The notes beneath the pieces were generated by a model. That model saw nothing but the letters and a program-made list of their open reading frames with translations. It did not search any database and was not told where the DNA came from. The position numbers and the translations under genes were made by a program. From contig NZ_QJJL01000002.1 in assembly GCF_003201935.1 (NCBI RefSeq), positions 744,001 to 808,000 of the forward strand: a stretch of DNA of 64,000 bases, written 5' to 3'. Shown piece after piece: positions 1 through 64,000 of the stretch (positions within the stretch are counted from its first letter, which is position 1; each line of letters opens with the position of its first letter). The DNA comes from Loktanella sp. PT4BL. GTDB lineage: Bacteria; Pseudomonadota; Alphaproteobacteria; Rhodobacterales; Rhodobacteraceae.

Positions 1-1149
1 GCCCGCCGCAAAGCGCACGTTCTTGAGCATCTGGGGCACAGTTTCAAAGCTCTTGGTCAGCGCGCTGGCAGGCAGTCCGGTTTCGATCATGGCGGCCAGA
101 AATTGCAGGCCCGCCAGAAGACCATCACCGGTCGTTGCGTAATCGGTCATCACAATATGGCCGGATTGTTCGCCGCCAAGGTTCCAGCCATGCGCGCGCA
201 TCGCCTCAACCACATAGCGGTCACCGACAGCTGTGCGCTCAAGGCGCAAACCGCGCCCGTCCAGATACCGCTCAAGCCCGAGATTGGACATCACGGTTGC
301 AACCAGAGTACCACCGTTCAGCCGCTCTTGATCCGCCCAGCGGCCCGCCATCAGCGCCATCAGCTGATCACCATCGGCGACCTCGCCGTTCTCATCCAGG
401 ATCATCACGCGGTCCGCATCGCCATCAAGGCAAATACCCACATGCGCGCCCTCGGCCACCACTTTTGCCGCAGCAGCAGCCGTGTTTGTCGAGCCGCAGC
501 CTTCGTTGATGTTAAAACCATCAGGTGACACACCCATAGGGATCACCGTTGCGCCAAGTTCCCACAATACCTCGGGGGCGACGCGGTAGGCGGCACCATT
601 CGCGCAGTCAATCACCACCTTCAGACCATCAAGCCGCATACCTGACGGAAATGTCGACTTGATCCGCTCGGCATAGCGGAAACGGCCATCGTCGATACGC
701 TTGGCGCGCCCGATATTCTGCGCCTGCGCCGGTTCGATGGTCCCGCTGATAATCGCTTCAATCTCGGCTTCTGCCTCATCCGAGAGCTTGAAACCGTCAG
801 GGCCAAAGAATTTGATCCCGTTGTCATGGTGCGGGTTGTGGCTGGCGGAAATCATGATGCCCAGATCGGCGCGCATAGACGTTGTCAAAAGGCCAACAGC
901 CGGCGTCGGCACAGGCCCCAAGAGCAGTACGTTCATGCCCGTGCTGGTCAGACCGGCGGTCAACGCGTTTTCAAACATATAACCGGACAAACGCGTGTCT
1001 TTGCCAATCACCACGCGGTGCCCGTTGGACCCGTCATTGCGAAAATAGCGCCCTGCAGCGGCACCGATCTTGAGCGCCATTTCTGCGGTCATGGGAAAGG
1101 TATTTGCCTTGCCGCGCACACCGTCGGTGCCAAAGAGTTTCCGTGTCAT
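1..1149 (-). CDS. glmM: Phosphoglucosamine mutase GlmM, 3' end off the left edge
   Basis: The enzyme interconverts glucosamine-6-phosphate and glucosamine-1-phosphate in the cytoplasm, on the way to UDP-GlcNAc for peptidoglycan and lipid A. The 383 residues present begin [15 protein letters not shown], the standard GlmM start. They carry the phosphoserine loop [17 protein letters not shown] (about nt 789-855), whose first Ser after Ile-Ser-Ala is the phosphorylated residue in the family. Family members are about 445-450 residues, so roughly 65 C-terminal residues lie outside the window. The ATG overlaps the folP stop (ATGA), so it is the distal gene of a folB-folP-glmM operon and probably translationally coupled. 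No frame break is visible. The sequence motifs make the identity secure. Confidence 0.95.
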
Positions 1150-2159
1150 GTCATTGCCGCCCCGCCAATTGCCCATTCCAAGTCTAGTGCTTGCTTTGTT
1201 GCGAAGATATCGTGAACGCGCAAGATTTGCACGCCCCGCCTTGCGGCAAAAAGAGCGACTGCCACAGATCCGCTCACGCGGTCCGATGCGTCCTTGCCGC
1301 CGCCGATTGTTCCGATAAACCGCTTGCGCGACGCGCCCAGCAGCACCGGACAGCCAAGCGCGTGGAAAAGTGCGATACCGCGCAAGAGGGTCAGGTTGTG
1401 TTCAAGCGTTTTGCCAAACCCGATCCCGGGGTCCACGACGATCTGGTCACGCGCAATCCCTGCGGCCACAGCGGCCTCAACCCGCGCGCTGAGGAAGTCA
1501 TAAACATCGAGCAGCACATCATCATAGGTGGGATCGTTCTGCATCGTCTCGGGCGACCCTTTGGCATGCATGACACAAACCGGAACTCTGGCTTCGGCGG
1601 CGACCTCGGCCAGTTTCGGATCAAAGGTAAAGGCCGCCACATCATTGATCAGGGTCGCGCCCGCCTCAACTGCCGCCAATCCCACGTCGGATTTGCGCGT
1701 ATCAATCGAGATCGGCACATTGCTCTGCGCGCGAATGGCTGCAATCACAGGGGCTGTCCGCCCGATTTCCTCGGCAATCTGCACCTCGGCCGCACCGGGA
1801 CGTGTGCTTTCTCCGCCCACATCGATGATCTCGGCGCCCTCTTCTTGCATGGCCAGCGCATGTGCCAGCGCAAGGTCGGGCGCATCAAACTGTCCGCCAT
1901 CGGAGAAGCTATCGGGCGTGACATTCAAAATACCCATGATACGCGGGCCAGTCATCGCCATACCCGCGACAGGCGTGCGCGCGCGTGTCAGGTTTTCCAG
2001 CACTTCTGCAGGCACGTCGCCCGCAGGAATGGACCGGACACCGCCGCCGCGCGTGTGAACCGCAACGGTATCAAACCAGCACAGACCACCCGCCAGTGGA
2101 AAGCTTTGGGGTGTCGGCGTTTCACCGAAGCGCGCAATCGGGCGATAATATTGGGTCAT
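1146..2159 (-). CDS. folP: Dihydropteroate synthase
   Basis: Condenses 6-hydroxymethyl-dihydropterin pyrophosphate with p-aminobenzoate to dihydropteroate; it is the sulfonamide target. The protein has 337 residues. The TIM barrel starts near residue 72 with [17 protein letters not shown] and continues with [11 protein letters not shown], the two family signatures; later come [15 protein letters not shown] and DPGIGFGKT. An N-terminal extension of about 70 residues precedes the barrel, longer than in E. coli FolP (about 280 residues). Its role is unknown. The gene overlaps folB upstream (ATGA at 2156-2159) and glmM downstream (ATGA at 1146-1149), so the three are one translation-coupled unit. 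Confidence 0.95.
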
Positions 2160-3076
2160 GACAGGTCAAAGGTCTCTGATGGAACGGCACGGACAGGCAC
2201 TTCCGTTTGCGGCGCAGGCTGGCCGATGACAAGCAATTCCTTCGCCTGCATCTCGTCGGCAAACCATGCCACGAGGGCTACGGCATCGCGCGGACTTGCA
2301 GAGGGACCATCAACCGCATCAAGAACGATCTTCGAGGGGGCCCAAATACAGATCTGGCCATTCTTCATTGCCCAATCCAGTTCCGTCCGCGAATTGACAA
2401 CCATGCAGCGGCGGTCGCGCGCGGCCAAACTCCATGCATTTTGTTCGATCGCCAGCAGATCAATACGGCGTTGCGCAAGGGCATTATCCGCCTGGGGCGC
2501 GGGCACGTCAGCAGGTCCGACGCAAAGGATGAGCGGCGCGTCCATTGCTGCCAACTGGTCAATCCAATCCCCGATCTGCGGGCTTTCTATCGCGGCGTTC
2601 GACAAATAGACGATGCGCGGATGCGGAGCGGCCACATGAGTCTGCCCACCCGGATCGACACCATCGCGCGCACGGACGATCTCGACCCCGAGCGAGAACG
2701 GACCGCGGTCCAGTTTCTCGATCCGTACGAAAACTCGTTCTGCCTGAGGCTCGAGCAGAATGCGCTCAGCCACGCGCGCCGCGAGCGTTTCAAGCAGATT
2801 GATCCGCTCGGCTTCCAGCTCGTTGCTGATCGCTTCGGTCACCTTGTCGTAAGACAAAATTCGGTCGACATCGTCATCAATCGGCCCGCTGAGCGGCAAC
2901 ACCTCGACGACAACATTGAAGCGGACACGCTGCAGGGTCCCGCGCTCTTGTTGAAACGCACCAATCTCGACTTCGACCACATAGTCGCGGAGCGAAATGC
3001 GATCATAAGGGATGCTGCTGCTGGCCTCTGCCCTCTCGCTTGGGTGGGCAAAGGCAAGGCGGATATCATCAGTCAT
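2156..3076 (-). CDS. folB: Dihydroneopterin aldolase with a C-terminal amino-acid-kinase-like domain
   Basis: The N-terminal half (about residues 20-140) is FolB: DRISLRDYVVEVEIGAFQQE, then LSYDKVTEAI and NLLETLAARVAERIL. FolB cleaves dihydroneopterin to 6-hydroxymethyl-dihydropterin. The protein has 306 residues against about 120 for plain FolB. The extra C-terminal part (about residues 155-305) reads like a small amino-acid-kinase domain: a LLAIEQNAWSLA helix, then WAPSKIVLD and a DAVALVAWFADEMQAKELLVIG stretch. Its glycine-rich phosphate loops are not conserved, so it is probably not an active kinase; this is my inference. I chose the ATG at 3076 over the GTG at 3091, which adds five residues; neither has a strong ribosome binding site. 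It is the first gene of folB-folP-glmM. Confidence 0.85.
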   Translation of the reverse strand: MTDDIRLAFAHPSERAEASSSIPYDRISLRDYVVEVEIGAFQQERGTLQRVRFNVVVEVLPLSGPIDDDVDRILSYDKVTEAISNELEAERINLLETLAARVAERILLEPQAERVFVRIEKLDRGPFSLGVEIVRARDGVDPGGQTHVAAPHPRIVYLSNAAIESPQIGDWIDQLAAMDAPLILCVGPADVPAPQADNALAQRRIDLLAIEQNAWSLAARDRRCMVVNSRTELDWAMKNGQICIWAPSKIVLDAVDGPSASPRDAVALVAWFADEMQAKELLVIGQPAPQTEVPVRAVPSETFDLS

Positions 3077-3171
3077 GGGGGCGTCCAACACGTCAAGTTA
3101 CCCGTGTGGGATACAAGGGCCGACGCGGTGCGGCAAGCGTCAGGCGCGACGCTCGTCCGCAATCATGCGAC

Positions 3172-3840
3172 TTACATTGATGCCGTGCGCACAGGCTGGC
3201 GATAGAAGTAATGGAACCCGATGGAAGCAGTACGCGGAAAACGCTGTGCCCAAGAAGGATTGACAGCTTTGGTATGGTAGTGTGTCGCACCACCGGTCAA
3301 TGCGCGCGGTGCACCATCAATCAACATACGGGCGACCTTACCGACACGCTCCCACGAACGGAGCTCGGCAATCACTTCGGGTTTGCCATCACATGTATAG
3401 GTAAATTGGCAAGCGTAGCGGCGGCCTGTACCCTGATTGATCACGGCGCAAAGCGAATCCGGATAGGCACTGCTGTCAACGCGGTTCATGATGACTTCGC
3501 CAACTGCGAACATCCCGCGGACAGATTCGCCACGTGCTTCGAAGTAGAGAGCTTCAGCCAGACATTGCCATTCTGATCCGCCATCTGCGGCAGGCAACTC
3601 GGCCAGATAGTCACGATCATAGACCAGTCCGGTCTGTGTCTCGACGCCACGCTCTTGTGCAGGCGGCAGACTGGTCAACATGCTCAAACGGCTGTCAGGC
3701 ACGACCGATAAAGCCTGACGTTCTTGACCCAGGATGGCTTCCAAACGGCTTGCCATCACTTCATCTGCAAAGGCTGATGTTGCCCCAACAGAAATAACTG
3801 CCGCAAAACATGCGGCGATAATCGCCTTCAATACAGTCAT
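3172..3840 (-). CDS. Secreted cell-wall hydrolase, SleB/CwlJ family
   Basis: A 222-residue exported protein. Residues 1-25 form a signal peptide (MTVLKAIIAACFAAVISVG, then ATSAFA-DE). The catalytic Hydrolase_2 domain occupies roughly residues 90-215, with CLAEALYFEARGES and VGEVIMNRV followed by CQFTYTCDG and THYHTKAVNPSW. The domain is named after spore-cortex-lytic enzymes, but non-spore-forming alphaproteobacteria carry it as a periplasmic peptidoglycan hydrolase. I chose the ATG at 3840 rather than the in-frame GTG at 3849 because it gives a clean signal peptide and has a GGTGGGA stretch just upstream. It is a single gene, separated from folB by about 95 bp. The substrate bond cannot be deduced here. 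Confidence 0.85.
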   Translation of the reverse strand: MTVLKAIIAACFAAVISVGATSAFADEVMASRLEAILGQERQALSVVPDSRLSMLTSLPPAQERGVETQTGLVYDRDYLAELPAADGGSEWQCLAEALYFEARGESVRGMFAVGEVIMNRVDSSAYPDSLCAVINQGTGRRYACQFTYTCDGKPEVIAELRSWERVGKVARMLIDGAPRALTGGATHYHTKAVNPSWAQRFPRTASIGFHYFYRQPVRTASM

Positions 3841-4028
3841 TTTTCCCACCCAGGAAACTTCGCGGGTTAGCTCCGCGCCAGCGCGGCAGTCTTTAGGGGA
3901 AACAACCGCGAAGGTCTACCCCTTGGGCCCGAACGGTCCAAAACCGGCAAGATTACGCACAGGGTGCAGCCTTATCGACACAATATGCAGTGGATTGCCG
4001 CGCTTTCACCACTAAATGCAGCGTTGTA

Positions 4029-6584
4029 TTAAGGTGACACCTTATCGGCCAAAGCGAGCTGCGCCGCCGTCAGGCGCGCCACCGGCACCCGGAAAGGGGA
4101 GCAGGAAATGTAATCGAACTGCTGGGCACGACAGAACGCGATCGCCGAACGATCACCCCCATGCTCGCCGCAAAGCGACAAGACAACATCGCTGCGGCCC
4201 AACCGGCCACGCGCCGCGCCGATAGAAATCAATTCGCCCACACCTTCGATATCAAGCGTATGGAACGGGTCTTCGACATAGACGCCCTGCTGCACATAAG
4301 ACGACATGAAGCGGCCCGCATCGTCGCGTGACAGACCATAGGTCATCTGGGTCAGGTCATTGGTACCAAAGGATAAAAATTCGGCATGCTCGACAATGTC
4401 CTGTGCGCGCAGTGCCGCACGCGGGGTCTCAACCATGACGCCGAGCCGATAAGTGAAATCCGCTTTGCTTTTCGCCCTGACAGCGTTTGCTACCCCGGTG
4501 ATCCGCGCCTTTTGCAACTCGACTTCGCGCATGGCACTGACAAGCGGGATCATGATCTCGACATTGATCGAGATGCCTTTCTTCCCGACAGCCACCAAAG
4601 CCTCAAAGATGGCACGGGTCTGCATGTCGTAAATCTCGGGAATAGCGATTCCCAGACGCACGCCCCGCATTCCCAGCATCGGGTTATATTCTGCCAGCGC
4701 ATCAATCCGCTCGATCACATCCGGCAGCGGCAAGGCCACTTGCTCGGCCAGATCACGCATGCCTGCCTTATCGGAGGGCAGAAACTCGTGCAGCGGTGGA
4801 TCAAAAAGGCGCACGCACACGTTCTTGCCTGCCATGATCTCGAAGAGGGCCTGAAAATCGGCGCGCTGCATCGGCAAAAGGCGGTCGAGCACCTCTTTGC
4901 GGTCGTCGCTTTCTTCGGCAAAGATCATCTCGCGCATCACGCCAAGACGGTCGCCTTCAAAGAACATATGCTCGGTGCGGCACAGCCCGATACCTTCGGC
5001 GGCAAAGTTGCGGGCGGTTTGCGCGTCGGCGGGGGTGTCGGCATTGGCGCGCACCCCGATGTCGCGAAAATCATCAGCCCATTCCAGCAAGGTCTGGAAG
5101 GCGCCATCAAGAGCGGCTTCCAGCATAGGCGGCTCACCGGCCAGAACCTGACCACGGCTGCCATCCACCGTAATGATGTCACCCGCCCTGAACTGCCGCC
5201 CGTCCGGGGCCGTAATTACACCATTCTTGCGGTCAATCGTCAGGTCAGACGCCCCCACAACGCAAGGCAAACCGATCCCCCGCCCGATCACAGCGGCGTG
5301 GCTGGTGACCCCGCCCCGCATCGTCAGGACCGCATGGGCGGCATGCATGCCGCGAATGTCCTCCGGCGTGGTTTCGCGCCGCACCAGAACGCAGGCCTCG
5401 CCGCGCGCGGCACTGGCTTGCGCCTCGTGCGCGGTCAGGACAATCCTGCCCGTGGCCGCACCAGGGCTTGCCGCGATCCCGCCGACGATCACGTCACGTT
5501 TTGCATCCGGATCAACCTGCCTGTGCAACAGCTCTGACAGGGCTGACGGCTGCACGCGCATCACCGCCTCTTCGCGGGGGATCACACCGTCTTCGGCCAA
5601 GGCCACGGCGATCCGCACCGACGCGCGTGAACTGCGCTGGACGCGCACGGCATCCAAAATCTGCAGGACACCGTCTTGCAGCGTGAACTTGATTTCCATC
5701 TCTTCGCGCAACCGGCGGCGGCAGATATCGCCGTATGAAACAAGCTGGGCGTATTGATCGGGGCAGATATCCTCAAGTGCCGGACCACGCGCGTCACGCG
5801 TCAGATACAGCGCGCCCTCGGCATCGGGGCCAAGATCATAGGCGTCGCTTCTGCTGGCGCTGAGGTAGCGGCCAATAATCTTGGGCGCGCCGGATGTGGA
5901 ATCCACAAACTGCATCACACCCTGACCACATTCGCCCTGCCCTGTCCCCAAGGCCATCGCCTGCACGACAAGCCCGAGACCTGCATTGGCCGGTGCCCCC
6001 TTGGCCTGCCGCAGCAGTCGCGCGGTGGTCCCATCCCACGCACGGGCCATGGAACGCAGCACTTCGGCCAGTTGCACAGCGGGGTCCTGCGGGAAGGGTT
6101 CGTCTGTCTCGATCTCGAAGGTATCGAGCATCGTCTTGAGACTGGCGGCATCGGCCACATCGGGCAGGTAGAATTCATCCGGATCAAGGCGCGCCACATG
6201 GATCGCGTAGGACTGGACAAAACGCAGGTAGAGTTTCGTTGCGGCTGCGGCCCCGATCCGCTGGGTCAGTTCGGCAAGGCGCGCATCATTCATCCCCACA
6301 TTCAGGATCGCACTTGGGCCACCCCAGTCGGGGTCCTGACTGGAGGGGCGCACGGACAGAAGCGGGGCATCGCCAAAGGGCGCCAGCAAGGTGTCCATAT
6401 CGGGCAGATTGCCAATTGCCGCCGCGTGGACCGCATCGAATGACAAAGCGACCGTCACAGGCACCGGCATATCCAGACGCACCAGCCGTTGCAGACACTT
6501 CGCCCGCCCGCCATGGACCGAAGCCTTCATGGCCGCAGTTGGCGTGATAAGCGTCAATGGCCCGTATGTTGACTGTTGCTGCAC
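4029..6584 (-). CDS. ppdK: Pyruvate, phosphate dikinase-like PEP-utilising enzyme (divergent N-terminus)
   Basis: 851 residues. The phosphohistidine domain has GGVTSHAAVIGRG with the swivelling His at about residue 429. The C-terminal PEP/pyruvate barrel has GIGLCRTEHMFF, NPMLGMRGVRLG, FGTNDLTQM and CGEHGGD with the catalytic Cys at about residue 805. These are the PPDK signatures, so interconversion of pyruvate + ATP + Pi with PEP + AMP + PPi is plausible. The N-terminal ATP-grasp half is atypical: KASVHGGRAKCLQRL and LLSVRPSSQDPDWGG replace the usual PPDK strings, and the nucleotide-binding region reads MALGTGQGECGQGV. It could be a specialised paralogue of classical PPDK. The start is a GTG with no clear ribosome binding site. 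It lies 80 bp downstream of glyS on the same strand. Confidence 0.72.
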   Translation of the reverse strand: MQQQSTYGPLTLITPTAAMKASVHGGRAKCLQRLVRLDMPVPVTVALSFDAVHAAAIGNLPDMDTLLAPFGDAPLLSVRPSSQDPDWGGPSAILNVGMNDARLAELTQRIGAAAATKLYLRFVQSYAIHVARLDPDEFYLPDVADAASLKTMLDTFEIETDEPFPQDPAVQLAEVLRSMARAWDGTTARLLRQAKGAPANAGLGLVVQAMALGTGQGECGQGVMQFVDSTSGAPKIIGRYLSASRSDAYDLGPDAEGALYLTRDARGPALEDICPDQYAQLVSYGDICRRRLREEMEIKFTLQDGVLQILDAVRVQRSSRASVRIAVALAEDGVIPREEAVMRVQPSALSELLHRQVDPDAKRDVIVGGIAASPGAATGRIVLTAHEAQASAARGEACVLVRRETTPEDIRGMHAAHAVLTMRGGVTSHAAVIGRGIGLPCVVGASDLTIDRKNGVITAPDGRQFRAGDIITVDGSRGQVLAGEPPMLEAALDGAFQTLLEWADDFRDIGVRANADTPADAQTARNFAAEGIGLCRTEHMFFEGDRLGVMREMIFAEESDDRKEVLDRLLPMQRADFQALFEIMAGKNVCVRLFDPPLHEFLPSDKAGMRDLAEQVALPLPDVIERIDALAEYNPMLGMRGVRLGIAIPEIYDMQTRAIFEALVAVGKKGISINVEIMIPLVSAMREVELQKARITGVANAVRAKSKADFTYRLGVMVETPRAALRAQDIVEHAEFLSFGTNDLTQMTYGLSRDDAGRFMSSYVQQGVYVEDPFHTLDIEGVGELISIGAARGRLGRSDVVLSLCGEHGGDRSAIAFCRAQQFDYISCSPFRVPVARLTAAQLALADKVSP

Positions 6585-6663
6585 TGCGGCACCGATTTAT
6601 TGTTCACCTGCAGCATAGAAGGAAATCCGGCCCACTGTACACATAACTTTACAGATTTTGTGT

Positions 6664-9000
6664 CTAGCCTTCGATTTTTGTCAAATCAGCGACGCTGAGG
6701 CAGATATTTCTGATGCGTGACAACAGGTTAAGGCGATTGCGCCGCAAAATCTCGCTGTCGGCGTTTACCTGCACGTCGGTGAAAAAAGCATCAATCGGCG
6801 CGCGGAGTGCTGCCATAGCATGCATTGCGGTGCTGAAATCCTCGGCTTCCATCGCGGGGGCGATCTTTGCATCCGCAGCATCAAGGGCCGCGAAAAGCGC
6901 CTTTTCGGCGGCGTCTTCGGCGAATTTGACGTCCGCACCAAAGGAATATTCCACCCCGTCCTTTTCCTCGGCCTGGGTCAGGATGTTATTCGCGCGCTTG
7001 AACCCCTGAATGAGGTTTTCGCCGTCATCGGTGGCGAGGGTTTCGGCCAGCGCCTCTGCCCGTTTGACCAGCAGCGTCAGGTCATCATTGCCCGGCATCG
7101 CGATGCAAGCGTCGATGATGTCGTGGCGGATGCCTTTGTCTTTGAGGAATACCTTGAGACGGTCGTGGAAGAAGGAGAGGAGGTCGGCTTTCCAGTATGA
7201 CGGCAATATGCGCTGGGTAGCATCAATAACTCGTTCGCCATCTTTTACGAAGGTCAGGCTGTAACTATTTTCCGCTATGAATTTGTCAGCGTCAGGAGTC
7301 TGCACACAAAGAACGCTGAATTCATTTCCACCATCTACGTCAGGAAAGGCGGAAAACATCCCATGATTTACTCTAACTTTGTCTAAACCGTACTCATTTT
7401 CACGCTCTTCAGGCCGATCAAGTACAAAGAAGTTATAGCATTCATTGAGGGCTGACATATGCTTCTTCCACCAAGCATTGATTATCTCATCTATGCTTAG
7501 CGCGGTTCTGTTCTCGACTACTAACCGAATAACTCCGAGCGCAGCGCGGCGCAGCGCAAAAGGGTCCTTGCTCCCTGTCGGCTTCTCGTCAATTGCCCAG
7601 AAGATGCTTAGCGTATCGATCTTATCGGCCAGTGCCACTGCTACAGATACTGGCCCAGTTGGCACATCATCTGACGGCCCAAGCGGCGAATAGTGTTCTT
7701 CGCATGCCGCTGGTACACCATCATCGTGGCCCGCAGCCTGCGCATAGTAACGTCCCATCAGGCCCTGAAGCTCTGGAAACTCATAGACCATCTCAGACGC
7801 CAGATCCGCCTTGGCGATTCGTGCGGCTTCTTCGGCCAGATCAGGCTTGGCACCCACATGGGGCGCGATTTCGCGCGACAGCGATGCTATGCGTTCGATC
7901 CGCTCGGCCTGCGAGCCCAATTTATTGCCGATTTTGGCGTGGAAGGTCACGTTGGCGAGTTGATCGGTCCAGGCTTTCATCCCCTGCCGTTCGACCGTGC
8001 GCAGATCGTTTTCCCAGAAGAATTTTGCGTCCGACAGGCGCGCGGACAGCACCTTTTGATTGCCCGCCAGAATGGTGGCACCGTTGTCGGCGGTTTCCAT
8101 GTTGGCGACGGTCACGAAACGTTCGATCCGGCCGGTCTTGGGGTTGCGCACGGAAAAGAATTTCTGGTGCTCTTTCATCGAGGTTTGCAGTACCTCGGGC
8201 GGCAGGCCAAGGAAGGCGTCATCAATCCGGCCCAGCAGGACCACAGGCCATTCCACCAGCCCCGCAACCTCGGCCAGCAGACCACGGTCCTCGACCACCT
8301 CAAGCCCCAGCGCAAAGGCCTGATGGGTGGCGTCATGCCAGATCGCCTCGGCCCGTTCGTCGGCGCGCAGGACCACATTGGCGCGCTTCAACTTCGCCTC
8401 GTAGTCATCGAAATTCGTGACGGTAAATGCATCTGGCGAAAGGAAACGATGCCCGCGCGTGGTGTTGCCCGATGTGATCCCGTCCACATCCAGCGGCACG
8501 ATCTGCGCGCCCGCCTCGTCACTGAGGATGCACAGGATGGAATGCAGCGGGCGCACCCATTTCAGCGGGCCATCACCCCAGCGCATGGACTTGGGCCAAG
8601 GGAAGTTGCGCACCGTGTTTTCCAACACCTCCGCAATGATATCCGCCGCCATCCGCCCCGGTTTTTCGATCACAGCGAAATAGGTTTGGCCCTTCTTGTC
8701 GTCGCGCACCTCTAGGTCTTCGCGGGCCACGCCTGCACCGCGCAAAAAGCCCTCGATTGCCTGATCCGGCGCACCCACTTTGGGGCCTTTGCGCTCTTCG
8801 CGGACCGCTTTGCTTTCCGCCGTCAGCCCCTCGATCGACAGTGTCAGGCGGCGGGGCGTCGAAAAGGCGGCTGCACCCGCATAGGTCAGCCCTGCCTCGA
8901 CCAGACCGTCCGTCACCAGCTTGCGCAGGTCGTCGGCGGCGCGGGTTTGCATCCGCGCGGGGATTTCTTCGGAAAAGAGTTCAATCAGAAGATCAGGCAT
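6664..9000 (-). CDS. glyS: Glycyl-tRNA synthetase beta subunit
   Basis: 778 residues; beta subunit of the alpha2beta2 glycyl-tRNA synthetase, which binds tRNA-Gly and the acceptor end. It starts [18 protein letters not shown] and contains FPKSMRW-type (NFPWPKSMRWGD), EHQKFFSV and GNQKVLSARLSDAKFFWEND signatures, with DPFALRRAALGVIR before the C-terminal anticodon-binding region. The usual length is about 690-700 residues. Extra sequence sits at roughly residues 497-605 and coincides with a marked GC drop (7201-7500 is about 43% G+C). The ATG at 9000 overlaps the upstream stop (TGATG) and is preferred to the GTG at 9003. It is the third gene of glyQ-orf-glyS. Confidence 0.93.
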   Translation of the reverse strand: MPDLLIELFSEEIPARMQTRAADDLRKLVTDGLVEAGLTYAGAAAFSTPRRLTLSIEGLTAESKAVREERKGPKVGAPDQAIEGFLRGAGVAREDLEVRDDKKGQTYFAVIEKPGRMAADIIAEVLENTVRNFPWPKSMRWGDGPLKWVRPLHSILCILSDEAGAQIVPLDVDGITSGNTTRGHRFLSPDAFTVTNFDDYEAKLKRANVVLRADERAEAIWHDATHQAFALGLEVVEDRGLLAEVAGLVEWPVVLLGRIDDAFLGLPPEVLQTSMKEHQKFFSVRNPKTGRIERFVTVANMETADNGATILAGNQKVLSARLSDAKFFWENDLRTVERQGMKAWTDQLANVTFHAKIGNKLGSQAERIERIASLSREIAPHVGAKPDLAEEAARIAKADLASEMVYEFPELQGLMGRYYAQAAGHDDGVPAACEEHYSPLGPSDDVPTGPVSVAVALADKIDTLSIFWAIDEKPTGSKDPFALRRAALGVIRLVVENRTALSIDEIINAWWKKHMSALNECYNFFVLDRPEERENEYGLDKVRVNHGMFSAFPDVDGGNEFSVLCVQTPDADKFIAENSYSLTFVKDGERVIDATQRILPSYWKADLLSFFHDRLKVFLKDKGIRHDIIDACIAMPGNDDLTLLVKRAEALAETLATDDGENLIQGFKRANNILTQAEEKDGVEYSFGADVKFAEDAAEKALFAALDAADAKIAPAMEAEDFSTAMHAMAALRAPIDAFFTDVQVNADSEILRRNRLNLLSRIRNICLSVADLTKIEG

Positions 9001-9524
9001 CACTCGGTGCTTTCTGGAATTGGGGGGCAGTCTTCGGGCGGGCGGTTGCCGTCAAAGACAACCTCGCCGCATTCATTGATCTGGTGCCACGCATAACCCC
9101 GCCCGTCGGGGTAAATGGCAACAATCCGGTCGATCCCGTATACGATGTTTTCAACGCCCATGAAGGCAATGGCATCGGTGCGCAGGTCTGCCCCGATCTG
9201 GGCTGCATCAAAGCAATCGAACCAGCGGGGTGCCACACGCGGTTCGGCGTTATCTACGATTTCAAACGTCTCTGTCAGCATCGCAAGGCTGAGCGTGGTT
9301 TCAAAGCAGGCCCGGTAGCGCAGCGGGCTGCTGATCGCGTCGATGCCTTGGAAGTTTTCCACGACAATCGGTTCGGCCTCACCGGTGCTGACGGAGGTCA
9401 GGCGCACGGCGTCACCGCTTGCCTGCACCTCATCATAATAGGCATAGACCTGCTGGTAGTAGAGCACGCCCCCCAGCACAGCCGCCGCCAGAAGCATGCC
9501 CACAATGAAAACTCTCGCTATCAC
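9000..9524 (-). CDS. Membrane-anchored conserved hypothetical protein (probably DUF6446)
   Basis: 174 residues. One N-terminal transmembrane segment (about residues 4-24, [19 protein letters not shown]) anchors a soluble periplasmic domain with conserved Cys and Trp positions ([29 protein letters not shown]). No catalytic motif is recognisable. Its start is a GTG inside the glyQ stop (GTGA) and its stop overlaps the glyS start (TGATG), so it is translated between the two synthetase subunits. From memory this resembles a Rhodobacterales family listed as DUF6446, but I cannot confirm the number here. The location says nothing clear about function beyond co-expression with glycyl-tRNA synthetase. 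Confidence 0.75.
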
Positions 9525-10441
9525 GCCGCCGCCCCGCCTGCTTCGGTTTGCACGAAGGCGTCGGCACAGGCCTTAGCCAGCGCCCGAACCCGTCCGATAT
9601 AGGCCTGCCGTTCGGTCACCGAAATCACGCCCCGCGCGTCAAGAAGGTTAAAGACGTGGCTTGCCTTGATGCATTGGTCATAGGCGGGGTGCACCATGAT
9701 GATTTTCGCGCCTGTCTTGGGGTCCGTCGCGGGGGCGTCCAAGATGCGCTGGCACTCGGCTTCGGCATCGACAAAGTGCTGCAAGAGCACGGCAGTGTCA
9801 GCCACGTCAAAGTTCCAGCGCGAATATTCCTGCTCGGTCTGTTTGAAGATATCGCCATAGGTCAGCGGGATCGGCGTTTGCGGGTCGTTGAAGGGCATGT
9901 CCATGACGTGATCGACGCCTAGCACATACATCGCCAGACGTTCCAGACCATAGGTCAGCTCGCCCGAGACCGGTTTGCAGTCATGCCCGCCGACCTGCTG
10001 GAAATAGGTGAACTGGCTGACTTCCATGCCGTCACACCAGACTTCCCAGCCAAGACCCCATGCCCCAAGCGTGGGGCTTTCCCAGTCGTCCTCGACAAAG
10101 CGGATGTCGTGCAGGGTTGCATCAATCCCGATCGCCTCAAGCGAGCCAAGATAGAGGTCCTGCATGTCAGGCGGCGAGGGTTTGATCAGCACCTGATACT
10201 GGTAATAGTGCTGCAACCGGTTGGGGTTTTCACCATAGCGCCCATCGGTCGGACGGCGTGATGGCTGCACATAGGCTGCCGCCCAAGGCTTGCTGCCCAG
10301 AGCGCGCAGGGTCGTGGCAGGGTGGAATGTGCCCGCCCCCACTTCCATGTCGTAAGGTTGCAGGATCGCACAGCCTTTGCTCGCCCAATATGTCTGGAGC
10401 CGCAGGATGATTTCCTGAAAACTGCGTGGTTTGTCTGCCAT
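9521..10441 (-). CDS. glyQ: Glycyl-tRNA synthetase alpha subunit
   Basis: 306 residues; the alpha subunit carries the class II catalytic core that forms glycyl-adenylate. It begins [20 protein letters not shown] and has the signatures [38 protein letters not shown] and [20 protein letters not shown], with [11 protein letters not shown] near residue 200. The length matches the family (about 300). I chose the ATG at 10441 because GAAGGG lies eight bases upstream and the protein start matches the family; 48 more in-frame codons upstream look spurious. It is the first gene of the glyQ-orf-glyS operon, transcribed divergently from the SPOR-domain gene at 10618. Confidence 0.96.
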
Positions 10442-10617
10442 CTCAAAACCCTTCAAGTGCTTTGTGCGCTCAATAGGGTGCTGGGCCGACAGGGTCAATT
10501 GGGCAACGCCTGCGGATTTTTTTAAGCGTGAATACGCGGTTTGCCCAGAGTTTGGCTTGCACAGCAGCGTATTGGCCGCCACCACAAGCGAAAGGCTTTT
10601 TACTTCCGAGGTTTTCC

Positions 10618-12345
10618 ATGTTCAGGGCTTTCGTCGTAGCACTCATCATTTTCGTTTTGGCCGGGCAGGCTCAGGCACAGGACCGCTATTGGGTTCAGAT
10701 CGAGGCGCGCCAGACACTGACCGAGGCGAGCGAGCGCGCACGTTTTTACGCGCGGCGGTTCAGCGATGTTGAGGGATATTATCTGGGGCGCGGCTTCTAT
10801 GGCATTGTTCTAGGGCCCTATAGCGAAAGTCTTGCCCGCGCCGAGTTGTCCCGCTTGCTGAGCAGCGGACAAATCCCCTCTGACAGCTACCTGCAAAACG
10901 GACGCCGTTTCGAGCAGCAGTTCTGGCCCATTGGCGGCGCGCAAGCATCCAATGTGTCAACCACACCGGACCGCGCACCAGAGCTACCTGCCCTGCCGCA
11001 GGTGGACGTGACCGCACCCGAAGAAACACTCAGCGAGGCCCGCGCATCCGAGGCTGCCTTGCCGCGTGAGGCGCGTGAGGAAATGCAATTGGCACTGCGG
11101 TGGGCCGGGTTCTACAATTCAGCGATTGATGGCGCATTCGGGCGCGGCACACGCAGTGCCATGGCTGCTTGGCAGAGCGCTTATAATCAAGAGCCGACGG
11201 GGGTTCTGACGGCCCGCCAGCGTGCGCTGCTATTGTTGCAATACAATGCTGTGATCGCCGATCTGGATATGCAGCTTGTGCGTGACAATGCCGCAGGCAT
11301 TCAAATGCAACTGCCTACGGCTGCGGTGGCTTTCACAGAGTATCAGCCACCCTTTGCGCAATACGATGGTCAGGGTGAGCTCTCTGCCGCGCGGGTGCTG
11401 ATGATCTCGCAAACGGGTGATGCGGGGCGTCTGAGAGGGCTCTATGAGGTCTTGCAGGTTCTCGACATCATGCCGACCGAGGGACCGCGCAGTTTGCAGG
11501 GCAATAGCTTTTCCATTGAAGGCATCGGCGACGGTGTCCATTCCTATGCCACTGCCAGCTTGCAGGACGGCGAGATCAAGGGCTTTGTGCTGGTCTGGCC
11601 CGCAGGTGACGACCGGCGTCGTGCGCGGGTGCTGGATCTGATGAATTCCAGTTTCGCACGGCTGGACGGCACGCTTGATCCGAACCTTGTGCCCGCCAGT
11701 GAGGATCAGGCCATAGATATGATCGCAGGGCTTTCGGTGCGGCAGCCGAAACTGTCACGGTCCGGGTTTTATGTATCAAGCGAGGGTCTGGTCGTGACGA
11801 CCCCCGAAGCGCTCGACAGCTGCGTGCGGATCACCTTTGACCGCGATACAGAGGCCGAAGTGCTGGCCAGCGACCCCGCTCTCGGCTTTGCGCTCCTGCG
11901 CCCGCTTGAGGCCTTGTCCCCTATCGAAGTCGCTGCGTTCCAACCGCGGACACCGCGCCTGAAAGATCCGGTGGCAGTGGCGGGCTATCCCTTCAACGGC
12001 GCCCTGAATGCACCGACACTGACCTTCGGCACGCTGGAAGATATCCGCGACCTGACGGGTGATGACCGGATCGCGCGCCTCTCGGTCGCCACCCAGCCCA
12101 GCAATGCGGGCGGTCCTGTACTGGATCAGGGCGGCAATGTGCTGGGCATGCTGTTGCCCCGCAATGGCGATGGCGGTCAGACCTTGCCTGCGGACGTGCA
12201 ATTCGCGCTGGATGCCGCGTTGATCGCGGCGACGCTTGAGACGCTGAACATCACGCCTGAGCGCAATGATGCAGGCCCTGCCCTGTCAGCCCATGCACTG
12301 ACCGAAAAAGCCGCGAATGTCACCGTGTTGGTGAGCTGCTGGTAA
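10618..12345 (+). CDS. Secreted SPOR and peptidoglycan-binding protein with a degenerate trypsin-like domain
   Basis: 575 residues. A signal peptide ([20 protein letters not shown]) is followed by a SPOR-like repeat at about residues 22-105 ([21 protein letters not shown]). A PG_binding_1 module lies at about residues 155-205 ([20 protein letters not shown]). A C-terminal chymotrypsin/HtrA fold begins near residue 380 ([14 protein letters not shown]). All three catalytic positions appear lost: TTPEAL where TNAHVV is usual (His to Glu), LGFALL where DLALL is usual (Asp to Gly) and SNAGGP where GNSGGP is usual (Ser to Ala, residue 497). It probably acts as a wall-binding scaffold or sensor in the periplasm. 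The start was moved to 10618 because the 30 residues upstream do not fit a signal peptide. Its 3' end overlaps the convergent gene at 12320 by 26 bp. Confidence 0.82.
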
Positions 12346-13927
12346 GCGCGATATCCGACATGACCCGAATGACAGTCGGGCCTTTTGTGGCAAGGGCCGT
12401 TTGAACAGCCGCTTTGAATGCGTCCAGATCTGCAGGCTGGATTGCTGCGGCGCCGTAGGCCTCTGCCAGCTTGAGGAAATCAGGGTTGCGCTGGATCACC
12501 GCGTTCGGCGCGATCTGGGCGCGCACCATGCTGTCCTCGATTTCTCCTAACTTGCCGTTGTCCCAGATGATAATCGGCAGCGTTAATTCCAGCTCAACCG
12601 CGACGGCCAGTTCCTGCACGGTGTATTGAAAGCCATAGTCGCCGAGAACGGCGATAACAGGTTGGTCGCCAACCCCGATCTTGCCGCCGATCGCCGCGGG
12701 CAACGCGTAACCCAGTGTGCCAAAACCGTAAGGGTGGTGCCAGTGGCCGGGGCGGTCCATCGGATAGACCTCTTTGGCGGCATAGGCGAATTGGGTCATG
12801 TCGGAGAAGAACATGGTGTCGGCAGGGACGGCTTCTTTGAGCGCATCCGCGACAGGCAGGATACCGGGCCGTTCGGCATCAAGCTCGGCCCGCCATCTGG
12901 CACGGGTGGATCTGACCTCTTCGGCAGTCCATGTGGTCTTTTTGACGCCTTCCATCTGGATCAGGCTTTCGGTCAGATGCGCACTGGCATCGGCAAGGAT
13001 GCGGGTGTCGGCATTGTGGCGGTCTGAAAGGCTCTCTGGGTCCAGATCAATCCGGACCAGCGGTGCCGTATGGCCCAGATGATCGCGCCACAGATCGACC
13101 TCGCTCAACCGCGTGCCGACAGCGACCACAAGATCGGCCGAGGCGATCACGGCCTCGCTTCCGGCGCGGGCAAGCGTTGCGCCAAAGTGCAGCGGGCTGT
13201 CATCGGGAATGATCCCGCGTCCGGCGTAGGTCGTGAAAGAGGCCGCATTCAAACGCTGAAAATGCGGCATCCAGCGCTCCACGCCATGCGCCGCACCACC
13301 GCCAAAAATAAAGAGCGGGCGCTTGGACGCGTTCAGTCGGTCGATCAGGGAAATTCGCTGCAGGGGTGCCGCTTCGGGGCGGCAGGGCCATTCATCCGCA
13401 CGCTCTGGCGAGGGGGCGGCATTGGCTTCGAGCTGCGCGATCGGGACCTGGATGTGTTTGGGCGATGGCACCCCGGTCGAAAGTTCGGTCAGTGCGCGGT
13501 CGATCAACTGATAGCTCGCCTCGGCCGACCGCGCAGTGACGGACCAGTCGCAAACGGTCGCCGCAGCACCTTCCTGATCTTTCATCTGGTGCAACTGGCC
13601 GCGTTTGGCCTCGGTCTCATCCAGCACCGACGAAATCACCAGCATCGGCACGCTATCGGAATAGGCCTGCCCCATGGGCGTCATGATGTTGCAGAGGCCC
13701 GGGCCCGAGATCACATAGGCCACCCCCACCTTGCCCGTCGCACGGGCATAGCCATCGGCCATGAAGCCCGCACCCTGTTCGTGACGCGCCAGCACATGGG
13801 TGATCCCCGCCTCTTCGATCCCGCGATACATTTCCTGATTATGCACGCCGGGGATGCCGAAGATCGTATCGACCCCACGATCCCTGAGCATATGTGAAAT
13901 TTGCGCACCAAGGGGACGTGTCGTCAT
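12320..13927 (-). CDS. Thiamine-diphosphate-dependent decarboxylase, AruI / acetolactate-synthase-like
   Basis: 535 residues with the three-domain layout of the acetolactate synthase superfamily. The N-terminal Pyr domain has FGIPGVHNQEMYRG and ARHEQGAGFMADGYARATG, with the ThDP-activating Glu at residue 50. The central domain has PLFIFGGGAAHG. The C-terminal PP domain has VLGDYGFQYTVQEL and IIWDNGKLGEIED. GDYG in place of the usual GDG, and FGIPGVH, point to the 5-guanidino-2-oxopentanoate decarboxylase (AruI) branch of arginine transamination catabolism; the substrate is an inference. No other arginine genes are nearby. Its ATG overlaps the trkH stop (TGATG at 13925-13929), so it is coupled to trkH. 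Confidence 0.8.
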   Translation of the reverse strand: MTTRPLGAQISHMLRDRGVDTIFGIPGVHNQEMYRGIEEAGITHVLARHEQGAGFMADGYARATGKVGVAYVISGPGLCNIMTPMGQAYSDSVPMLVISSVLDETEAKRGQLHQMKDQEGAAATVCDWSVTARSAEASYQLIDRALTELSTGVPSPKHIQVPIAQLEANAAPSPERADEWPCRPEAAPLQRISLIDRLNASKRPLFIFGGGAAHGVERWMPHFQRLNAASFTTYAGRGIIPDDSPLHFGATLARAGSEAVIASADLVVAVGTRLSEVDLWRDHLGHTAPLVRIDLDPESLSDRHNADTRILADASAHLTESLIQMEGVKKTTWTAEEVRSTRARWRAELDAERPGILPVADALKEAVPADTMFFSDMTQFAYAAKEVYPMDRPGHWHHPYGFGTLGYALPAAIGGKIGVGDQPVIAVLGDYGFQYTVQELAVAVELELTLPIIIWDNGKLGEIEDSMVRAQIAPNAVIQRNPDFLKLAEAYGAAAIQPADLDAFKAAVQTALATKGPTVIRVMSDIALTSSSPTR

Positions 13928-15375
13928 CAGTTTCTCCAGAATTTGATGGTCAGGATGGTCAGCACGACCATGATTTCCAAGCGCCCCACAAACATGGCAA
14001 TCGCCAATATCCATTTCGCCGTATCGTTGATGTTCGCATAGTTGCCTGCCGGCCCGATCTCGGTCCCAAGCCCCGGACCGATGTTGGCAATGGCTGCGGC
14101 AGCCCCCGAAACCGACGTGATGAAATCGAGCCCTGTCAGCCCCAAGAGAACTGACGTGGCCCCGAGCGCCAAGATGAATGCGACAAGGAAGGCGATCACA
14201 GAATTAAGAATGTCCTCACTGATCGGACGCCCGTCATAGCGCGGTGTGAAAACCCCATGAGGTGAATGGATTTGCCGTATCTGGCTTTTGATGGCGGCAA
14301 AGACCAACTGATACCGGAACACTTTGATGGAACAGGAGGTCGAGCCCGCGCAGCCGCCAATCAAACCAATCAGAAAAAACAACACAACAGGGAAGGTTCC
14401 CCATGTCATGTAATCCGCACTGGAATAGCCGGTCCCTGAAATGATTGACGTTATGTTAAACAGCGCTTCACGAAATGCGATCTCTGACATCACGCCTTCG
14501 CGTCCCCAGACCCATGACGTCATCAGCAGAACCGTGACGAGCACAATCCACAAAAACGTGTGAATCTGCGTATCCCGCCAGAGCGGCTGTGCGGTGCCGG
14601 CAATCAGTTGAACGTAGCGCACAAACGGCAATGCCGCGAGCAGCATGAAGACGGAGCCTACATAGTGGGCACCTGCCCCGTAAAGCCCGAAAGAGGCATC
14701 AGAATTCGCCATGCCACCGGTCGAGACCGTGGTCATCGCATGGACAATGGCATCGAAAGGCACCATGCCGGTGACAGAGTAAGCCAGCGCGCAGCTGATA
14801 GTCAGGATAATATAAATCACGGAAATACGGCTTGCGATCTGACCTGCTCGGGGCAGGATTTTTCCCATCGTATCAAATGCTTCTGACCGGAAGATCTGCA
14901 TGCCACCCACGCGTAGTTCGGGCAGAAAGACCATCGCGACCACAATGATCCCGACCCCGCCCAGCCATTGCAGGATACCGCGCCAGAGCTTGAGCCCGTC
15001 AGGCAGGTTTTCGATCCCCGTCAAGACGGTGGCCCCCGTGGTGGTCAGGCCAGACATCGCCTCAAAAAAGGCGTTCGTGAAACTGGCGTCTGTCGCACCC
15101 AGCACAAAGGGGATCGCCCCGAAAACGGGCAACATCAGCCAGACAAGCGACGTCAGCAGAAAGGTTTGCCGCAGGCTCAGCCCTTCGGACACGCCGTTTG
15201 CACAGGCAAGCGCAATCAGACCTCCGGTCACGATCGTGATGACCGCGCTTTCGAAGAAGACAAACCAATGTCCATTGCCTGCCAGCAAATCAATCGCCAA
15301 TGGGACCAGCATGGTCAGGCCAAGCGATGCCACAAGCAGACCGATCACATATCCCACGGGGCGTAAATCAACCAT
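13927..15375 (-). CDS. trkH: Trk-type potassium uptake protein TrkH
   Basis: 482 residues, integral inner-membrane K+ translocating subunit. Repeated pore loops supply the selectivity filter: TTTGATVLTG, TTVSTGGMAN, SGTGYSSADY and IANIGPGLG, each after a hydrophobic helix. GGVGIIVVAMVFLPELRVGGMQ is the conserved stretch between the first two loops. I chose the ATG at 15375 (MVDLRPVGYVIG) because the 53 codons before it are hydrophilic and would intrude on the divergent gene at 15480. No trkA for the NAD-binding regulatory subunit is present in the window. It is followed by an overlapping ThDP-enzyme gene. Confidence 0.93.
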   Translation of the reverse strand: MVDLRPVGYVIGLLVASLGLTMLVPLAIDLLAGNGHWFVFFESAVITIVTGGLIALACANGVSEGLSLRQTFLLTSLVWLMLPVFGAIPFVLGATDASFTNAFFEAMSGLTTTGATVLTGIENLPDGLKLWRGILQWLGGVGIIVVAMVFLPELRVGGMQIFRSEAFDTMGKILPRAGQIASRISVIYIILTISCALAYSVTGMVPFDAIVHAMTTVSTGGMANSDASFGLYGAGAHYVGSVFMLLAALPFVRYVQLIAGTAQPLWRDTQIHTFLWIVLVTVLLMTSWVWGREGVMSEIAFREALFNITSIISGTGYSSADYMTWGTFPVVLFFLIGLIGGCAGSTSCSIKVFRYQLVFAAIKSQIRQIHSPHGVFTPRYDGRPISEDILNSVIAFLVAFILALGATSVLLGLTGLDFITSVSGAAAAIANIGPGLGTEIGPAGNYANINDTAKWILAIAMFVGRLEIMVVLTILTIKFWRN

Positions 15376-15479
15376 GCAGGCAGCGTTGTCCTGCCCTCTC
15401 GCCGGTGTCAAGAACACCACAGCGATATTCGCGACAGACTGTCGCTTGAAAGCCCGAACCCGCGGCTTAGCTCTGAGCC

Positions 15480-16643
15480 ATGTTTGATCCCACTTATGCC
15501 GCAGCCCTGTCCCGCCTGAACGCCTTTGCCCCAAAAGCGGGGCGCGATTATGCGGGCAAACGCAACTATGATAACATCGCGCATGTGTCGGCCCTGTCGC
15601 CCTATATCCGGCACCGGATGATCACCGAAGAAGACGTGCTCAAAACCGTTCTGGCCCGCCATAGCGCCACTGCGGCAGAAAAATTCATCCAAGAGGTCTA
15701 TTGGCGCACCTATTGGAAGGGCTGGCTTGAATTGCGCCCTGCCGTCTGGGACATGTACCGCGCCGATCTGAACGGGGCATTAAACCGCATCCAGACAGAA
15801 AGCGGGTTGCGGCAGGATTGGGAGGCGGCCTGCAAAGGTGAGACCGGCATTGAGTGCTTCGACCACTGGGCGCGGCAGTTGGCGGATACCGGATATCTGC
15901 ATAATCACGCGCGGATGTGGTTTGCCTCGATCTGGATTTTCACACTGCGCCTGCCATGGACTTTGGGCGCGGATTTTTTCATGCGGCACCTGCTGGATGG
16001 CGATCCGGCCTCGAATACCCTCTCTTGGCGTTGGGTGGGCGGGTTGCAGACGGTTGGGAAAACGTATCTGGCGCGACCTGACAATATTGCGAAATACACC
16101 GAAGGGCGGTTCGATCCCAAGGGCCTTGCGACTTTTGCGGCACCGCTAGAGGGACCACCCGCGCCGCCGCGCGGGGCTGTACCTGTGTCGGATAGCTATG
16201 ATCCCGCATTACGCACGGGGCTTTTGATCACTGAAGAAGACCTGTCACCGGGATGGCTGGCCCATCAGTTTCAGCCCTGCGCAGTGGCGATGGTGCAAAC
16301 GACCGCCGCGCGCAGCCCTTTGACCGTGAGCGCGCGTGTCACAGCCTTTGTGGCTGATGCACAAAAAGATGCAGCAGCGCGCTATGCCGACAAACTGGGG
16401 TCAATCGCGCAGGTCACGCCCGAAACTGTGGCGGATTGGGCGGCGGCGCATAACATCGAGCAAATCGTCACCCCCTACATTCCAACCGGCCCGACGCGTG
16501 ATGCGCTGAAGGATGTCCGTCTCTGCCAAATCATCCGGCCTTATGATAGTGCCGCCTGGCCGCATGCCACACACGGGTTCTTCCGGTTCAAGGATAGAAT
16601 TCCCTCTCTGCTGGGCGACATCAAGGGTTTGCGCCTTGCGTAA
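15480..16643 (+). CDS. Photolyase/cryptochrome-like FAD-binding protein with domain order apparently permuted
   Basis: 387 residues. Residues about 1-205 match the FAD-binding helical domain of DNA photolyases: LSPYIRHRMIT, FIQEVYWRTYWKGWLE, LADTGYLHNHARMWFASIW and LLDGDPASNTLSWRWVGG. The antenna alpha/beta domain that normally precedes it is absent. Instead the region about 235-385 looks like an alpha/beta domain: GLLITEEDL, AVAMVQTT, TVADWAAAHNIEQIVTPYIPTG and a final HGFFRFKDRIPSLL, resembling the VFANRDYEPYG and FTPFWR parts of photolyase N-termini. I infer a circular permutation. Substrate (DNA lesion or signalling) is unknown. It is a single gene on the plus strand, divergent from trkH. 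Confidence 0.8.
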   Translation: MFDPTYAAALSRLNAFAPKAGRDYAGKRNYDNIAHVSALSPYIRHRMITEEDVLKTVLARHSATAAEKFIQEVYWRTYWKGWLELRPAVWDMYRADLNGALNRIQTESGLRQDWEAACKGETGIECFDHWARQLADTGYLHNHARMWFASIWIFTLRLPWTLGADFFMRHLLDGDPASNTLSWRWVGGLQTVGKTYLARPDNIAKYTEGRFDPKGLATFAAPLEGPPAPPRGAVPVSDSYDPALRTGLLITEEDLSPGWLAHQFQPCAVAMVQTTAARSPLTVSARVTAFVADAQKDAAARYADKLGSIAQVTPETVADWAAAHNIEQIVTPYIPTGPTRDALKDVRLCQIIRPYDSAAWPHATHGFFRFKDRIPSLLGDIKGLRLA

Positions 16644-16664
16644 ATGACGCGACGACACAGCCCA

Positions 16665-16693
16665 TTGCACGGTACAAATATCTGACCTAAACT
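16665..16693 (+). promoter_or_regulatory. Candidate sigma-70-type promoter of the molybdenum hydroxylase operon
   Basis: TTGCAC at 16665-16670 is separated by 17 bp from TAAACT at 16688-16693, followed about 30 bp later by TTTGGAG and the start ATG at 16725. The -35 matches four of six consensus positions and the -10 three or four. It fits the only gene pair downstream. It is a motif match only. Confidence 0.4.
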
Positions 16694-16724
16694 AAACTAT
16701 CCAGTTCATATTTGGAGCATTAAC

Positions 16725-17192
16725 ATGGCCACCCGCCTTACGATCAACGGCACCGCACATGACGTGGATTTACCTGAAAATGTGCCTCTGCTTTGGGTTT
16801 TGCGCGACGAGATCGGGCTGACGGGTACCAAGTTTGGCTGTGGCGTGGCCGCCTGTGGCGCCTGCACTGTGCATATTGACGGCGAGGCGGTCCGCTCATG
16901 TCAGGTGGCTTTGGCCGATGTCTGGGGCGAGGTGACAACGATCGAAGGGCTTGGCACACCTGACGCGATGGCCACGATCCAGCAGGCATGGGTCGATCAT
17001 CAGGTGGCACAATGCGGCTATTGCCAATCGGGCCAGATCATGAACGCGGCGGCCCTTCTGGCGCAAACGCCCCAGCCGACAGATCAGGACATTGACGACG
17101 CGATGCAGGGCAATCTTTGCCGCTGCGGCACGTATCCCCGTATCCGCGCGGCGATCAAAGATGCCGCCCAGCGTCTGGCAGAGGAGACATAA
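16725..17192 (+). CDS. Two-[2Fe-2S] subunit of a molybdenum hydroxylase (isoquinoline 1-oxidoreductase alpha / CoxS type)
   Basis: 155 residues. A plant-type [2Fe-2S] site in the first half ([16 protein letters not shown] and RSC) and a second [2Fe-2S] site in the helical half ([11 protein letters not shown] and [13 protein letters not shown]) are complete. Such subunits pass electrons from the molybdopterin subunit to an acceptor in aldehyde, isoquinoline and xanthine oxidoreductases. TTTGGAG precedes the ATG by seven bases. The stop is followed one base later by the large subunit, so the two are co-translated. No FAD subunit is encoded beside it, as in IorAB-type enzymes, which suggests a cytochrome or quinone acceptor; that is inference. 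Confidence 0.92.
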
Positions 17193-17193
17193 G

Positions 17194-19428
17194 ATGGGCC
17201 GTATCAAGACAATCGCCCGCCGGACGTTCCTGATCGGCTCTGCCGCGATCGTGGGTGGTGCCGCATTTGGCATCTACCAGATCAACAAGGACGCGCCGAA
17301 TCCGCTCGTGGCTGGCGATGGTGAGGCGACACTGAACCCTTTCGTGCTGATCACCCGTCACGGCGTCACCCTGATCGCGCCCCGCGCGGAAATGGGCCAG
17401 GGGGTGCAGACCACGCTGGCGGCACTCGCCGCCGAGGAACTCGACGTGGCATGGGAAGACATCACCGTGCTGCACGGCCCACCGGCGCAGGCCTATTACA
17501 ACTCGGTCTTCCTTGGCATGGCGATCCCGGGCGCGCATTATAAAGACACGCCGTTCAAGCACGCGATGCGCGAACAGGTGGGCAAGGTGGGCAAATTGCT
17601 GGACTTGCAGGCGACCGGCGGATCAACATCGATGAAGGATTTTTACGAGCGGATGCGCCATGCGGGCGCGTCGGCGCGTGAGGCGCTGAAACTGGCGGCA
17701 GCAGAACGGCTTGGCGTACCTGCCAGCGACCTGCAGACCGAAAACAGCAACGTGATCGCCCCCGACGGCACGACAATCGCCTATGGTGAACTGGCCGAGG
17801 CGTTGCGTGAAATCACTCCCCCTGACGTGGAATTGCGTGACCCTGCAACGTGGAAATATCTGGGCAAATCCATGCCCCGCGTGGACATGGTTGGAAAAGT
17901 TACCGGAACGGCTAAGTTTGCGACTGACACCCGTTTGGACGGCATGAAATTTGCCACCGTCCGCATGAGCCCGACGCGTGCGGGGATGGACAGCTATGAT
18001 GACAGCGCCGCCCGCGACATGGACGGGGTCGAGGCGATTGTGGATCTGGGCGACGGGATCGCGGTGATTGCCAGCAATACATGGCTTGCGATGCAGGCGG
18101 CCGATGCCGTGGATATCACATGGACGCCTGCGAACTACCCAGCCGACACCGACGCATTGCGCGCGGCGATTGCTGCATCTCTCGATGAAGATGCCGACAG
18201 TATGGTGCGCGATGATGGCGACGTCACAAGCGCCGTGGAAGGCACTGAAATTGCGGCAGAATACTATGTGCCCTGGCTTGCCCATGCGACAATGGAACCG
18301 ATGAGTGCGACAGCCCTCTTTACCGGTGACAAGCTTGAGGTCTGGTCGGGCAATCAGGCACCCACGATGATCCGCGATGCCTGTGCAAAGGCTGTGGGTC
18401 TGACACCGGAACAGGTGACGCTGCACACAACCTATCTGGGTGGCGGTTTCGGGCGCCGTGGCGAGATGGACTTCTCGGTGCTTGCCGCGCGCATTGCCGC
18501 CGCAATGCCTGGCACGCCGATCCGAATGATCTGGAGCCGTGAGGAAGACATGCGGCGCGATTTTTACCGGCCCGCGGCCATCGCGCAGTTCCGCGGTGTG
18601 GTGCAGGATGGCAAAGCGGTGTTGCTGGACGGCAAGATCGCAGCACCTTCGGTCTTCCACAACTCATCACTGCGCCAGACCGGTGCAGCCCCCCCCGGCC
18701 CTGACCGTCTGCATGTGGAAGGGGCCGCCGACCAACCCTATGCGATCCCGCATTTCCGCATTGCCGGTCACCTGACAAATATCGACGTGCCAATCGGGTT
18801 CTGGCGCTCGGTGGGGGCCTCGATCAACGGTTTTATGCTGGATACCTTTATCGACGAGATGGCCCATGCCGCAGGCACCGACCCGCTGCAATTCCGGCTT
18901 GATCTGGCGCGCGCCGAACATGCCCCATCGGCGGGCGTGATTGAAGCGGTGGGCGAAATGTCAGGCTGGACCGGCCAGACCCCCGCCAATATCGGGCGCG
19001 GTGTGGCCTTCAGCTTTTCGTTCGGCACGCCGGTGGCACAGGTCGTCGAGGTCGAGGACACAGGACGCGGCATCAGGATCAACAAATGCTGGATCGCCGC
19101 CGATCTGGGCACGGTGCTGGACCCAAGTATCGTGGAGGCGCAGATGACCTCCGGGGCGATCTACGGTTTCTCTGCAGCGATGCAGGAAGAGATCACATTC
19201 GCTGACGGTATGGTCGAGCAAGGCAACTTCTATGACTATGATGCGATGCGGATGCACACGGTGCCGGAATTCGAAGTGCGCCTGCTGGAAACCAACCCCT
19301 TCATGGGCGGGGCCGGTGAACCCGGCACGCCACCTTCAATGCCCGCACTGGGCAATGCACTGTTCGATCTGACAGGGACGCGGGCGCGTGAATTGCCGCT
19401 GATCAAGACCTTTGACTTGATTTTATAA
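17194..19428 (+). CDS. Molybdopterin-binding subunit of a xanthine-oxidase-family hydroxylase (IorB-like), Tat-exported
   Basis: 744 residues. The N-terminus MGRIKTIARRTFLIGSAAIVGG is a twin-arginine signal, so the assembled enzyme should act in the periplasm with its small subunit carried along. Molybdopterin-binding signatures are present: HGVTLIAPRAEMGQGVQT, TYLGGGFGRRGEMDF, GFWRSVGASINGFMLDTFIDE and near the end GGAGEPGTPPSMPALGNALFD, where the Glu of GEPG is the family catalytic base. The start at 17194 was chosen for the Tat signal; a longer frame starting at 17092 overlaps the small subunit. Substrate is unknown; isoquinoline or an aldehyde are options in this family. A terminator-like hairpin follows. 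Confidence 0.9.
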   Translation: MGRIKTIARRTFLIGSAAIVGGAAFGIYQINKDAPNPLVAGDGEATLNPFVLITRHGVTLIAPRAEMGQGVQTTLAALAAEELDVAWEDITVLHGPPAQAYYNSVFLGMAIPGAHYKDTPFKHAMREQVGKVGKLLDLQATGGSTSMKDFYERMRHAGASAREALKLAAAERLGVPASDLQTENSNVIAPDGTTIAYGELAEALREITPPDVELRDPATWKYLGKSMPRVDMVGKVTGTAKFATDTRLDGMKFATVRMSPTRAGMDSYDDSAARDMDGVEAIVDLGDGIAVIASNTWLAMQAADAVDITWTPANYPADTDALRAAIAASLDEDADSMVRDDGDVTSAVEGTEIAAEYYVPWLAHATMEPMSATALFTGDKLEVWSGNQAPTMIRDACAKAVGLTPEQVTLHTTYLGGGFGRRGEMDFSVLAARIAAAMPGTPIRMIWSREEDMRRDFYRPAAIAQFRGVVQDGKAVLLDGKIAAPSVFHNSSLRQTGAAPPGPDRLHVEGAADQPYAIPHFRIAGHLTNIDVPIGFWRSVGASINGFMLDTFIDEMAHAAGTDPLQFRLDLARAEHAPSAGVIEAVGEMSGWTGQTPANIGRGVAFSFSFGTPVAQVVEVEDTGRGIRINKCWIAADLGTVLDPSIVEAQMTSGAIYGFSAAMQEEITFADGMVEQGNFYDYDAMRMHTVPEFEVRLLETNPFMGGAGEPGTPPSMPALGNALFDLTGTRARELPLIKTFDLIL

Positions 19429-19433
19429 GGCGC

Positions 19434-19452
19434 GGGCGGGTCTCACCCGCCT
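19434..19452. terminator. Hairpin between convergent genes
   Basis: GGCGGGT (19435-19441) pairs with ACCCGCC (19445-19451) around a three-base loop. It lies between the convergent molybdenum hydroxylase and flavodoxin genes. The flavodoxin stop codon (19443-19445) sits in the loop. No T-run follows, so termination strength is uncertain. Confidence 0.5.
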
Positions 19453-19973
19453 GCCAGCCACCCATCGAGCGTCTTTTTCAGGGCCGCCCAGTCGGTGTAT
19501 TCCTTGTCCTGCCCCGGCTTCACCTCTTGGTCTTTTGTCGCTGCGATCCAACGCATTGCCCATGATTTGAAGAAATCATATTCCGAGAAACGGAACGCCC
19601 CTGCGACATGCATCACGGTCGGGGGTGTCCAGCCTGTCTTTTCCGCAAATCGGGTCACGCAGTCCGACAAGCCTTGCCAGTCATCGGGGTCATCACCGGC
19701 AGCGGCCAATGAGACGGACAGGAACGCGGATCGCACGTGTGCCAGATCACGCGCTTTATTCTTGGCCAAGGCCACCAGCGGTTTTTGATATTTGCCCGCA
19801 TGAACCGACCCTGCGAGCAAGACCGCATCGAAACGGGCCAGCTCCGCGTCTTTGGCGTCTTCAGCGCCTACAAGTTCAACAGTATGCCCCTGCCCGTTCA
19901 GATAATCAGCGGCGTAACGTGCGATCTTGCGGGTCTGCCCCTCGGTCGAGGCATAGGCGATCAGAATATTCAT
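19443..19973 (-). CDS. Flavodoxin-domain protein, HemG/protoporphyrinogen-oxidase-like
   Basis: 176 residues, starting MNILIAYASTEGQTRKIARY, the FMN phosphate-binding loop of flavodoxins (T/S-x-T/E-G-x-T). FDAVLLAGSVHAGKY and FLSVSLAAAG are the next two FMN loops. The C-terminal FFKSWAMRWIAATK segment resembles the membrane-associating end of HemG, the menaquinone-dependent protoporphyrinogen IX dehydrogenase, but the similarity is not decisive. The start at 19973 has an excellent AAGGAG eight bases upstream; ten further in-frame codons upstream were rejected. It is convergent with the molybdenum hydroxylase genes and not clearly in an operon. Confidence 0.75.
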   Translation of the reverse strand: MNILIAYASTEGQTRKIARYAADYLNGQGHTVELVGAEDAKDAELARFDAVLLAGSVHAGKYQKPLVALAKNKARDLAHVRSAFLSVSLAAAGDDPDDWQGLSDCVTRFAEKTGWTPPTVMHVAGAFRFSEYDFFKSWAMRWIAATKDQEVKPGQDKEYTDWAALKKTLDGWLAGG

Positions 19974-20040
19974 TGTGATGCTCCTTGCTGCTGGTGGGAC
20001 CATAGCAAAGTGCGCGTGACGCCTGATTGATCGAAATCAG

Positions 20041-20808
20041 TCAGCCTGCTTTGCGCAGCCCACCGGATGCCCATGCGCGGCATGCATCGCCAAAGGCCTC
20101 AAACAGCGGCCGCGACACGGGATCATCTGCGGCGTTCCATTCTGGGTGCCACTGGACCGACATGGTGAACCCTGGCGCATCCTTGACATAAATCGCCTCG
20201 GGCGTGCCATCAGGCGCGTGTCCGTCGATCACAATGCGTGGCCCGGGTTCCTTGATGCCTTGCCCGTGCAATGTGTTGGTCATGACTTTGTGACTGCCGA
20301 ACAGACGGTGAAACGGCCCGCCTTCGGTCAGCGTGACCTCGTGGCGCAGTTCGAACTTTTCTTCCAATGTCCCATCAGGGGGCATCCGGTGGTTATCCCG
20401 CCCTGGCAGGTCGCGGATTTCGGGATAAAGCGAGCCCCCCATCGCGACATTCATTTCCTGAAAACCAAGGCAGACGCCCATGACCGGTTGGCCACGTGCC
20501 ACACAAGCGCGGATCAGCGGCAGGGTCAGACGGTCGCGGTTGCGTTCAAATGTGCCATGCGCCTCGGTTTCTTCTTCGCCGTATTCTTCAGGGTGCACAT
20601 TCGGGCGCCCGCCGGGGAAAAAGAACCCGTCGCAGGATGTCATCAATTCCTCGATATGGACCAGATCAGGCTCGACAGGAATGATCACCGGCACAACGCC
20701 GGACACCCGCGACAAAGCCTGCACGTTCATCGCACCCGCTCCCTGCACGAGATACTGGTCGTTGATCAGATGTGAATTCGAGATAATGCCAACAACAGGA
20801 CGCGCCAT
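20041..20808 (-). CDS. Gamma-glutamyl-GABA hydrolase-like class I amidotransferase family protein (PuuD-like)
   Basis: 255 residues, type I glutamine-amidotransferase fold. GVCLGFQEMNVAMGGSLYPE (about residues 115-135) carries the nucleophilic Cys, and MSVQWHPEW (about 215) the His-Glu pair; DGFFFPGG supplies the oxyanion side. This is the PuuD/peptidase C26 pattern, where free gamma-glutamyl compounds such as gamma-glutamyl-GABA are hydrolysed in putrescine breakdown. The usual nucleophile motif is CRGxQ; CLGFQ here is a small departure. AAGGGG precedes the ATG. No other putrescine genes flank it, so substrate is uncertain. Confidence 0.85.
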   Translation of the reverse strand: MARPVVGIISNSHLINDQYLVQGAGAMNVQALSRVSGVVPVIIPVEPDLVHIEELMTSCDGFFFPGGRPNVHPEEYGEEETEAHGTFERNRDRLTLPLIRACVARGQPVMGVCLGFQEMNVAMGGSLYPEIRDLPGRDNHRMPPDGTLEEKFELRHEVTLTEGGPFHRLFGSHKVMTNTLHGQGIKEPGPRIVIDGHAPDGTPEAIYVKDAPGFTMSVQWHPEWNAADDPVSRPLFEAFGDACRAWASGGLRKAG

Positions 20809-20949
20809 GTGGTTCCCCTTCAGTTCGCCGAGAAACTAGCGTTTCTGCAGCGGGTTTGAAAGATGGTCCGGCGTGCTGAAACGCTCATTATGGCGCATAT
20901 GCCGCTTTTTTCGGCAGCATATGCGAAATTTTCGGGGCTTTGACGAAAA

Positions 20950-21378
20950 TCAGGCTTCGCCGATCAGGCCTGCGGCCTCGATCCCTGCCATTGCGGCAAT
21001 CACATCATTGTCCGAGGTATCGCCGGTGACACCTACAGCGCCGATGACGGCACCGCGTTTGTCACGGACCAGAACGCCACCTGGCACAGGCACGACCTGC
21101 CCGCCGTAAACACCATTCACAGCGGCCATGAAATAGGCCTGCTGCTCGGCGCGTGCCATCTGCGCGGTGCCTGCCATGCCAAGCATGACCGAACCATAGG
21201 CCTTGCCATGCGCGATCCCGAAACGCCCGGGCGCCGCACCATCCGCGCGTTCGAATGCTTTCACATGCCCGCCCGCATCAAGGATCACAACGGAAAGCGG
21301 TTTGAACCCCATTTCGTCACCTTTAGCGAGCGCCTTGCGGATGATCGTACGGGCTTTGTTTGCCGAGATTTCAGCCAT
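20950..21378 (-). CDS. GlcG/HbpS-like (DUF336) protein
   Basis: 142 residues. The fold is recognisable from LSVVILDAGGHVKAFERADGA, then FGIAHGKAYGSVMLGM, GGVLVRDKRGAVIGAVGVTGDTSDNDV. GlcG in glycolate-utilisation loci and the haem-binding HbpS belong to this family; the biochemical role of GlcG is not settled. The gene starts 42 bp downstream of the malate synthase stop on the same strand, so it probably forms an operon with glcB. The ATG at 21378 is preceded by GAGGAAGGA; 15 earlier in-frame codons were rejected because they run through a palindromic repeat. Confidence 0.85.
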   Translation of the reverse strand: MAEISANKARTIIRKALAKGDEMGFKPLSVVILDAGGHVKAFERADGAAPGRFGIAHGKAYGSVMLGMAGTAQMARAEQQAYFMAAVNGVYGGQVVPVPGGVLVRDKRGAVIGAVGVTGDTSDNDVIAAMAGIEAAGLIGEA

Positions 21379-21393
21379 TTCTTTTCCTTCCTC

Positions 21394-21416
21394 GTAGGGT
21401 GGGTGAAACCCACGCG
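21394..21416. repeat. REP-like palindrome between glcB and the GlcG-like gene
   Basis: The sequence GTAGGGTGGGT-GAA-ACCCACGC contains a perfect six-base stem (21399-21404 with 21408-21413). Its outer part GTAGGGTGG is close to the palindrome at 56780-56805 (GTAAGGTGG), suggesting a dispersed repeat family in this genome. Confidence 0.5.
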
Positions 21417-21419
21417 TCA

Positions 21420-23567
21420 TCAATGATTGCGCTGTGCCTTGAGCTCCAACCGGCGCTGGTGCAGAACAGGTTCGGTATAGCCTGACGGCTGGATGCGACC
21501 TTTGAACACCAGATCACAGGCGGCCTGAAATGCAATCCCGTTATATTCGGGGGCCATCGGACGATAGGCCGGATCGCCTGCGTTCTGCTCATCGACCACA
21601 GCCGCCATCTTGCGCATCGCCTCCATGACCTGTTCCTCGCTCACAACATCATGGTGCAGCCAGTTGGCCAGCGCCTGGCTGGAAATCCGGCAGGTGGCGC
21701 GGTCTTCCATCAGGCCGACGTTGTTGATGTCCGGCACCTTGGAACAGCCCACGCCCTGATCAATCCAGCGCACGACATAGCCCAGAATACCTTGGGCGTT
21801 GTTTTCCACTTCCTTGATCTTCTGCGCGTCTGTCCAGCGCTGGTACTGTGCCAGCGGAATGTCCAGAATAGAGGACACATAGGCGCGGCGTCCGCCTTTG
21901 CGCAGCTTGTCCTGCACCGCCATCACGTCAACCTTGTGATAGTGCAGCGCATGCAATGTTGCCGCTGTCGGGCTAGGCACCCAAGCGCAGTTTGCACCGG
22001 ATTGCGGATGCGCAATTTTTTGTTCCAGCATCGCCGCCATCATATCGGGCATGGCCCACATGCCTTTGCCGATCTGCGCCTTGCCGGAGAAACCACATTC
22101 CAGACCGATATCCACGTTCTGGTCCTCATAGGCGCCAATCCACTGTTTGCGCTTGATAAAGTCCTTACGGCTGAACGGCCCCGCCTCCATCGAGGTGTGG
22201 ATTTCATCACCGGTACGATCAAGGAAACCTGTGTTGATAAAGGCCACCCGTGATTTCGCCGCACGGATACATTCTTTCAGGTTAACCGTTGTGCGACGTT
22301 CTTCGTCCATGATGCCGATCTTGACGGTGTCGCGCGGCAGGCCCAACGCATCCTCGACCATTTCAAAGATGTCATTTGTCAGGGCAACTTCATCTGGGCC
22401 ATGCATCTTGGGTTTCACGACATAGACCGAGCCAAGGGCCGAGTTGCCGCCATCGCGCTTGAGGTCATGCATCGCGATCATCACGGTGATCATCGCGTCC
22501 ATCAGCCCCTCGAACACCTCATCGCCGTTGGCGTCAAGGATTGCCGGGTTCGTCATCAGGTGACCCACGTTGCGGATCCACAAGAGCGCGCGGCCTTTCA
22601 GGGTCAGTTCGCCCCCGCCCGCGGCGGTGTAGGTGATGTCATCGGCCAGACGGCGGGTCATCGTCTTGCCGCCTTTTTCGAACTCGGACGTCAGGTTGCC
22701 CTGCATCAGGCCAAGCCAGTTGCTATAGGCTTCGACTTTGTCTTCTGCGTCCACACAAGCCACACTGTCTTCGCAATCCATGATCGCAGACACAGCACTT
22801 TCCAATCGCACATCGGCCAGCAGCGCCTGATCACGGCTACCAATCGGGTGCGCGCGGTCAAAGACCAGTTCCACGTGAAGGCCGTGGTTGCGCAGCACAA
22901 TCGCATCTGGTGCTTTTGGGTTGCCACGGTAGCCTACGAATTTCTCGGGCTCGCGCAGCGGCTGGTCATCCACCAGCAAGGCGCCGTCATGGACATAGTA
23001 GCGCGACACATCAGCGTGGCTGGTCCCGACAATCGGAAACGCCTCGTCAAGAAAGACACGGGCACGGGCCACAACGCGGGCACCGTGGCCGCGGTCATAG
23101 GGGCCTTTCGGGGGCTGCACGCCCATCGCGTCCGTGCCGTAGAACGCATCATAAAGGCTGCCCCAGCGGGCATTGGCGGCGTTCAGCGCAAAGCGCGCGT
23201 TGGTGATCGGCACGACAAGCTGGGGGCCGGGAACCGTCGCAATTTCGGGATCGACGTTTTGGGTCTCAATCGTGAAATCATCGCCTTCGGGAACCAGATA
23301 CCCGATTTCGCGCAGGAACGCCTCATATTCGGTCCGGTCCAGCTGCACGCCACGACGGGCCACATGCCACGCGTCGATCATTTCTTGCAGTTCATCACGC
23401 TTGGCCAATGCAGCGCGGTTGCGCGGGGTCATCTTCTCGACCAATCCGGCAAAGCCTTTCCAGAATTGGTCACTCGAGAGGCCCGTTCCTTCAAGCGCGC
23501 GTGCGTCGATAAAATCGGCAAGCTCTGCGGCCACCTTAAGCCCGTGCTTTTCAATGCGGTCTGTCAT
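21420..23567 (-). CDS. glcB: Malate synthase G
   Basis: 715 residues, the monomeric long form of malate synthase (family about 720). It condenses glyoxylate with acetyl-CoA to malate, in the glyoxylate cycle and glycolate use. Recognisable parts include [34 protein letters not shown] (cited in pieces: [10 protein letters not shown] and [12 protein letters not shown]), [48 protein letters not shown] and a C-terminal [21 protein letters not shown]. The ATG at 23567 has AGGGGAAAG upstream; the GTG three bases earlier is less likely. It is followed by a GlcG-like gene, which supports a glycolate/glyoxylate role. Confidence 0.95.
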
Positions 23568-23680
23568 CACTCTTTCCCCTCAGCGGTCTGCATACGGCGG
23601 CACACACATGCCTGCGCGCCACGAATTAGTGCGAAAGTTTCCGATAGGCAACAAACAGCGGCAAGATTTCTGCGCGCAAA

Positions 23681-23836
23681 TCAGCGGGGCGCGGCCGTGC
23701 GGCCCGATTTGCAGCGATCCGAGCAATAGCGGACCTCGTCCCACACCTTGGCCCATTTCTTGCGCCATGCAAAAGGCCGGCCACAGGTGGCACAGGTTTT
23801 TTGGGGCAGGTCAGCTTTGCGGCGCATCTTAGGCAT
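23681..23836 (-). CDS. DUF2256 small zinc-ribbon protein
   Basis: A 51-residue gene that is easily missed. The protein begins [19 protein letters not shown] and continues with [15 protein letters not shown] and YCSDRC. Two cysteine pairs, CATC (residues 15 and 18) and CSDRC (38 and 42), should bind one zinc ion. The sequence matches DUF2256, a family of very short proteins that is often found beside or fused to cryptochrome/photolyase genes. Here a photolyase-like gene lies about 7 kb away rather than adjacent. The gene fills most of the gap between glcB and pepN and is divergent from pepN. Function is unknown. Confidence 0.85.
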
Positions 23837-23949
23837 GGGATGAAGATATACCGTGGGGTAGGTTTATCAAAAATTTTATTGCACCCGATTGACGGTGGAA
23901 CATCCGCACCTGGCGTCCTAGCTTTGGACAAGCCAGTAAGGATACCACC

Positions 23950-26502
23950 ATGAAAAACCCGGCCCCACAGACGATCTATCTGTCCGATTACACCCCGCCG
24001 GCCTATCTGGTCGACAGTGTCCATCTGACGTTCAAACTGGGCGCGACCGACACCCGTGTCATCTCGCGCATCGCGTTCCGGCCAAACCCGGATGCCACCA
24101 GCAAGGAATTCCTTCTGCACGGGCAGGACCTGCGCTTTATCGGTGCAAGGATTGACGGCGCGCCGATCACCCCCGATCTGAGCGCGGAGGGCCTGCGCTA
24201 TGATGCGCCCGATGCCCCCTTTGTCTTTGAAGCCGAGGTCGAGATCAGCCCCAGCACCAACACATCGCTTGAAGGGCTCTATATGTCCAACGGCATGTAT
24301 TGCACCCAATGCGAGGCCGAGGGTTTTCGCAAGATTACCTACTATCCCGACCGCCCCGATGTGATGGCTGTATTCACTGTACGGATCGAGGGCGATCTGC
24401 CGGTGCTGCTATCAAACGGGAACCCTGTCGCACAAGGTGAGGGCTGGGCCGAATGGCACGATCCCTGGCCCAAGTCTGCGTATCTTTTTGCGCTTGTCGC
24501 CGGTGATCTGGTCGCACTGTCCGACAGTTTCACTACCCGGTCTGGCCGCAAGGTTGACCTGAACATCTGGGTCCGCCCCGGGGGTGATGAGGCCAAGCGC
24601 GCCTTTGGCATGGAAGCGCTGAAAAAATCCATGGCTTGGGATGAAGAGGTCTATGGCCGCGAATACGATCTTGATCTGTTCAACATCGTCGCGGTCGATG
24701 ATTTCAACATGGGCGCGATGGAGAACAAGGGTCTGAACATCTTCAATGCCTCCGCCGTGCTTGCCTCGCCCGAAACCGCCACAGATGCGGATTTCGAGCG
24801 GATCGAGGCAATCATCGCCCACGAGTATTTCCACAACTGGACCGGCAACCGGATCACCTGTCGTGACTGGTTCCAGCTTTGCCTGAAAGAGGGTCTGACG
24901 GTGTTCCGCGACCAGCAGTTCACCGGCGATATGCGCAGTCACGCGGTCAAACGGATTGACGATGCCATGGTCCTGCGCGCGCATCAGTTCCGCGAAGACA
25001 ACGGCCCCCTGGCGCATCCGGTCCGTCCTGACAGTTTTGTCGAGATCAACAATTTTTACACCGCCACCGTTTACGAGAAGGGCGCGGAAGTCATCGGCAT
25101 GCTGAAGCTTCTGGTGGGCGATGCGGACTATGCCAAAGCGCTTGATCTTTATTTCGACCGCCATGATGGCGACGCCGCCACCATCGAAGACTGGCTGCGC
25201 GTGTTCGAAGAAGTCACCGGACGCGACCTGCGCCAGTTCGCCCGGTGGTACAGTCAGGTCGGTACACCGCGCCTGAGCGTGAATGAAAGCTACGCGGATG
25301 GCACGTATCAGCTGCATCTGCGTCAGGAAACGCTGCCAACGCCCGGTCAAGATACGAAAGAACCGCTCGTGCTGCCGATCGCTGTGGGGCTGCTCAATGA
25401 AAACGGTGCCGAGGTGGTGCCGACCACTGTTCTGGAAATGACGCAAGCGGAACAGACCTTCAGCTTTGAGGGGCTGTCCAGCAGGCCGACGGCGTCCATT
25501 CTGCGCAATTTCTCGGCCCCCGTGATTGTCAAACATGACAAGGCAAACGCCGAACGCGCCTTCCTGCTGGCCCACGACACCGATCCGTTCAACCGCTGGG
25601 ACGCGGGCCGCACACTGGCGCAAGACCTGCTCATGCGTATGGTCTGCGATGACGCCACACCTGACGCCGACTTCCTTGATGGCCTTGCAGCCGTGCTGCG
25701 CGATGACACACTGGATCCTGCGTTCCGCGCGCTGGTCCTGCGCCTGCCCAGCGAAGAGGACACCGCACAGGCGCTGTTTGACGCAGGCCACACCCCCGAC
25801 CCCGCCGTGATCAATGATGTACATGAAACGCTGAAGCTGCACATCGCCCAACATCTGCAAGACACCCTGCCCCGCATTTACGCCGACATGACCGTAGAAG
25901 GCCGCTATACGCCTGACGCGAAACACTCAGGCAAACGCGCTTTGGGCAACGCTGTGTTGGCGCTGCAAAGCAAACTTGATGGTGGCAAGGCTGCGGCCCA
26001 GCAATTCGCCAATGCCGACAACATGACCCAGCAACTGGGCGCGTTGCGCGCATTGCTGCAAATCGCGAAAGGCGAAAACGAACTGGCGGCCTTTGCGGCG
26101 CAGTGGGGGCACGACCGGCTTGTCATGGATAAATGGTTTGCGCTTCAGGTCAGCCTTGCCCCCGCGCAACTAGCGGCGGCCACGGCAGAGAAACTGACTG
26201 CGCATCCTGATTTTGATATCAAGAACCCGAACCGCTTTCGTGCGGTCTTTGGCGGGCTGCGCGGGAATACAGCGGGGTTTCATCACCGCTCTGGCGCGGG
26301 GTATGAACTGCTGGCCGATTGGCTGATCAGGCTTGATCCTCTGAACCCGCAAACAACCGCACGGATGATCACGGCCTTTGATACATGGAAACGCTATGAT
26401 ATGGAGAGGCAGAGGAAAATCCGCGTGGCATTGGAACGCATTGCAGGAACGTCAGGACTGTCTGGCGATACAAACGAGATGGTGACACGACTGCTAGGCT
26501 GA
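23950..26502 (+). CDS. pepN: Aminopeptidase N (M1 family)
   Basis: 850 residues, a cytoplasmic zinc exopeptidase releasing N-terminal residues from peptides. The zinc site is HEYFH at residues 291-295 with Glu314 eighteen residues further on (KEGLTVF); substrate amino-terminus recognition is MGAMENKGLNIFN at about 255. The N-terminal beta domain includes EGLYMSNGMYCTQCEAEGFRKITYYPDRPDVM. Length and order match the proteobacterial PepN type (about 870). AAGGATACC precedes the ATG. It is monocistronic on the plus strand, about 100 bp before an acyltransferase gene. Confidence 0.96.
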   Translation: MKNPAPQTIYLSDYTPPAYLVDSVHLTFKLGATDTRVISRIAFRPNPDATSKEFLLHGQDLRFIGARIDGAPITPDLSAEGLRYDAPDAPFVFEAEVEISPSTNTSLEGLYMSNGMYCTQCEAEGFRKITYYPDRPDVMAVFTVRIEGDLPVLLSNGNPVAQGEGWAEWHDPWPKSAYLFALVAGDLVALSDSFTTRSGRKVDLNIWVRPGGDEAKRAFGMEALKKSMAWDEEVYGREYDLDLFNIVAVDDFNMGAMENKGLNIFNASAVLASPETATDADFERIEAIIAHEYFHNWTGNRITCRDWFQLCLKEGLTVFRDQQFTGDMRSHAVKRIDDAMVLRAHQFREDNGPLAHPVRPDSFVEINNFYTATVYEKGAEVIGMLKLLVGDADYAKALDLYFDRHDGDAATIEDWLRVFEEVTGRDLRQFARWYSQVGTPRLSVNESYADGTYQLHLRQETLPTPGQDTKEPLVLPIAVGLLNENGAEVVPTTVLEMTQAEQTFSFEGLSSRPTASILRNFSAPVIVKHDKANAERAFLLAHDTDPFNRWDAGRTLAQDLLMRMVCDDATPDADFLDGLAAVLRDDTLDPAFRALVLRLPSEEDTAQALFDAGHTPDPAVINDVHETLKLHIAQHLQDTLPRIYADMTVEGRYTPDAKHSGKRALGNAVLALQSKLDGGKAAAQQFANADNMTQQLGALRALLQIAKGENELAAFAAQWGHDRLVMDKWFALQVSLAPAQLAAATAEKLTAHPDFDIKNPNRFRAVFGGLRGNTAGFHHRSGAGYELLADWLIRLDPLNPQTTARMITAFDTWKRYDMERQRKIRVALERIAGTSGLSGDTNEMVTRLLG

Positions 26503-26603
26503 ATGTCGCCGAGGATCAGGCCCATTAACGCAAGTCATTGCCGTTACAAAGCCTTCGTCATTTTGTCGTAGTCACGTCACATCACGCAGCGCAAGGATAA
26601 GCA

Positions 26604-27473
26604 ATGGAACACCGCATTGAACCGCTGATCGCTGAACGCGCACCTTGGCTGTATAGCGACAGGCTTGGCACAGGTATCGCCAAACGCTGCCTGCACCGTT
26701 TGCTGGGGTACGATAAAACCGTTGAAATCGCCACAACCCTTAAAGACGCGCCCGCCAACGAGATCATGGATCAAATGGCTGGGCGCCTCTCCACAATGGT
26801 GACGGCCAGCGGCCTTGGGCATATTCCAACCCACGGGCCTGCGCTGATCGTGGCCAACCACCCCACGGGGATCGCCGACGGGATCATCCTGCATGGCTTG
26901 ATCGCAACAATGCGACCCGACGCATATTTCTTCGCCAATCGCGATATCCTGCGGGTTTTTCCGCAGATGGACACGATGATCGCACCTGTTGAATGGCGCA
27001 AAGAACTACGCAGCCACGCCAAGACCCGTGCAACAATGGCTTATGTGCGCGACGCCACCACCGCTGGCCGCCTTGGGATTATCTTTCCCTCGGGCCGTCT
27101 GGCGAAACGGCGCGGCCTGCGTCTGCATGAGAGGCCCTGGATGGCATCGGCTGCGATGCTGGCGCACAAATTTGATGTTCCCGTGATCCCCGTCAACATT
27201 CAGGCCCGCAATTCCGCGCTCTTTTATTTGTTTGACAAGATCCACCCGACGATGCGCGACATCACCCTGTTCCACGAGACCCTGAACAAAGCACGACAGC
27301 CCTTTCAGGTCACCGTGGGTGAGCCGATTTCTGCCGCAGCAATCCCGCGCAATTCCGAAGACGGGATTGCCATGTTGCGCAAGGCGACGCTGGCCTTGGG
27401 GGGCAAACACGCGCCTGCGGTGAACCTTGTGTCAACATCGCGCGCTTGGGCACGCCGTACACAACTTGACTAG
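26604..27473 (+). CDS. Lysophospholipid acyltransferase-family protein
   Basis: 289 residues. The acyltransferase motif I reads VANHPTGIADG (about residues 90-100): His and Asp are five residues apart, the variant seen in some LPLAT subfamilies rather than the textbook H-x4-D. The glycerol-phosphate-binding block is IIFPSGRLAKRRG (about residue 155), and VIPVNIQARNS is the usual strand after it. It probably esterifies a lysophospholipid or ornithine-type lipid at the inner membrane; the acceptor is unknown. A ribosome binding site (AAGGA) precedes the ATG. No lipid genes are adjacent. Confidence 0.8.
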   Translation: MEHRIEPLIAERAPWLYSDRLGTGIAKRCLHRLLGYDKTVEIATTLKDAPANEIMDQMAGRLSTMVTASGLGHIPTHGPALIVANHPTGIADGIILHGLIATMRPDAYFFANRDILRVFPQMDTMIAPVEWRKELRSHAKTRATMAYVRDATTAGRLGIIFPSGRLAKRRGLRLHERPWMASAAMLAHKFDVPVIPVNIQARNSALFYLFDKIHPTMRDITLFHETLNKARQPFQVTVGEPISAAAIPRNSEDGIAMLRKATLALGGKHAPAVNLVSTSRAWARRTQLD

Positions 27474-27546
27474 AGCCATGATGTTCTCTTGAAGCTGCCC
27501 CCGCCTTCTTTTACATGAACGTATCCCAAGTAAAAGGAAGCGCCTG

Positions 27547-29058
27547 ATGCTCGACCTCACCTATGAAGCCCCGACCCCCAAAGTGATTGCTGGTGCCACC
27601 AGTGATTGGGAACTGGTGATCGGACTTGAGGTGCACGCGCAGGTCGCGACCAAAGCCAAGCTTTTCTCGGGCGCGTCAACGCAATTCGGCGCGGAACCCA
27701 ACAGCAATGTGGCATTCGTTGATGCGGGCATGCCCGGGATGTTGCCGGTGATTAACGAAGGTTGCGTGGCGCAGGCGGTGAAGACAGGTCTGGGGCTGAA
27801 CGCACAGATCAATCTGGTGTCGGCCTTTGACCGCAAGAACTATTTCTACCCAGACCTGCCGCAAGGCTATCAGATTTCCCAGCTTTACCACCCGATTGTG
27901 GGCGAAGGTGAGGTGCTGGTTGAGATGGGCAACGGTCAGGCGCGCCGCGTACGGATCGAGCGCATCCATCTTGAACAGGATGCGGGCAAATCCATTCACG
28001 ACATGGACCCGCATATGTCTTTTGTGGACCTCAACCGCACCGGTGTGGCGCTGATGGAGATCGTCAGCCGCCCCGACATTCGCGGCCCGGAAGAGGCCGC
28101 GGCCTATGTGCTGAAACTGCGTCAGATCCTGCGGTACTTGGGCACCTGCGACGGCAACATGCAGAACGGCAACCTGCGCGCCGATGTGAACGTGTCGGTC
28201 TGCCGCCCCGGTGACTACGAGAAATATCAGGCGACGCAGGATTTCAGCCACCTTGGCACCCGCTGCGAGATCAAGAACATGAACTCGATGCGCTTTATCC
28301 AGATGGCGATTGATTATGAGGCCCGCCGCCAGATCGCGCTGATCGAAGACGGCAAAGAGGTGGTGCAGGAAACCCGCCTTTATGATCCGGACAAGAACGA
28401 GACACGGTCCATGCGGTCCAAGGAAGAGGCGCATGATTACCGCTACTTCCCCGATCCCGATTTGCTGCCTTTGGAGATCGAGCAGGCATGGGTGGATGAC
28501 ATCAAGGCCGCCTTGCCGGAACTGCCCGATCAGAAAAAGGCAAGGTTTATCAATGATTTTGGCCTGTCTGACTATGACGCCTCGGTGCTGACCGCCGAAG
28601 TGGTAAACGCGGAATATTTCGAAAAAGTCGCCGAAGGGCGCGACGGCAAACTGGCCGCGAACTGGGTCATCAATGAACTGTTCGGTCGTCTCAAGAAAGA
28701 GGACCACGGGATCGAGGAAAGCCCCGTCTCGGCGGCGCAGCTGGGTGAACTGATCGGGCTGATCAAGTCAGGCGACATCAGCGGCAAGATTGCCAAGGAT
28801 GTGTTCGAGATTTGCTACACAACGGGTCGTAACCCTGCCGAAATCGTCGAGACCGAAGGCATGAAGCAGGTCACGGACACAGGCGCGATCGAGGCTGCGG
28901 TGGATGAAATTATCGCTGCCAATCCCGCACAGGTGGAAAAGGCGCAGGCGAACCCGAAACTGGTGGGCTGGTTTGTCGGCCAGGTCATGAAAGCAACCGG
29001 CGGCAAGGCAAACCCTGCGGCTGTAAACGAAATCGTATCGGCGAAACTGGGGATTTAA
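27547..29058 (+). CDS. gatB: Asp-tRNA(Asn)/Glu-tRNA(Gln) amidotransferase subunit B
   Basis: 503 residues; the kinase subunit of GatCAB, which activates misacylated Glu-tRNA(Gln) or Asp-tRNA(Asn) before transamidation. Signatures: [58 protein letters not shown] and [13 protein letters not shown]. The C-terminal Yqey-type tail ([17 protein letters not shown]) is intact. gatA and gatC are not in the window, as is common in alphaproteobacteria. AAGGAAG lies before the ATG. It is followed after 76 bp by a DUF4177 gene on the same strand. Confidence 0.96.
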
Positions 29059-29134
29059 TGCTCCGGAACGCGGAATGCGTTGGCAGCCACCGCCAGTTTT
29101 GGTACATCCGTCAGGATAAATTAGGGGTATTGCC

Positions 29135-29497
29135 ATGACCTATGAGTACAAAGTCGTTCCCGCCCCCCTGCGCGGACTGAAAGCCAAAGGCGTGAAAACC
29201 GCAGAAGACCGGTTTGCGCTGGCGCTGGAAACCGCAATGAACGACCTTGCCCGCGACGGTTGGGAATATTTGCGTGCGGATACGCTGCCAAGCGAACAGC
29301 GCGAAGGTCTGATGAGCAAAACCACCGTCTATCAGAACATGCTGGTCTTTCGCCGTGCGAAATCGGTCGCCAGACCTTCTGCCCCTGCCCCAGCGGTGAG
29401 TGCGCCGCCCCTTGCCCCAACGACTCCAAAGAAAATCGTCGCAAAGCCGGATTCCGAAAAACCTGCGCCCCCCTCGCCCGACGTTGCGGCCCAGTAA
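29135..29497 (+). CDS. DUF4177 domain protein
   Basis: 120 residues. Residues 1-75 form the small DUF4177 domain, with TYEYKVVPAP at the start, LARDGWEYLRADTLPSE in the middle and MLVFRRAKS at the end. The remaining 45 residues are a low-complexity Pro/Ala tail (ASAPAPAV-like, PPLAPTTPK). The family has no established function. Translation ends one base before the convergent bolA stop. Its strand and spacing allow co-transcription with gatB. Confidence 0.82.
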   Translation: MTYEYKVVPAPLRGLKAKGVKTAEDRFALALETAMNDLARDGWEYLRADTLPSEQREGLMSKTTVYQNMLVFRRAKSVARPSAPAPAVSAPPLAPTTPKKIVAKPDSEKPAPPSPDVAAQ

Positions 29498-29749
29498 TTA
29501 CTGAATATCAATGGCGAGGGCGTGAATTCGCCCGATAATGTCCGTTCCCAGCGCGTTATGGATCGCGCGATGGCGTGCGATGCGCGACATATCGTCCAGA
29601 CTGGCGGCCCTGATCACGATCCGCCAATGGCTTTCGCCTGATCCGTCGTCTCCGGAATGTCCGCTGTGCAAGGCACTTTCGTTGATCACGTCTAGATGCT
29701 CGGGCGCAAGTTCGCCAAGTGCTGCGCGAATTTCTGTTTCAAGTGCCAT
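29498..29749 (-). CDS. bolA: BolA-family protein
   Basis: 83 residues, length typical of the BolA/IbaG family. Recognisable are the N-terminal helix ETEIRAALGEL, HWRIVIRAASLDDMSRIARHRAIHNALG with the conserved Arg-His helix (RIARHRAIHNAL), and the C-terminal IHALAIDI. BolA proteins pair with monothiol glutaredoxins in Fe-S metabolism or act as stress regulators. The gene is divergent from the J-domain gene at 29828 with about 78 bp between starts, an arrangement I associate with Rhodobacterales. Confidence 0.93.
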   Translation of the reverse strand: MALETEIRAALGELAPEHLDVINESALHSGHSGDDGSGESHWRIVIRAASLDDMSRIARHRAIHNALGTDIIGRIHALAIDIQ

Positions 29750-29827
29750 TATTTTTCCTCTGCCCTCTTCAATCTTCTGCTGCAGAGTTTAATGTTACTT
29801 CTCCGAGTCGAAAAGGTAAGAGACAGA

Positions 29828-30463
29828 ATGAAGAAAGATGATCCCTTTGGTTTCGACATGTCCGTGTCGAGTTCGAAGAAGAAGAACCCGCGCGGGCGGC
29901 GTGGGATGTCCGGTGCGTCCGAGACATCAACGCGGGTTTGTGATCATGAGGGCTGTGAAGAGGCAGGCAAGTATCGCGCGCCGAAATCGCCCGACGTTCT
30001 GGATGATTACTTCTGGTTCTGTCAGCAGCACGTGCGCGAATACAATCTGAAGTGGAATTTCTTCGACACCACGTCCGAGGCTGAATTGGCGGCACAGATG
30101 GACAGCGACCGCGTGTGGGACCGCCCGACCAAACCGTTCAAACGTACCGTCGAAGAGGCCGCATGGGCGCGTTTGGGTGTGGATGACCCGCATCAGGTGC
30201 TGGGTGAGAACGCAACGCGCAATCCGGGCCGCGGGGCCGCTGTTGGGCGCAAACTGCCTCCGACAGAGCGGCGCGCGGTTGAGATCCTCGATGCAAAGGA
30301 CAACATGTCCAAGCAGGAAATCCGCAAGGCATATAAGGCTTTGATCAAGGTTCTGCACCCTGACATGAACGGCGGCGACCGCAGCCAGGAAGAACAACTG
30401 TCAGAGGTTGTCTGGGCCTGGGATCAGATCAAGGTCAGCCGCAACTTCCGCGACAAAGACTAA
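29828..30463 (+). CDS. J-domain co-chaperone-like protein
   Basis: 211 residues. A C-terminal J-domain (about residues 150-205) has IRKAYKALIKVLHPDMNGGD with the HPD tripeptide needed to stimulate DnaK. The N-terminal part is specific to this family: CDHEGCEEAGKYRAPKSPD with paired Cys, and YFWFCQQHVREYNLKWNFF. The protein lacks the Gly/Phe and zinc-finger modules of DnaJ, so it is a specialised partner of DnaK. I chose the ATG at 29828; the ATG at 29792 adds twelve residues. A strong hairpin ends the transcript. Confidence 0.88.
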   Translation: MKKDDPFGFDMSVSSSKKKNPRGRRGMSGASETSTRVCDHEGCEEAGKYRAPKSPDVLDDYFWFCQQHVREYNLKWNFFDTTSEAELAAQMDSDRVWDRPTKPFKRTVEEAAWARLGVDDPHQVLGENATRNPGRGAAVGRKLPPTERRAVEILDAKDNMSKQEIRKAYKALIKVLHPDMNGGDRSQEEQLSEVVWAWDQIKVSRNFRDKD

Positions 30464-30483
30464 AGGCGCCCGCAGGCGCCTTT
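30462..30483 (+). terminator. Intrinsic terminator after the J-domain gene
   Basis: AAAGGCGCC (30462-30470) and GGCGCCTTT (30475-30483) form a perfect nine-base-pair stem around a CGCA loop. The T-run is short (TTT then CATC). Being symmetric, it can also act for the convergent gene ending at 30512. Confidence 0.7.
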
Positions 30484-30511
30484 CATCGTCAGTATAGAAT
30501 TGTTCATCAGG

Positions 30512-31066
30512 TCAGTTGCGACGGTACAGGTTCGCGCGTGACAATGAACTCAATTCTTCGGTGGCAAGCCGACCGGTTGGCTGTTTGTAAACGTAGTCCT
30601 GATCGTCCTGCACGGACGCCATGAGATAGTGCGCACCGAGCGTGCCCGCAAACCAGATGGCAGCGATCCATGGCTTGGCAAGAAAGGCCGAAACCATCAG
30701 AAGCGGCGCATAAATTGTGCCGCCGGCAGGTACAATCAGCGTTCCGGCCACGATGGAAGCAATCACTGCAATTGCGAGGCTGCCGACAATGGCCCTGGCA
30801 AAGCCCATAGCGCCCAATGCCCCCATCCAGCCACGCGCAAGGTAAAGCGCAATCGCACCGCTCAGCGCGCCAGCAAAGATCACCCAATAGGTCGCATTCG
30901 ATGCTGTGAGTTGAAGCGTGTAAGGTTCATCAAGCCCGATCATGATCAAAACGGTCACAAGCGACGTTAGTGCGACAATTGCCGCACAGCCAAAGGCGTA
31001 AGGCCGCCGGTCTCTTGTAAGATAGAATTTTTCTGCGAAACGCGTAAACATCGCGTTGGCTCCCAT
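30512..31066 (-). CDS. Small integral membrane protein, unknown function
   Basis: 184 residues with about four or five hydrophobic segments: AFGCAAIVALTSLVTVLIM, TYWVIFAGALSGAIALYLA, FARAIVGSLAIAVIASIVAG and LMVSAFLAKPWIAAIWFAG, plus a soluble tail with a QDDQDYVYKQPTG element. I do not recognise the family. The ATG at 31066 is the longest; the ATG at 31051 (MFTRFAEKFY) has a better ribosome binding site, GGGAG eight bases upstream. It is convergent with the J-domain gene and monocistronic. Confidence 0.65.
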   Translation of the reverse strand: MGANAMFTRFAEKFYLTRDRRPYAFGCAAIVALTSLVTVLIMIGLDEPYTLQLTASNATYWVIFAGALSGAIALYLARGWMGALGAMGFARAIVGSLAIAVIASIVAGTLIVPAGGTIYAPLLMVSAFLAKPWIAAIWFAGTLGAHYLMASVQDDQDYVYKQPTGRLATEELSSLSRANLYRRN

Positions 31067-31498
31067 TACTCTTTAATATACCGACTCTTTACACAGGAAC
31101 TTAGGGTTGGATCTGTGTAATTTGTCACAACCTTAGCATCATCTATAGGCATGAAATTGCCACAAAATGTCACAATTTTCAAGAAAGAAGCAAAGATTGA
31201 ACCGTATTTATGAACAATGCGTTCTCTTGGGGTTCTTTGTGCTTCAATTAGAAATGGCTGGCTTGACCGGAACGCTTCTTTGTAAATGCTTCGTTAACTC
31301 TCCTACGCAAAACACGCTTGCGAGACGATCCACGGCTCGAATCAAGCATTCAGCATCGGGCAATCAGGGCAGTTGTCAGCCCTTCTCCGTCCAGTCTTGG
31401 GCGTCCCACCAGACCAATGCGCCCTTTCCCTTGCAGAGGCGCGCGTTATGTTGCATCTCGGTCGTCAGAAGGTTTGACGAAATACAAAGGCTCCAAAA
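31067..31498. other. Gene-free stretch upstream of cobS
   Basis: About 430 bp between a divergent membrane-protein gene and cobS. The left third is AT-rich and should contain promoters for both. I looked for a B12 riboswitch box and a tRNA and recognised neither. A 115-codon frame across it (31167-31514) has no family resemblance. Confidence 0.5.
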
Positions 31499-32485
31499 AT
31501 GGCGGATGGTATGACTGACATGCAAGCAAAACCCACCGAAGAAATCTCGGTCCGCGAAGTTTTTGGCATCGACAGCGATATGCATATCAAGGGGTTCGCC
31601 GAGCGGACCGATCGCGTGCCTGAAATCGACAGCACCTACAAGTTTGATCCCGATACGACTTTGGCGATCCTTGCAGGTTTTGGATATAACCGCCGCGTAA
31701 TGATCCAAGGCTATCACGGCACCGGCAAATCGACCCACATCGAACAGGTGGCTGCACGCCTGAACTGGCCCTGCGTGCGCGTAAACCTCGATAGCCATAT
31801 CAGCCGGATCGACCTGATCGGGAAGGACGCCATCAAACTGCGCGACGGCGTTCAGGTCACAGAATTCCACGAAGGCATCCTGCCATGGGCGCTGCGAAAC
31901 CCTGTTGCAATCGTGTTTGATGAATATGACGCTGGCCGCGCCGACGTGATGTTCGTGATCCAGCGCGTTCTGGAAACCGACGGCAAGCTGACGCTGATGG
32001 ATCAGAACGAGATCATCACGCCCAACCCCTATTTCCGCCTTTTTGCCACGGCGAACACCGTTGGTCTGGGGGACACGACCGGCCTTTACCACGGCACCCA
32101 GCAAATCAACCAGGCACAGATGGACCGCTGGTCCCTTGTTGCAACGCTGAACTACCTCAGCCACGACGCCGAGGCCGCGATCATCCTGTCCAAGTCGCCG
32201 CACTTCAATACAGAGAAGGGCCGCAAGACGATCAGCCAGATGGTGACTGTCGCAGACCTGACACGGACCGCCTTTATGAACGGCGATTTGTCGACCGTCA
32301 TGTCACCACGGACCGTTCTGGCCTGGGCCGAGAACACGCGGATTTTCCAGAATGTGGGCTACGCCTTCCGCCTTTCGTTCCTCAACAAATGTGACGAGCT
32401 TGAGCGCCAGACCGTTGCCGAGTTCTATCAGCGCTGCTTCGACGAAGAACTGCCAGAAAGTGCTGCGAGCCTGAGCCTCGGGTAA
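31499..32485 (+). CDS. cobS: Cobaltochelatase subunit CobS
   Basis: 328 residues, AAA+ ATPase of the aerobic cobalt chelatase CobNST, which inserts cobalt into hydrogenobyrinic acid a,c-diamide. Walker A is [10 protein letters not shown] (about residues 75-84), Walker B is VAIVFDEYD (about 140), and [12 protein letters not shown] is the sensor-1 region. Length matches the family (about 330). The partner cobT starts 1.7 kb downstream, with three other genes between; cobN is not in the window. The N-terminal MADGM may be shorter, since a second ATG (MQAKP) lies six codons in. Confidence 0.95.
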
Positions 32486-32575
32486 AGGACAAGGCACGCC
32501 CCGCCGGACGCAGCAGATAAATAGTTTTCAAAATGCCTGATTGATAGGCAGTCAATTTACCGTCATGCTTGATGT

Positions 32576-32974
32576 ATGAGCGGTATGAAAACTATTGCAC
32601 GTAGTCTGGCCCTTACGGCAGCGCTCCTCAGCGCGCCGTTTGCCAATGCACAACCCATTGATCCTGATGAACAATTAAGAACCTTTGCCATCTGCGCCGG
32701 CCGTCTGTCAGCCGTGATGGAACATCAGTGGATGTTTGATGGCCCCGCCTCGGAACACACCGAAGACCTCCGCGACGCTGTGCTTGAACTGGTCGAGGCG
32801 GTCATGCCCGCAGAGCGCGGGGGCGAAGTGTTGCAATGGCGCATCTCTGCGAAGGTGGCCCAAGCCGCGCTTTTGAGCCGCGCAAGCTTTAACAACGACA
32901 CCCGCGATGCTGCATGGGCACGCACTCAAGCAGGCCGCCTTGAACAGGAATGTACGGGGCTTTTGCTCAGCTAG
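32576..32974 (+). CDS. Small secreted protein, unknown function
   Basis: 132 residues with a signal peptide (MKTIARSLALTAALLSAPFANA-QP) and a mature helical domain of about 105 residues carrying two Cys (FAICAGRLSAVMEHQW and EQECTGLLLS) that could form a disulfide. No family recognised. The first ATG is at 32576; the one at 32585 (MKTIAR) fits the signal peptide better. It sits between cobS and cobT, 90 bp after cobS, and may be read through from it. Confidence 0.65.
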   Translation: MSGMKTIARSLALTAALLSAPFANAQPIDPDEQLRTFAICAGRLSAVMEHQWMFDGPASEHTEDLRDAVLELVEAVMPAERGGEVLQWRISAKVAQAALLSRASFNNDTRDAAWARTQAGRLEQECTGLLLS

Positions 32975-33068
32975 ATTGCCGGGGCAGGCCGAAAACAAAC
33001 GCTTGTCTTAACGAAGTGTCTTTTCTACGCATGATATCGGGGCAACACGAAACAGACCGGAGCCAATC

Positions 33069-33428
33069 ATGAAGATGAAAATCGGGGCAGAACTGCCAGC
33101 AGATTATGTACCAAGCCATGAAGACCTTGCTGAGTCGACAACAGCCTTGATGGCGCAGGTGTTGCTGCCCCTCTTCGCCGAAAACATGCCCGAGGACATC
33201 GCCAAAGCGAACGTCGAAGGGATTTTGACCGAATTGGCATATCTTTTTGATGAAGGCGAAATCGAGATCGGTGGAAAAACCTACCGCCCGCGCCTGGCCT
33301 TCGTCGACGACACAGGCGCAATCTTGCCCGGTGTTGCCGAACTGGTCACACTGCACGAGCTGGCCGAAGACCCTTTTGAAATCGCGCCTGAGGCAAAAAT
33401 CACATTCGCAATCGATCCGGTCGAGTAG
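33069..33428 (+). CDS. Small acidic protein, unknown function
   Basis: 119 residues, strongly acidic, no signal peptide or membrane segment. It contains EDLAESTTALMAQVLLPLF, EGILTELAYLFDEGEIEIGGKTYRPRLAFVDDTG (cited in pieces) and VTLHELAEDPFEI. I do not recognise a family. Codon use resembles its neighbours and the ATG has a weak AG-rich upstream region (GACCGGAGCC). A hairpin separates it from the convergent FMN reductase gene. Confidence 0.55.
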   Translation: MKMKIGAELPADYVPSHEDLAESTTALMAQVLLPLFAENMPEDIAKANVEGILTELAYLFDEGEIEIGGKTYRPRLAFVDDTGAILPGVAELVTLHELAEDPFEIAPEAKITFAIDPVE

Positions 33429-33446
33429 TTCCGCCGAAGTTGTGGC

Positions 33447-33472
33447 GCAGGGCAGATCATGACTCGCCCTGC
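33447..33472. terminator. Hairpin between convergent genes
   Basis: GCAGGGC (33447-33453) pairs with GCCCTGC (33466-33472) around a 12-base loop, between the acidic-protein gene and the FMN reductase gene. The following ACCAAATATTTA is AT-rich. It could terminate either transcript. Confidence 0.4.
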
Positions 33473-33481
33473 ACCAAATAT

Positions 33482-34066
33482 TTAGCCGCGTGCGGCCTTC
33501 GTGGCATTGGCCCACCAGACGACATCATCCAGCGTTGCGGTCACTGAGGCCGACAGGTGATCCGCGATTGTGTCGATCTCGGCATTTGCGCCCATCGGGT
33601 GCACGGCAAAGAAATCGCTCCCACCGATGTGGACGGCGTTACGCGTTGGCACCATCTGCAGTTCGACGGCGATGGTGCGCAGGTGTTCGACAGCGCGGGC
33701 CGCACCCAAGGCACCATAACCAATTGCCGCCATCGGCTTGCGGTTCCACTCCTTGTAGGCCTGATCCAGCGCATTCTTCAAAGCGCCGGTGATCGAGCGG
33801 TTATATTCGGCGACAACAAAGATATAGCCGTCGAATTCGCCGATCTTGCCCTGCCATTTGACGGCGCGCTCATCGCTTGATGGCATCCACAGGTTGCTTG
33901 CGGCCTCATCAAAGAGTGGCAGGTCATAGTCGCGCAGGTCAACAAGCTCGACCTCCATATCATCGCGCGCCTGCGCTTGTTTCAGCATCCAGGCGGCGGG
34001 TTTATCGGCGAAACGGGTCTGGCGCGTGGAACCGATAATGAGGGCAATTTTTGGTTTTACAGTCAT
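33482..34066 (-). CDS. NADPH-dependent FMN reductase-family protein
   Basis: 194 residues, flavodoxin-like fold. IALIIGSTRQTRFADKPAAW is the FMN phosphate loop, and FVVAEYNRSITGALKNALDQ is the family signature that packs on the flavin ring (about residues 85-105), with AAIGYGALGAARAVEHLR further on. Such proteins reduce FMN or quinones with NADPH. It is a lone gene, oriented against cobS and cobT, with cobT divergent from it at 34217. Confidence 0.9.
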   Translation of the reverse strand: MTVKPKIALIIGSTRQTRFADKPAAWMLKQAQARDDMEVELVDLRDYDLPLFDEAASNLWMPSSDERAVKWQGKIGEFDGYIFVVAEYNRSITGALKNALDQAYKEWNRKPMAAIGYGALGAARAVEHLRTIAVELQMVPTRNAVHIGGSDFFAVHPMGANAEIDTIADHLSASVTATLDDVVWWANATKAARG

Positions 34067-34216
34067 GGTAATCTCCGGGCGTTGAATTGTTGTGTCATGG
34101 ACTTAGGCAGTGCCCCCTGCCCCGCACAGGCACACCACAACACAGCACCTGTGCAAAAATAGGATAGATGTGCTGTCCCTCTTGCTCCTGCGCGCATCCG
34201 GTGCTTTATCGGTGCT

Positions 34217-36094
34217 ATGCAAAAGCCATCTGACAATCCCGCTGACCCGTTCAAGAAAGCGCTCGCCGAAGCGACGAAAGTCATGGCGGACGATCCTGAT
34301 TTGGCCGTCACCTATTCGGTTGATCCTGCAGGCCAGACAGCAGACACAATCCGTCTGCCGCAGGTCTCGCGCCGCATGACACGGGACGAGGTGCTTTTGG
34401 CGCGCGGCACAGCCGATGCCTATGCATTGCGGCACAAATTCCACGACCCCAAGGTTTCGGCACGCTACATGCCGCAGGGCCAGATGGCGCAAGACCTCTA
34501 TGAGGCGATGGAGACAGCCCGCATCGAAGCCGTTGGTGCGCAGCATATGCCGGGTACCGCAGGCAACATTGACGCCAAGATCGGCAATGAGGCGATGCGC
34601 AAGGGCTATGACCAGATCACCCAAGCATCCGACGCGCCTCTGGCGGTTGCTGCGGGCTATCTGATCCGCCACCTTGCCACGGGACGTGACCTGCCCAAAG
34701 GTGCGCAGAACGTCATGGAGCTCTGGCGGGGCTTTATCGAGGATCACTGCGGCGACACCTTGGAAGACCTGAAAGACACCCTGAATGACCAGCAGGCATT
34801 TGCGAAATTCGCACGCCAGCTGATCAGCGATATGGGCTATGGCGATCAGTTGGGCGATGATCCCGACAACCTTGATGATGATCAGGAAGATGAGGCCGAG
34901 GAAGGCAGCGACGATCAGGACGAACCCGATAGCACCGGCGAGGATGACAGCGAAGGCGAAGAGGCCGAAGGCACGCCCGAGCAGAGCCAGGAGGACAGTC
35001 AGGACGCGAGCCAGGCGCAGGTCAGCATGGATGATCAGGCCGACGCCGAAATGGGCGAAGAGGCCGAGATGCCCGAGGGCGAGGCCCCGCTGGAACCGCC
35101 TGCCCCGCAGCCTGTGTCCGATGCCGATCCTGATTACCGCGTGTTCACCACCGAGTTTGACGAGGAAATCGCTGCCGAGGACTTGGCCGAACCGGTCGAG
35201 CTGGAACGCCTGCGCGCCTATCTTGACCAGCAGCTTGAGCCGCTGAAAGGTGCCGTGTCACGTTTGGCCAATAAGCTGCAACGCCGCCTGCAGGCCCAGC
35301 AGAACCGGTCATGGGAATTCGATCGCGAAGAGGGCATTCTTGACGCAGGCCGCCTTGCGCGTGTCGTGGCCTCACCAACGACACCGCTGTCCTTCAAGGT
35401 CGAAAAAGACACCGATTTCCGCGATACCGTCGTAACCCTTTTGCTGGATAACTCCGGCTCCATGCGCGGGCGTCCGATCTCGATCGCTGCGATCTGCGCC
35501 GATGTGATGGCACGCACCTTGGAACGCTGCGACGTGAAGGTCGAGATCCTCGGCTTTACCACCAAAGCGTGGAAAGGCGGCCAGAGCCGTGAAAAATGGC
35601 TGGGCGACGGGCGCGTGGCCACCCCGGGCCGTCTGAACGACCTGCGCCATATCGTGTATAAGTCGGCTGACGCGCCTTGGCGCCGGACACGGCCCAACCT
35701 TGGGCTGATGATGAAAGAGGGCCTTCTGAAAGAGAATATCGACGGTGAGGCGCTGGAATGGGCATACCGTCGTCTCGTCGGTCGCCAAGAGCAGCGAAAA
35801 ATCCTGATGGTGATTTCCGATGGCGCGCCGGTTGACGATTCAACCCTGTCTGTGAACCCTGCCAATTATCTTGAAAAACATCTGCGCGACGTCATCGCGA
35901 TGGTCGAGAAACGCAAGGCGGTCGAGCTTGTTGCAGTGGGGATCGGGCATGATGTCACCCGATATTACGAACGCGCGGTGACAATCACCGATGTCGAACA
36001 GCTTGCTGGCGCGATGACCGAGCAGCTCGCGAGCCTCTTTGACAGCGATCCGCGCAAACGCGCCCGTGTGTTGGGGATGCGCCGGGCCAGCTAG
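34217..36094 (+). CDS. cobT: Cobaltochelatase subunit CobT
   Basis: 625 residues; it forms a chaperone-like complex with CobS that drives cobalt insertion by CobN. The N-terminal domain (1-200) is helical with [20 protein letters not shown] very acidic linker follows at about residues 210-300 (runs of Asp/Glu from [17 protein letters not shown]). A C-terminal VWA domain has the MIDAS motif [11 protein letters not shown] (about residue 415) and [11 protein letters not shown]. Length matches CobT (about 630). A pepP-like gene follows after 67 bp. No other corrin genes are present. Confidence 0.95.
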
Positions 36095-36161
36095 GGTGTG
36101 ATTGGACCGCCTCAGGCATCCAGCACGCACGACCAACATAAAGAAGAGTGGGATTTTTGAA

Positions 36162-37946
36162 ATGTTTCAAAGCTTTGAAGCGTCATCTTCACCTGAACAA
36201 GGCCCACCACGGCTGGCATCTCTGCGCGCCTTGATGGCACAACGCGGCGTTGATGTCTTTCTCGTCCCTCGTGCCGATGCCCATCAGGGCGAATATGTCG
36301 CCCCGCGTGATGCGCGTCTGGAATGGCTGACAGGCTTTTCCGGATCGGCAGGTTTTTGTGCTGTGCTCTCTGACGTGGCGGGTGTGTTTATTGACGGTCG
36401 TTACCGCGTGCAGGTCCGTGCGCAGGTCGCGGATGATTTCACCCCTGTCCATTGGCCCGAGACGCAACTGGCAGACTGGTTGCCCGCGCAAAGGCCGGAG
36501 GGTGGCAAACTGGCCTATGATCCATGGTTGCACACGGTCTCCGAGATTGCGGGGTTGCGGGAAAAGCTTTCCGGTTTTGAACTGGTGGCAACCGACAATC
36601 TGGTCGATGCGATCTGGGCGGATCAACCTGCCGCGCCATCAGCCCCTTTCACAGCCCATGCGCTGGAACATGCGGGCGAGGCCCATGGCGCAAAGCGCGC
36701 GCGTCTCTCGGCTGCACTGAAAGAGACTGCGGCGGTGCTGACATTGCCCGACAGCATCGCCTGGCTCTTGAACATCCGCGGCACGGATATTGCACGCAAT
36801 CCCGTGCCACAGGCCTTTGCGATCCTTCACCAGAGCGGCCGCGTTGATCTTTTTGCCGGTGCCGGCAAAACCGCCGGCATTGCAGAGCATCTGGGTCTGG
36901 ATGTGACTGTGCATGACTTTGGTGATTTTTTACCGGCACTGGCCAACCTTCAGGGTAAGGTCCTGATCGATAGCCGGACCTGCCCCGACATCGTGGCGTC
37001 CACCCTCAAAGAGGCGGGCTGTGACGTCGTGCAGGGCCAAGACCCTTGCATCCTGCCAAAGGCCTGCAAGAACCCGACCGAAATTGCCGGTTCAAAGGCG
37101 GCGCACGCGCGTGACGCGGTGGCGATGGTGCAGTTTCTGTCGTGGCTCGATACAGAGGCGCCGAAAGGTGGTCTCACCGAGATTGATGTGGTCAAAGCGC
37201 TGGAAGGGTTTCGCACGCAGACCAATGCGCTACGCGACATTAGTTTCGAGACGATCTGCGGGTCCGGCCCGAACGGGGCGATTGTCCATTACCGCGTCAG
37301 CGACAAGACAAACCGCCCTGTCCAAAAGGGTGAGCTTTTGCTGGTAGACAGTGGCGGGCAGTATATCGACGGCACAACCGATATCACGCGCACAATCGCG
37401 ATTGGCACGCCAACGGAAGAACAACGGGCCTGCTATACCCGTGTTCTGCAGGGCATGATCGCAATCAGCTGGATCCGTTTTCCCCAAGGGGTCGGCGGGC
37501 AGCATCTTGATGCGCTGGCGCGCGCGCCGTTGTGGATGGCGGGCATGGATTATGACCACGGCACCGGCCACGGTGTTGGCAGTTATCTGAGCGTACATGA
37601 AGGCCCGCAGGGCATATCGCGGCGGTCCGAAGTGGCACTCAAGGCGGGTATGATCCTGTCCAATGAACCGGGTTATTACCGTGAAGGCGCGTTTGGGATT
37701 CGCATTGAAAACCTGATCGTTACGGTTGATGCCCCTGCCCTGGCCGGTGCTGACGCACGCGCGATGTTGTCTTTTGAAACGCTGACCTATGTTCCGTTCG
37801 ACAGGCGTCTGATTGACGCCGACCTACTGACAAATGCAGAACGGGACTGGATTGATCGTTATCATAGCGATACATTTGCGCTTCTGGCGCCGCGACTGGA
37901 TACACAAACCCGGGATTGGCTGGCAAAAGCCTGCGCGCCACTCTGA
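36162..37946 (+). CDS. pepP: Xaa-Pro aminopeptidase (aminopeptidase P)
   Basis: 594 residues, M24 metallopeptidase removing N-terminal residues before proline. The N-terminal creatinase domains start RLASLRALMAQRGVDVFLVPR, GEYVAPRDARLEWLTGFSGSAG. The C-terminal pita-bread domain carries dimanganese ligands: Asp in VDSGGQYIDGTTDITRT, His in YDHGTGHGVGSYLSVHEGP, and Glu in NEPGYYREGAFGIRIEN. This is the large three-domain form (about 600 residues). I chose the ATG at 36162 because the 20 codons upstream overlap the cobT 3' region poorly and lack family similarity. Transcribed with cobT, probably without functional link. Confidence 0.94.
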   Translation: MFQSFEASSSPEQGPPRLASLRALMAQRGVDVFLVPRADAHQGEYVAPRDARLEWLTGFSGSAGFCAVLSDVAGVFIDGRYRVQVRAQVADDFTPVHWPETQLADWLPAQRPEGGKLAYDPWLHTVSEIAGLREKLSGFELVATDNLVDAIWADQPAAPSAPFTAHALEHAGEAHGAKRARLSAALKETAAVLTLPDSIAWLLNIRGTDIARNPVPQAFAILHQSGRVDLFAGAGKTAGIAEHLGLDVTVHDFGDFLPALANLQGKVLIDSRTCPDIVASTLKEAGCDVVQGQDPCILPKACKNPTEIAGSKAAHARDAVAMVQFLSWLDTEAPKGGLTEIDVVKALEGFRTQTNALRDISFETICGSGPNGAIVHYRVSDKTNRPVQKGELLLVDSGGQYIDGTTDITRTIAIGTPTEEQRACYTRVLQGMIAISWIRFPQGVGGQHLDALARAPLWMAGMDYDHGTGHGVGSYLSVHEGPQGISRRSEVALKAGMILSNEPGYYREGAFGIRIENLIVTVDAPALAGADARAMLSFETLTYVPFDRRLIDADLLTNAERDWIDRYHSDTFALLAPRLDTQTRDWLAKACAPL

Positions 37947-38022
37947 GATAGCGTAACTGCTAGGCATACTGAACCTGCTTGGGTGTTCCCGTGGCAGGTC
38001 GTCTAATGAAAAGGAAGCGACC

Positions 38023-38364
38023 ATGGCTGATCATATCAAAATTCGTCCTGCAACGGGGACTTGGGTCGTGCGCGCAGCGGGTGCTGTGATTGGCGAAAGC
38101 ACAAATGCGCTTGAACTTGTCGAGGGGGATTACCCGCCGGTGATCTACTTCCCCCGCGCTGATCTTGCGATGGCATTTCTTGAGCGCACGGATCTGAGCT
38201 CGACCTGTCCCTACAAGGGTGAGGCCAGCTTCTTTACGATTGAAGCGAAAAGCGGGCCGATCGCCAATGCGGCGTGGTCGTACGAAAACCCCAAAGACGC
38301 TGTTGCCCAGATCAAAGAGCATCTGGCCTTCTATACCGACAAAGTAGCGGTCGAACAGGTCTAG
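38023..38364 (+). CDS. DUF427 protein
   Basis: 113 residues. The beta-barrel DUF427 pattern is clear: WVVRAAGAVIGESTNALELVEGDYPPVIYFPR (cited in pieces: GAVIGESTNALEL, PPVIYFPR), TCPYKGEASFF and AAWSYENP. The family is widespread and lacks an experimentally settled role. GAAAAGGAAGC precedes the ATG. The stop TAG at 38362-38364 lies in CTAG, which also supplies the stop of the convergent ClC gene. Confidence 0.9.
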   Translation: MADHIKIRPATGTWVVRAAGAVIGESTNALELVEGDYPPVIYFPRADLAMAFLERTDLSSTCPYKGEASFFTIEAKSGPIANAAWSYENPKDAVAQIKEHLAFYTDKVAVEQV

Positions 38365-40085
38365 GAGTGTTCCTCGGCGGCTGTCTCTGACAAGGCACGG
38401 TTCATCGCGCGCAGAGCATCAACATGGAACAAAGCCCCCCAAAGCTCTGGTGGGGCATCTTCGCCACCCAGCGTGACCACAGGGATAAAGCGGTGCCCCC
38501 CGCCGTCAAACATGGGCATGGCCTGTTCCAGCGTGGCGTTCCCGTCAATATAGACGCCGTCGCGGATCATATCCCAGCACGCGTCCTCTTCTGCCGCATT
38601 CTTGGCGTCCATCTCACGCATGATCGAGGAGACCTTGAAGGTCGCAAGCAAATAGGCCTGTGGCCCTGCCGCCAGATGTACGTTGCGCCGTTCCAACTGG
38701 GTCAGAAAGAACGACCGGTCAATCAAACGCGACGAAAGCGCCGAAGAGAGCGAGACAGCGACCATGACAGCCAGACCTGTCTGCCAGTCACCTGTCAATT
38801 CGAACACGATCAGCGTCGTCGATATTGGCGCACCAAGGACAGCTGCGGCAACGGCCCCCATACCGGCGAGCGCATAGAGCGTGCCGCTGCCCGACACGTT
38901 TGGAAAGATCGCCGTTGCGATAATACCGAATGCAAGGCCGGTCAGCGCGCCCACCATGAGCGACGGCGAAAACACCCCGCCCCCCATTCGTCCGCCCATG
39001 GTGATCGCCACGGCAACAACCTTGAGCACAGCAAAGACGATTGCTTCATGCCACAACAACTCGCCCGTCAGCGCCAAAGAGGTCGTCTCGTAACCCACGC
39101 CAATGATGTGTGGCCACCAGATGGCAAGCCCGCCCAGAAGTGCACCCGCAATCGCGGGCCGCAAGTAGCGGGGAATGCCGGTTTCCCTTTGCAGGTAAGT
39201 GCCAAGATCTTCGGCCCAGAAGATCGCCTTGATCAATGCCACCGCAACAAACCCGCAAACCAGCCCAAGAATGAGAAAGGCAGGCAGTTCGACATAAAAC
39301 GCCAGCGCGTTCTGGCCCGAGAGCGTGAATTCCGTCACATCCCCGAAGGTCAAACGGTTGATGACGGTCCCTGCGGCAGAGGCGATAACAATGGGAGCAA
39401 AAGCATGCACAGCAAAGTGCCGCAAGACAACTTCCAGCGCAAAGAGCGCCCCTGCAATGGGCGCGTTAAAGCTGGCGGAAACGGCGGCCGCGACGGCGCA
39501 GCCCAAGAGATCACGGCCGGTGATGCCGTTGGCGTTGATCCAGCGACACACGGCTGTTGAAATAACCGCTGCAAGGTGGACGACCGGCCCTTCCCGGCCA
39601 GACGAGCCGCCCGTTGATAGGGTAATCATCGAAGCCGCCGCAGAAGCAAGGCCCCGCCGCACTTCGACGCGGCCTTCCGACAAGGCGGCACCCTCGATCA
39701 CATCAGCCACCGAGCGGACGCGACCATCGTCCGTAAAACGGTCAAGGATCAGGCCAACGATCAGGCCACCGCAGATGGGAATGAGCAACACTTGATACCA
39801 TGCCAGCCCAGCGGCAAACGAATGCAGCGTCAGAACATCATCGGTCCCGTAGGCGGTTGTTTGAATTGCATAAATCCCGAGCCGGAACAACACGGCGGCA
39901 AACCCAGCTGCGATCCCGATCGCCAATGCGATGAACCAGAACTGTATTTGGTTGGGACCGTGGGTCTTCATGACCACTGCGGCATCTTTGCAAGCCGTCG
40001 CCACACCAGCAATCCCTTGCTCTAGCAACGCTCTGGCTGACTTCCCCATCAAGTTTGCTCTCTTGCCGGTGGCTTTGGCGGACAT
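38361..40085 (-). CDS. ClC-family chloride channel/antiporter with a C-terminal CBS-like region
   Basis: 574 residues, about 10-12 hydrophobic segments. The chloride pathway is GGSSGREGP with the gating Glu at residue 165, plus GGRMGGGVFSPSLMVGALTG (the GxFxP motif) and ALAGMGAVAAAVLGAPIS. The gating Glu suggests a Cl-/H+ antiporter. A cytoplasmic C-terminal region of about 115 residues (VSSIMREMDAKNAAEED, VYIDGNATLEQAMPMF, HRFIPVVTLGG) resembles one CBS pair, incompletely. Start ATG at 40085 is followed by a hydrophilic tail of about 45 residues. The stop overlaps that of the DUF427 gene by the palindrome CTAG. Confidence 0.9.
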   Translation of the reverse strand: MSAKATGKRANLMGKSARALLEQGIAGVATACKDAAVVMKTHGPNQIQFWFIALAIGIAAGFAAVLFRLGIYAIQTTAYGTDDVLTLHSFAAGLAWYQVLLIPICGGLIVGLILDRFTDDGRVRSVADVIEGAALSEGRVEVRRGLASAAASMITLSTGGSSGREGPVVHLAAVISTAVCRWINANGITGRDLLGCAVAAAVSASFNAPIAGALFALEVVLRHFAVHAFAPIVIASAAGTVINRLTFGDVTEFTLSGQNALAFYVELPAFLILGLVCGFVAVALIKAIFWAEDLGTYLQRETGIPRYLRPAIAGALLGGLAIWWPHIIGVGYETTSLALTGELLWHEAIVFAVLKVVAVAITMGGRMGGGVFSPSLMVGALTGLAFGIIATAIFPNVSGSGTLYALAGMGAVAAAVLGAPISTTLIVFELTGDWQTGLAVMVAVSLSSALSSRLIDRSFFLTQLERRNVHLAAGPQAYLLATFKVSSIMREMDAKNAAEEDACWDMIRDGVYIDGNATLEQAMPMFDGGGHRFIPVVTLGGEDAPPELWGALFHVDALRAMNRALSETAAEEHS

Positions 40086-40732
40086 GCAACTTGCGGCCCC
40101 TGCTTCATGACCGCCCCTGCAGGTCTAAGTCATGCGCCAAGGGCTTCCAAGCGGAAATTCAGGCGCGATTCGCGCTGATTGCCGGATTTGGTACTGCAAG
40201 GTTGCGGCGATAAACGCTATCTTGCGAAAAACCTGCAACGGTTTGGATTGCACCGACATGCCGCACAAAATCTACCTGTGGATGAATAAGCCGTCTAAAA
40301 TATCATTTTCAATGACGTACTGAAATACGGCATGAAAAGTTCACGGCGAAGCAGCCAAGTATCAATATTAAGTTGTTTTAATGCATTATTGACAATGTAT
40401 CAGAAAAATTGGCCCCCCCGACATCAGGCAAAAATTGCAACCTTCGATAGTTAGGTCAGCAATATTGATATACTTTGGTACAGGTTGCTCGGGCGTGCCA
40501 GTCTGTTACCTTTACGTCAAGAGGCGTGTTTCGGCCTCGGACTGTGGTGAGTAGCAGAGTGCTTGCTCAGAAATATTGCAAAGCACTTGTTGGTATTTGA
40601 GGGCCGATCAAGGCTCTCGGAAAATGAACAATGTATGTCGAGGAGGTGAGTGGCCGAGACATGCAAGTACGAGTGGGAATGGTAACCGGTGAATGTTCAG
40701 GGCGTCGCTTGATTGCGGCGCCCACTTCGATT
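40086..40732. other. Gene-free stretch, partly AT-rich, with several hairpins
   Basis: 647 bp with no convincing protein gene. Bases 40280-40475 are AT-rich and contain TTGACA (about 40391-40396) and an extended -10 box (40466-40474). Bases 40520-40725 hold four inverted repeats; see the candidate RNA entry. Short frames with a GAGGAGGT upstream (about 40641-40685) are too short to support. Confidence 0.5.
40466..40724 (+). ncRNA. Candidate structured small RNA beside recN
   Basis: A TG-A-TATACT extended -10 site (40466-40474) predicts a start near 40481. Downstream are GAGGC/GCCTC (40521-40525 with 40534-40538), AGTGCTT/AAGCACT (40558-40564 with 40581-40587), GAGGGCC/GGCTCTC with one G-U pair (40599-40605 with 40612-40618) and GGGCGTCGC/GCGGCGCCC with one G-U pair (40700-40708 with 40715-40723). 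The last hairpin could be the terminator but has no T-run. It could also serve as the 3' hairpin of recN on the other strand. No known family was recognised. This is inference from structure only. Confidence 0.3.
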
Positions 40733-42385
40733 TCAGGTGTTAATCAGCGCGCGTGCAGCGTCCTTAGCCGCCTCTGTCACCTTGTCCCCTGACAACATTC
40801 TGGCAATTTCATCCACCCGCGCATCTGCATCCAAGGGCACAACAGTCGAGCGGGTCATATCAGCGGTCTGTTGTTTCTCGACGCGCCAGTGATGCCCACC
40901 AAGCGCCGCCACCTGGGGCGAGTGTGTCACCACCAGCACCTGCCCGTCCGCCGCCAGTTCTGCCAACCGTCGCCCGACGGCATCAGCGGTCGCACCACCC
41001 ACACCGCGATCGATTTCGTCAAAGATCATCGTCAGCCCGCCTGCGTCCTGCGTGAGGCAGACTTTCAAGGCCAAAAGGAAGCGGCTCAGCTCGCCGCCTG
41101 AGGCGATTTTGTTCAAGGGGCCTGCGGGTGCACCCGGGTTGGTGGCCACCGTGAAGGCCACTGTGTCGATCCCTTCCGGTCCCGGTTGGTCTGCTTCCGA
41201 GATCAGCGTGGCAAAAACCGCGCGTTCCATCTTCAGCGGGGCCAGTTCCTTGGCCATTGCAGCATCGAGCTGCGCGGCAGCTGTCTCGCGACGTTTTCGC
41301 AAGGTTTGGGCTGCATCATCATAAGCGGCCTTTGCCGCCTTCACTGCCGCCTTCTGCGTCGCCAGATCGCGCGCGCCATCATCCAAGACCGCCAACCGGC
41401 CGCGCAATTCATCTGCAAAGTCGCTCAGGTCATCAGGCAGAACGCCATGTTTGCGTGCAAGACCACGGATGGCAAAAAGGCGCTCCTCCACCTCTTCCAA
41501 TTCAGATGTGTTGAAAGACAAGGCGTCCAGACAATCCGACACCTGCCGCTGCGCCTCATCCAGCCCGATCATCACGCGCTCAAGCGCCTCGAGCGGCGCA
41601 TCCAGCCGCCCCTCGGCATCGCCTGCCACTCCTTGCAACCAGCGCGACGCATCACCAACCAAGCCTTCGGCACCTTGCAGTCCCAGCGCCTCGGCCGCCT
41701 TTGCAATATCGGTGCGGATTTTTTCAGCGGCTTGCATCAGCCGGCGCTGTGTATCAAGCGTGGCTTCCTCGCCGGCTTCTGGGGCCAAAGCATCCAGTTC
41801 TGCGACGGCGTGGCGCAGAAAATCCTCTTCCGCGCGCGCCTCGGCAATCTTTGCTTCTGTGGCTTCAAGCTTGCGCAGTGCGACAGAAAGCGCGCGCCAG
41901 CTATCCCGCGTCGTGTCCAGAACCGCGCCAAGGTCCGCGTAGCTGTCCAGCATCTGGCGGTGACCACGCGGGTTCAGCAAACCGCGGTCATCGTGCTGTC
42001 CGTGCAATTCAACCAGCGTTTCGGAAAGGTTGCGCAGCACCTCGCCACTCACACGGCGGTCATTGACCCATGCCGTTTTGCGCCCGTCACGCGTGTTGAT
42101 CCGGCGCAGGATCAACTCGTCGTCTGCCGCAATCCCCGCCAGTTCCAGCACGGCATGGGCCGCATGACCCGCGGGCAGATCGAACCAGGCCGTCACCTCG
42201 CCCTGTTCTGCCCCCTGCCTGACCAGTTCGGCACGGCCGCGCCAGCCCAACACAAAGCCCAAAGCATCAAGCAAGATGGATTTGCCCGCACCGGTTTCAC
42301 CAGTCAGCACGTTCAACCCCGGCTGAAACGCAAGTTCCAGACGGTCAATGATCAGCATGTCCCTGATGTCTAATCCGCGGAGCAT
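40733..42385 (-). CDS. recN: DNA repair protein RecN
   Basis: 550 residues, SMC-like ATPase that acts early in double-strand-break repair. It starts MLRGLDIRDMLIIDRLELAF, then Walker A GETGAGKS (about residue 34), a coiled-coil middle (long runs of Ala, Glu, Arg between about 160 and 370), the ABC signature region ASGGELSRFLLALKVCL, and Walker B MIFDEIDRGVGG. I chose the ATG at 42385; the TTG at 42397 adds four residues. The bamD gene ends 37 bp upstream on the same strand, so both may be co-transcribed. Confidence 0.95.
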   Translation of the reverse strand: MLRGLDIRDMLIIDRLELAFQPGLNVLTGETGAGKSILLDALGFVLGWRGRAELVRQGAEQGEVTAWFDLPAGHAAHAVLELAGIAADDELILRRINTRDGRKTAWVNDRRVSGEVLRNLSETLVELHGQHDDRGLLNPRGHRQMLDSYADLGAVLDTTRDSWRALSVALRKLEATEAKIAEARAEEDFLRHAVAELDALAPEAGEEATLDTQRRLMQAAEKIRTDIAKAAEALGLQGAEGLVGDASRWLQGVAGDAEGRLDAPLEALERVMIGLDEAQRQVSDCLDALSFNTSELEEVEERLFAIRGLARKHGVLPDDLSDFADELRGRLAVLDDGARDLATQKAAVKAAKAAYDDAAQTLRKRRETAAAQLDAAMAKELAPLKMERAVFATLISEADQPGPEGIDTVAFTVATNPGAPAGPLNKIASGGELSRFLLALKVCLTQDAGGLTMIFDEIDRGVGGATADAVGRRLAELAADGQVLVVTHSPQVAALGGHHWRVEKQQTADMTRSTVVPLDADARVDEIARMLSGDKVTEAAKDAARALINT

Positions 42386-42421
42386 GTCAAAGTCCAAGGG
42401 ACGGGGATTGCCCCGCGATGT

Positions 42422-43270
42422 TTACAACCACTCACCGAGCAACACCTGCCGGTAAATCGAAGCCAGCCAGTTGTCGCCCGCAGCCTCGGCGGCCAGACCC
42501 CTGCCAGTCAGCAAAGCAAAACTGGATTCGTACCATTCACTTGATTGGTAGTTATAGCCCAGAATCGCGCCTGCGGTTTGCGCCTCTTCCACAAGACCCA
42601 AAGACAGGTAGCTTTCCACCAGACGGTGCAGCGCCTCGGGCGTGTGGGTTGTGGTCTGGAAATCCTCAACCACCGTGCGGAACCGGTTGGCGGCTGCAAC
42701 ATAGTGACCGCGCTTGAGGTAGAAGCGCCCGATCTCCATCTCTTTGGCGGCAAGATGGTCAAAGGCGAGATCAAACTTGAGCACGGATGTGCGCGCATAT
42801 TCACTGTCTGGATACTGTTCGATCACGCGGCGCAGGGCCTGCAAGGCCTGAAAGGTCAGACCCTGATCGCGACCGATCTCATCAATCTGGTCGTAGTAGG
42901 AAAGTGCTAAGAGGTAGGCCGCATAGGCGGCGTCTTCTTCGGCAGGATAGAAATCAAGGTAACGCTGCGCAGACGCGCGGCTGTTGGGGTAGTCCTCATC
43001 GCGGTGATAGGCAAAGGCCTGCATGATCAGCGCACGCTCTGCGAATTCCGAATAGGGGTAAAGCCGCTCAATTTCGCCAAAGGTAAAGGCTGCATCATCG
43101 GGATTGCCGTTCTCGATCTGCCGCTCACCGCGTTCAAAAATGGCCTGCGCGCTGAGACTATCAAGCGGTTCACCGCTTCCTTCGCCACTACAGGCCACCA
43201 AAACGGCCAAGCTGACGACGGCGCCAACACGAAACACCCAACGGCTGGCGGTGCCCTTCCTGACTGACAT
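42422..43270 (-). CDS. bamD: Outer-membrane assembly lipoprotein BamD
   Basis: 282 residues. The N-terminus ends in the lipobox LVAC with the lipidated Cys at residue 27. TPR-type repeats follow: RQIENGNPDDAAFTFGEIERLYPYSEFAERA (in pieces, DDAAFTFGEIERLYP), ASAQRYLDFYPAEEDAAYA, LRRVIEQYPDSEYA, FYLKRGHYVAAANRF. BamD holds the BAM complex at the outer membrane together with BamA. The ATG at 43270 has GAGGA upstream and gives the lipobox; a 70-codon longer frame was rejected. It lies between lpxC and recN. Confidence 0.94.
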   Translation of the reverse strand: MSVRKGTASRWVFRVGAVVSLAVLVACSGEGSGEPLDSLSAQAIFERGERQIENGNPDDAAFTFGEIERLYPYSEFAERALIMQAFAYHRDEDYPNSRASAQRYLDFYPAEEDAAYAAYLLALSYYDQIDEIGRDQGLTFQALQALRRVIEQYPDSEYARTSVLKFDLAFDHLAAKEMEIGRFYLKRGHYVAAANRFRTVVEDFQTTTHTPEALHRLVESYLSLGLVEEAQTAGAILGYNYQSSEWYESSFALLTGRGLAAEAAGDNWLASIYRQVLLGEWL

Positions 43271-43409
43271 TTTCGCGTCCTCACTCACACAATGGCTGCT
43301 TGACCTGCGGAGTAGCCCCGCGTCGTTCCGCCTTGGTCTAACATAGAAAAATCGGGTGCAAAATGCCTTTTGACAGCACGGGTGATCAACTGTCAGTGGG
43401 AGACGGAAT

Positions 43410-44327
43410 TTAGGCGACTGCGTCCAGATCGGCCAGACTAACGCCAACACCTGGCAAACGGGCAGCGATCTGTACGTCACAGGTCACGAAACGCCACGCG
43501 TCAGGTTGATCGAACAAGGCATGCAAAAGTTTGTTCGTCATTGCATGGCCCGCGCGCGAACCGGTGTAGCGCCCGAGGATCGGTGCACCAGCAGTGTAAA
43601 GATCGCCCAAGGCATCAAGCATTTTGTGACGCACGGCCTCATCTGCGTGGCGCAAACCACCGGGTGTCAGAACCTTATCGCCATCAACAACGACCGCATT
43701 CTCATAGGTACCACCCAAGGCAAGACCATTTGCGCGCATTGCATCAACATCAGCGGAGCGGCAGAACGTCCGGCTGTCACAGAGTTCACGTACAAAGGCA
43801 CCATTGGCCATATTCAACATCTTCTGCTGACGGCCAATCGCGGCATCGGCAAAGGCAATTTCAAAATCAATCTGCAGCGTCGTGGAGGGCGACAGCTTTG
43901 CGCGTGCTTCGCCCTCGACCACTTCGACATCGCGCAGGATTTCAATCGCTTTCAGCGGTGCGGACAAGCGCACCAGACCCGCCGCCACGATCCCGCGTAC
44001 AAAGCTGGCCGCGCTGCCATCAAGAATTGGCACTTCAGGGCCGTCAATGTCGATCAGGACGTTATGCACACCACAGCCAGCCAATGCTGCCATCAGGTGC
44101 TCGATGGTCGAAACGATAACACCGGTGTCATTGCTGAGACGGGTATTCAGCGGCGATACAATCACATTGCGAAAATCGGCTGGCAGTTTCGGTTGCCCTG
44201 CAACATCGGTGCGCCGAAAGACGACACCCGTATTTGCCGCTGCGGGTTTGAGAACGACACGCACAGCTTCGCCAGAGTGCAAACCGGTGCCCTCAAAAAC
44301 AACGTCGGATTTCAGTGTCGTTTGCAC
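43410..44327 (-). CDS. lpxC: UDP-3-O-acyl-N-acetylglucosamine deacetylase LpxC
   Basis: 305 residues; zinc deacetylase performing the committed step of lipid A synthesis. It starts (GTG) MQTTLKSDVVFEGTGLHSGEAV, the usual LpxC start. Zinc-ligand motifs include VSTIEHLMAALAGCGVHN with the ligand His, and HKMLDALGDLYTAGAPILGRYTGSRAGHAMTNKLLHAL with the His and Asp ligands (cited in pieces). It is separated from ftsZ upstream by a terminator, so it likely has its own promoter in 44330-44480. AAGGGC lies upstream of the GTG. Confidence 0.95.
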   Translation of the reverse strand: MQTTLKSDVVFEGTGLHSGEAVRVVLKPAAANTGVVFRRTDVAGQPKLPADFRNVIVSPLNTRLSNDTGVIVSTIEHLMAALAGCGVHNVLIDIDGPEVPILDGSAASFVRGIVAAGLVRLSAPLKAIEILRDVEVVEGEARAKLSPSTTLQIDFEIAFADAAIGRQQKMLNMANGAFVRELCDSRTFCRSADVDAMRANGLALGGTYENAVVVDGDKVLTPGGLRHADEAVRHKMLDALGDLYTAGAPILGRYTGSRAGHAMTNKLLHALFDQPDAWRFVTCDVQIAARLPGVGVSLADLDAVA

Positions 44328-44478
44328 GCCTATTTCGCCCTTGCAGCATTTTATACGCTACCCTCAATTAGGCTGCGACATCAGATCACTCAACTCACTC
44401 TTTGCGACGGACTGAAACACTTGTGTTACAAACGCTCGCAGATTCACTTTTGATCGCACAAGCCATTCGAAACAAATG

Positions 44479-44504
44479 AAAAAAGGCCGCACAATGGCGG
44501 CCTT
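44479..44504 (-). terminator. Intrinsic terminator downstream of ftsZ
   Basis: On the minus strand AAGGCCGC pairs with GCGGCCTT around a six-base loop (stems 44504-44497 and 44490-44483), followed by TTTTTTC. The strong stem and six-T run lie about 45 bp after the ftsZ stop, ending the division operon before lpxC. Confidence 0.8.
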
Positions 44505-44548
44505 CCTATCAACTTCGACGTCACGTCAAAGCAACATATGTGCAGAGA

Positions 44549-46141
44549 TCAGTTTGCCTGACGGCGCAAGAATGCAGGAATTTCGATCTTATCTTGCTCT
44601 TCGTTGTGCTCTGGCTCTTCACGGATTGCGGTCACCTGCGGCTGCGCCCGTGCCGGCTGACGCGCTGCTGTTTCAGCCTGCGCGCCTGTCATACGGTTGA
44701 TCAGAGAGTTGATCCCGAACCGCGGTTTGTCTGCTTCCGTTGCCGTAGCGGCCGGTGCGGATGCGCGCTGTTGAGGTGCCGCGCCAGCATTATTTGGAAC
44801 GCGGTTCACAGCCGCCTGCAGCCGCGCGAGCGCCTCTGGTGATGGTGTGCCCGGGGCCGCTGCCGCACGTGGTGCAACAAAGTTGTCGGCTTCTGTCATT
44901 TCCGGCTCTTGGCGCGGGGTGTATGCCGGTGGTGGCAGATCATCCGCCACGGCCTGCGGCTGTGGTGCCGGCTGATAGGCTGCGGAAGCAGGTTGCTGCA
45001 CCGGCGCAGGTGCTTCGAATTCCTCGAAAAGCGTCCGCTCTTGCGCGACAGGTTCGGCAGCAGCCGCAGCCGGTGCCTCGTGCAAGGTCTCTTCGACGTG
45101 TGCGGCAACTTCTGCAACAGGTGCGAGCGGTGCCGCCATGGAGCGACGCGGCACAGGTGTCACTGTCGTCTTGGCCAGCGCGTCAATCCCTGTTGCAACA
45201 ACAGACACGCGCATCCGGCCTTCCATGCTTGGATCAAGTGTCGAACCGACGATAATGTTTGCGTCGCCATCAACCTTTTCGCGGATCTTGTTGGCGGCTT
45301 CGTCGAGTTCAAAGAGTGTCAGATCATAGCCACCTGTGATGTTGATCAGCACGCCCTTTGCACCTTCCAGCGAAATCTCGTCCAGAAGCGGGTTCGCGAT
45401 GGCCTTTTCGGCGGCCTGAATGGCACGGTTCTCGCCCTCGGCTTCGCCTGTGCCCATCATCGCCTTGCCCATCTCGTCCATCACGGCGCGCACGTCCGCA
45501 AAGTCGAGGTTGATCAGGCCGGGACGCACCATCAGATCAGTTACGCCCTTGACGCCCTGGTACAGGACATCATCGGCCAGCGCGAAGGCTTCGGTGAATG
45601 TCGTATTTTCATTGGCCAGACGGAACAGGTTCTGGTTCGGAATGATGATCAGCGTGTCGACAACTTTCTGAAGGGCTTCAACGCCTTCTTCAGCCTGCTT
45701 CATGCGCTTTGCGCCTTCGAACTGGAAGGGCTTGGTCACAACGCCGACAGTCAGAACACCCAGTTCACGCGCAGCCTGCGCGATGATCGGGGCCGCACCG
45801 GTACCGGTGCCGCCACCCATGCCTGCAGTGATGAAACACATATGTGCGCCGGCAAGGTGGTCAACGATCTGCTCGATGCTCTCTTCTGCAGCGGCCGCAC
45901 CAACAGATGCACGCGCGCCAGCACCCAAACCTTCGGTAACTTTCAGGCCCATCTGGATTTTCGCCGCGGCACGCGACTGCTGCAGCGCTTGCGCGTCCGT
46001 ATTCGCGACAACGAACTCAGTGCCATCAAGCTCTTGCTCGATCATGTTGTTCACGGCGTTACCACCCGCGCCACCAACACCAAACACAGTAATCCGTGGC
46101 TTCAGTTCTTCATGTCCCGGAAGGGAGAGGTTCAATGTCAT
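44549..46141 (-). CDS. ftsZ: Cell division protein FtsZ
   Basis: 530 residues, tubulin-like GTPase that polymerises into the Z ring. The GTP-binding loop [10 protein letters not shown] lies near residue 110, with [20 protein letters not shown] at the start and [30 protein letters not shown] (in pieces) in the T7-loop region. The long linker (about 330-510) is rich in Ala, Pro and Glu, and the tail ends [14 protein letters not shown], the conserved peptide that binds FtsA. The long linker is usual in alphaproteobacteria. The 175 bp gap after ftsA probably contains a dedicated promoter. A terminator follows. Confidence 0.97.
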
Positions 46142-46316
46142 AACGCGATCCGCCTGTTTTAAATTGCCCGTGCCCGCGGGCCGTTACTGCTTATTGAGAC
46201 TCATGATAACCAAGTGATGCCGAAAGGTCACGACAAAAACACAAAATTGCCACCAAATCTGGACAAAAACCTTCGCTTTACTGCCGGATTTCGGCCAATG
46301 GGCAATATCTTGCGCA

Positions 46317-47651
46317 TTACCAGTTGTCCTTAAACCATTTGACCGCTCTTTTGAGCGATCTCGCGGGATAATTCTCTGCGGGAATCTCGAAATCCCACCA
46401 TTCATCTTGCGGGTTGGCCGCAAAAAGCGTCAGGCCGACAGCACTGGAAAACGCAGGGCCAATGGCAGCTTGCGGCAACCCCTGTACGCGCAACGGACGC
46501 CCCAAACGGACCTGTTGGCCCAGAATTTTGCTGGCCAATCCGTCAAGCCCCGGAATCTGGCTGCCGCCACCAGTCAATACGATCTGCTGGCCCGGCAGGT
46601 GTTCAAAGCCCGCCGCGTCCAGACGCTCGCGCACCTCTTCCAGAATTTCTTCGACACGGGGGCGCATAATGCCGATCAGTTCGGCACGGCTCACTGTGCG
46701 GCGGTCATGTTCCCAATCGCCGGTGTCACCACCGATCTCGATCATTTCACGGTCATCCATGCCGGTCGCCACAACGCCACCATAAAATGTCTTGATCCGT
46801 TCAGCCGTTGCCGCAGGGATTTGCAGACCCATCGAGATATCAGAGGTCACGTGCTCCCCACCCATCCGAACGCTATCGGCAAAGATCATATGCTTCTTCA
46901 TAAAGACCGAGATACCGGTCGACCCACCGCCCAGATCAATACAAGCCGCACCCAGTTCCTGCTCGTCCTCGACCAAAGACGACATGCCCGAGACATAAGC
47001 CGAAGAGGCAAGCCCCGCGAGTTCGAGATCACAGCGCTTGATGCAGTAAAAGAGGTTATGGATCGCGGTCGCATCGACCGTCAGCATGTGCATATCGGTC
47101 TTGAGCTGATTGCCAACCTGACCACGCGGGTCAGCCAGACCTGACCGGTGATCCAGCGCAAAATTCACCGGCTGCGCGTGCAAGACTTCGCGGTCCGCGC
47201 CATAATCGGGCACATCACAAGACGCCATGACCTGACTGATGTCCTGTTCGGTCACCATGCCGCCGCTGACGTCAAGCGTACCGTCCAACCCATAAGACCG
47301 CGGACGCGCGCCCGACAAACAGGCGATGACGTGATCCACCCGTACATTCGCCATTTTCTGAGCGGCCTGTACCGCAGTGCGGATGGCGCGCTCGGTTTCC
47401 TGCATCGCATCAATTTCGCCAAAGCGCACACCGCGCGACCGTGTGGTCGCGGCACCGATCACGCGAAACTGCGATTGGCCCGCAAGTGACCCGACACCAT
47501 CACTGCTGCGAAACTGCTCGGGCCCGTCGAAGCGCAGCACCAGACAGGCGATTTTGGAAGTGCCCACATCCAGAATGGCCACGACGCCCCGCTGCATCGC
47601 CGCCTTACGCATTTGCCGCATTGCCCGCTGGCTGTCGTAGAGATCGCCCAT
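46317..47651 (-). CDS. ftsA: Cell division protein FtsA
   Basis: 444 residues, actin-like ATPase that tethers FtsZ to the membrane. VVAILDVGTSKIACLVLRF is the phosphate-1 site; IDLGGGSTGISVFMKK the phosphate-2 site; IVLTGGGSQIPGL the adenosine loop. The C-terminal end (NYPARSLKRAVKWFKDNW) resembles the amphipathic membrane-targeting helix. An N-terminal extension of about 18 residues precedes the fold. The ATG directly follows the ftsQ stop (TAA-ATG), so the genes are coupled. Confidence 0.96.
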   Translation of the reverse strand: MGDLYDSQRAMRQMRKAAMQRGVVAILDVGTSKIACLVLRFDGPEQFRSSDGVGSLAGQSQFRVIGAATTRSRGVRFGEIDAMQETERAIRTAVQAAQKMANVRVDHVIACLSGARPRSYGLDGTLDVSGGMVTEQDISQVMASCDVPDYGADREVLHAQPVNFALDHRSGLADPRGQVGNQLKTDMHMLTVDATAIHNLFYCIKRCDLELAGLASSAYVSGMSSLVEDEQELGAACIDLGGGSTGISVFMKKHMIFADSVRMGGEHVTSDISMGLQIPAATAERIKTFYGGVVATGMDDREMIEIGGDTGDWEHDRRTVSRAELIGIMRPRVEEILEEVRERLDAAGFEHLPGQQIVLTGGGSQIPGLDGLASKILGQQVRLGRPLRVQGLPQAAIGPAFSSAVGLTLFAANPQDEWWDFEIPAENYPARSLKRAVKWFKDNW

Positions 47652-48551
47652 TTAGTTACCTGCCTCATTTGTGCTTATTGTTGTATTTCCCCGGCGCAGC
47701 GCCTCTGCGGCTTCTTCGTTCATCCGGAGTGTGGGTCTTTTTGTATTGCGCATATCCACGACGGCGACATCGCGGCTCAACATATCCTGCGCGTCATTCA
47801 GCACGATCACCCGATCAAGGGCAGCAACGGGGTTCTCGCTGGGCAGAAGGATCCGCTGCTCGCGGTCCAGTACCATGTCCCAGCGCCGCTCGCCCATACG
47901 GACAAGGCCGCGCACGCGGTCAATCAAGGGGCCAGCTGCCGCAAAGAGGCGCAGCGCCTCGGCAATGTTGTCTTCGGCCCCGTCCCCTGCGATCAGGGGC
48001 AAATCAAGACGGTCGGCCCGTGCCATGATTTCGCCGGACTGCACGCCATCGGCATCAATCAAGCGCAGCACTGTGCCATCCCGCCAAAGCGCCACAGGCA
48101 CACGCGGGTTCAACTGCACATCCAGAGCACCGCCCTGCCCCACGCGGACCGAGGCGGACTTGATCGGGTCCAGTGCTTCGATATCTGCACGGATTTTTTC
48201 GAGGTCGAGATCAAAGGACGACACGGGGAATTCAGAAGGCAGCAGCGCGGCCACTTCTGTCAGCACTGCCAAATCGCCGCCCACGACATTCATGCTTTGC
48301 ACCATGAATTGCGGGCGTTCCTGAAAGCTCTGTTTTGTTTCTTCGATCGTCGCAGCAAGCGCTGCGCGGTTTTCGGGCTTGGAATACCAAGAGCCCGCAA
48401 TGATCAGGATCAACAGGATCGGCACCCCGATCCGCACGGTCCCGCGAAACCCCGGTGTCAGCATCATCCGCTGATAACGGTACCCCATCCGTGAGGGTGC
48501 GGGATCACGCGGCAGCGCATCGGGAGAGGTGCGGCGGATCAGCGATCGCAT
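47652..48551 (-). CDS. ftsQ: Cell division protein FtsQ
   Basis: 299 residues. A cytoplasmic N-terminus is followed by one transmembrane helix (about residues 45-62, IGVPILLILIIAGSWY), then a POTRA domain (QFMVQSMNVVGG, LLPSEFPVSSFDLDLEKIRADIEAL) and the FtsQ domain (SVRVGQGGALDVQLNPRVPVALWRDG). It recruits FtsB/FtsL and regulates septal synthesis. The ATG at 48551 is preceded by GGTGGAGG seven bases upstream and overlaps ddl by 13 bp; a GTG at 48578 is less likely. Confidence 0.94.
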   Translation of the reverse strand: MRSLIRRTSPDALPRDPAPSRMGYRYQRMMLTPGFRGTVRIGVPILLILIIAGSWYSKPENRAALAATIEETKQSFQERPQFMVQSMNVVGGDLAVLTEVAALLPSEFPVSSFDLDLEKIRADIEALDPIKSASVRVGQGGALDVQLNPRVPVALWRDGTVLRLIDADGVQSGEIMARADRLDLPLIAGDGAEDNIAEALRLFAAAGPLIDRVRGLVRMGERRWDMVLDREQRILLPSENPVAALDRVIVLNDAQDMLSRDVAVVDMRNTKRPTLRMNEEAAEALRRGNTTISTNEAGN

Positions 48552-49453
48552 GATGCGTCCTCCACCATCCAGCGGCACAGTTCAGGGAAGGAAATACCCA
48601 CATGGGCGGCCTGCTCTGGCGTGAGAGACGTGGGCGTCATCCCCGGCTGGGTGTTTGTTTCCAGCAGGATCAGCCCGTCAAGCCCGCGGCTCTCATCCCA
48701 GCGAAAATCGGTCCGGCTGACACCGCGGCAGCCCAAGGCCTGATGCGCACGCAGGGCGTATTCCATGCAGGCATCAAAAATCTCGGCCGGCACTTTGGCC
48801 GGCAATTCGTGCCGTGATCCGCCGGGCGCATATTTGGCGTGATAGTCATACCAGCCGTCGGTGATGATATCGGTGACCGTCAGCGCACGGTCGCCCATCA
48901 CTGTCGTGGTCAATTCACGGCCCGGCGCAAAGGCTTCGACCATGACCTTCTCTGGCATATCATCGGACAGTTGCGGCGGGCCGTTTGCGGCTTCATCCAC
49001 GATGTAGATGCCGACGCTCGACCCCTCGTTATAGGGCTTCACAACATAGGGCGGCGGCATGACATGGGCCGCGCGCACGGCATCGGCGGAGGCTAAGATA
49101 CTCTCAACGACCGGCAAACCTACCTTGCGGTATACGTCCTTCGTGCGCTGCTTATCCAATGTCAGTGCAGAGGCCAGAATACCCGAATGTGTGTATGGAA
49201 TTTTCAGCCATTCCAGAACGCCCTGTATCGCGCCGTCCTCGCCCCAGCGCCCATGGAGCGCATTAAAGACAACATCGGGTGCAATCTCGATCAAACGCGC
49301 AGCGACGTCGGGGCCGGCATCGACCTCGATCACGTCACATTCTGCTTCCCGCAAAGCTGCTGCACATTCACGGCCCGAGCTGAGCGACACTTCGCGTTCA
49401 GCCGATGGGCCACCCATCAGAACAACAACTCTCGGGTTTGTCCTGCTCGACAT
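48539..49453 (-). CDS. ddl: D-alanine--D-alanine ligase
   Basis: 304 residues, ATP-grasp enzyme making D-Ala-D-Ala for MurF. VVVLMGGPSAEREVSLSSG, VFNALHGRWGEDGAIQGVLE, YVVKPYNEGSSVGI, and a C-terminal LLETNTQPGMTPTSL with the Glu and Asn Mg ligands. Length matches the DdlB type. It overlaps the start of ftsQ by 13 bp. It follows murB with an 81 bp gap. Confidence 0.96.
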   Translation of the reverse strand: MSSRTNPRVVVLMGGPSAEREVSLSSGRECAAALREAECDVIEVDAGPDVAARLIEIAPDVVFNALHGRWGEDGAIQGVLEWLKIPYTHSGILASALTLDKQRTKDVYRKVGLPVVESILASADAVRAAHVMPPPYVVKPYNEGSSVGIYIVDEAANGPPQLSDDMPEKVMVEAFAPGRELTTTVMGDRALTVTDIITDGWYDYHAKYAPGGSRHELPAKVPAEIFDACMEYALRAHQALGCRGVSRTDFRWDESRGLDGLILLETNTQPGMTPTSLTPEQAAHVGISFPELCRWMVEDASCDR

Positions 49454-49534
49454 ACCCTACCGCCTTAAACGCAGGCCTTTTGCGACCTGTCATATTGATT
49501 TGATCCTTGCCTCGGATCACGGCCTTTTGGCCAA

Positions 49535-50473
49535 TTATTTTGCGGTGTCTGCGTCCAGACGATCACCGACCCGCATAATTTCCCATTCTAGCTTGATCCC
49601 TTGGGAATCGTAAACCTTTTTCCGCACCAACTCGCCTAAATCCTCAAGGTCAGCGGCGGTCGCATCACCTGCGTTCGTCAGAAAGTTGGAATGCTTTGTA
49701 TTCATCACTGCCCCGCCCAGCTGCGCGCCGCGCATGCCCGCGTTATCAATGACTTTCCAGGCCTTCAGATCATGTACGTCATCAGCCTGCCCTGTTGAGG
49801 AAAAACCGGCTGGATTGCGGAACGTAGACCCCGCTGTACGGTCCTTAGTCGGTTGGGTCTCGTCGCGTTTGGCCAGTTGCTCTGTCATCCGCAGATGCAG
49901 GTCCGCAGGCGCGGCTTTGGGCGGTGCAAGCGTGGCCGAGACGATCACTGCCCCCGCAGGCAGGTCGCTTTGGCGATAGGCAAGTTGCAGCGCATCAACC
50001 GACAGTTCGGTGATTGTCCCGTCACGCAGCACCAGGGTGACCGCGCGCAGCACATCCGCCATATAGCTGCCATAGCAACCGGCATTCATGCGCACCGCCC
50101 CGCCGATTGTGCCGGGGATCGTGCGCAGGAACGTCAGATCAAAACCGGCATCGGCAGCCTTGCGCGCCACATGCGCATCAAGCGCCGCCGCCCCTGCGAT
50201 AACTGCATCGTCACTGACCTCGATCCCGTTAAAGCCACGCCCCATGCGGATCACCACACCACTGATCCCGCCATCGCGGACGATCAGGTTGCTGCCGACG
50301 CCCATCGGGAGCACCGGAACCGCAGGATCAAGAGCCGCCAGAAAATCGGACAGATCCTGCATATCGGCAGGCTGAAACAGCACCTCGGCAGGGCCGCCCA
50401 CGCGCATCCACGTCAAATCGGCCAGCGGGCGATTGGCCGTCAATGTGCCCCGCACTTCAGGGAGTCTGATCAT
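49535..50473 (-). CDS. murB: UDP-N-acetylenolpyruvoylglucosamine reductase MurB
   Basis: 312 residues, FAD enzyme that reduces UDP-GlcNAc-enolpyruvate to UDP-MurNAc with NADPH. FAD-binding segments are [14 protein letters not shown] and [22 protein letters not shown], with LAYRQSDLP and [10 protein letters not shown] containing the catalytic Ser. This is the short type I/II family without the extra E. coli domain. The ATG at 50473 overlaps the end of the small membrane-protein gene by 17 bp, so murB is translated with that gene. Confidence 0.95.
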
Positions 50474-50756
50474 CCTCTGCTCTCTCTTGCTTTGCCCTTC
50501 CGACCAAGGCACCAACCACGCCGCCAAGCCCCGAAGGTGCGCTGATGCCCATCAGGAGTGCGACATAAAGCAGTCCGTCCCAACTTCCTAGTGCGGCCAT
50601 GCCAGAAAGCATGCCAACCGTGAAAAGTACCCAGACAATCCAGTAGATCTTGATGCCAGTGGTTAGGTGGCGCTTGGCCAACCAGTAGTTGCCAAAGCCT
50701 GTGGCAAGAAAGATGGAAAATGGGATCCCGTAAGCCATGAAATCACCAAAGGTCAT
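50457..50756 (-). CDS. Small membrane protein, paralogue of the next gene
   Basis: 99 residues with three hydrophobic segments: [33 protein letters not shown] and [18 protein letters not shown], then a Gly-zipper-like [14 protein letters not shown]. Its last 50 residues are clearly related to those of the 114-residue protein encoded just upstream (WDxLLYV, SAP, GG-hydrophobic-G-LVG). It overlaps that gene by ATGA and murB by 17 bp. No known family recognised. Its position suggests a link to wall growth, which is unproved. Confidence 0.7.
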
Positions 50757-51097
50757 GCCGATGATCCTTTTTCATCAACACCGCTGGCCAATACGGCAGG
50801 TGTTGCTTCTATTGGCTGAGCCTGATCCGCTCGGCTCCATCCAACAAGGCCGCCAATCAGTCCGCCCACTGCCGCCGGTGCACTGAAAAAGAGCAGCAGA
50901 AGAACGTAAAGAAGCGCATCCCATCCTCCGGTGATGCTTAGCTGATAAAACATGAGCACGGTAAATCCCGCCCAGAAGAAGGTCATCACGGCGAGTGCCA
51001 TCTTGCTTCTGCGCAAACCTGCCACAAGGGTCAGACCCAGCGGAATAAGAAAGCTGCCACACCCGATCCCGATCAATGCAATTTCTTCGCTACCCAT
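50753..51097 (-). CDS. Small membrane protein, paralogue of the 99-residue protein
   Basis: 114 residues with three hydrophobic segments (IALIGIGCGSFLIPLGLTLV, ALAVMTFFWAGFTVLMFY, WDALLYVLLLLFFSAPAAVGG) and a hydrophilic tail. It lies immediately behind a candidate promoter with two palindromic operators (51113-51155). AAGGG stands nine bases before the ATG. It is the first gene of a possible sub-operon running into the 99-residue gene and murB. Family not recognised; a duplication product by its similarity to the next gene. Confidence 0.7.
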   Translation of the reverse strand: MGSEEIALIGIGCGSFLIPLGLTLVAGLRRSKMALAVMTFFWAGFTVLMFYQLSITGGWDALLYVLLLLFFSAPAAVGGLIGGLVGWSRADQAQPIEATPAVLASGVDEKGSSA

Positions 51098-51112
51098 GAT
51101 TCTACCCTTACG

Positions 51113-51125
51113 TGAACAATGTTCA
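51113..51125. promoter_or_regulatory. Palindromic operator-like site, copy 1
   Basis: TGAACA-A-TGTTCA is a perfect 13-base palindrome. It overlaps the downstream side of a candidate -10 (TAAATA, 51132-51127 on the minus strand) 16-28 bp before the start of the 114-residue gene. Confidence 0.55.
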
Positions 51126-51126
51126 A

Positions 51127-51155
51127 TATTTACGCGAATGATGAACGATGTTCAA
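51127..51155 (-). promoter_or_regulatory. Candidate promoter inside the dcw cluster
   Basis: Minus strand TTGAAC (51155-51150) and TAAATA (51132-51127) with a 17-bp spacer. The -35 hexamer is part of the second palindrome (51142-51154), and the first palindrome lies just beyond the -10, so a repressor could block both. Only a motif match. Confidence 0.45.
51142..51154. promoter_or_regulatory. Palindromic operator-like site, copy 2
   Basis: TGAAC-GAT-GTTCA, the same palindrome as copy 1 with one base changed. The two centres are 29 bp apart, near three helical turns. Such short palindromes are typical of TetR-family or similar dimeric regulators. Confidence 0.55.
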
Positions 51156-51203
51156 TAGTTATTTTCAGCGCTTATGGAATTTAAGCGATAGTGCAGCCGC
51201 CCA

Positions 51204-51491
51204 TTATAGCAGACGGTCATCCCGACGACGCAGCAACCATCCCAGAAGTGCCCCGGCCAAAGCGCCCAGAAGCGCAGGCACACAGGCGAGCATCGCAACA
51301 GTCATGGCAAGTACAGGATCAACGCCAAAGGGACGGCCGCTCGCATAAATCGCGATGACCAGCACGGCACCGATGGCCGACGCAATACTGAGTGACAGGC
51401 CGGACCGCCCCGCCCGCATGAACCTTGTCAACGCGGCGAAAGGGATCATCGCGCAGAGCAGCATGCCAAGGAATATCCAAAGATCCGCCAT
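51204..51491 (-). CDS. Small membrane protein, unknown function
   Basis: 95 residues with three hydrophobic segments: LWIFLGMLLCAMIPFAAL, LSIASAIGAVLVIAIYA and VLAMTVAMLACVPALLGALAGALLGWLL. The Gly/Ala-rich last helix ends in a basic tail (RRRDDRLL), recalling the ends of the two paralogues that follow. The TAG stop of the DUF2484 gene directly precedes its ATG. It is a small-membrane-protein gene of the murC-murB interval. Confidence 0.65.
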   Translation of the reverse strand: MADLWIFLGMLLCAMIPFAALTRFMRAGRSGLSLSIASAIGAVLVIAIYASGRPFGVDPVLAMTVAMLACVPALLGALAGALLGWLLRRRDDRLL

Positions 51492-51743
51492 CTATGACCT
51501 CGCGATGTTGTTCTTGATCCAGCGCCACAGATAGTAGACCGGCCAGCGCAGAACGAGGCCGCCAACTGCCAAACCCAGCAACCCCATGAAAATCCCGTGC
51601 TGGATTGTAATCCAAACCAGAAGCGGCGCTCCGATTGCCAGCAGCACATAGGCCCGCCGCCAATGACTGTCGTTTGAAGGGAATGCCGACAAGGCAAAGG
51701 CCAGCACGACCCAAAGCCCGATCAGAATGACCGGGTCTTTCAC
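51492..51743 (-). CDS. DUF2484-like small membrane protein
   Basis: About 83 residues beginning [21 protein letters not shown] at a GTG that overlaps the murC stop (GTGA at 51740-51743). Hydrophobic segments: [34 protein letters not shown] and [23 protein letters not shown]. It matches my memory of DUF2484, which sits beside murC and murB in Rhodobacterales. A longer frame from a TTG at 51776 was rejected. Function is unknown. Confidence 0.7.
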
Positions 51744-53137
51744 GCGTTCAGGCGGGCCGGCAATGCGTTCGCCCAAGTGCTGATCGTCCCTGCCCCGAGG
51801 CAGACGACCATATCACCCGGACCGGCCTGTTCGCGGACAAGTCGTTCCAGATCGTCTTCGCTTTCCACCACGCGCGCGTGACGGTGACCATGGCGGATCA
51901 GACCGGCGACAAGATCACGGTGGCTCGCACCTTCAATCGGGGCTTCGCCTGCCGAAAAGACCTCGGCGATCCCCACCACATCTGCGTCGTTGAAGCAGGC
52001 ACAGAACTCATCAAAGTGATGCGACAGGCGGGTAAAACGGTGGGGTTGGTGCACAGCAATCACGCGCCCGTCGGTTGCCTGACGCGCCGCTTTCAAAACG
52101 GCGGCGATTTCAACAGGGTGGTGGCCGTAGTCATCAACGATTGTGACGCCGTTCACTTCGCCAACTTTGGTAAAGCGGCGGTTCACGCCCTTGAAACCTT
52201 TCAGCGCCGCGCGAATTTCCTCTTTCTTCATGCCAAGGTGACGGGCGACTGCGACAGCCGACAACGCGTTCGACACATTATGGTCCCCCGGCATCGGCAG
52301 TTCGCAATCCTCAATCAGCGCGCCTTCGGCCTGAAGCGCGATATCAAAATGCGCGACACCTGCTGCATAAGTGAGGTTGATGGCGCGGATATCGGCCTGG
52401 GCATTGAAGCCATAGGTGACCACACGGCGGTCGGTAATTTTGCCCACCAAAGACTGCACATCAGAATCGTCCGTGCAACAGACAGCGAGCCCGTAGAACG
52501 GTATATTCGACACGAAGTCGTAGAAGCCCTTGTGCAACGCCTCTTCCGTTCCCCAATGCTCCATATGTTCAGGATCGATATTGGTCACAATCGCGATGGT
52601 CGCGGGCAAACGGTTGAATGTCCCGTCGCTCTCATCAGCCTCAACCACCATCCACTCGCCCTGCCCCATACGTGCATTCGAGCCATAGGCATGGATAATG
52701 CCGCCATTGATGACTGTCGGATCAATCCCGCCTTCATCCAAAAGTGCCGCAACCATCGTGGTCGTCGTCGTTTTTCCGTGGGTTCCAGCAACCGCGACGT
52801 TGGATTTCAGGCGCATCAATTCGGCAAGCATTTCCGCGCGGCGCACAACAGGCAGCCCTTTGGCGCGGGCCGCATCCAGTTCAGGATTACCCGGTTTGAT
52901 GGCAGAGGAAATGACAACCACCTCCGCGCCTTCAAGATTATCCGCACGCTGACCTTCAAAGATGATCGCACCCAGTGACTTCAGGCGGTCCGTAATCTTC
53001 GATGCCTTCAGATCAGACCCCTGAACCGTATAGCCGTGGTTCAGCAAGACCTCGGCAATGCCGGACATCCCGATCCCGCCAATGCCCACAAAATGGATCG
53101 GGCCCACATCAAGTGGCAGTTTGGTTGCAGCGCTCAT
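51740..53137 (-). CDS. murC: UDP-N-acetylmuramate--L-alanine ligase MurC
   Basis: 465 residues. It starts [32 protein letters not shown]. The ATP loop is [16 protein letters not shown]; later come [30 protein letters not shown] and HQPHRFTRL. It adds L-Ala to UDP-MurNAc, the first amino acid of the stem. A second possible start at 53155 (MDGNPVM) overlaps the murG stop as TAATG; I chose 53137 because it fits the family start, but coupling would favour 53155. GTGA links it to the next gene. Confidence 0.94.
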
Positions 53138-53154
53138 CACAGGGTTCCCATCCA

Positions 53155-54249
53155 TTATTTCTTTCCCGCCTCTGCCAGATTTTCAACCAATTGTACAAGC
53201 CGCGTCGTGGCGTCCGGCACACCACAGGCCAGTGCTTTTTGGGCCATTTGCAGCATGCCCTTCTCATCGGACAGCAGCTCGGTCAGCTTGGCCGTCAAAG
53301 CCGCCACCTCGAATTCCGCCTCAGGCATCAGCACCGCCGCCCCCGCCTCGACAAGCTGGCGCGCATTTGCGGTCTGCTCATCACGGATTGCACCGGCATA
53401 GGGCACCCAGATCGCGGGGCGGCCAATGATGCTGACATCCGCAACGGTTGAAGCCCCCGAACGGGAAATCACCAGTTGTGCATCCGCCATCCGGCGCGGC
53501 ACGTCATCAAAAAAGGTCTGGACCTGCGCCGAAATCAACTCGGCCTCGTAATAGGCAGAGACGCGGTCAAGATCCTCAGGGCGTGCCTGATGGCTGACCC
53601 GGATATTACGGCGGATGTGTTCCGGCAAGGCTGCGATTGCGGGAGGCACGATATCTGACATGATCCGCGCACCCTGCGACCCCCCCATGACGAGGATCGA
53701 CATGGGGTAATCACCCGGCGGAATATAGGGCGAACCGGCATGTTCCAAAATCGCCGCCCGCACAGGATTTCCGGTATGCACACCCTCCACCGCACCCGGC
53801 AACTCAGTAGGCCATGTGCCACAGGCGATCTGGTTCACCCGCTTGGCAAAAAGCTGGTTCACGCGCCCAAGCACGCCATTTTGTTCGTGGATCATGCGCG
53901 GGACACGCAGCACCCATGCGGCAGTCATGGCCGGGATCGCAGGGTAACCGCCAAAGCCCACAACAACCGCGGGTCGATCACGCAACATCCGCCACTTGGC
54001 AGCAGCAATGCCTGCTATAATCCGGAACGGCACCACCAGCTTTTGCACGATGCCCCCCCGTGCAAAGGTCGCACTGCCGACGACATTGACCTTGACCGCA
54101 TCAGGGAAACCACCCGTGTACCGCGCCCCGCGCGCATCCGTCGAAAGATGCACACGCCAGCCCTTCTCGAGCATTGCCTCGGCCAGGGCCTGTGCCGGAA
54201 ACATATGCCCGCCCGTGCCACCAGCGGCAATGATCAGCAGCGGCGCCAT
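53155..54249 (-). CDS. murG: Lipid II synthase MurG
   Basis: 364 residues, glycosyltransferase that adds GlcNAc to lipid I at the inner face of the membrane. It starts [26 protein letters not shown], the N-terminal G-loop; a second loop is [16 protein letters not shown] with [13 protein letters not shown]; the donor site is [15 protein letters not shown] and [25 protein letters not shown]. The ATG at 54249 overlaps the ftsW stop (TGATG) and defines the start; a 68-codon longer frame is spurious. Confidence 0.95.
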
Positions 54250-55418
54250 CAGCGGTTTGCCCTGCGCATCAGGATATCGGCCATTTCGCCTTGCGGCCGG
54301 CTGCGCGTGAACGCCAAAAGCATCCCGACAGCAATTCCGCCCGCGATCAGCGAGGAGCCGCCATAGGACACGAAAGGCAGGGTCATGCCCTTGGCAGGCA
54401 ACAAGCGCACAGCAACGCCCATGTTGATCATCGCCTGCACCCCGAAGATGCAAACCAGCCCCGTGCCCGCAAGACGGATAAAGACATCGCGCTCCTTCAT
54501 CAGCCGCAGCAGAGAGCGCACCACAATCACGGCGTAAAGCGCAATAATCACCAAAACGCAGATCAGCCCGTATTCTTCAGCAGCGACCGCAATAATGAAA
54601 TCGGTATGCGCGTCAGGCAGCGACCATTTCACTTGCCCCTCGCCGACACCGACGCCGAAAAATCCGCCCTCACGGATCGCATTTGTCGCATAACCCAACT
54701 GCGTATTTGGGTCGAGGTCAGGCGATAGAAAGCCGTCGATACGGCGGGCAAAGTGCTCGGAATAACTATAGGCGATGGTTCCGCCAAAGACGACGAGACC
54801 AGCCAGAACAATCAGCAATAGCATTGGCGCACCGGCCACGAAATACATCACACCCCAGGCAAAGAGGATCAGTGCGGCTTGCCCGAAATCCGGCTGCAGC
54901 GCCAGCATCAGAACGATCATGATCGTCAGCACAAAGGAATAAGCCTTGCCTGGCGGTCCGCCCAATTGCTGGGACGCCGCCAAAAGCCACGCCGCCATCA
55001 CCACAAAACCGGGTTTGAGAAACTCGGACGGCTGCACCGAGGCAAAGCCCAGTGAATACCAGCGGGTTGCCCCCTTGCCGAAATCGGTACCGAAGACCGG
55101 CAAAAAGGCCAAAGCCACAAAGGCGCACAGGAACCCCAAGACCGCCAGACGCCGCACCAGTGTCGGCGACATCATCGAGACGACAAACATCACGATCATT
55201 GCCATACCGCCAAAAATCGCCTGTCGGGTGACGTAGTGAAACGGCTCCAGCCCGTTTCGGGCAGCCAGAGGCGGCGACGAGGCCAGGCCCAGTAACAACC
55301 CGATCCCGAAAAGGATCAGGATGCAGGACATTGTCCATTTATCAATTGTCCGCCACCATCGGGGCAGAACCGGGTCGCCGGACTGCACCGGGACCGTCCC
55401 ATAGACCATTTCCGTCAT
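54249..55418 (-). CDS. ftsW: Septal peptidoglycan polymerase FtsW
   Basis: 389 residues, SEDS family with about ten transmembrane segments. [31 protein letters not shown] (pieces) holds the catalytic Asp region, and the C-terminal [20 protein letters not shown] is the family end. It polymerises lipid II together with FtsI. It is the first gene of the ftsW-murG-murC half of the cluster and lies next to the divergent BaiN-type gene at 55605. Confidence 0.96.
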
Positions 55419-55604
55419 GGATCACCGCTCACTTGCCTATATCGCCCGTTTGCCGGGTCTGCTGGTACCTTAACCGTCAATTGACCACGATTCCACTGAA
55501 AAACCGCCCCCTGCCACTTTCCATGTCCGATCAAACTTTCGCCGGAGGCATGATCAAATTTTCTGAATTTGATCTCCCGCGGCGCTTGCGCCATATGGGC
55601 CGCT

Positions 55605-56783
55605 ATGAAGGTAGAAACTCTGATCATCGGCGCAGGTGCCGCAGGCATGATGTGCGCGGCCCACGCAGGGCCCGGCGTGCTCGTTGTCGATCATGCCAAA
55701 GCGGCCGGTGAAAAGATCCGGATCTCGGGCGGCGGACGGTGCAATTTCACAAACCTCTACGCCAGCCCGCAGAACTTCATCAGTCAGAACAGACACTTCT
55801 GCAAATCTGCCCTCGGGCGCTATACGCAGTGGGATTTCATTGCGCTGGTCGATCAGTACCGGATCGCATGGCATGAAAAAACGCTTGGGCAGCTTTTCTG
55901 CGACAACAGTGCCAAAGACATTATCGCAATGCTGCGCGCCGAAATGGACAAGGCGGGTGCGCAGCTTTGGCTGCAAACCGCTGTGAGCGAGATCAGCCAC
56001 GACGGCAGTGGCTTTCGCGCGACCCTGACCCGTGAGGGAAGCGATCAAACGGTAACCGCACGCAATCTGGTCGTGGCGTGTGGCGGCAAATCCATCCCGA
56101 AAATGGGTGCGACGGGGCTGGGCTACCAGATCGCGACACAGTTCGGCCTGCCCGTGATCGACCCGCGTCCGGGGCTGGTGCCGCTGACCTTCTCGGATGA
56201 AAGATTTAAACCGCTTGCAGGTGTCGCAACCCATGCGCGCGTATCGGCCAATGACGCCAGCTTTGACGAAGCGATCCTCTTCACCCACCGCGGCCTTTCT
56301 GGGCCTGCGGTATTGCAAGCCTCATCATATTGGCACGAGGGCGAGACGATCAGCGTGAACCTGATCCCCAAAGGCGATCTTCTGGCAGGTCTGCAAAGCC
56401 ATCGCCAAAGCGACGGGCGCAAAGCGCTGACCACTGTACTGGCGCAACACCTGCCTGCCCGACTTGTGGATCACCTCAAGGCAGAGTTGCCGCTTGAAGG
56501 AAATATCGCCGATCAAAGTGATGCAAAGCTGACGGCACTTTGCGAGAGACTGGCCGACTGGACCCTGACGCCTGCCGGATCAGAGGGCTACCGCACGGCA
56601 GAAGTGACCTTGGGCGGCGTTGATACCGGCGCGCTGTCTTCCAAAACCATGGCCGCAAAATCAGTGCCGGGACTTTATTTTATAGGTGAATGCGTGGATG
56701 TCACCGGCTGGCTGGGCGGCTATAATTTCCAGTGGGCATGGTCCTCGGGGTGGGCGGCAGGGCAAGCCATTGCCAACCAGTAA
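55605..56783 (+). CDS. BaiN/HI0933-family NAD(P)/FAD-dependent oxidoreductase
   Basis: 392 residues. FAD-binding start KVETLIIGAGAAGMMCAAHAG, then EKIRISGGGRCNFTN; LVVACGGKSIPKMGATGLGYQIA holds the second nucleotide-binding segment; the end GLYFIGECVDVTGWLGGYNFQWAWSSGW is the family signature (TIGR00275 type). Members act in bile-acid reduction in gut bacteria, and the usual bacterial role is unknown. The ATG at 55605 was chosen over an upstream frame for the Rossmann start. It is inserted on the opposite strand between murD and ftsW. Confidence 0.9.
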   Translation: MKVETLIIGAGAAGMMCAAHAGPGVLVVDHAKAAGEKIRISGGGRCNFTNLYASPQNFISQNRHFCKSALGRYTQWDFIALVDQYRIAWHEKTLGQLFCDNSAKDIIAMLRAEMDKAGAQLWLQTAVSEISHDGSGFRATLTREGSDQTVTARNLVVACGGKSIPKMGATGLGYQIATQFGLPVIDPRPGLVPLTFSDERFKPLAGVATHARVSANDASFDEAILFTHRGLSGPAVLQASSYWHEGETISVNLIPKGDLLAGLQSHRQSDGRKALTTVLAQHLPARLVDHLKAELPLEGNIADQSDAKLTALCERLADWTLTPAGSEGYRTAEVTLGGVDTGALSSKTMAAKSVPGLYFIGECVDVTGWLGGYNFQWAWSSGWAAGQAIANQ

Positions 56784-56804
56784 GGTGGATTTCAATCCAC
56801 CTTA
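56781..56804. terminator. Perfect palindrome carrying both convergent stop codons
   Basis: Ten bases (56781-56790, TAAGGTGGAT) and their reverse complement (56795-56804) flank a four-base loop. The BaiN-type gene's TAA is the first three bases and the murD TAA is the last three read on the minus strand. Likely a bidirectional terminator. Confidence 0.7.
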
Positions 56805-58202
56805 CCCCACCGCTTCTGTCACACAGCGGATGAAATCCTCGCCGCGCCGCTCAAAACTGTCGTACTGATCAAACGATGCCGCCGCAGGCGCCAAGAGTAC
56901 GACTTCTCCGGCCTCTGCATCAGCCGCTGCCTGCGCCACCGCCGTGGCCATCGTGCCGCAAACCTCCACATCCGCACCAGTCAGCTGGCGGGCAAAACTC
57001 TCGGCCTCGCGCCCGATGACATAGGCTTTGCTGACGTGGTCCAGATACGGCAGTAGACCGTCAAGCCCGCCCTCTTTCTGTAAACCACCGCAAATCCAGC
57101 GGATCTTCGGGAAAGCTGCCAGCGCCTTGGCTGCACTGTCCACGTTCGTCGCTTTGCTGTCATTTACAAAGGTGACGCCATCCTTCACCGCAACCACCTG
57201 ACTGCGATGCGGCAATCCGGGATAGCTTTGCATCGCAGCTTCGATCCCCTTGGGCCCCAACCCCAAAGTCCGGCACGCCGCATAGGCCGCACAGGCATTT
57301 TGATGGTTATGCGCGCCCGGCAATCCGGCAATCGCGCGCAAATCAATCGACCCGATCTGCCGCCCTTTGCGGTGCTCGGCCAAAAACCCCTTCCGCGCAA
57401 AAACGTTCCACCCCTCACCTGTCAGCTTCTGGCCCGAGGAAATCCGGATCACGCGGTCATCCCCCGGCCCTTCGCTCAGTTGATTGGCCATGTAGCGCCC
57501 TTCGACCTCATCCACACCGATGATCGCACGATCCGGCCCGCCTTCTGCAAAAAGGCGGCGTTTGGCGGCGAAATAGCCGCCCGGTCCGGCATGGCGGTCC
57601 AGATGATCGGGGCTGAGGTTCGTGAACACCGCCACATCCGGCGTCAGGCTGCGCGCGAGATCGGTCTGGTATGAGGAGAGTTCCAGCACCACCACTTCGC
57701 CATCATGGGCAGGTTCAATATCCAGAACGCCGCGTCCGATATTGCCTGCGAGTTGCGCAGGACGGCCGTTCTCGACCAAGATATGATGGATCAATGCCGA
57801 AGTCGTTGATTTCCCGTTCGACCCCGTCACGGCAATCACGCGCGGCATCGTGTCGAAGTCTTCCCATTCTGCGGTCGCAAAGGACCGAAAGAACAAACCG
57901 ATATCGTTATCCACCGGCACTTCTGCGTCCCATGCCGCCGCGATCACCGGGTTTGGCGTGGGGTAAAGATGCGGAATACCGGGGCTGACAACCAGCAAAG
58001 ACACGCCTTCAAACGCACGTGGCTTGGTCAGGTCACGCAGATCAAAACCAGCTTGCTCAGCCGCATCGCGAGCTACTGCGCTGTCATCCCAGACAACCGG
58101 ATGCGCGCCGCCTTCCTGCAATGCCGCGGCGGTCGCGCGCCCGGACCGCCCCAGACCCAGAACAGCCACAGTCTGGCCCGCATATCCCTGAACCGGTATC
58201 AT
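56802..58202 (-). CDS. murD: UDP-N-acetylmuramoyl-L-alanine--D-glutamate ligase MurD
   Basis: 466 residues. N-terminal Rossmann start [21 protein letters not shown] loop [48 protein letters not shown], and FVNDSKATN followed by [12 protein letters not shown]. Adds D-Glu to UDP-MurNAc-L-Ala. The ATG at 58202 overlaps the mraY stop (TAATG). It ends against the convergent flavoprotein gene, whose palindrome carries its stop codon. Confidence 0.96.
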
Positions 58203-59284
58203 TACCGCACCTTCAGCGTCGCAAGGCCGATCATCGCGAGGATCAGCGAGATGATCCAGAACCGGATCACGATCTGCGGTTCGGCCCAGCCTTTCTTCTC
58301 ATAGTGATGGTGGATCGGAGCCATCAGGAACACGCGCTTCCCGGTGCGCTTGAAATAGAGCACCTGAATGATGACCGAGAGCGCCTCGACCACAAAAAGC
58401 CCGCCTACGATCGCGAGCACGATTTCGTGCTTTGTGGCCACGGCAATCGCACCAAGCGCACCGCCCAAGGCAAGCGAGCCTGTATCGCCCATAAAGACCG
58501 CTGCCGGTGGCGCATTGTACCACAAAAAGCCCAGACCGCCCCCGATCAGGCCCATGGTAAAGATCAGGATTTCGCCGGTTTGCGGCACATAATGCACGTC
58601 CAGATATTCGGTAAAATCGGTCCGCCCCACAGCATAGGCAATCACGCCAAATGTGCCTGCAGCGATCATCACCGGCATGATAGCAAGACCATCAAGACCG
58701 TCGGTGAGGTTCACCGCATTGGCCGCCCCGACAATCACCACAATCGCGAAGGGAATAAACAGGATGCCCAGATTGATCAGAGTATCCTTGAAGATCGGCA
58801 GTGCCAGCTGGTTGGTCAGATCATCGGGATGATAGGCAGCCGCCCAATATCCCGCGATGCCTGCGATCAGAATTCCCAATAAAATCCGCACCTTGCCTGA
58901 CACGCCCGAGGTGTTCTGCTTGGACACCTTTGCATAGTCGTCCGCAAAACCGATGGCTGCGAAAGACAGCGTGACGAAAAGTACCATCCAGACAAAGGGA
59001 TTATCCAGCCGCGCCCAAAGCAGTGTCGAGAATGTTAGCGCACCCACGATCAGCAAACCACCCATCGTTGGCGTGCCTGCCTTCACAAAATGCCCTTCGG
59101 GGCCATCATCACGGATCGGCTGACCCTTGCCCTGCTTGCGCCGCAGCACGTTGATCAGCGGGGGGCCGAAGATAAAGCCAAACAGCAGCGCTGTCATGAA
59201 CGCCCCACCTGCACGGAAAGTGATATAGCGGAACAGGTTGAAAAAGTCGCCGCCGTCCGAAAGTGCCGTAAGCCAATAGAGCAT
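58202..59284 (-). CDS. mraY: Phospho-N-acetylmuramoyl-pentapeptide transferase MraY
   Basis: 360 residues, ten-helix transferase making lipid I. Signatures: [33 protein letters not shown] with the conserved Asp pair, [28 protein letters not shown] and HHHYEKKGW. It lies 18 bp after the murF stop and overlaps murD. Confidence 0.97.
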
Positions 59285-59302
59285 TTTGATACCTTAATCT
59301 TG

Positions 59303-60727
59303 TTACAGGCGGCGATGCCCCAGTTTTCGGATGGCGTCAACAATCAGGCTGACTTTGCTGCCCTTTGAGCCCTTGACCAGCACAACATCGCCGGCATCCA
59401 CCAGTTGCGACGCTTGCGGAACAAGCTCCGCTGCCGTTTCGGCCCAGCGGCCCCGTTGTTCTTCCGGCAGCGCCTCCCAGAGGTGGCGCATCAAGGGACC
59501 CGCACAATGGATCAGGTCAAGTGACTTCAGGTGTTCGTTTTGCGCCATGTCGCGGTGCATTGCGACCTCGGCGGTGCCCAGTTCCAGCATATCACCCAAG
59601 ATCGCCACACGCCGCCCCTTGATGATCCGTCCTACGTTATCTGAAGGTGAGGACGCCGCGAGCACCTCAAGTGACGCGGCAAGCGATGTGGGGTTTGCGT
59701 TGAAAGCATCATCAAGCAATTCGAGGCTTTCGCCGTCATTGGCCATATCTGTGACAATGATTTCGCGCGTGCCCCGCCCCGCAGGCGGCACCCAAGCGGC
59801 GATATCAAGTGAAGCGGCCACCGGATCGGCCCCGAGCGCCTCTGCCACAGCAAGCACACCCACAGCGTTCATCGCAAAGTGACGGCCGGGGACGGAGAGT
59901 TTGAACAGATAATCCACGCCATCGCCCGCGGCGGTGATAACCGTGACATCGCCTGCGATGCGCACGTCTTTGACGACCCAGTCAGGGGCAGTCTCACCGA
60001 AAAGCACCGGTTTGGCACCGCGTGCCTTGGCATGGTCCTGCAAAATGTGGCTGGTCTCGATATCCGCATTCAGGACCGCAATACCACCCGCCTCCAGCCC
60101 GTCCATGATGCAGGCTTTTTCCACTGCAATGCCCGCAAGGCTTTCGAATGACGCAAGATGCGCCGCTGCCACCGTCGTCACCATCGCCACATGCGGGCGC
60201 GCCATTTGCGACAAGGGCGTGATCTCGCCAGGGTTGCTCATCCCGATTTCGATCACAGCATAGTCGGTATCGGCAGGCATCCGCGCCAAGGTCAAGGGAA
60301 CACCCCAATGGTTGTTATATGAGGCTTCTGCCGCGTGGCATTTGCCTTGGCGCGCCAGCACAGCGCGCAGCATCTCTTTTGTCGATGTCTTGCCAACAGA
60401 ACCGGTGATCGCGACGACTTTCGCAGCAGTGCGCGCACGGGCGGCGCGGCCCATGGCACCCAATGCATCCAACACATCCGGCACGATCAAAAGTTGCGCG
60501 TCGGCGGCCACACCATCAGGGACATGCGTCACCAAAGCGGCAGCGGCACCTTTCTCCAAGGCTTGCGCGACGAAATCGTGACCATCGCGCACATCAGCCA
60601 ACGCCACGAAAAGATCGCCCTTCTGCAAGGTTCGCGTGTCAATCGAAACGCCTGTTGCTTGCCATTGTTGGGTGACATGTCCACCCGTCGCCGCAGCCGC
60701 CTCGGCTGAGGTCCAGAGCGGGGTCAT
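59303..60727 (-). CDS. murF: UDP-N-acetylmuramoyl-tripeptide--D-alanyl-D-alanine ligase MurF
   Basis: 474 residues. ATP loop ITGSVGKTSTKEMLRAVL, SYNNHWGVPLTLARMP, MEIGMSNPGEI-like VIEIGMSNPGEITPL, and DDAFNANPTSLAASLEVL. It adds D-Ala-D-Ala to the tripeptide precursor. The ATG at 60727 overlaps the murE stop (ATGA), so MurE and MurF are translated together; a TTG at 60733 is unlikely. Confidence 0.96.
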   Translation of the reverse strand: MTPLWTSAEAAAATGGHVTQQWQATGVSIDTRTLQKGDLFVALADVRDGHDFVAQALEKGAAAALVTHVPDGVAADAQLLIVPDVLDALGAMGRAARARTAAKVVAITGSVGKTSTKEMLRAVLARQGKCHAAEASYNNHWGVPLTLARMPADTDYAVIEIGMSNPGEITPLSQMARPHVAMVTTVAAAHLASFESLAGIAVEKACIMDGLEAGGIAVLNADIETSHILQDHAKARGAKPVLFGETAPDWVVKDVRIAGDVTVITAAGDGVDYLFKLSVPGRHFAMNAVGVLAVAEALGADPVAASLDIAAWVPPAGRGTREIIVTDMANDGESLELLDDAFNANPTSLAASLEVLAASSPSDNVGRIIKGRRVAILGDMLELGTAEVAMHRDMAQNEHLKSLDLIHCAGPLMRHLWEALPEEQRGRWAETAAELVPQASQLVDAGDVVLVKGSKGSKVSLIVDAIRKLGHRRL

Positions 60728-62211
60728 ACCCAACCCTCCAAAGCAGCGACGGCCACGCTGGCCTGTTCCACATCGTCAAATGGCAGCACCGTGTCCCCCA
60801 CGGTCTGGCCTGTTTCGTGGCCTTTGCCCGCGATCAACAACGCATCCCCTGCCCCCAGCATATCAATGCCGCGCAAAATTGCCTCGGCACGGTCGCCCAC
60901 TTCACTGATGCTTTGCGTGCCGCCTGCGTTGAGTGCGCCCGCCATCACGGCTGACCTGATTGCGGCGGGGTCCTCAGAGCGCGGGTTGTCATCGGTCACA
61001 ATGACCGTATCCGCATTGCGCGCCGCTGCCGCCCCCATCAAAGGCCGCTTGCCCACATCGCGATCACCACCTGCGCCGATAATGACAACGATCCGCCCCA
61101 TCACATGCGGGCGCATCGCCTTCAGGGCGGTTTCAATCGCGTCAGGCGTATGGGCATAATCTACAAATACCGCAGCGCCGCTTTCGCGTGTCGCTGCAAG
61201 CTCCATCCGGCCCCGCACAGTCGTCAGATATTGCAGAGTGTCAAAGACATCCGCCGCATCAGCGCCTGCCGCGATTACCAAGGCAGCGGCCAGCAATACA
61301 TTGTCAGCCTGAAATCCGCCGAGCAGTTCCAGCCGGGTCTGGCGCGAACGGCCTTGCCATTCAAACAGCAGGTCCTGCCCGGTGGCATCAAAGCGCTGTC
61401 CGGTCAGGCGTAAGCGCGCATCGGGGTGGCGGCCTACGCCGATCACCTCCTGGCCGCGGGCGGCGCAGATTGCTGCAACCTCGGGGCCTTTGGGGTCGTC
61501 CAGATTGATCACTGCGACACCGTCCTCGGAGAGGACGCGACGAAACAGCCCCATTTTGGCATCGAAGTAGGCCTCGAAGGTTTCGTGATAATCAAGGTGA
61601 TCCTGACTGAAGTTCGAAAAACCGGCGGCGGCCAAAATAACGCCATCCAGCCTGCGTTGGTCCAAGCCGTGCGATGAGGCCTCCATCGCGACATGGGTGA
61701 TGCCGTTTTTTGCCGCCTCGGCCAGCACACGATGCAGCGTGATCGGCTCGGGCGTTGTGTGTTTGAGCGGGTGGTTCCATGCGCCCTCTACGCCAGTCGT
61801 GCCAAGGTTCACACCAGGCAAATCCAGTTCTTCCCAGATCTGGCGGCAAAATGTCGTCACAGATGTCTTGCCGTTGGTGCCGGTAACAGCAACAACCGTG
61901 GCGGGATGTGCGCCAAACCAAAGTGACGCCGCTTGCGCAAGCGTCGCGCGCGGGTCTTGCGCCACGATCAGCGCAACATCGCTACCAACCAACTCTTTGG
62001 CGGCAATCTCGGCGCCTTGCGCATCGGTCAGGATCGCTGCGGCCTTCATGCGCAATGCGTATTGGATAAACTCGCCTCCGTGCACGCGCGCGCCCGGCAA
62101 TGCGGCAAAGAGATACCCCGGCTTTACCTCGCGGCTATCCACGGCCAGCCCCGTGATCTGCGCCTCTGCGCCACCGCGTGCTGTCAGCCCAAGTTCCGCC
62201 AGTGATTTCAT
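60724..62211 (-). CDS. murE: UDP-MurNAc-tripeptide synthetase MurE (meso-diaminopimelate type)
   Basis: 495 residues. ATP loop VTGTNGKTSVTTFCRQIW, MEASSHGLDQRRLDG, FSQDHLDYH, VDYAHTPDAIETAL and VTDDNPRSEDP; the DNPR sequence indicates specificity for meso-diaminopimelate, as expected in Gram-negative bacteria. It begins 13 bp after ftsI and overlaps murF. Confidence 0.97.
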   Translation of the reverse strand: MKSLAELGLTARGGAEAQITGLAVDSREVKPGYLFAALPGARVHGGEFIQYALRMKAAAILTDAQGAEIAAKELVGSDVALIVAQDPRATLAQAASLWFGAHPATVVAVTGTNGKTSVTTFCRQIWEELDLPGVNLGTTGVEGAWNHPLKHTTPEPITLHRVLAEAAKNGITHVAMEASSHGLDQRRLDGVILAAAGFSNFSQDHLDYHETFEAYFDAKMGLFRRVLSEDGVAVINLDDPKGPEVAAICAARGQEVIGVGRHPDARLRLTGQRFDATGQDLLFEWQGRSRQTRLELLGGFQADNVLLAAALVIAAGADAADVFDTLQYLTTVRGRMELAATRESGAAVFVDYAHTPDAIETALKAMRPHVMGRIVVIIGAGGDRDVGKRPLMGAAAARNADTVIVTDDNPRSEDPAAIRSAVMAGALNAGGTQSISEVGDRAEAILRGIDMLGAGDALLIAGKGHETGQTVGDTVLPFDDVEQASVAVAALEGWV

Positions 62212-62224
62212 TGCCCGCCCTCGA

Positions 62225-64000
62225 TCAGTTTGAGGTCAGTGTTACACCGACCTGCTGAGGCCTGTCTACTTGTGGTCGCAGCCCCAAAAGAGGTGCGGTC
62301 CGCCGGATCATTTCGGCCGCAATCGGGACCGCAGTCCAACCCGCAGTGCGGCGCGGCTCTGCGCCTGAATTCTCTGATGGCTCGTCAAGCGTGACGACCA
62401 GAACGTACTGCGGATCATTGGCAGGGAACACAGATGCAAAGGTCGAAATGACCTTATCATCATAGTATCCGCCACCTGCGGCGCGCGGCTTGTCCGCGGT
62501 TCCCGTTTTGCCACCTACAGCATAACCCTCGACCTCTGCGAAAGAGGCCGTTCCGCGCTCAACCACCTGACGCAGCATGCTGCGCGACGCGGCACTTACG
62601 GCTTCGGACACCACCCGCGGGCCTGGTTCTGTCGACGTCTGGCGCAGCAAGGTCGGCGTGACGCGCGTGCCGCCGTTCAAGAGCGACGCATATCCCGCCG
62701 CCAGATGGACCGGAGAAGAAGACAGACCGTGGCCGTAAGAAATGGTCATCGTCGAAATCTCGGACCAGTTGGGCGGCAGCAAGGGGCGACCGGTTGGGGC
62801 CTCGATCATTTCCAGCGGTGTTGGTTCCAGAAATCCAAGCGAATCCAGAAATGCGCGCTGACGTTCGGCGCCAATCTGCATCGCGATCCGCGCCGTCCCG
62901 ATGTTCGAACTCTCGACAATCACGTCCGTGGTGCTGAGCTCCGGTCCATAATCATGAAAGTCACGGATGCGGAACCGGCCCCATGTGAGGGGGCCTTGCG
63001 TGTCGATCATCGTATTGGCGTTCACAAGCCCAAGCTCCATTGCTTGGGCGGTCGTGAATATCTTGAAGACCGAGCCAAGCTCGTAGACCCCCTGCACTGC
63101 ACGGTTGAACAAAGGGCTGTCCGATTGGTCACCTGTTGTCAGGACACGCGGGCGGTTGTTGGGGTCAAAGTCGGGCAATGAGACCATCGAAATAATCTCG
63201 CCGGTGTGGATATCCATCAAGACCGACGCAGCCCCTTTGGCATTCATGATCGACATGCCACCTGCAAGCACCTGCTCGGCTGCGGCCTGCACTGTCAGAT
63301 CAAGCGACAATTGCAGCGGCGCACCTTCGTTTGCGGGATCGCGCAAGTAGCTGTCGAACTGGCGCTCAACCCCGGCCACACCGATGACTTCGGCACTGGC
63401 GACACCTTCGCGGCCATAGCTGGCACCACCCAGAATATGTGCAGCCAGCGGGCCGTTGGGATAAAGCCGCATTTCACGCGGTCCGAAAAGCAGACCGGGC
63501 GAACCAATATCATGCACAGCCTGCATCTGCTCGGGACTGATCTGGCGCCTGATCCACAGGAAACGGCGGTCGCCCTGGAAATCCTTGAGCAGTTCTTCTT
63601 CATCAAGTTCGGGGAAAATCTCGGCCAGACCTTTGGCGGCATTGACCGGATCAATCATGTCGCGCGGGTGCGCGTAAAGCGAGTGGGTCTGCAGGTTCGT
63701 GGCCAGAATGCGCCCGTTTCTGTCAACAATATCAGAGCGCTGACCGATAATCGGGTTACCAACGGCCGAGACGCGCGGCTCTTCAGGCACAGACGAAGCC
63801 AAAGTCCCCATCCGCAGACCGATCACCCCAAAAGCACAGAAAAACGCAAGGCCCAGCACCAGCAGACGCCCTTCGGCACGCTGGCGCTGTTTGTCGGCCA
63901 TGGCCTCATGCCGGCGGGCGCGGTTTTCGGCTTCGATCACATCGGGGTTTTCGCCCCGTGCACGGGCATTGAGGATACGGGCCAGCGGGCGAAGGGGAAT
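62225..64000 (-). CDS. ftsI: Septal transpeptidase FtsI (PBP3), 5' end off the right edge
   Basis: 591 residues are present and the frame is open to the window edge, so the true start lies outside; the in-frame GTG at 63940 is not the start because the codons before it (PLRPLARILNARARGENPD) fit the family. One transmembrane helix (LLVLGLAFFCAFGVIGLRM) is followed by the dimerisation domain. The transpeptidase domain has ELGSVFKIFTTAQAM with the acyl Ser, ESSNIGTARIA (SxN) and YAVGGKTGTADKP (KTG). It cross-links septal peptidoglycan with FtsW. It begins the visible dcw operon. Confidence 0.96.
   Translation of the reverse strand: MPLRPLARILNARARGENPDVIEAENRARRHEAMADKQRQRAEGRLLVLGLAFFCAFGVIGLRMGTLASSVPEEPRVSAVGNPIIGQRSDIVDRNGRILATNLQTHSLYAHPRDMIDPVNAAKGLAEIFPELDEEELLKDFQGDRRFLWIRRQISPEQMQAVHDIGSPGLLFGPREMRLYPNGPLAAHILGGASYGREGVASAEVIGVAGVERQFDSYLRDPANEGAPLQLSLDLTVQAAAEQVLAGGMSIMNAKGAASVLMDIHTGEIISMVSLPDFDPNNRPRVLTTGDQSDSPLFNRAVQGVYELGSVFKIFTTAQAMELGLVNANTMIDTQGPLTWGRFRIRDFHDYGPELSTTDVIVESSNIGTARIAMQIGAERQRAFLDSLGFLEPTPLEMIEAPTGRPLLPPNWSEISTMTISYGHGLSSSPVHLAAGYASLLNGGTRVTPTLLRQTSTEPGPRVVSEAVSAASRSMLRQVVERGTASFAEVEGYAVGGKTGTADKPRAAGGGYYDDKVISTFASVFPANDPQYVLVVTLDEPSENSGAEPRRTAGWTAVPIAAEMIRRTAPLLGLRPQVDRPQQVGVTLTSN

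Follow-up and report, generated by a model that had tools for sequence, protein, structure and literature searches.

Introduction

PSP envelope-stress responses are known as PspF/PspABC in E. coli, LiaRS–LiaH in Bacillus, and ClgR–PspA in Mycobacterium. The system described here resembles them in that a regulator adjoining a pspA-type gene appears to control this gene together with a few membrane proteins, remote genes included. It differs in the regulator itself, which is of the TetR type; the E. coli regulator, PspF, is an enhancer-binding activator. With TetR repressors of the AcrR, FadR, KstR, and FasR types, the regulator shares the combination of TetR_N and TetR_C_33, a site in its own promoter, and putative operators placed over promoter elements. 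In contrast to these repressors, its predicted regulon consists of membrane and envelope genes around pspA.

For comparison, we drew on parts of PMC11237479, PMC5089854, and PMC9239133. According to passages of the comparative PSP literature, pspA tends to have neighbors that encode DNA-binding proteins or regulators of other kinds, with three phyla given as examples, and E. coli pspG is an orphan psp gene, which parallels the remote targets found here. The term “TetR” is absent from the main text of two comparative PSP papers, as is murB from the main text of a paper on the R. sphaeroides dcw cluster. A literature search that covered few subscription papers returned no TetR-controlled PspA regulon. 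PMC5424462 was rejected as a report on TetR and PspA, because “pspa” in its retrieved passages stands for pSpark vector names.

Results

A palindrome pair lies at a predicted promoter of the dcw cluster

The window, the whole stretch of 64,000 nucleotides of Loktanella sp. PT4BL that was analyzed, contains in its dcw cluster two palindromes, here labeled as putative operators O1 and O2. An earlier note on this DNA had described them as near-identical, 29 bp apart, and placed over a −35-like TTGAAC and just past a −10-like TAAATA. Both palindromes are present with a start-to-start spacing of 29 bp, and the promoter elements lie where the earlier note had placed them (Table 1). On the minus strand, the order before the small membrane protein gene M114 is TTGAACATCGTTCA-TCATTCGCG-TAAATA-T-TGAACATTGTTCA, followed by a Shine-Dalgarno-like GTAAGGG and the ATG. 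The predicted promoter TTGAAC-17-TAAATA precedes two small membrane genes and murB.

Table 1. Positions of the putative operators, promoter elements, surrounding genes, and candidate regulator gene
Feature	Position	Strand	Sequence	Remark
Operator O1 (putative)	51142..51154		TGAACGATGTTCA (minus strand, TGAACATCGTTCA)	Overlaps −35
Operator O2 (putative)	51113..51125		TGAACAATGTTCA	Starts 1 bp past −10, over the expected start site
−35 element	51150..51155	minus	TTGAAC	
−10 element	51127..51132	minus	TAAATA	17-bp spacer to −35
M114, 114-aa small membrane protein gene	50753..51097	minus		Predicted direct target of the promoter
99-aa M114 paralogue	50457..50756	minus		37% over 71 aa
murB	49535..50473	minus		First cell-wall gene downstream; cluster context
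ddl	48539..49453	minus		Next downstream after murB; context
M95, 95-aa small membrane gene	51204..51491	minus		Immediately upstream of the promoter
DUF2484 small membrane gene	51492..51776	minus		Between murC and M95; PF10658, 66.5 bits (cut-off 25)
tetR, pspA-linked	G000:C3:442777-443373	minus		Directly upstream of the pspA-type gene

When up to two mismatches were allowed, a 12-base consensus occurred twice in the 64-kb window at an expectation of 2.12. As this count is not above chance, the consensus was rejected as a signal, and exact half-sites were used instead. In 300 windows simulated with a first-order Markov model, TGAACNNNGTTCA never appeared twice, and any 5-3-5 palindrome with the same arms repeated 13–60 bp apart was contained in 2 of them. 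The promoter scan gave TTGAAC-16-TAGAAT (51126-51099) as its own match; it did not report the TAAATA promoter, because its scoring accepts only −10 elements with a final T. TTGAAC-16-TAGAAT is an alternative promoter, from which the transcript would start inside the M114 gene.

M114 itself reaches the cut-off of no Pfam or NCBIfam model. Since 22 of its relatives showed scattered weak Pfam matches only (best E 0.0035), we left M114 without a family name. The gene of its 99-aa paralogue shares 4 bp with M114 and 17 bp with murB. No terminator-like site was found in a scan of 49300-51900, which fits read-through from the promoter, although it is no proof of it. The murB start codon in the window was picked by hand, and the genes that we take to be murB and ddl are named from their context. 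The small membrane genes in 50457-51097 are tandem paralogues; many genus relatives have one copy between the operators and murB. Elsewhere in the dcw cluster, a 404-aa flavoprotein-like open reading frame (55569-56783, plus strand), presumably HI0933-like, runs in the opposite orientation.

The same sites recur at tetR and pspA

In the 3.92-Mb genome, exact TGAAC-N3-GTTCA occurs eight times, compared with two occurrences of the reversed control pattern. Seven of the eight sites fall in four promoters, namely those of the dcw genes, of tetR, of pspA with a YiaAB-like gene, and of a small lipoprotein-like gene with a DUF2145 gene. A single site is located 15 bp upstream of the tetR start, two sites 58 bp apart precede the PspA/IM30-family gene, and two sites 53 bp apart precede the small Ala-rich gene, called lipoprotein-like by eye, and the DUF2145 gene (PF09916, 162.7 bits). 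The eighth site stands alone, 42 bp before the gene of a 400-aa membrane protein (L018:1991-3248; G000:C3:176590), where its TTGAAC can act as a −35 element 17 bp from TATCCC. The target promoters read TTGAAC, TTGCAA, or TTGACG plus −10-like boxes. As a check, the earlier note had named a search for further copies of the palindrome next to TetR-family genes. Copies were indeed found at one tetR and the neighboring pspA; among 11 TetR_N genes, only the pspA-linked one adjoins exact sites. One-mismatch sites at C3:313859, C4:17767, and C7:32935 were left out because of an altered half-site; the C3:313859 region, the one of the three that was inspected, contains no exact site.

The regulator matches TetR_N (PF00440) with 24.5 bits, barely over the cut-off of 24, and TetR_C_33 (PF13305) with 28.5 bits (cut-off 26.8), whereas no NCBIfam TetR model attains its cut-off. 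The adjoining pspA-type protein matches PF04012 (PspA/IM30) with 72.3 bits (cut-off 33.9) and fails the PspA equivalog model TIGR02977 (22.8 bits; cut-off 242.95). We therefore regard it as a PspA/IM30 relative and not as an equivalog, and the system as PSP-like and not as a classical PSP response. The YiaAB-like gene owes its name to a match to PF05360 that lies below cut-off (23.2 bits against 26.6).

An AlphaFold2 model of the regulator, calculated from 29 relatives, has a mean pLDDT of 91.3. Its closest solved structure is PDB 3cjd from Jannaschia sp. CCS1, which belongs to the same protein family and is titled a putative TetR regulator. The two share 52% identity across 186 columns, with a TM-score of 0.95 (by target length) and a profile E of 7.1e-83. 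A literature search on 3CJD with TetR found nothing. The structure matches that follow 3cjd are general TetR folds, including FasR and KstR, whose structures contain acyl- or steroid-CoA compounds. This likeness, together with phospholipid genes adjacent to the regulator gene, is the only hint, and a weak one, that the ligand of the regulator may be lipophilic.

The tetR–pspA locus keeps its sites in relatives

We examined the best 80 of 86 tetR relatives in named records, with identities from 99% to 48%. By label, nearly all of the 80 loci belong to Rhodobacterales genera, uncultured Rhodobacteraceae, or Alphaproteobacteria, with many bins and one Mucilaginibacter among them. In this set (best 80 of 86), an exact site lies in the 60 bp before tetR in 74 loci and is missing from 6; at least two sites follow tetR in 74 and at least three in 22. 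A pspA match, partial in some cases, is present in 76 of these best 80 loci, 73 of which have at least two sites. Loci without a pspA match have zero or one site (L071, L082, and L090) or three (L098). Downstream of pspA lies the YiaAB-like gene, to which many loci add an acyltransferase (PF01553) and a cytidylyltransferase (PF01148).

At the family level, tetR is matched at E 1e-20 in 67 of 295 genomes, although some of these matches are weak and perhaps non-orthologous. Of 69 matches, we opened the 30 loci with the best E-values, among them those of the present genome and of one congener, and found a site at most 65 bp before tetR in all 30, down to 51% identity. After tetR, there are two or three sites in each of the 23 opened loci with a pspA match and none or one in the seven without. 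In one genome (G137, L303), tetR and pspA are divergent, with three sites between both matches.

Within the genus, the pair beside murB co-occurs with tetR

The genus set comprised 56 genomes; murB was found in all of them, and its upstream region was read in 55. An exact pair with 8–38 bp between the sites is present in 29 of the 56 genomes, whereas the reversed control pair is present in 0 of 56 and in 0 of 37 other genomes. The earlier note had tied its reading to conservation of both palindromes in relatives. Beside murB, the pair (at most one mismatch per site, 25–32 bp apart) is conserved in 27 of 55 genomes, in 24 of them exactly, and all 27 possess tetR. This corresponds to 27 of 43 genomes with tetR, including one with a partial tetR match and no pair (G168), versus 0 of the 12 genomes without tetR that were read (Fisher p 1.1e-4, kinship ignored). 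One further genome without tetR, the region upstream of murB of which was unread (G178), has zero exact sites genome-wide. A single site beside murB was found in G155, which has tetR, and in G159, which has no tetR match at E 1e-20 and in which the lone exact site (L205) is possibly a relic. Not all genomes with tetR share the dcw branch, as 15 of the 43 have neither pair nor site upstream of murB.

The mean number of exact sites per genome is 7.5 in the 43 genus genomes with tetR (control 1.5) and 1.8 in the 13 without (control 1.8), counts that are not independent because the genomes are related. The congener G156, which lacks tetR, has 7 exact sites (control 6). In the family set, each of the 67 genomes with a tetR match has at least three sites; since genomes without a tetR match reach 10, a lone motif is indicative at most in the family.

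The promoter elements are conserved along with the sites. The 15 genomes with a spacing of 29 have a 17-bp spacer, an intact TTGAAC in 14 cases and TTGAAT in one, and an invariant −10 TAnnnA. All 23 genomes with a spacing of 29 or 30 share the 5′ T of the −35 element, and the position-2 A of the −10 element is also found in the eight with a spacing of 30. Sites and promoter elements are kept, whereas the rest of the sequence between the sites is mostly variable. The presumably regulated gene begins ∼16 bp past O2.

In 17 of the 27 genomes with the pair, the open reading frame after the operators ends at the start of the murB match or at most 52 bp past it. For the 28 pair-less genomes read, M95 ends at most 83 bp from murB in 16, and another small open reading frame ends at most 84 bp from murB in 10 in which M95 was undetected; the two genomes with a single site show larger gaps before murB. 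One of those 10 (G185) gave a weak M114 match in a search to E 0.01. M114 is matched in 27 of the 56 genus genomes, 25 of which have the pair. The matches in G155 and G169 were rejected, as they are weak and located on the M95 gene; G172 and G189 have the pair before a more divergent small membrane open reading frame. From this distribution of the pair, M114, and M95, the operators, the promoter, and the M114 gene seem to have been gained or lost together. Alignment A1 of the small membrane proteins covered 18 of the 26 other pair-bearing genomes, two window proteins, and two proteins from genomes labeled Tateyamaria, the start codons of which were picked by hand; it left out G158, G157, G171 (wrong frame), G152 (late start), and the near copies G182, G196, G197, and G199.

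M114 and other predicted targets in further genomes

A search of 150 family genomes for M114 gave three with a match, own genome counted. At L106, the M114 match is located upstream of murB with no exact sites. At L254 and L255, from the genomes labeled Tateyamaria, M114 relatives have the same pair at spacings of 29 and 28, next to a gene that we take to be HIT-type, and a murB or murC match is absent from the 4 kb read around them. That these pairs are located away from murB suggests that the operators serve the M114 gene itself; the position of M114 beside murB may be particular to some lineages.

Pairs also precede relatives of the 400-aa protein, recognized by eye, in seven further genomes (L222, L256, L257, and L259–L262). 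The gene has a lone site in the present genome, and its apparent relatives in Octadecabacter-type and other genomes have a pair. Small lipoprotein-like or secreted proteins are preceded by pairs at L219–L221, L223, and L253; a Pfam scan of three of them gave no family over cut-off. Two pairs fit the envelope picture poorly, being located before a 663-aa open frame (L224) and before no clear gene (L258). Three genomes (G103, G137, and G352) have 64, 69, and 66 exact sites, compared with one each in the control; these counts far exceed those of all other genomes of the family search. In G103, the sites have varied cores, and all 11 that were fetched sit within long open frames, unlike this regulon.

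Discussion

The palindromes are very probably operators of the pspA-linked TetR repressor and part of a PspA membrane-stress regulon, a cassette of which is located beside murB. The repressor-controlled promoter proposed in the earlier note gains support from the sites at tetR and pspA and from the conserved pair beside murB in genomes with tetR, and comparative genomics lends strong support to a repressor of the TetR type.

We infer binding, repression, the signal, and the effect on murB and beyond as follows. TetR dimers would bind TGAAC-N3-GTTCA, and the repressor would cover the −35 element from O1 and the start region from O2, thereby shutting the M114 promoter. The same TetR would repress its own gene, pspA with the YiaAB-like gene, the lipoprotein-like gene with the DUF2145 gene, and the gene of the 400-aa protein. 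A membrane-stress signal, perhaps a lipophilic ligand, would release TetR, upon which M114 and its paralogue would be made alongside the PspA-type, YiaAB-like, lipoprotein-like, and 400-aa proteins. Through read-through and gene overlap, murB and later genes could be induced as well: given the lack of a terminator-like site and the overlaps among M114, the paralogue, and murB, murB should also rise, and ddl and the fts genes may do so.

The position of the operators within a same-strand run of overlapping genes, without a terminator-like site in 49300-51900, would also suit a bound TetR that mostly roadblocks read-through from murG–murC and tunes murB–ftsZ, with the promoter being secondary. 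We consider such a roadblock unlikely, because −35 and −10 elements are conserved over and between the operators, and because M114 relatives in two genomes keep the pair away from murB, so that what is kept seems to be the gene and not its place. It is very unlikely that another regulator with the same motif binds the dcw sites, or that TetR acts as an activator. As another regulator would predict, as many as 10 exact sites occur in genomes in which tetR is unmatched at E 1e-20, but genus genomes without tetR average the control level, and none of the 12 that were read has the dcw pair; sites that cover the −35 element and the expected start are in the position of a repressor.

It is barely credible that the palindromes arose by chance or form an RNA hairpin in the leader of M114. 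Although the two-mismatch consensus is expected about twice per window, the pair is kept in register across species, and the reversed control pair was absent from both genome sets. O1 overlaps the −35 element and is therefore probably outside the transcript, which argues against a leader hairpin.

On the repressor reading, control by membrane stress seems to extend to the synthesis of the cell wall. More tentatively, a TetR instead of PspF may run the PspA response in part of the Rhodobacteraceae, many dcw clusters of the Yoonia/Loktanella type may hold a regulon cassette (two operators, the promoter, and a small membrane gene), and membrane damage might directly raise murB and perhaps ddl–ftsQ–ftsA. 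If true, this would provide a function for an orphan family of TetR proteins that includes a solved structure (3cjd), a new mode of controlling a PspA-type protein, and a regulon of uncharacterized membrane proteins (M114, the YiaAB-like, lipoprotein-like, and DUF2145 proteins, and the 400-aa protein). It would also connect membrane stress, in a testable way, with the genes of peptidoglycan-precursor synthesis and division.
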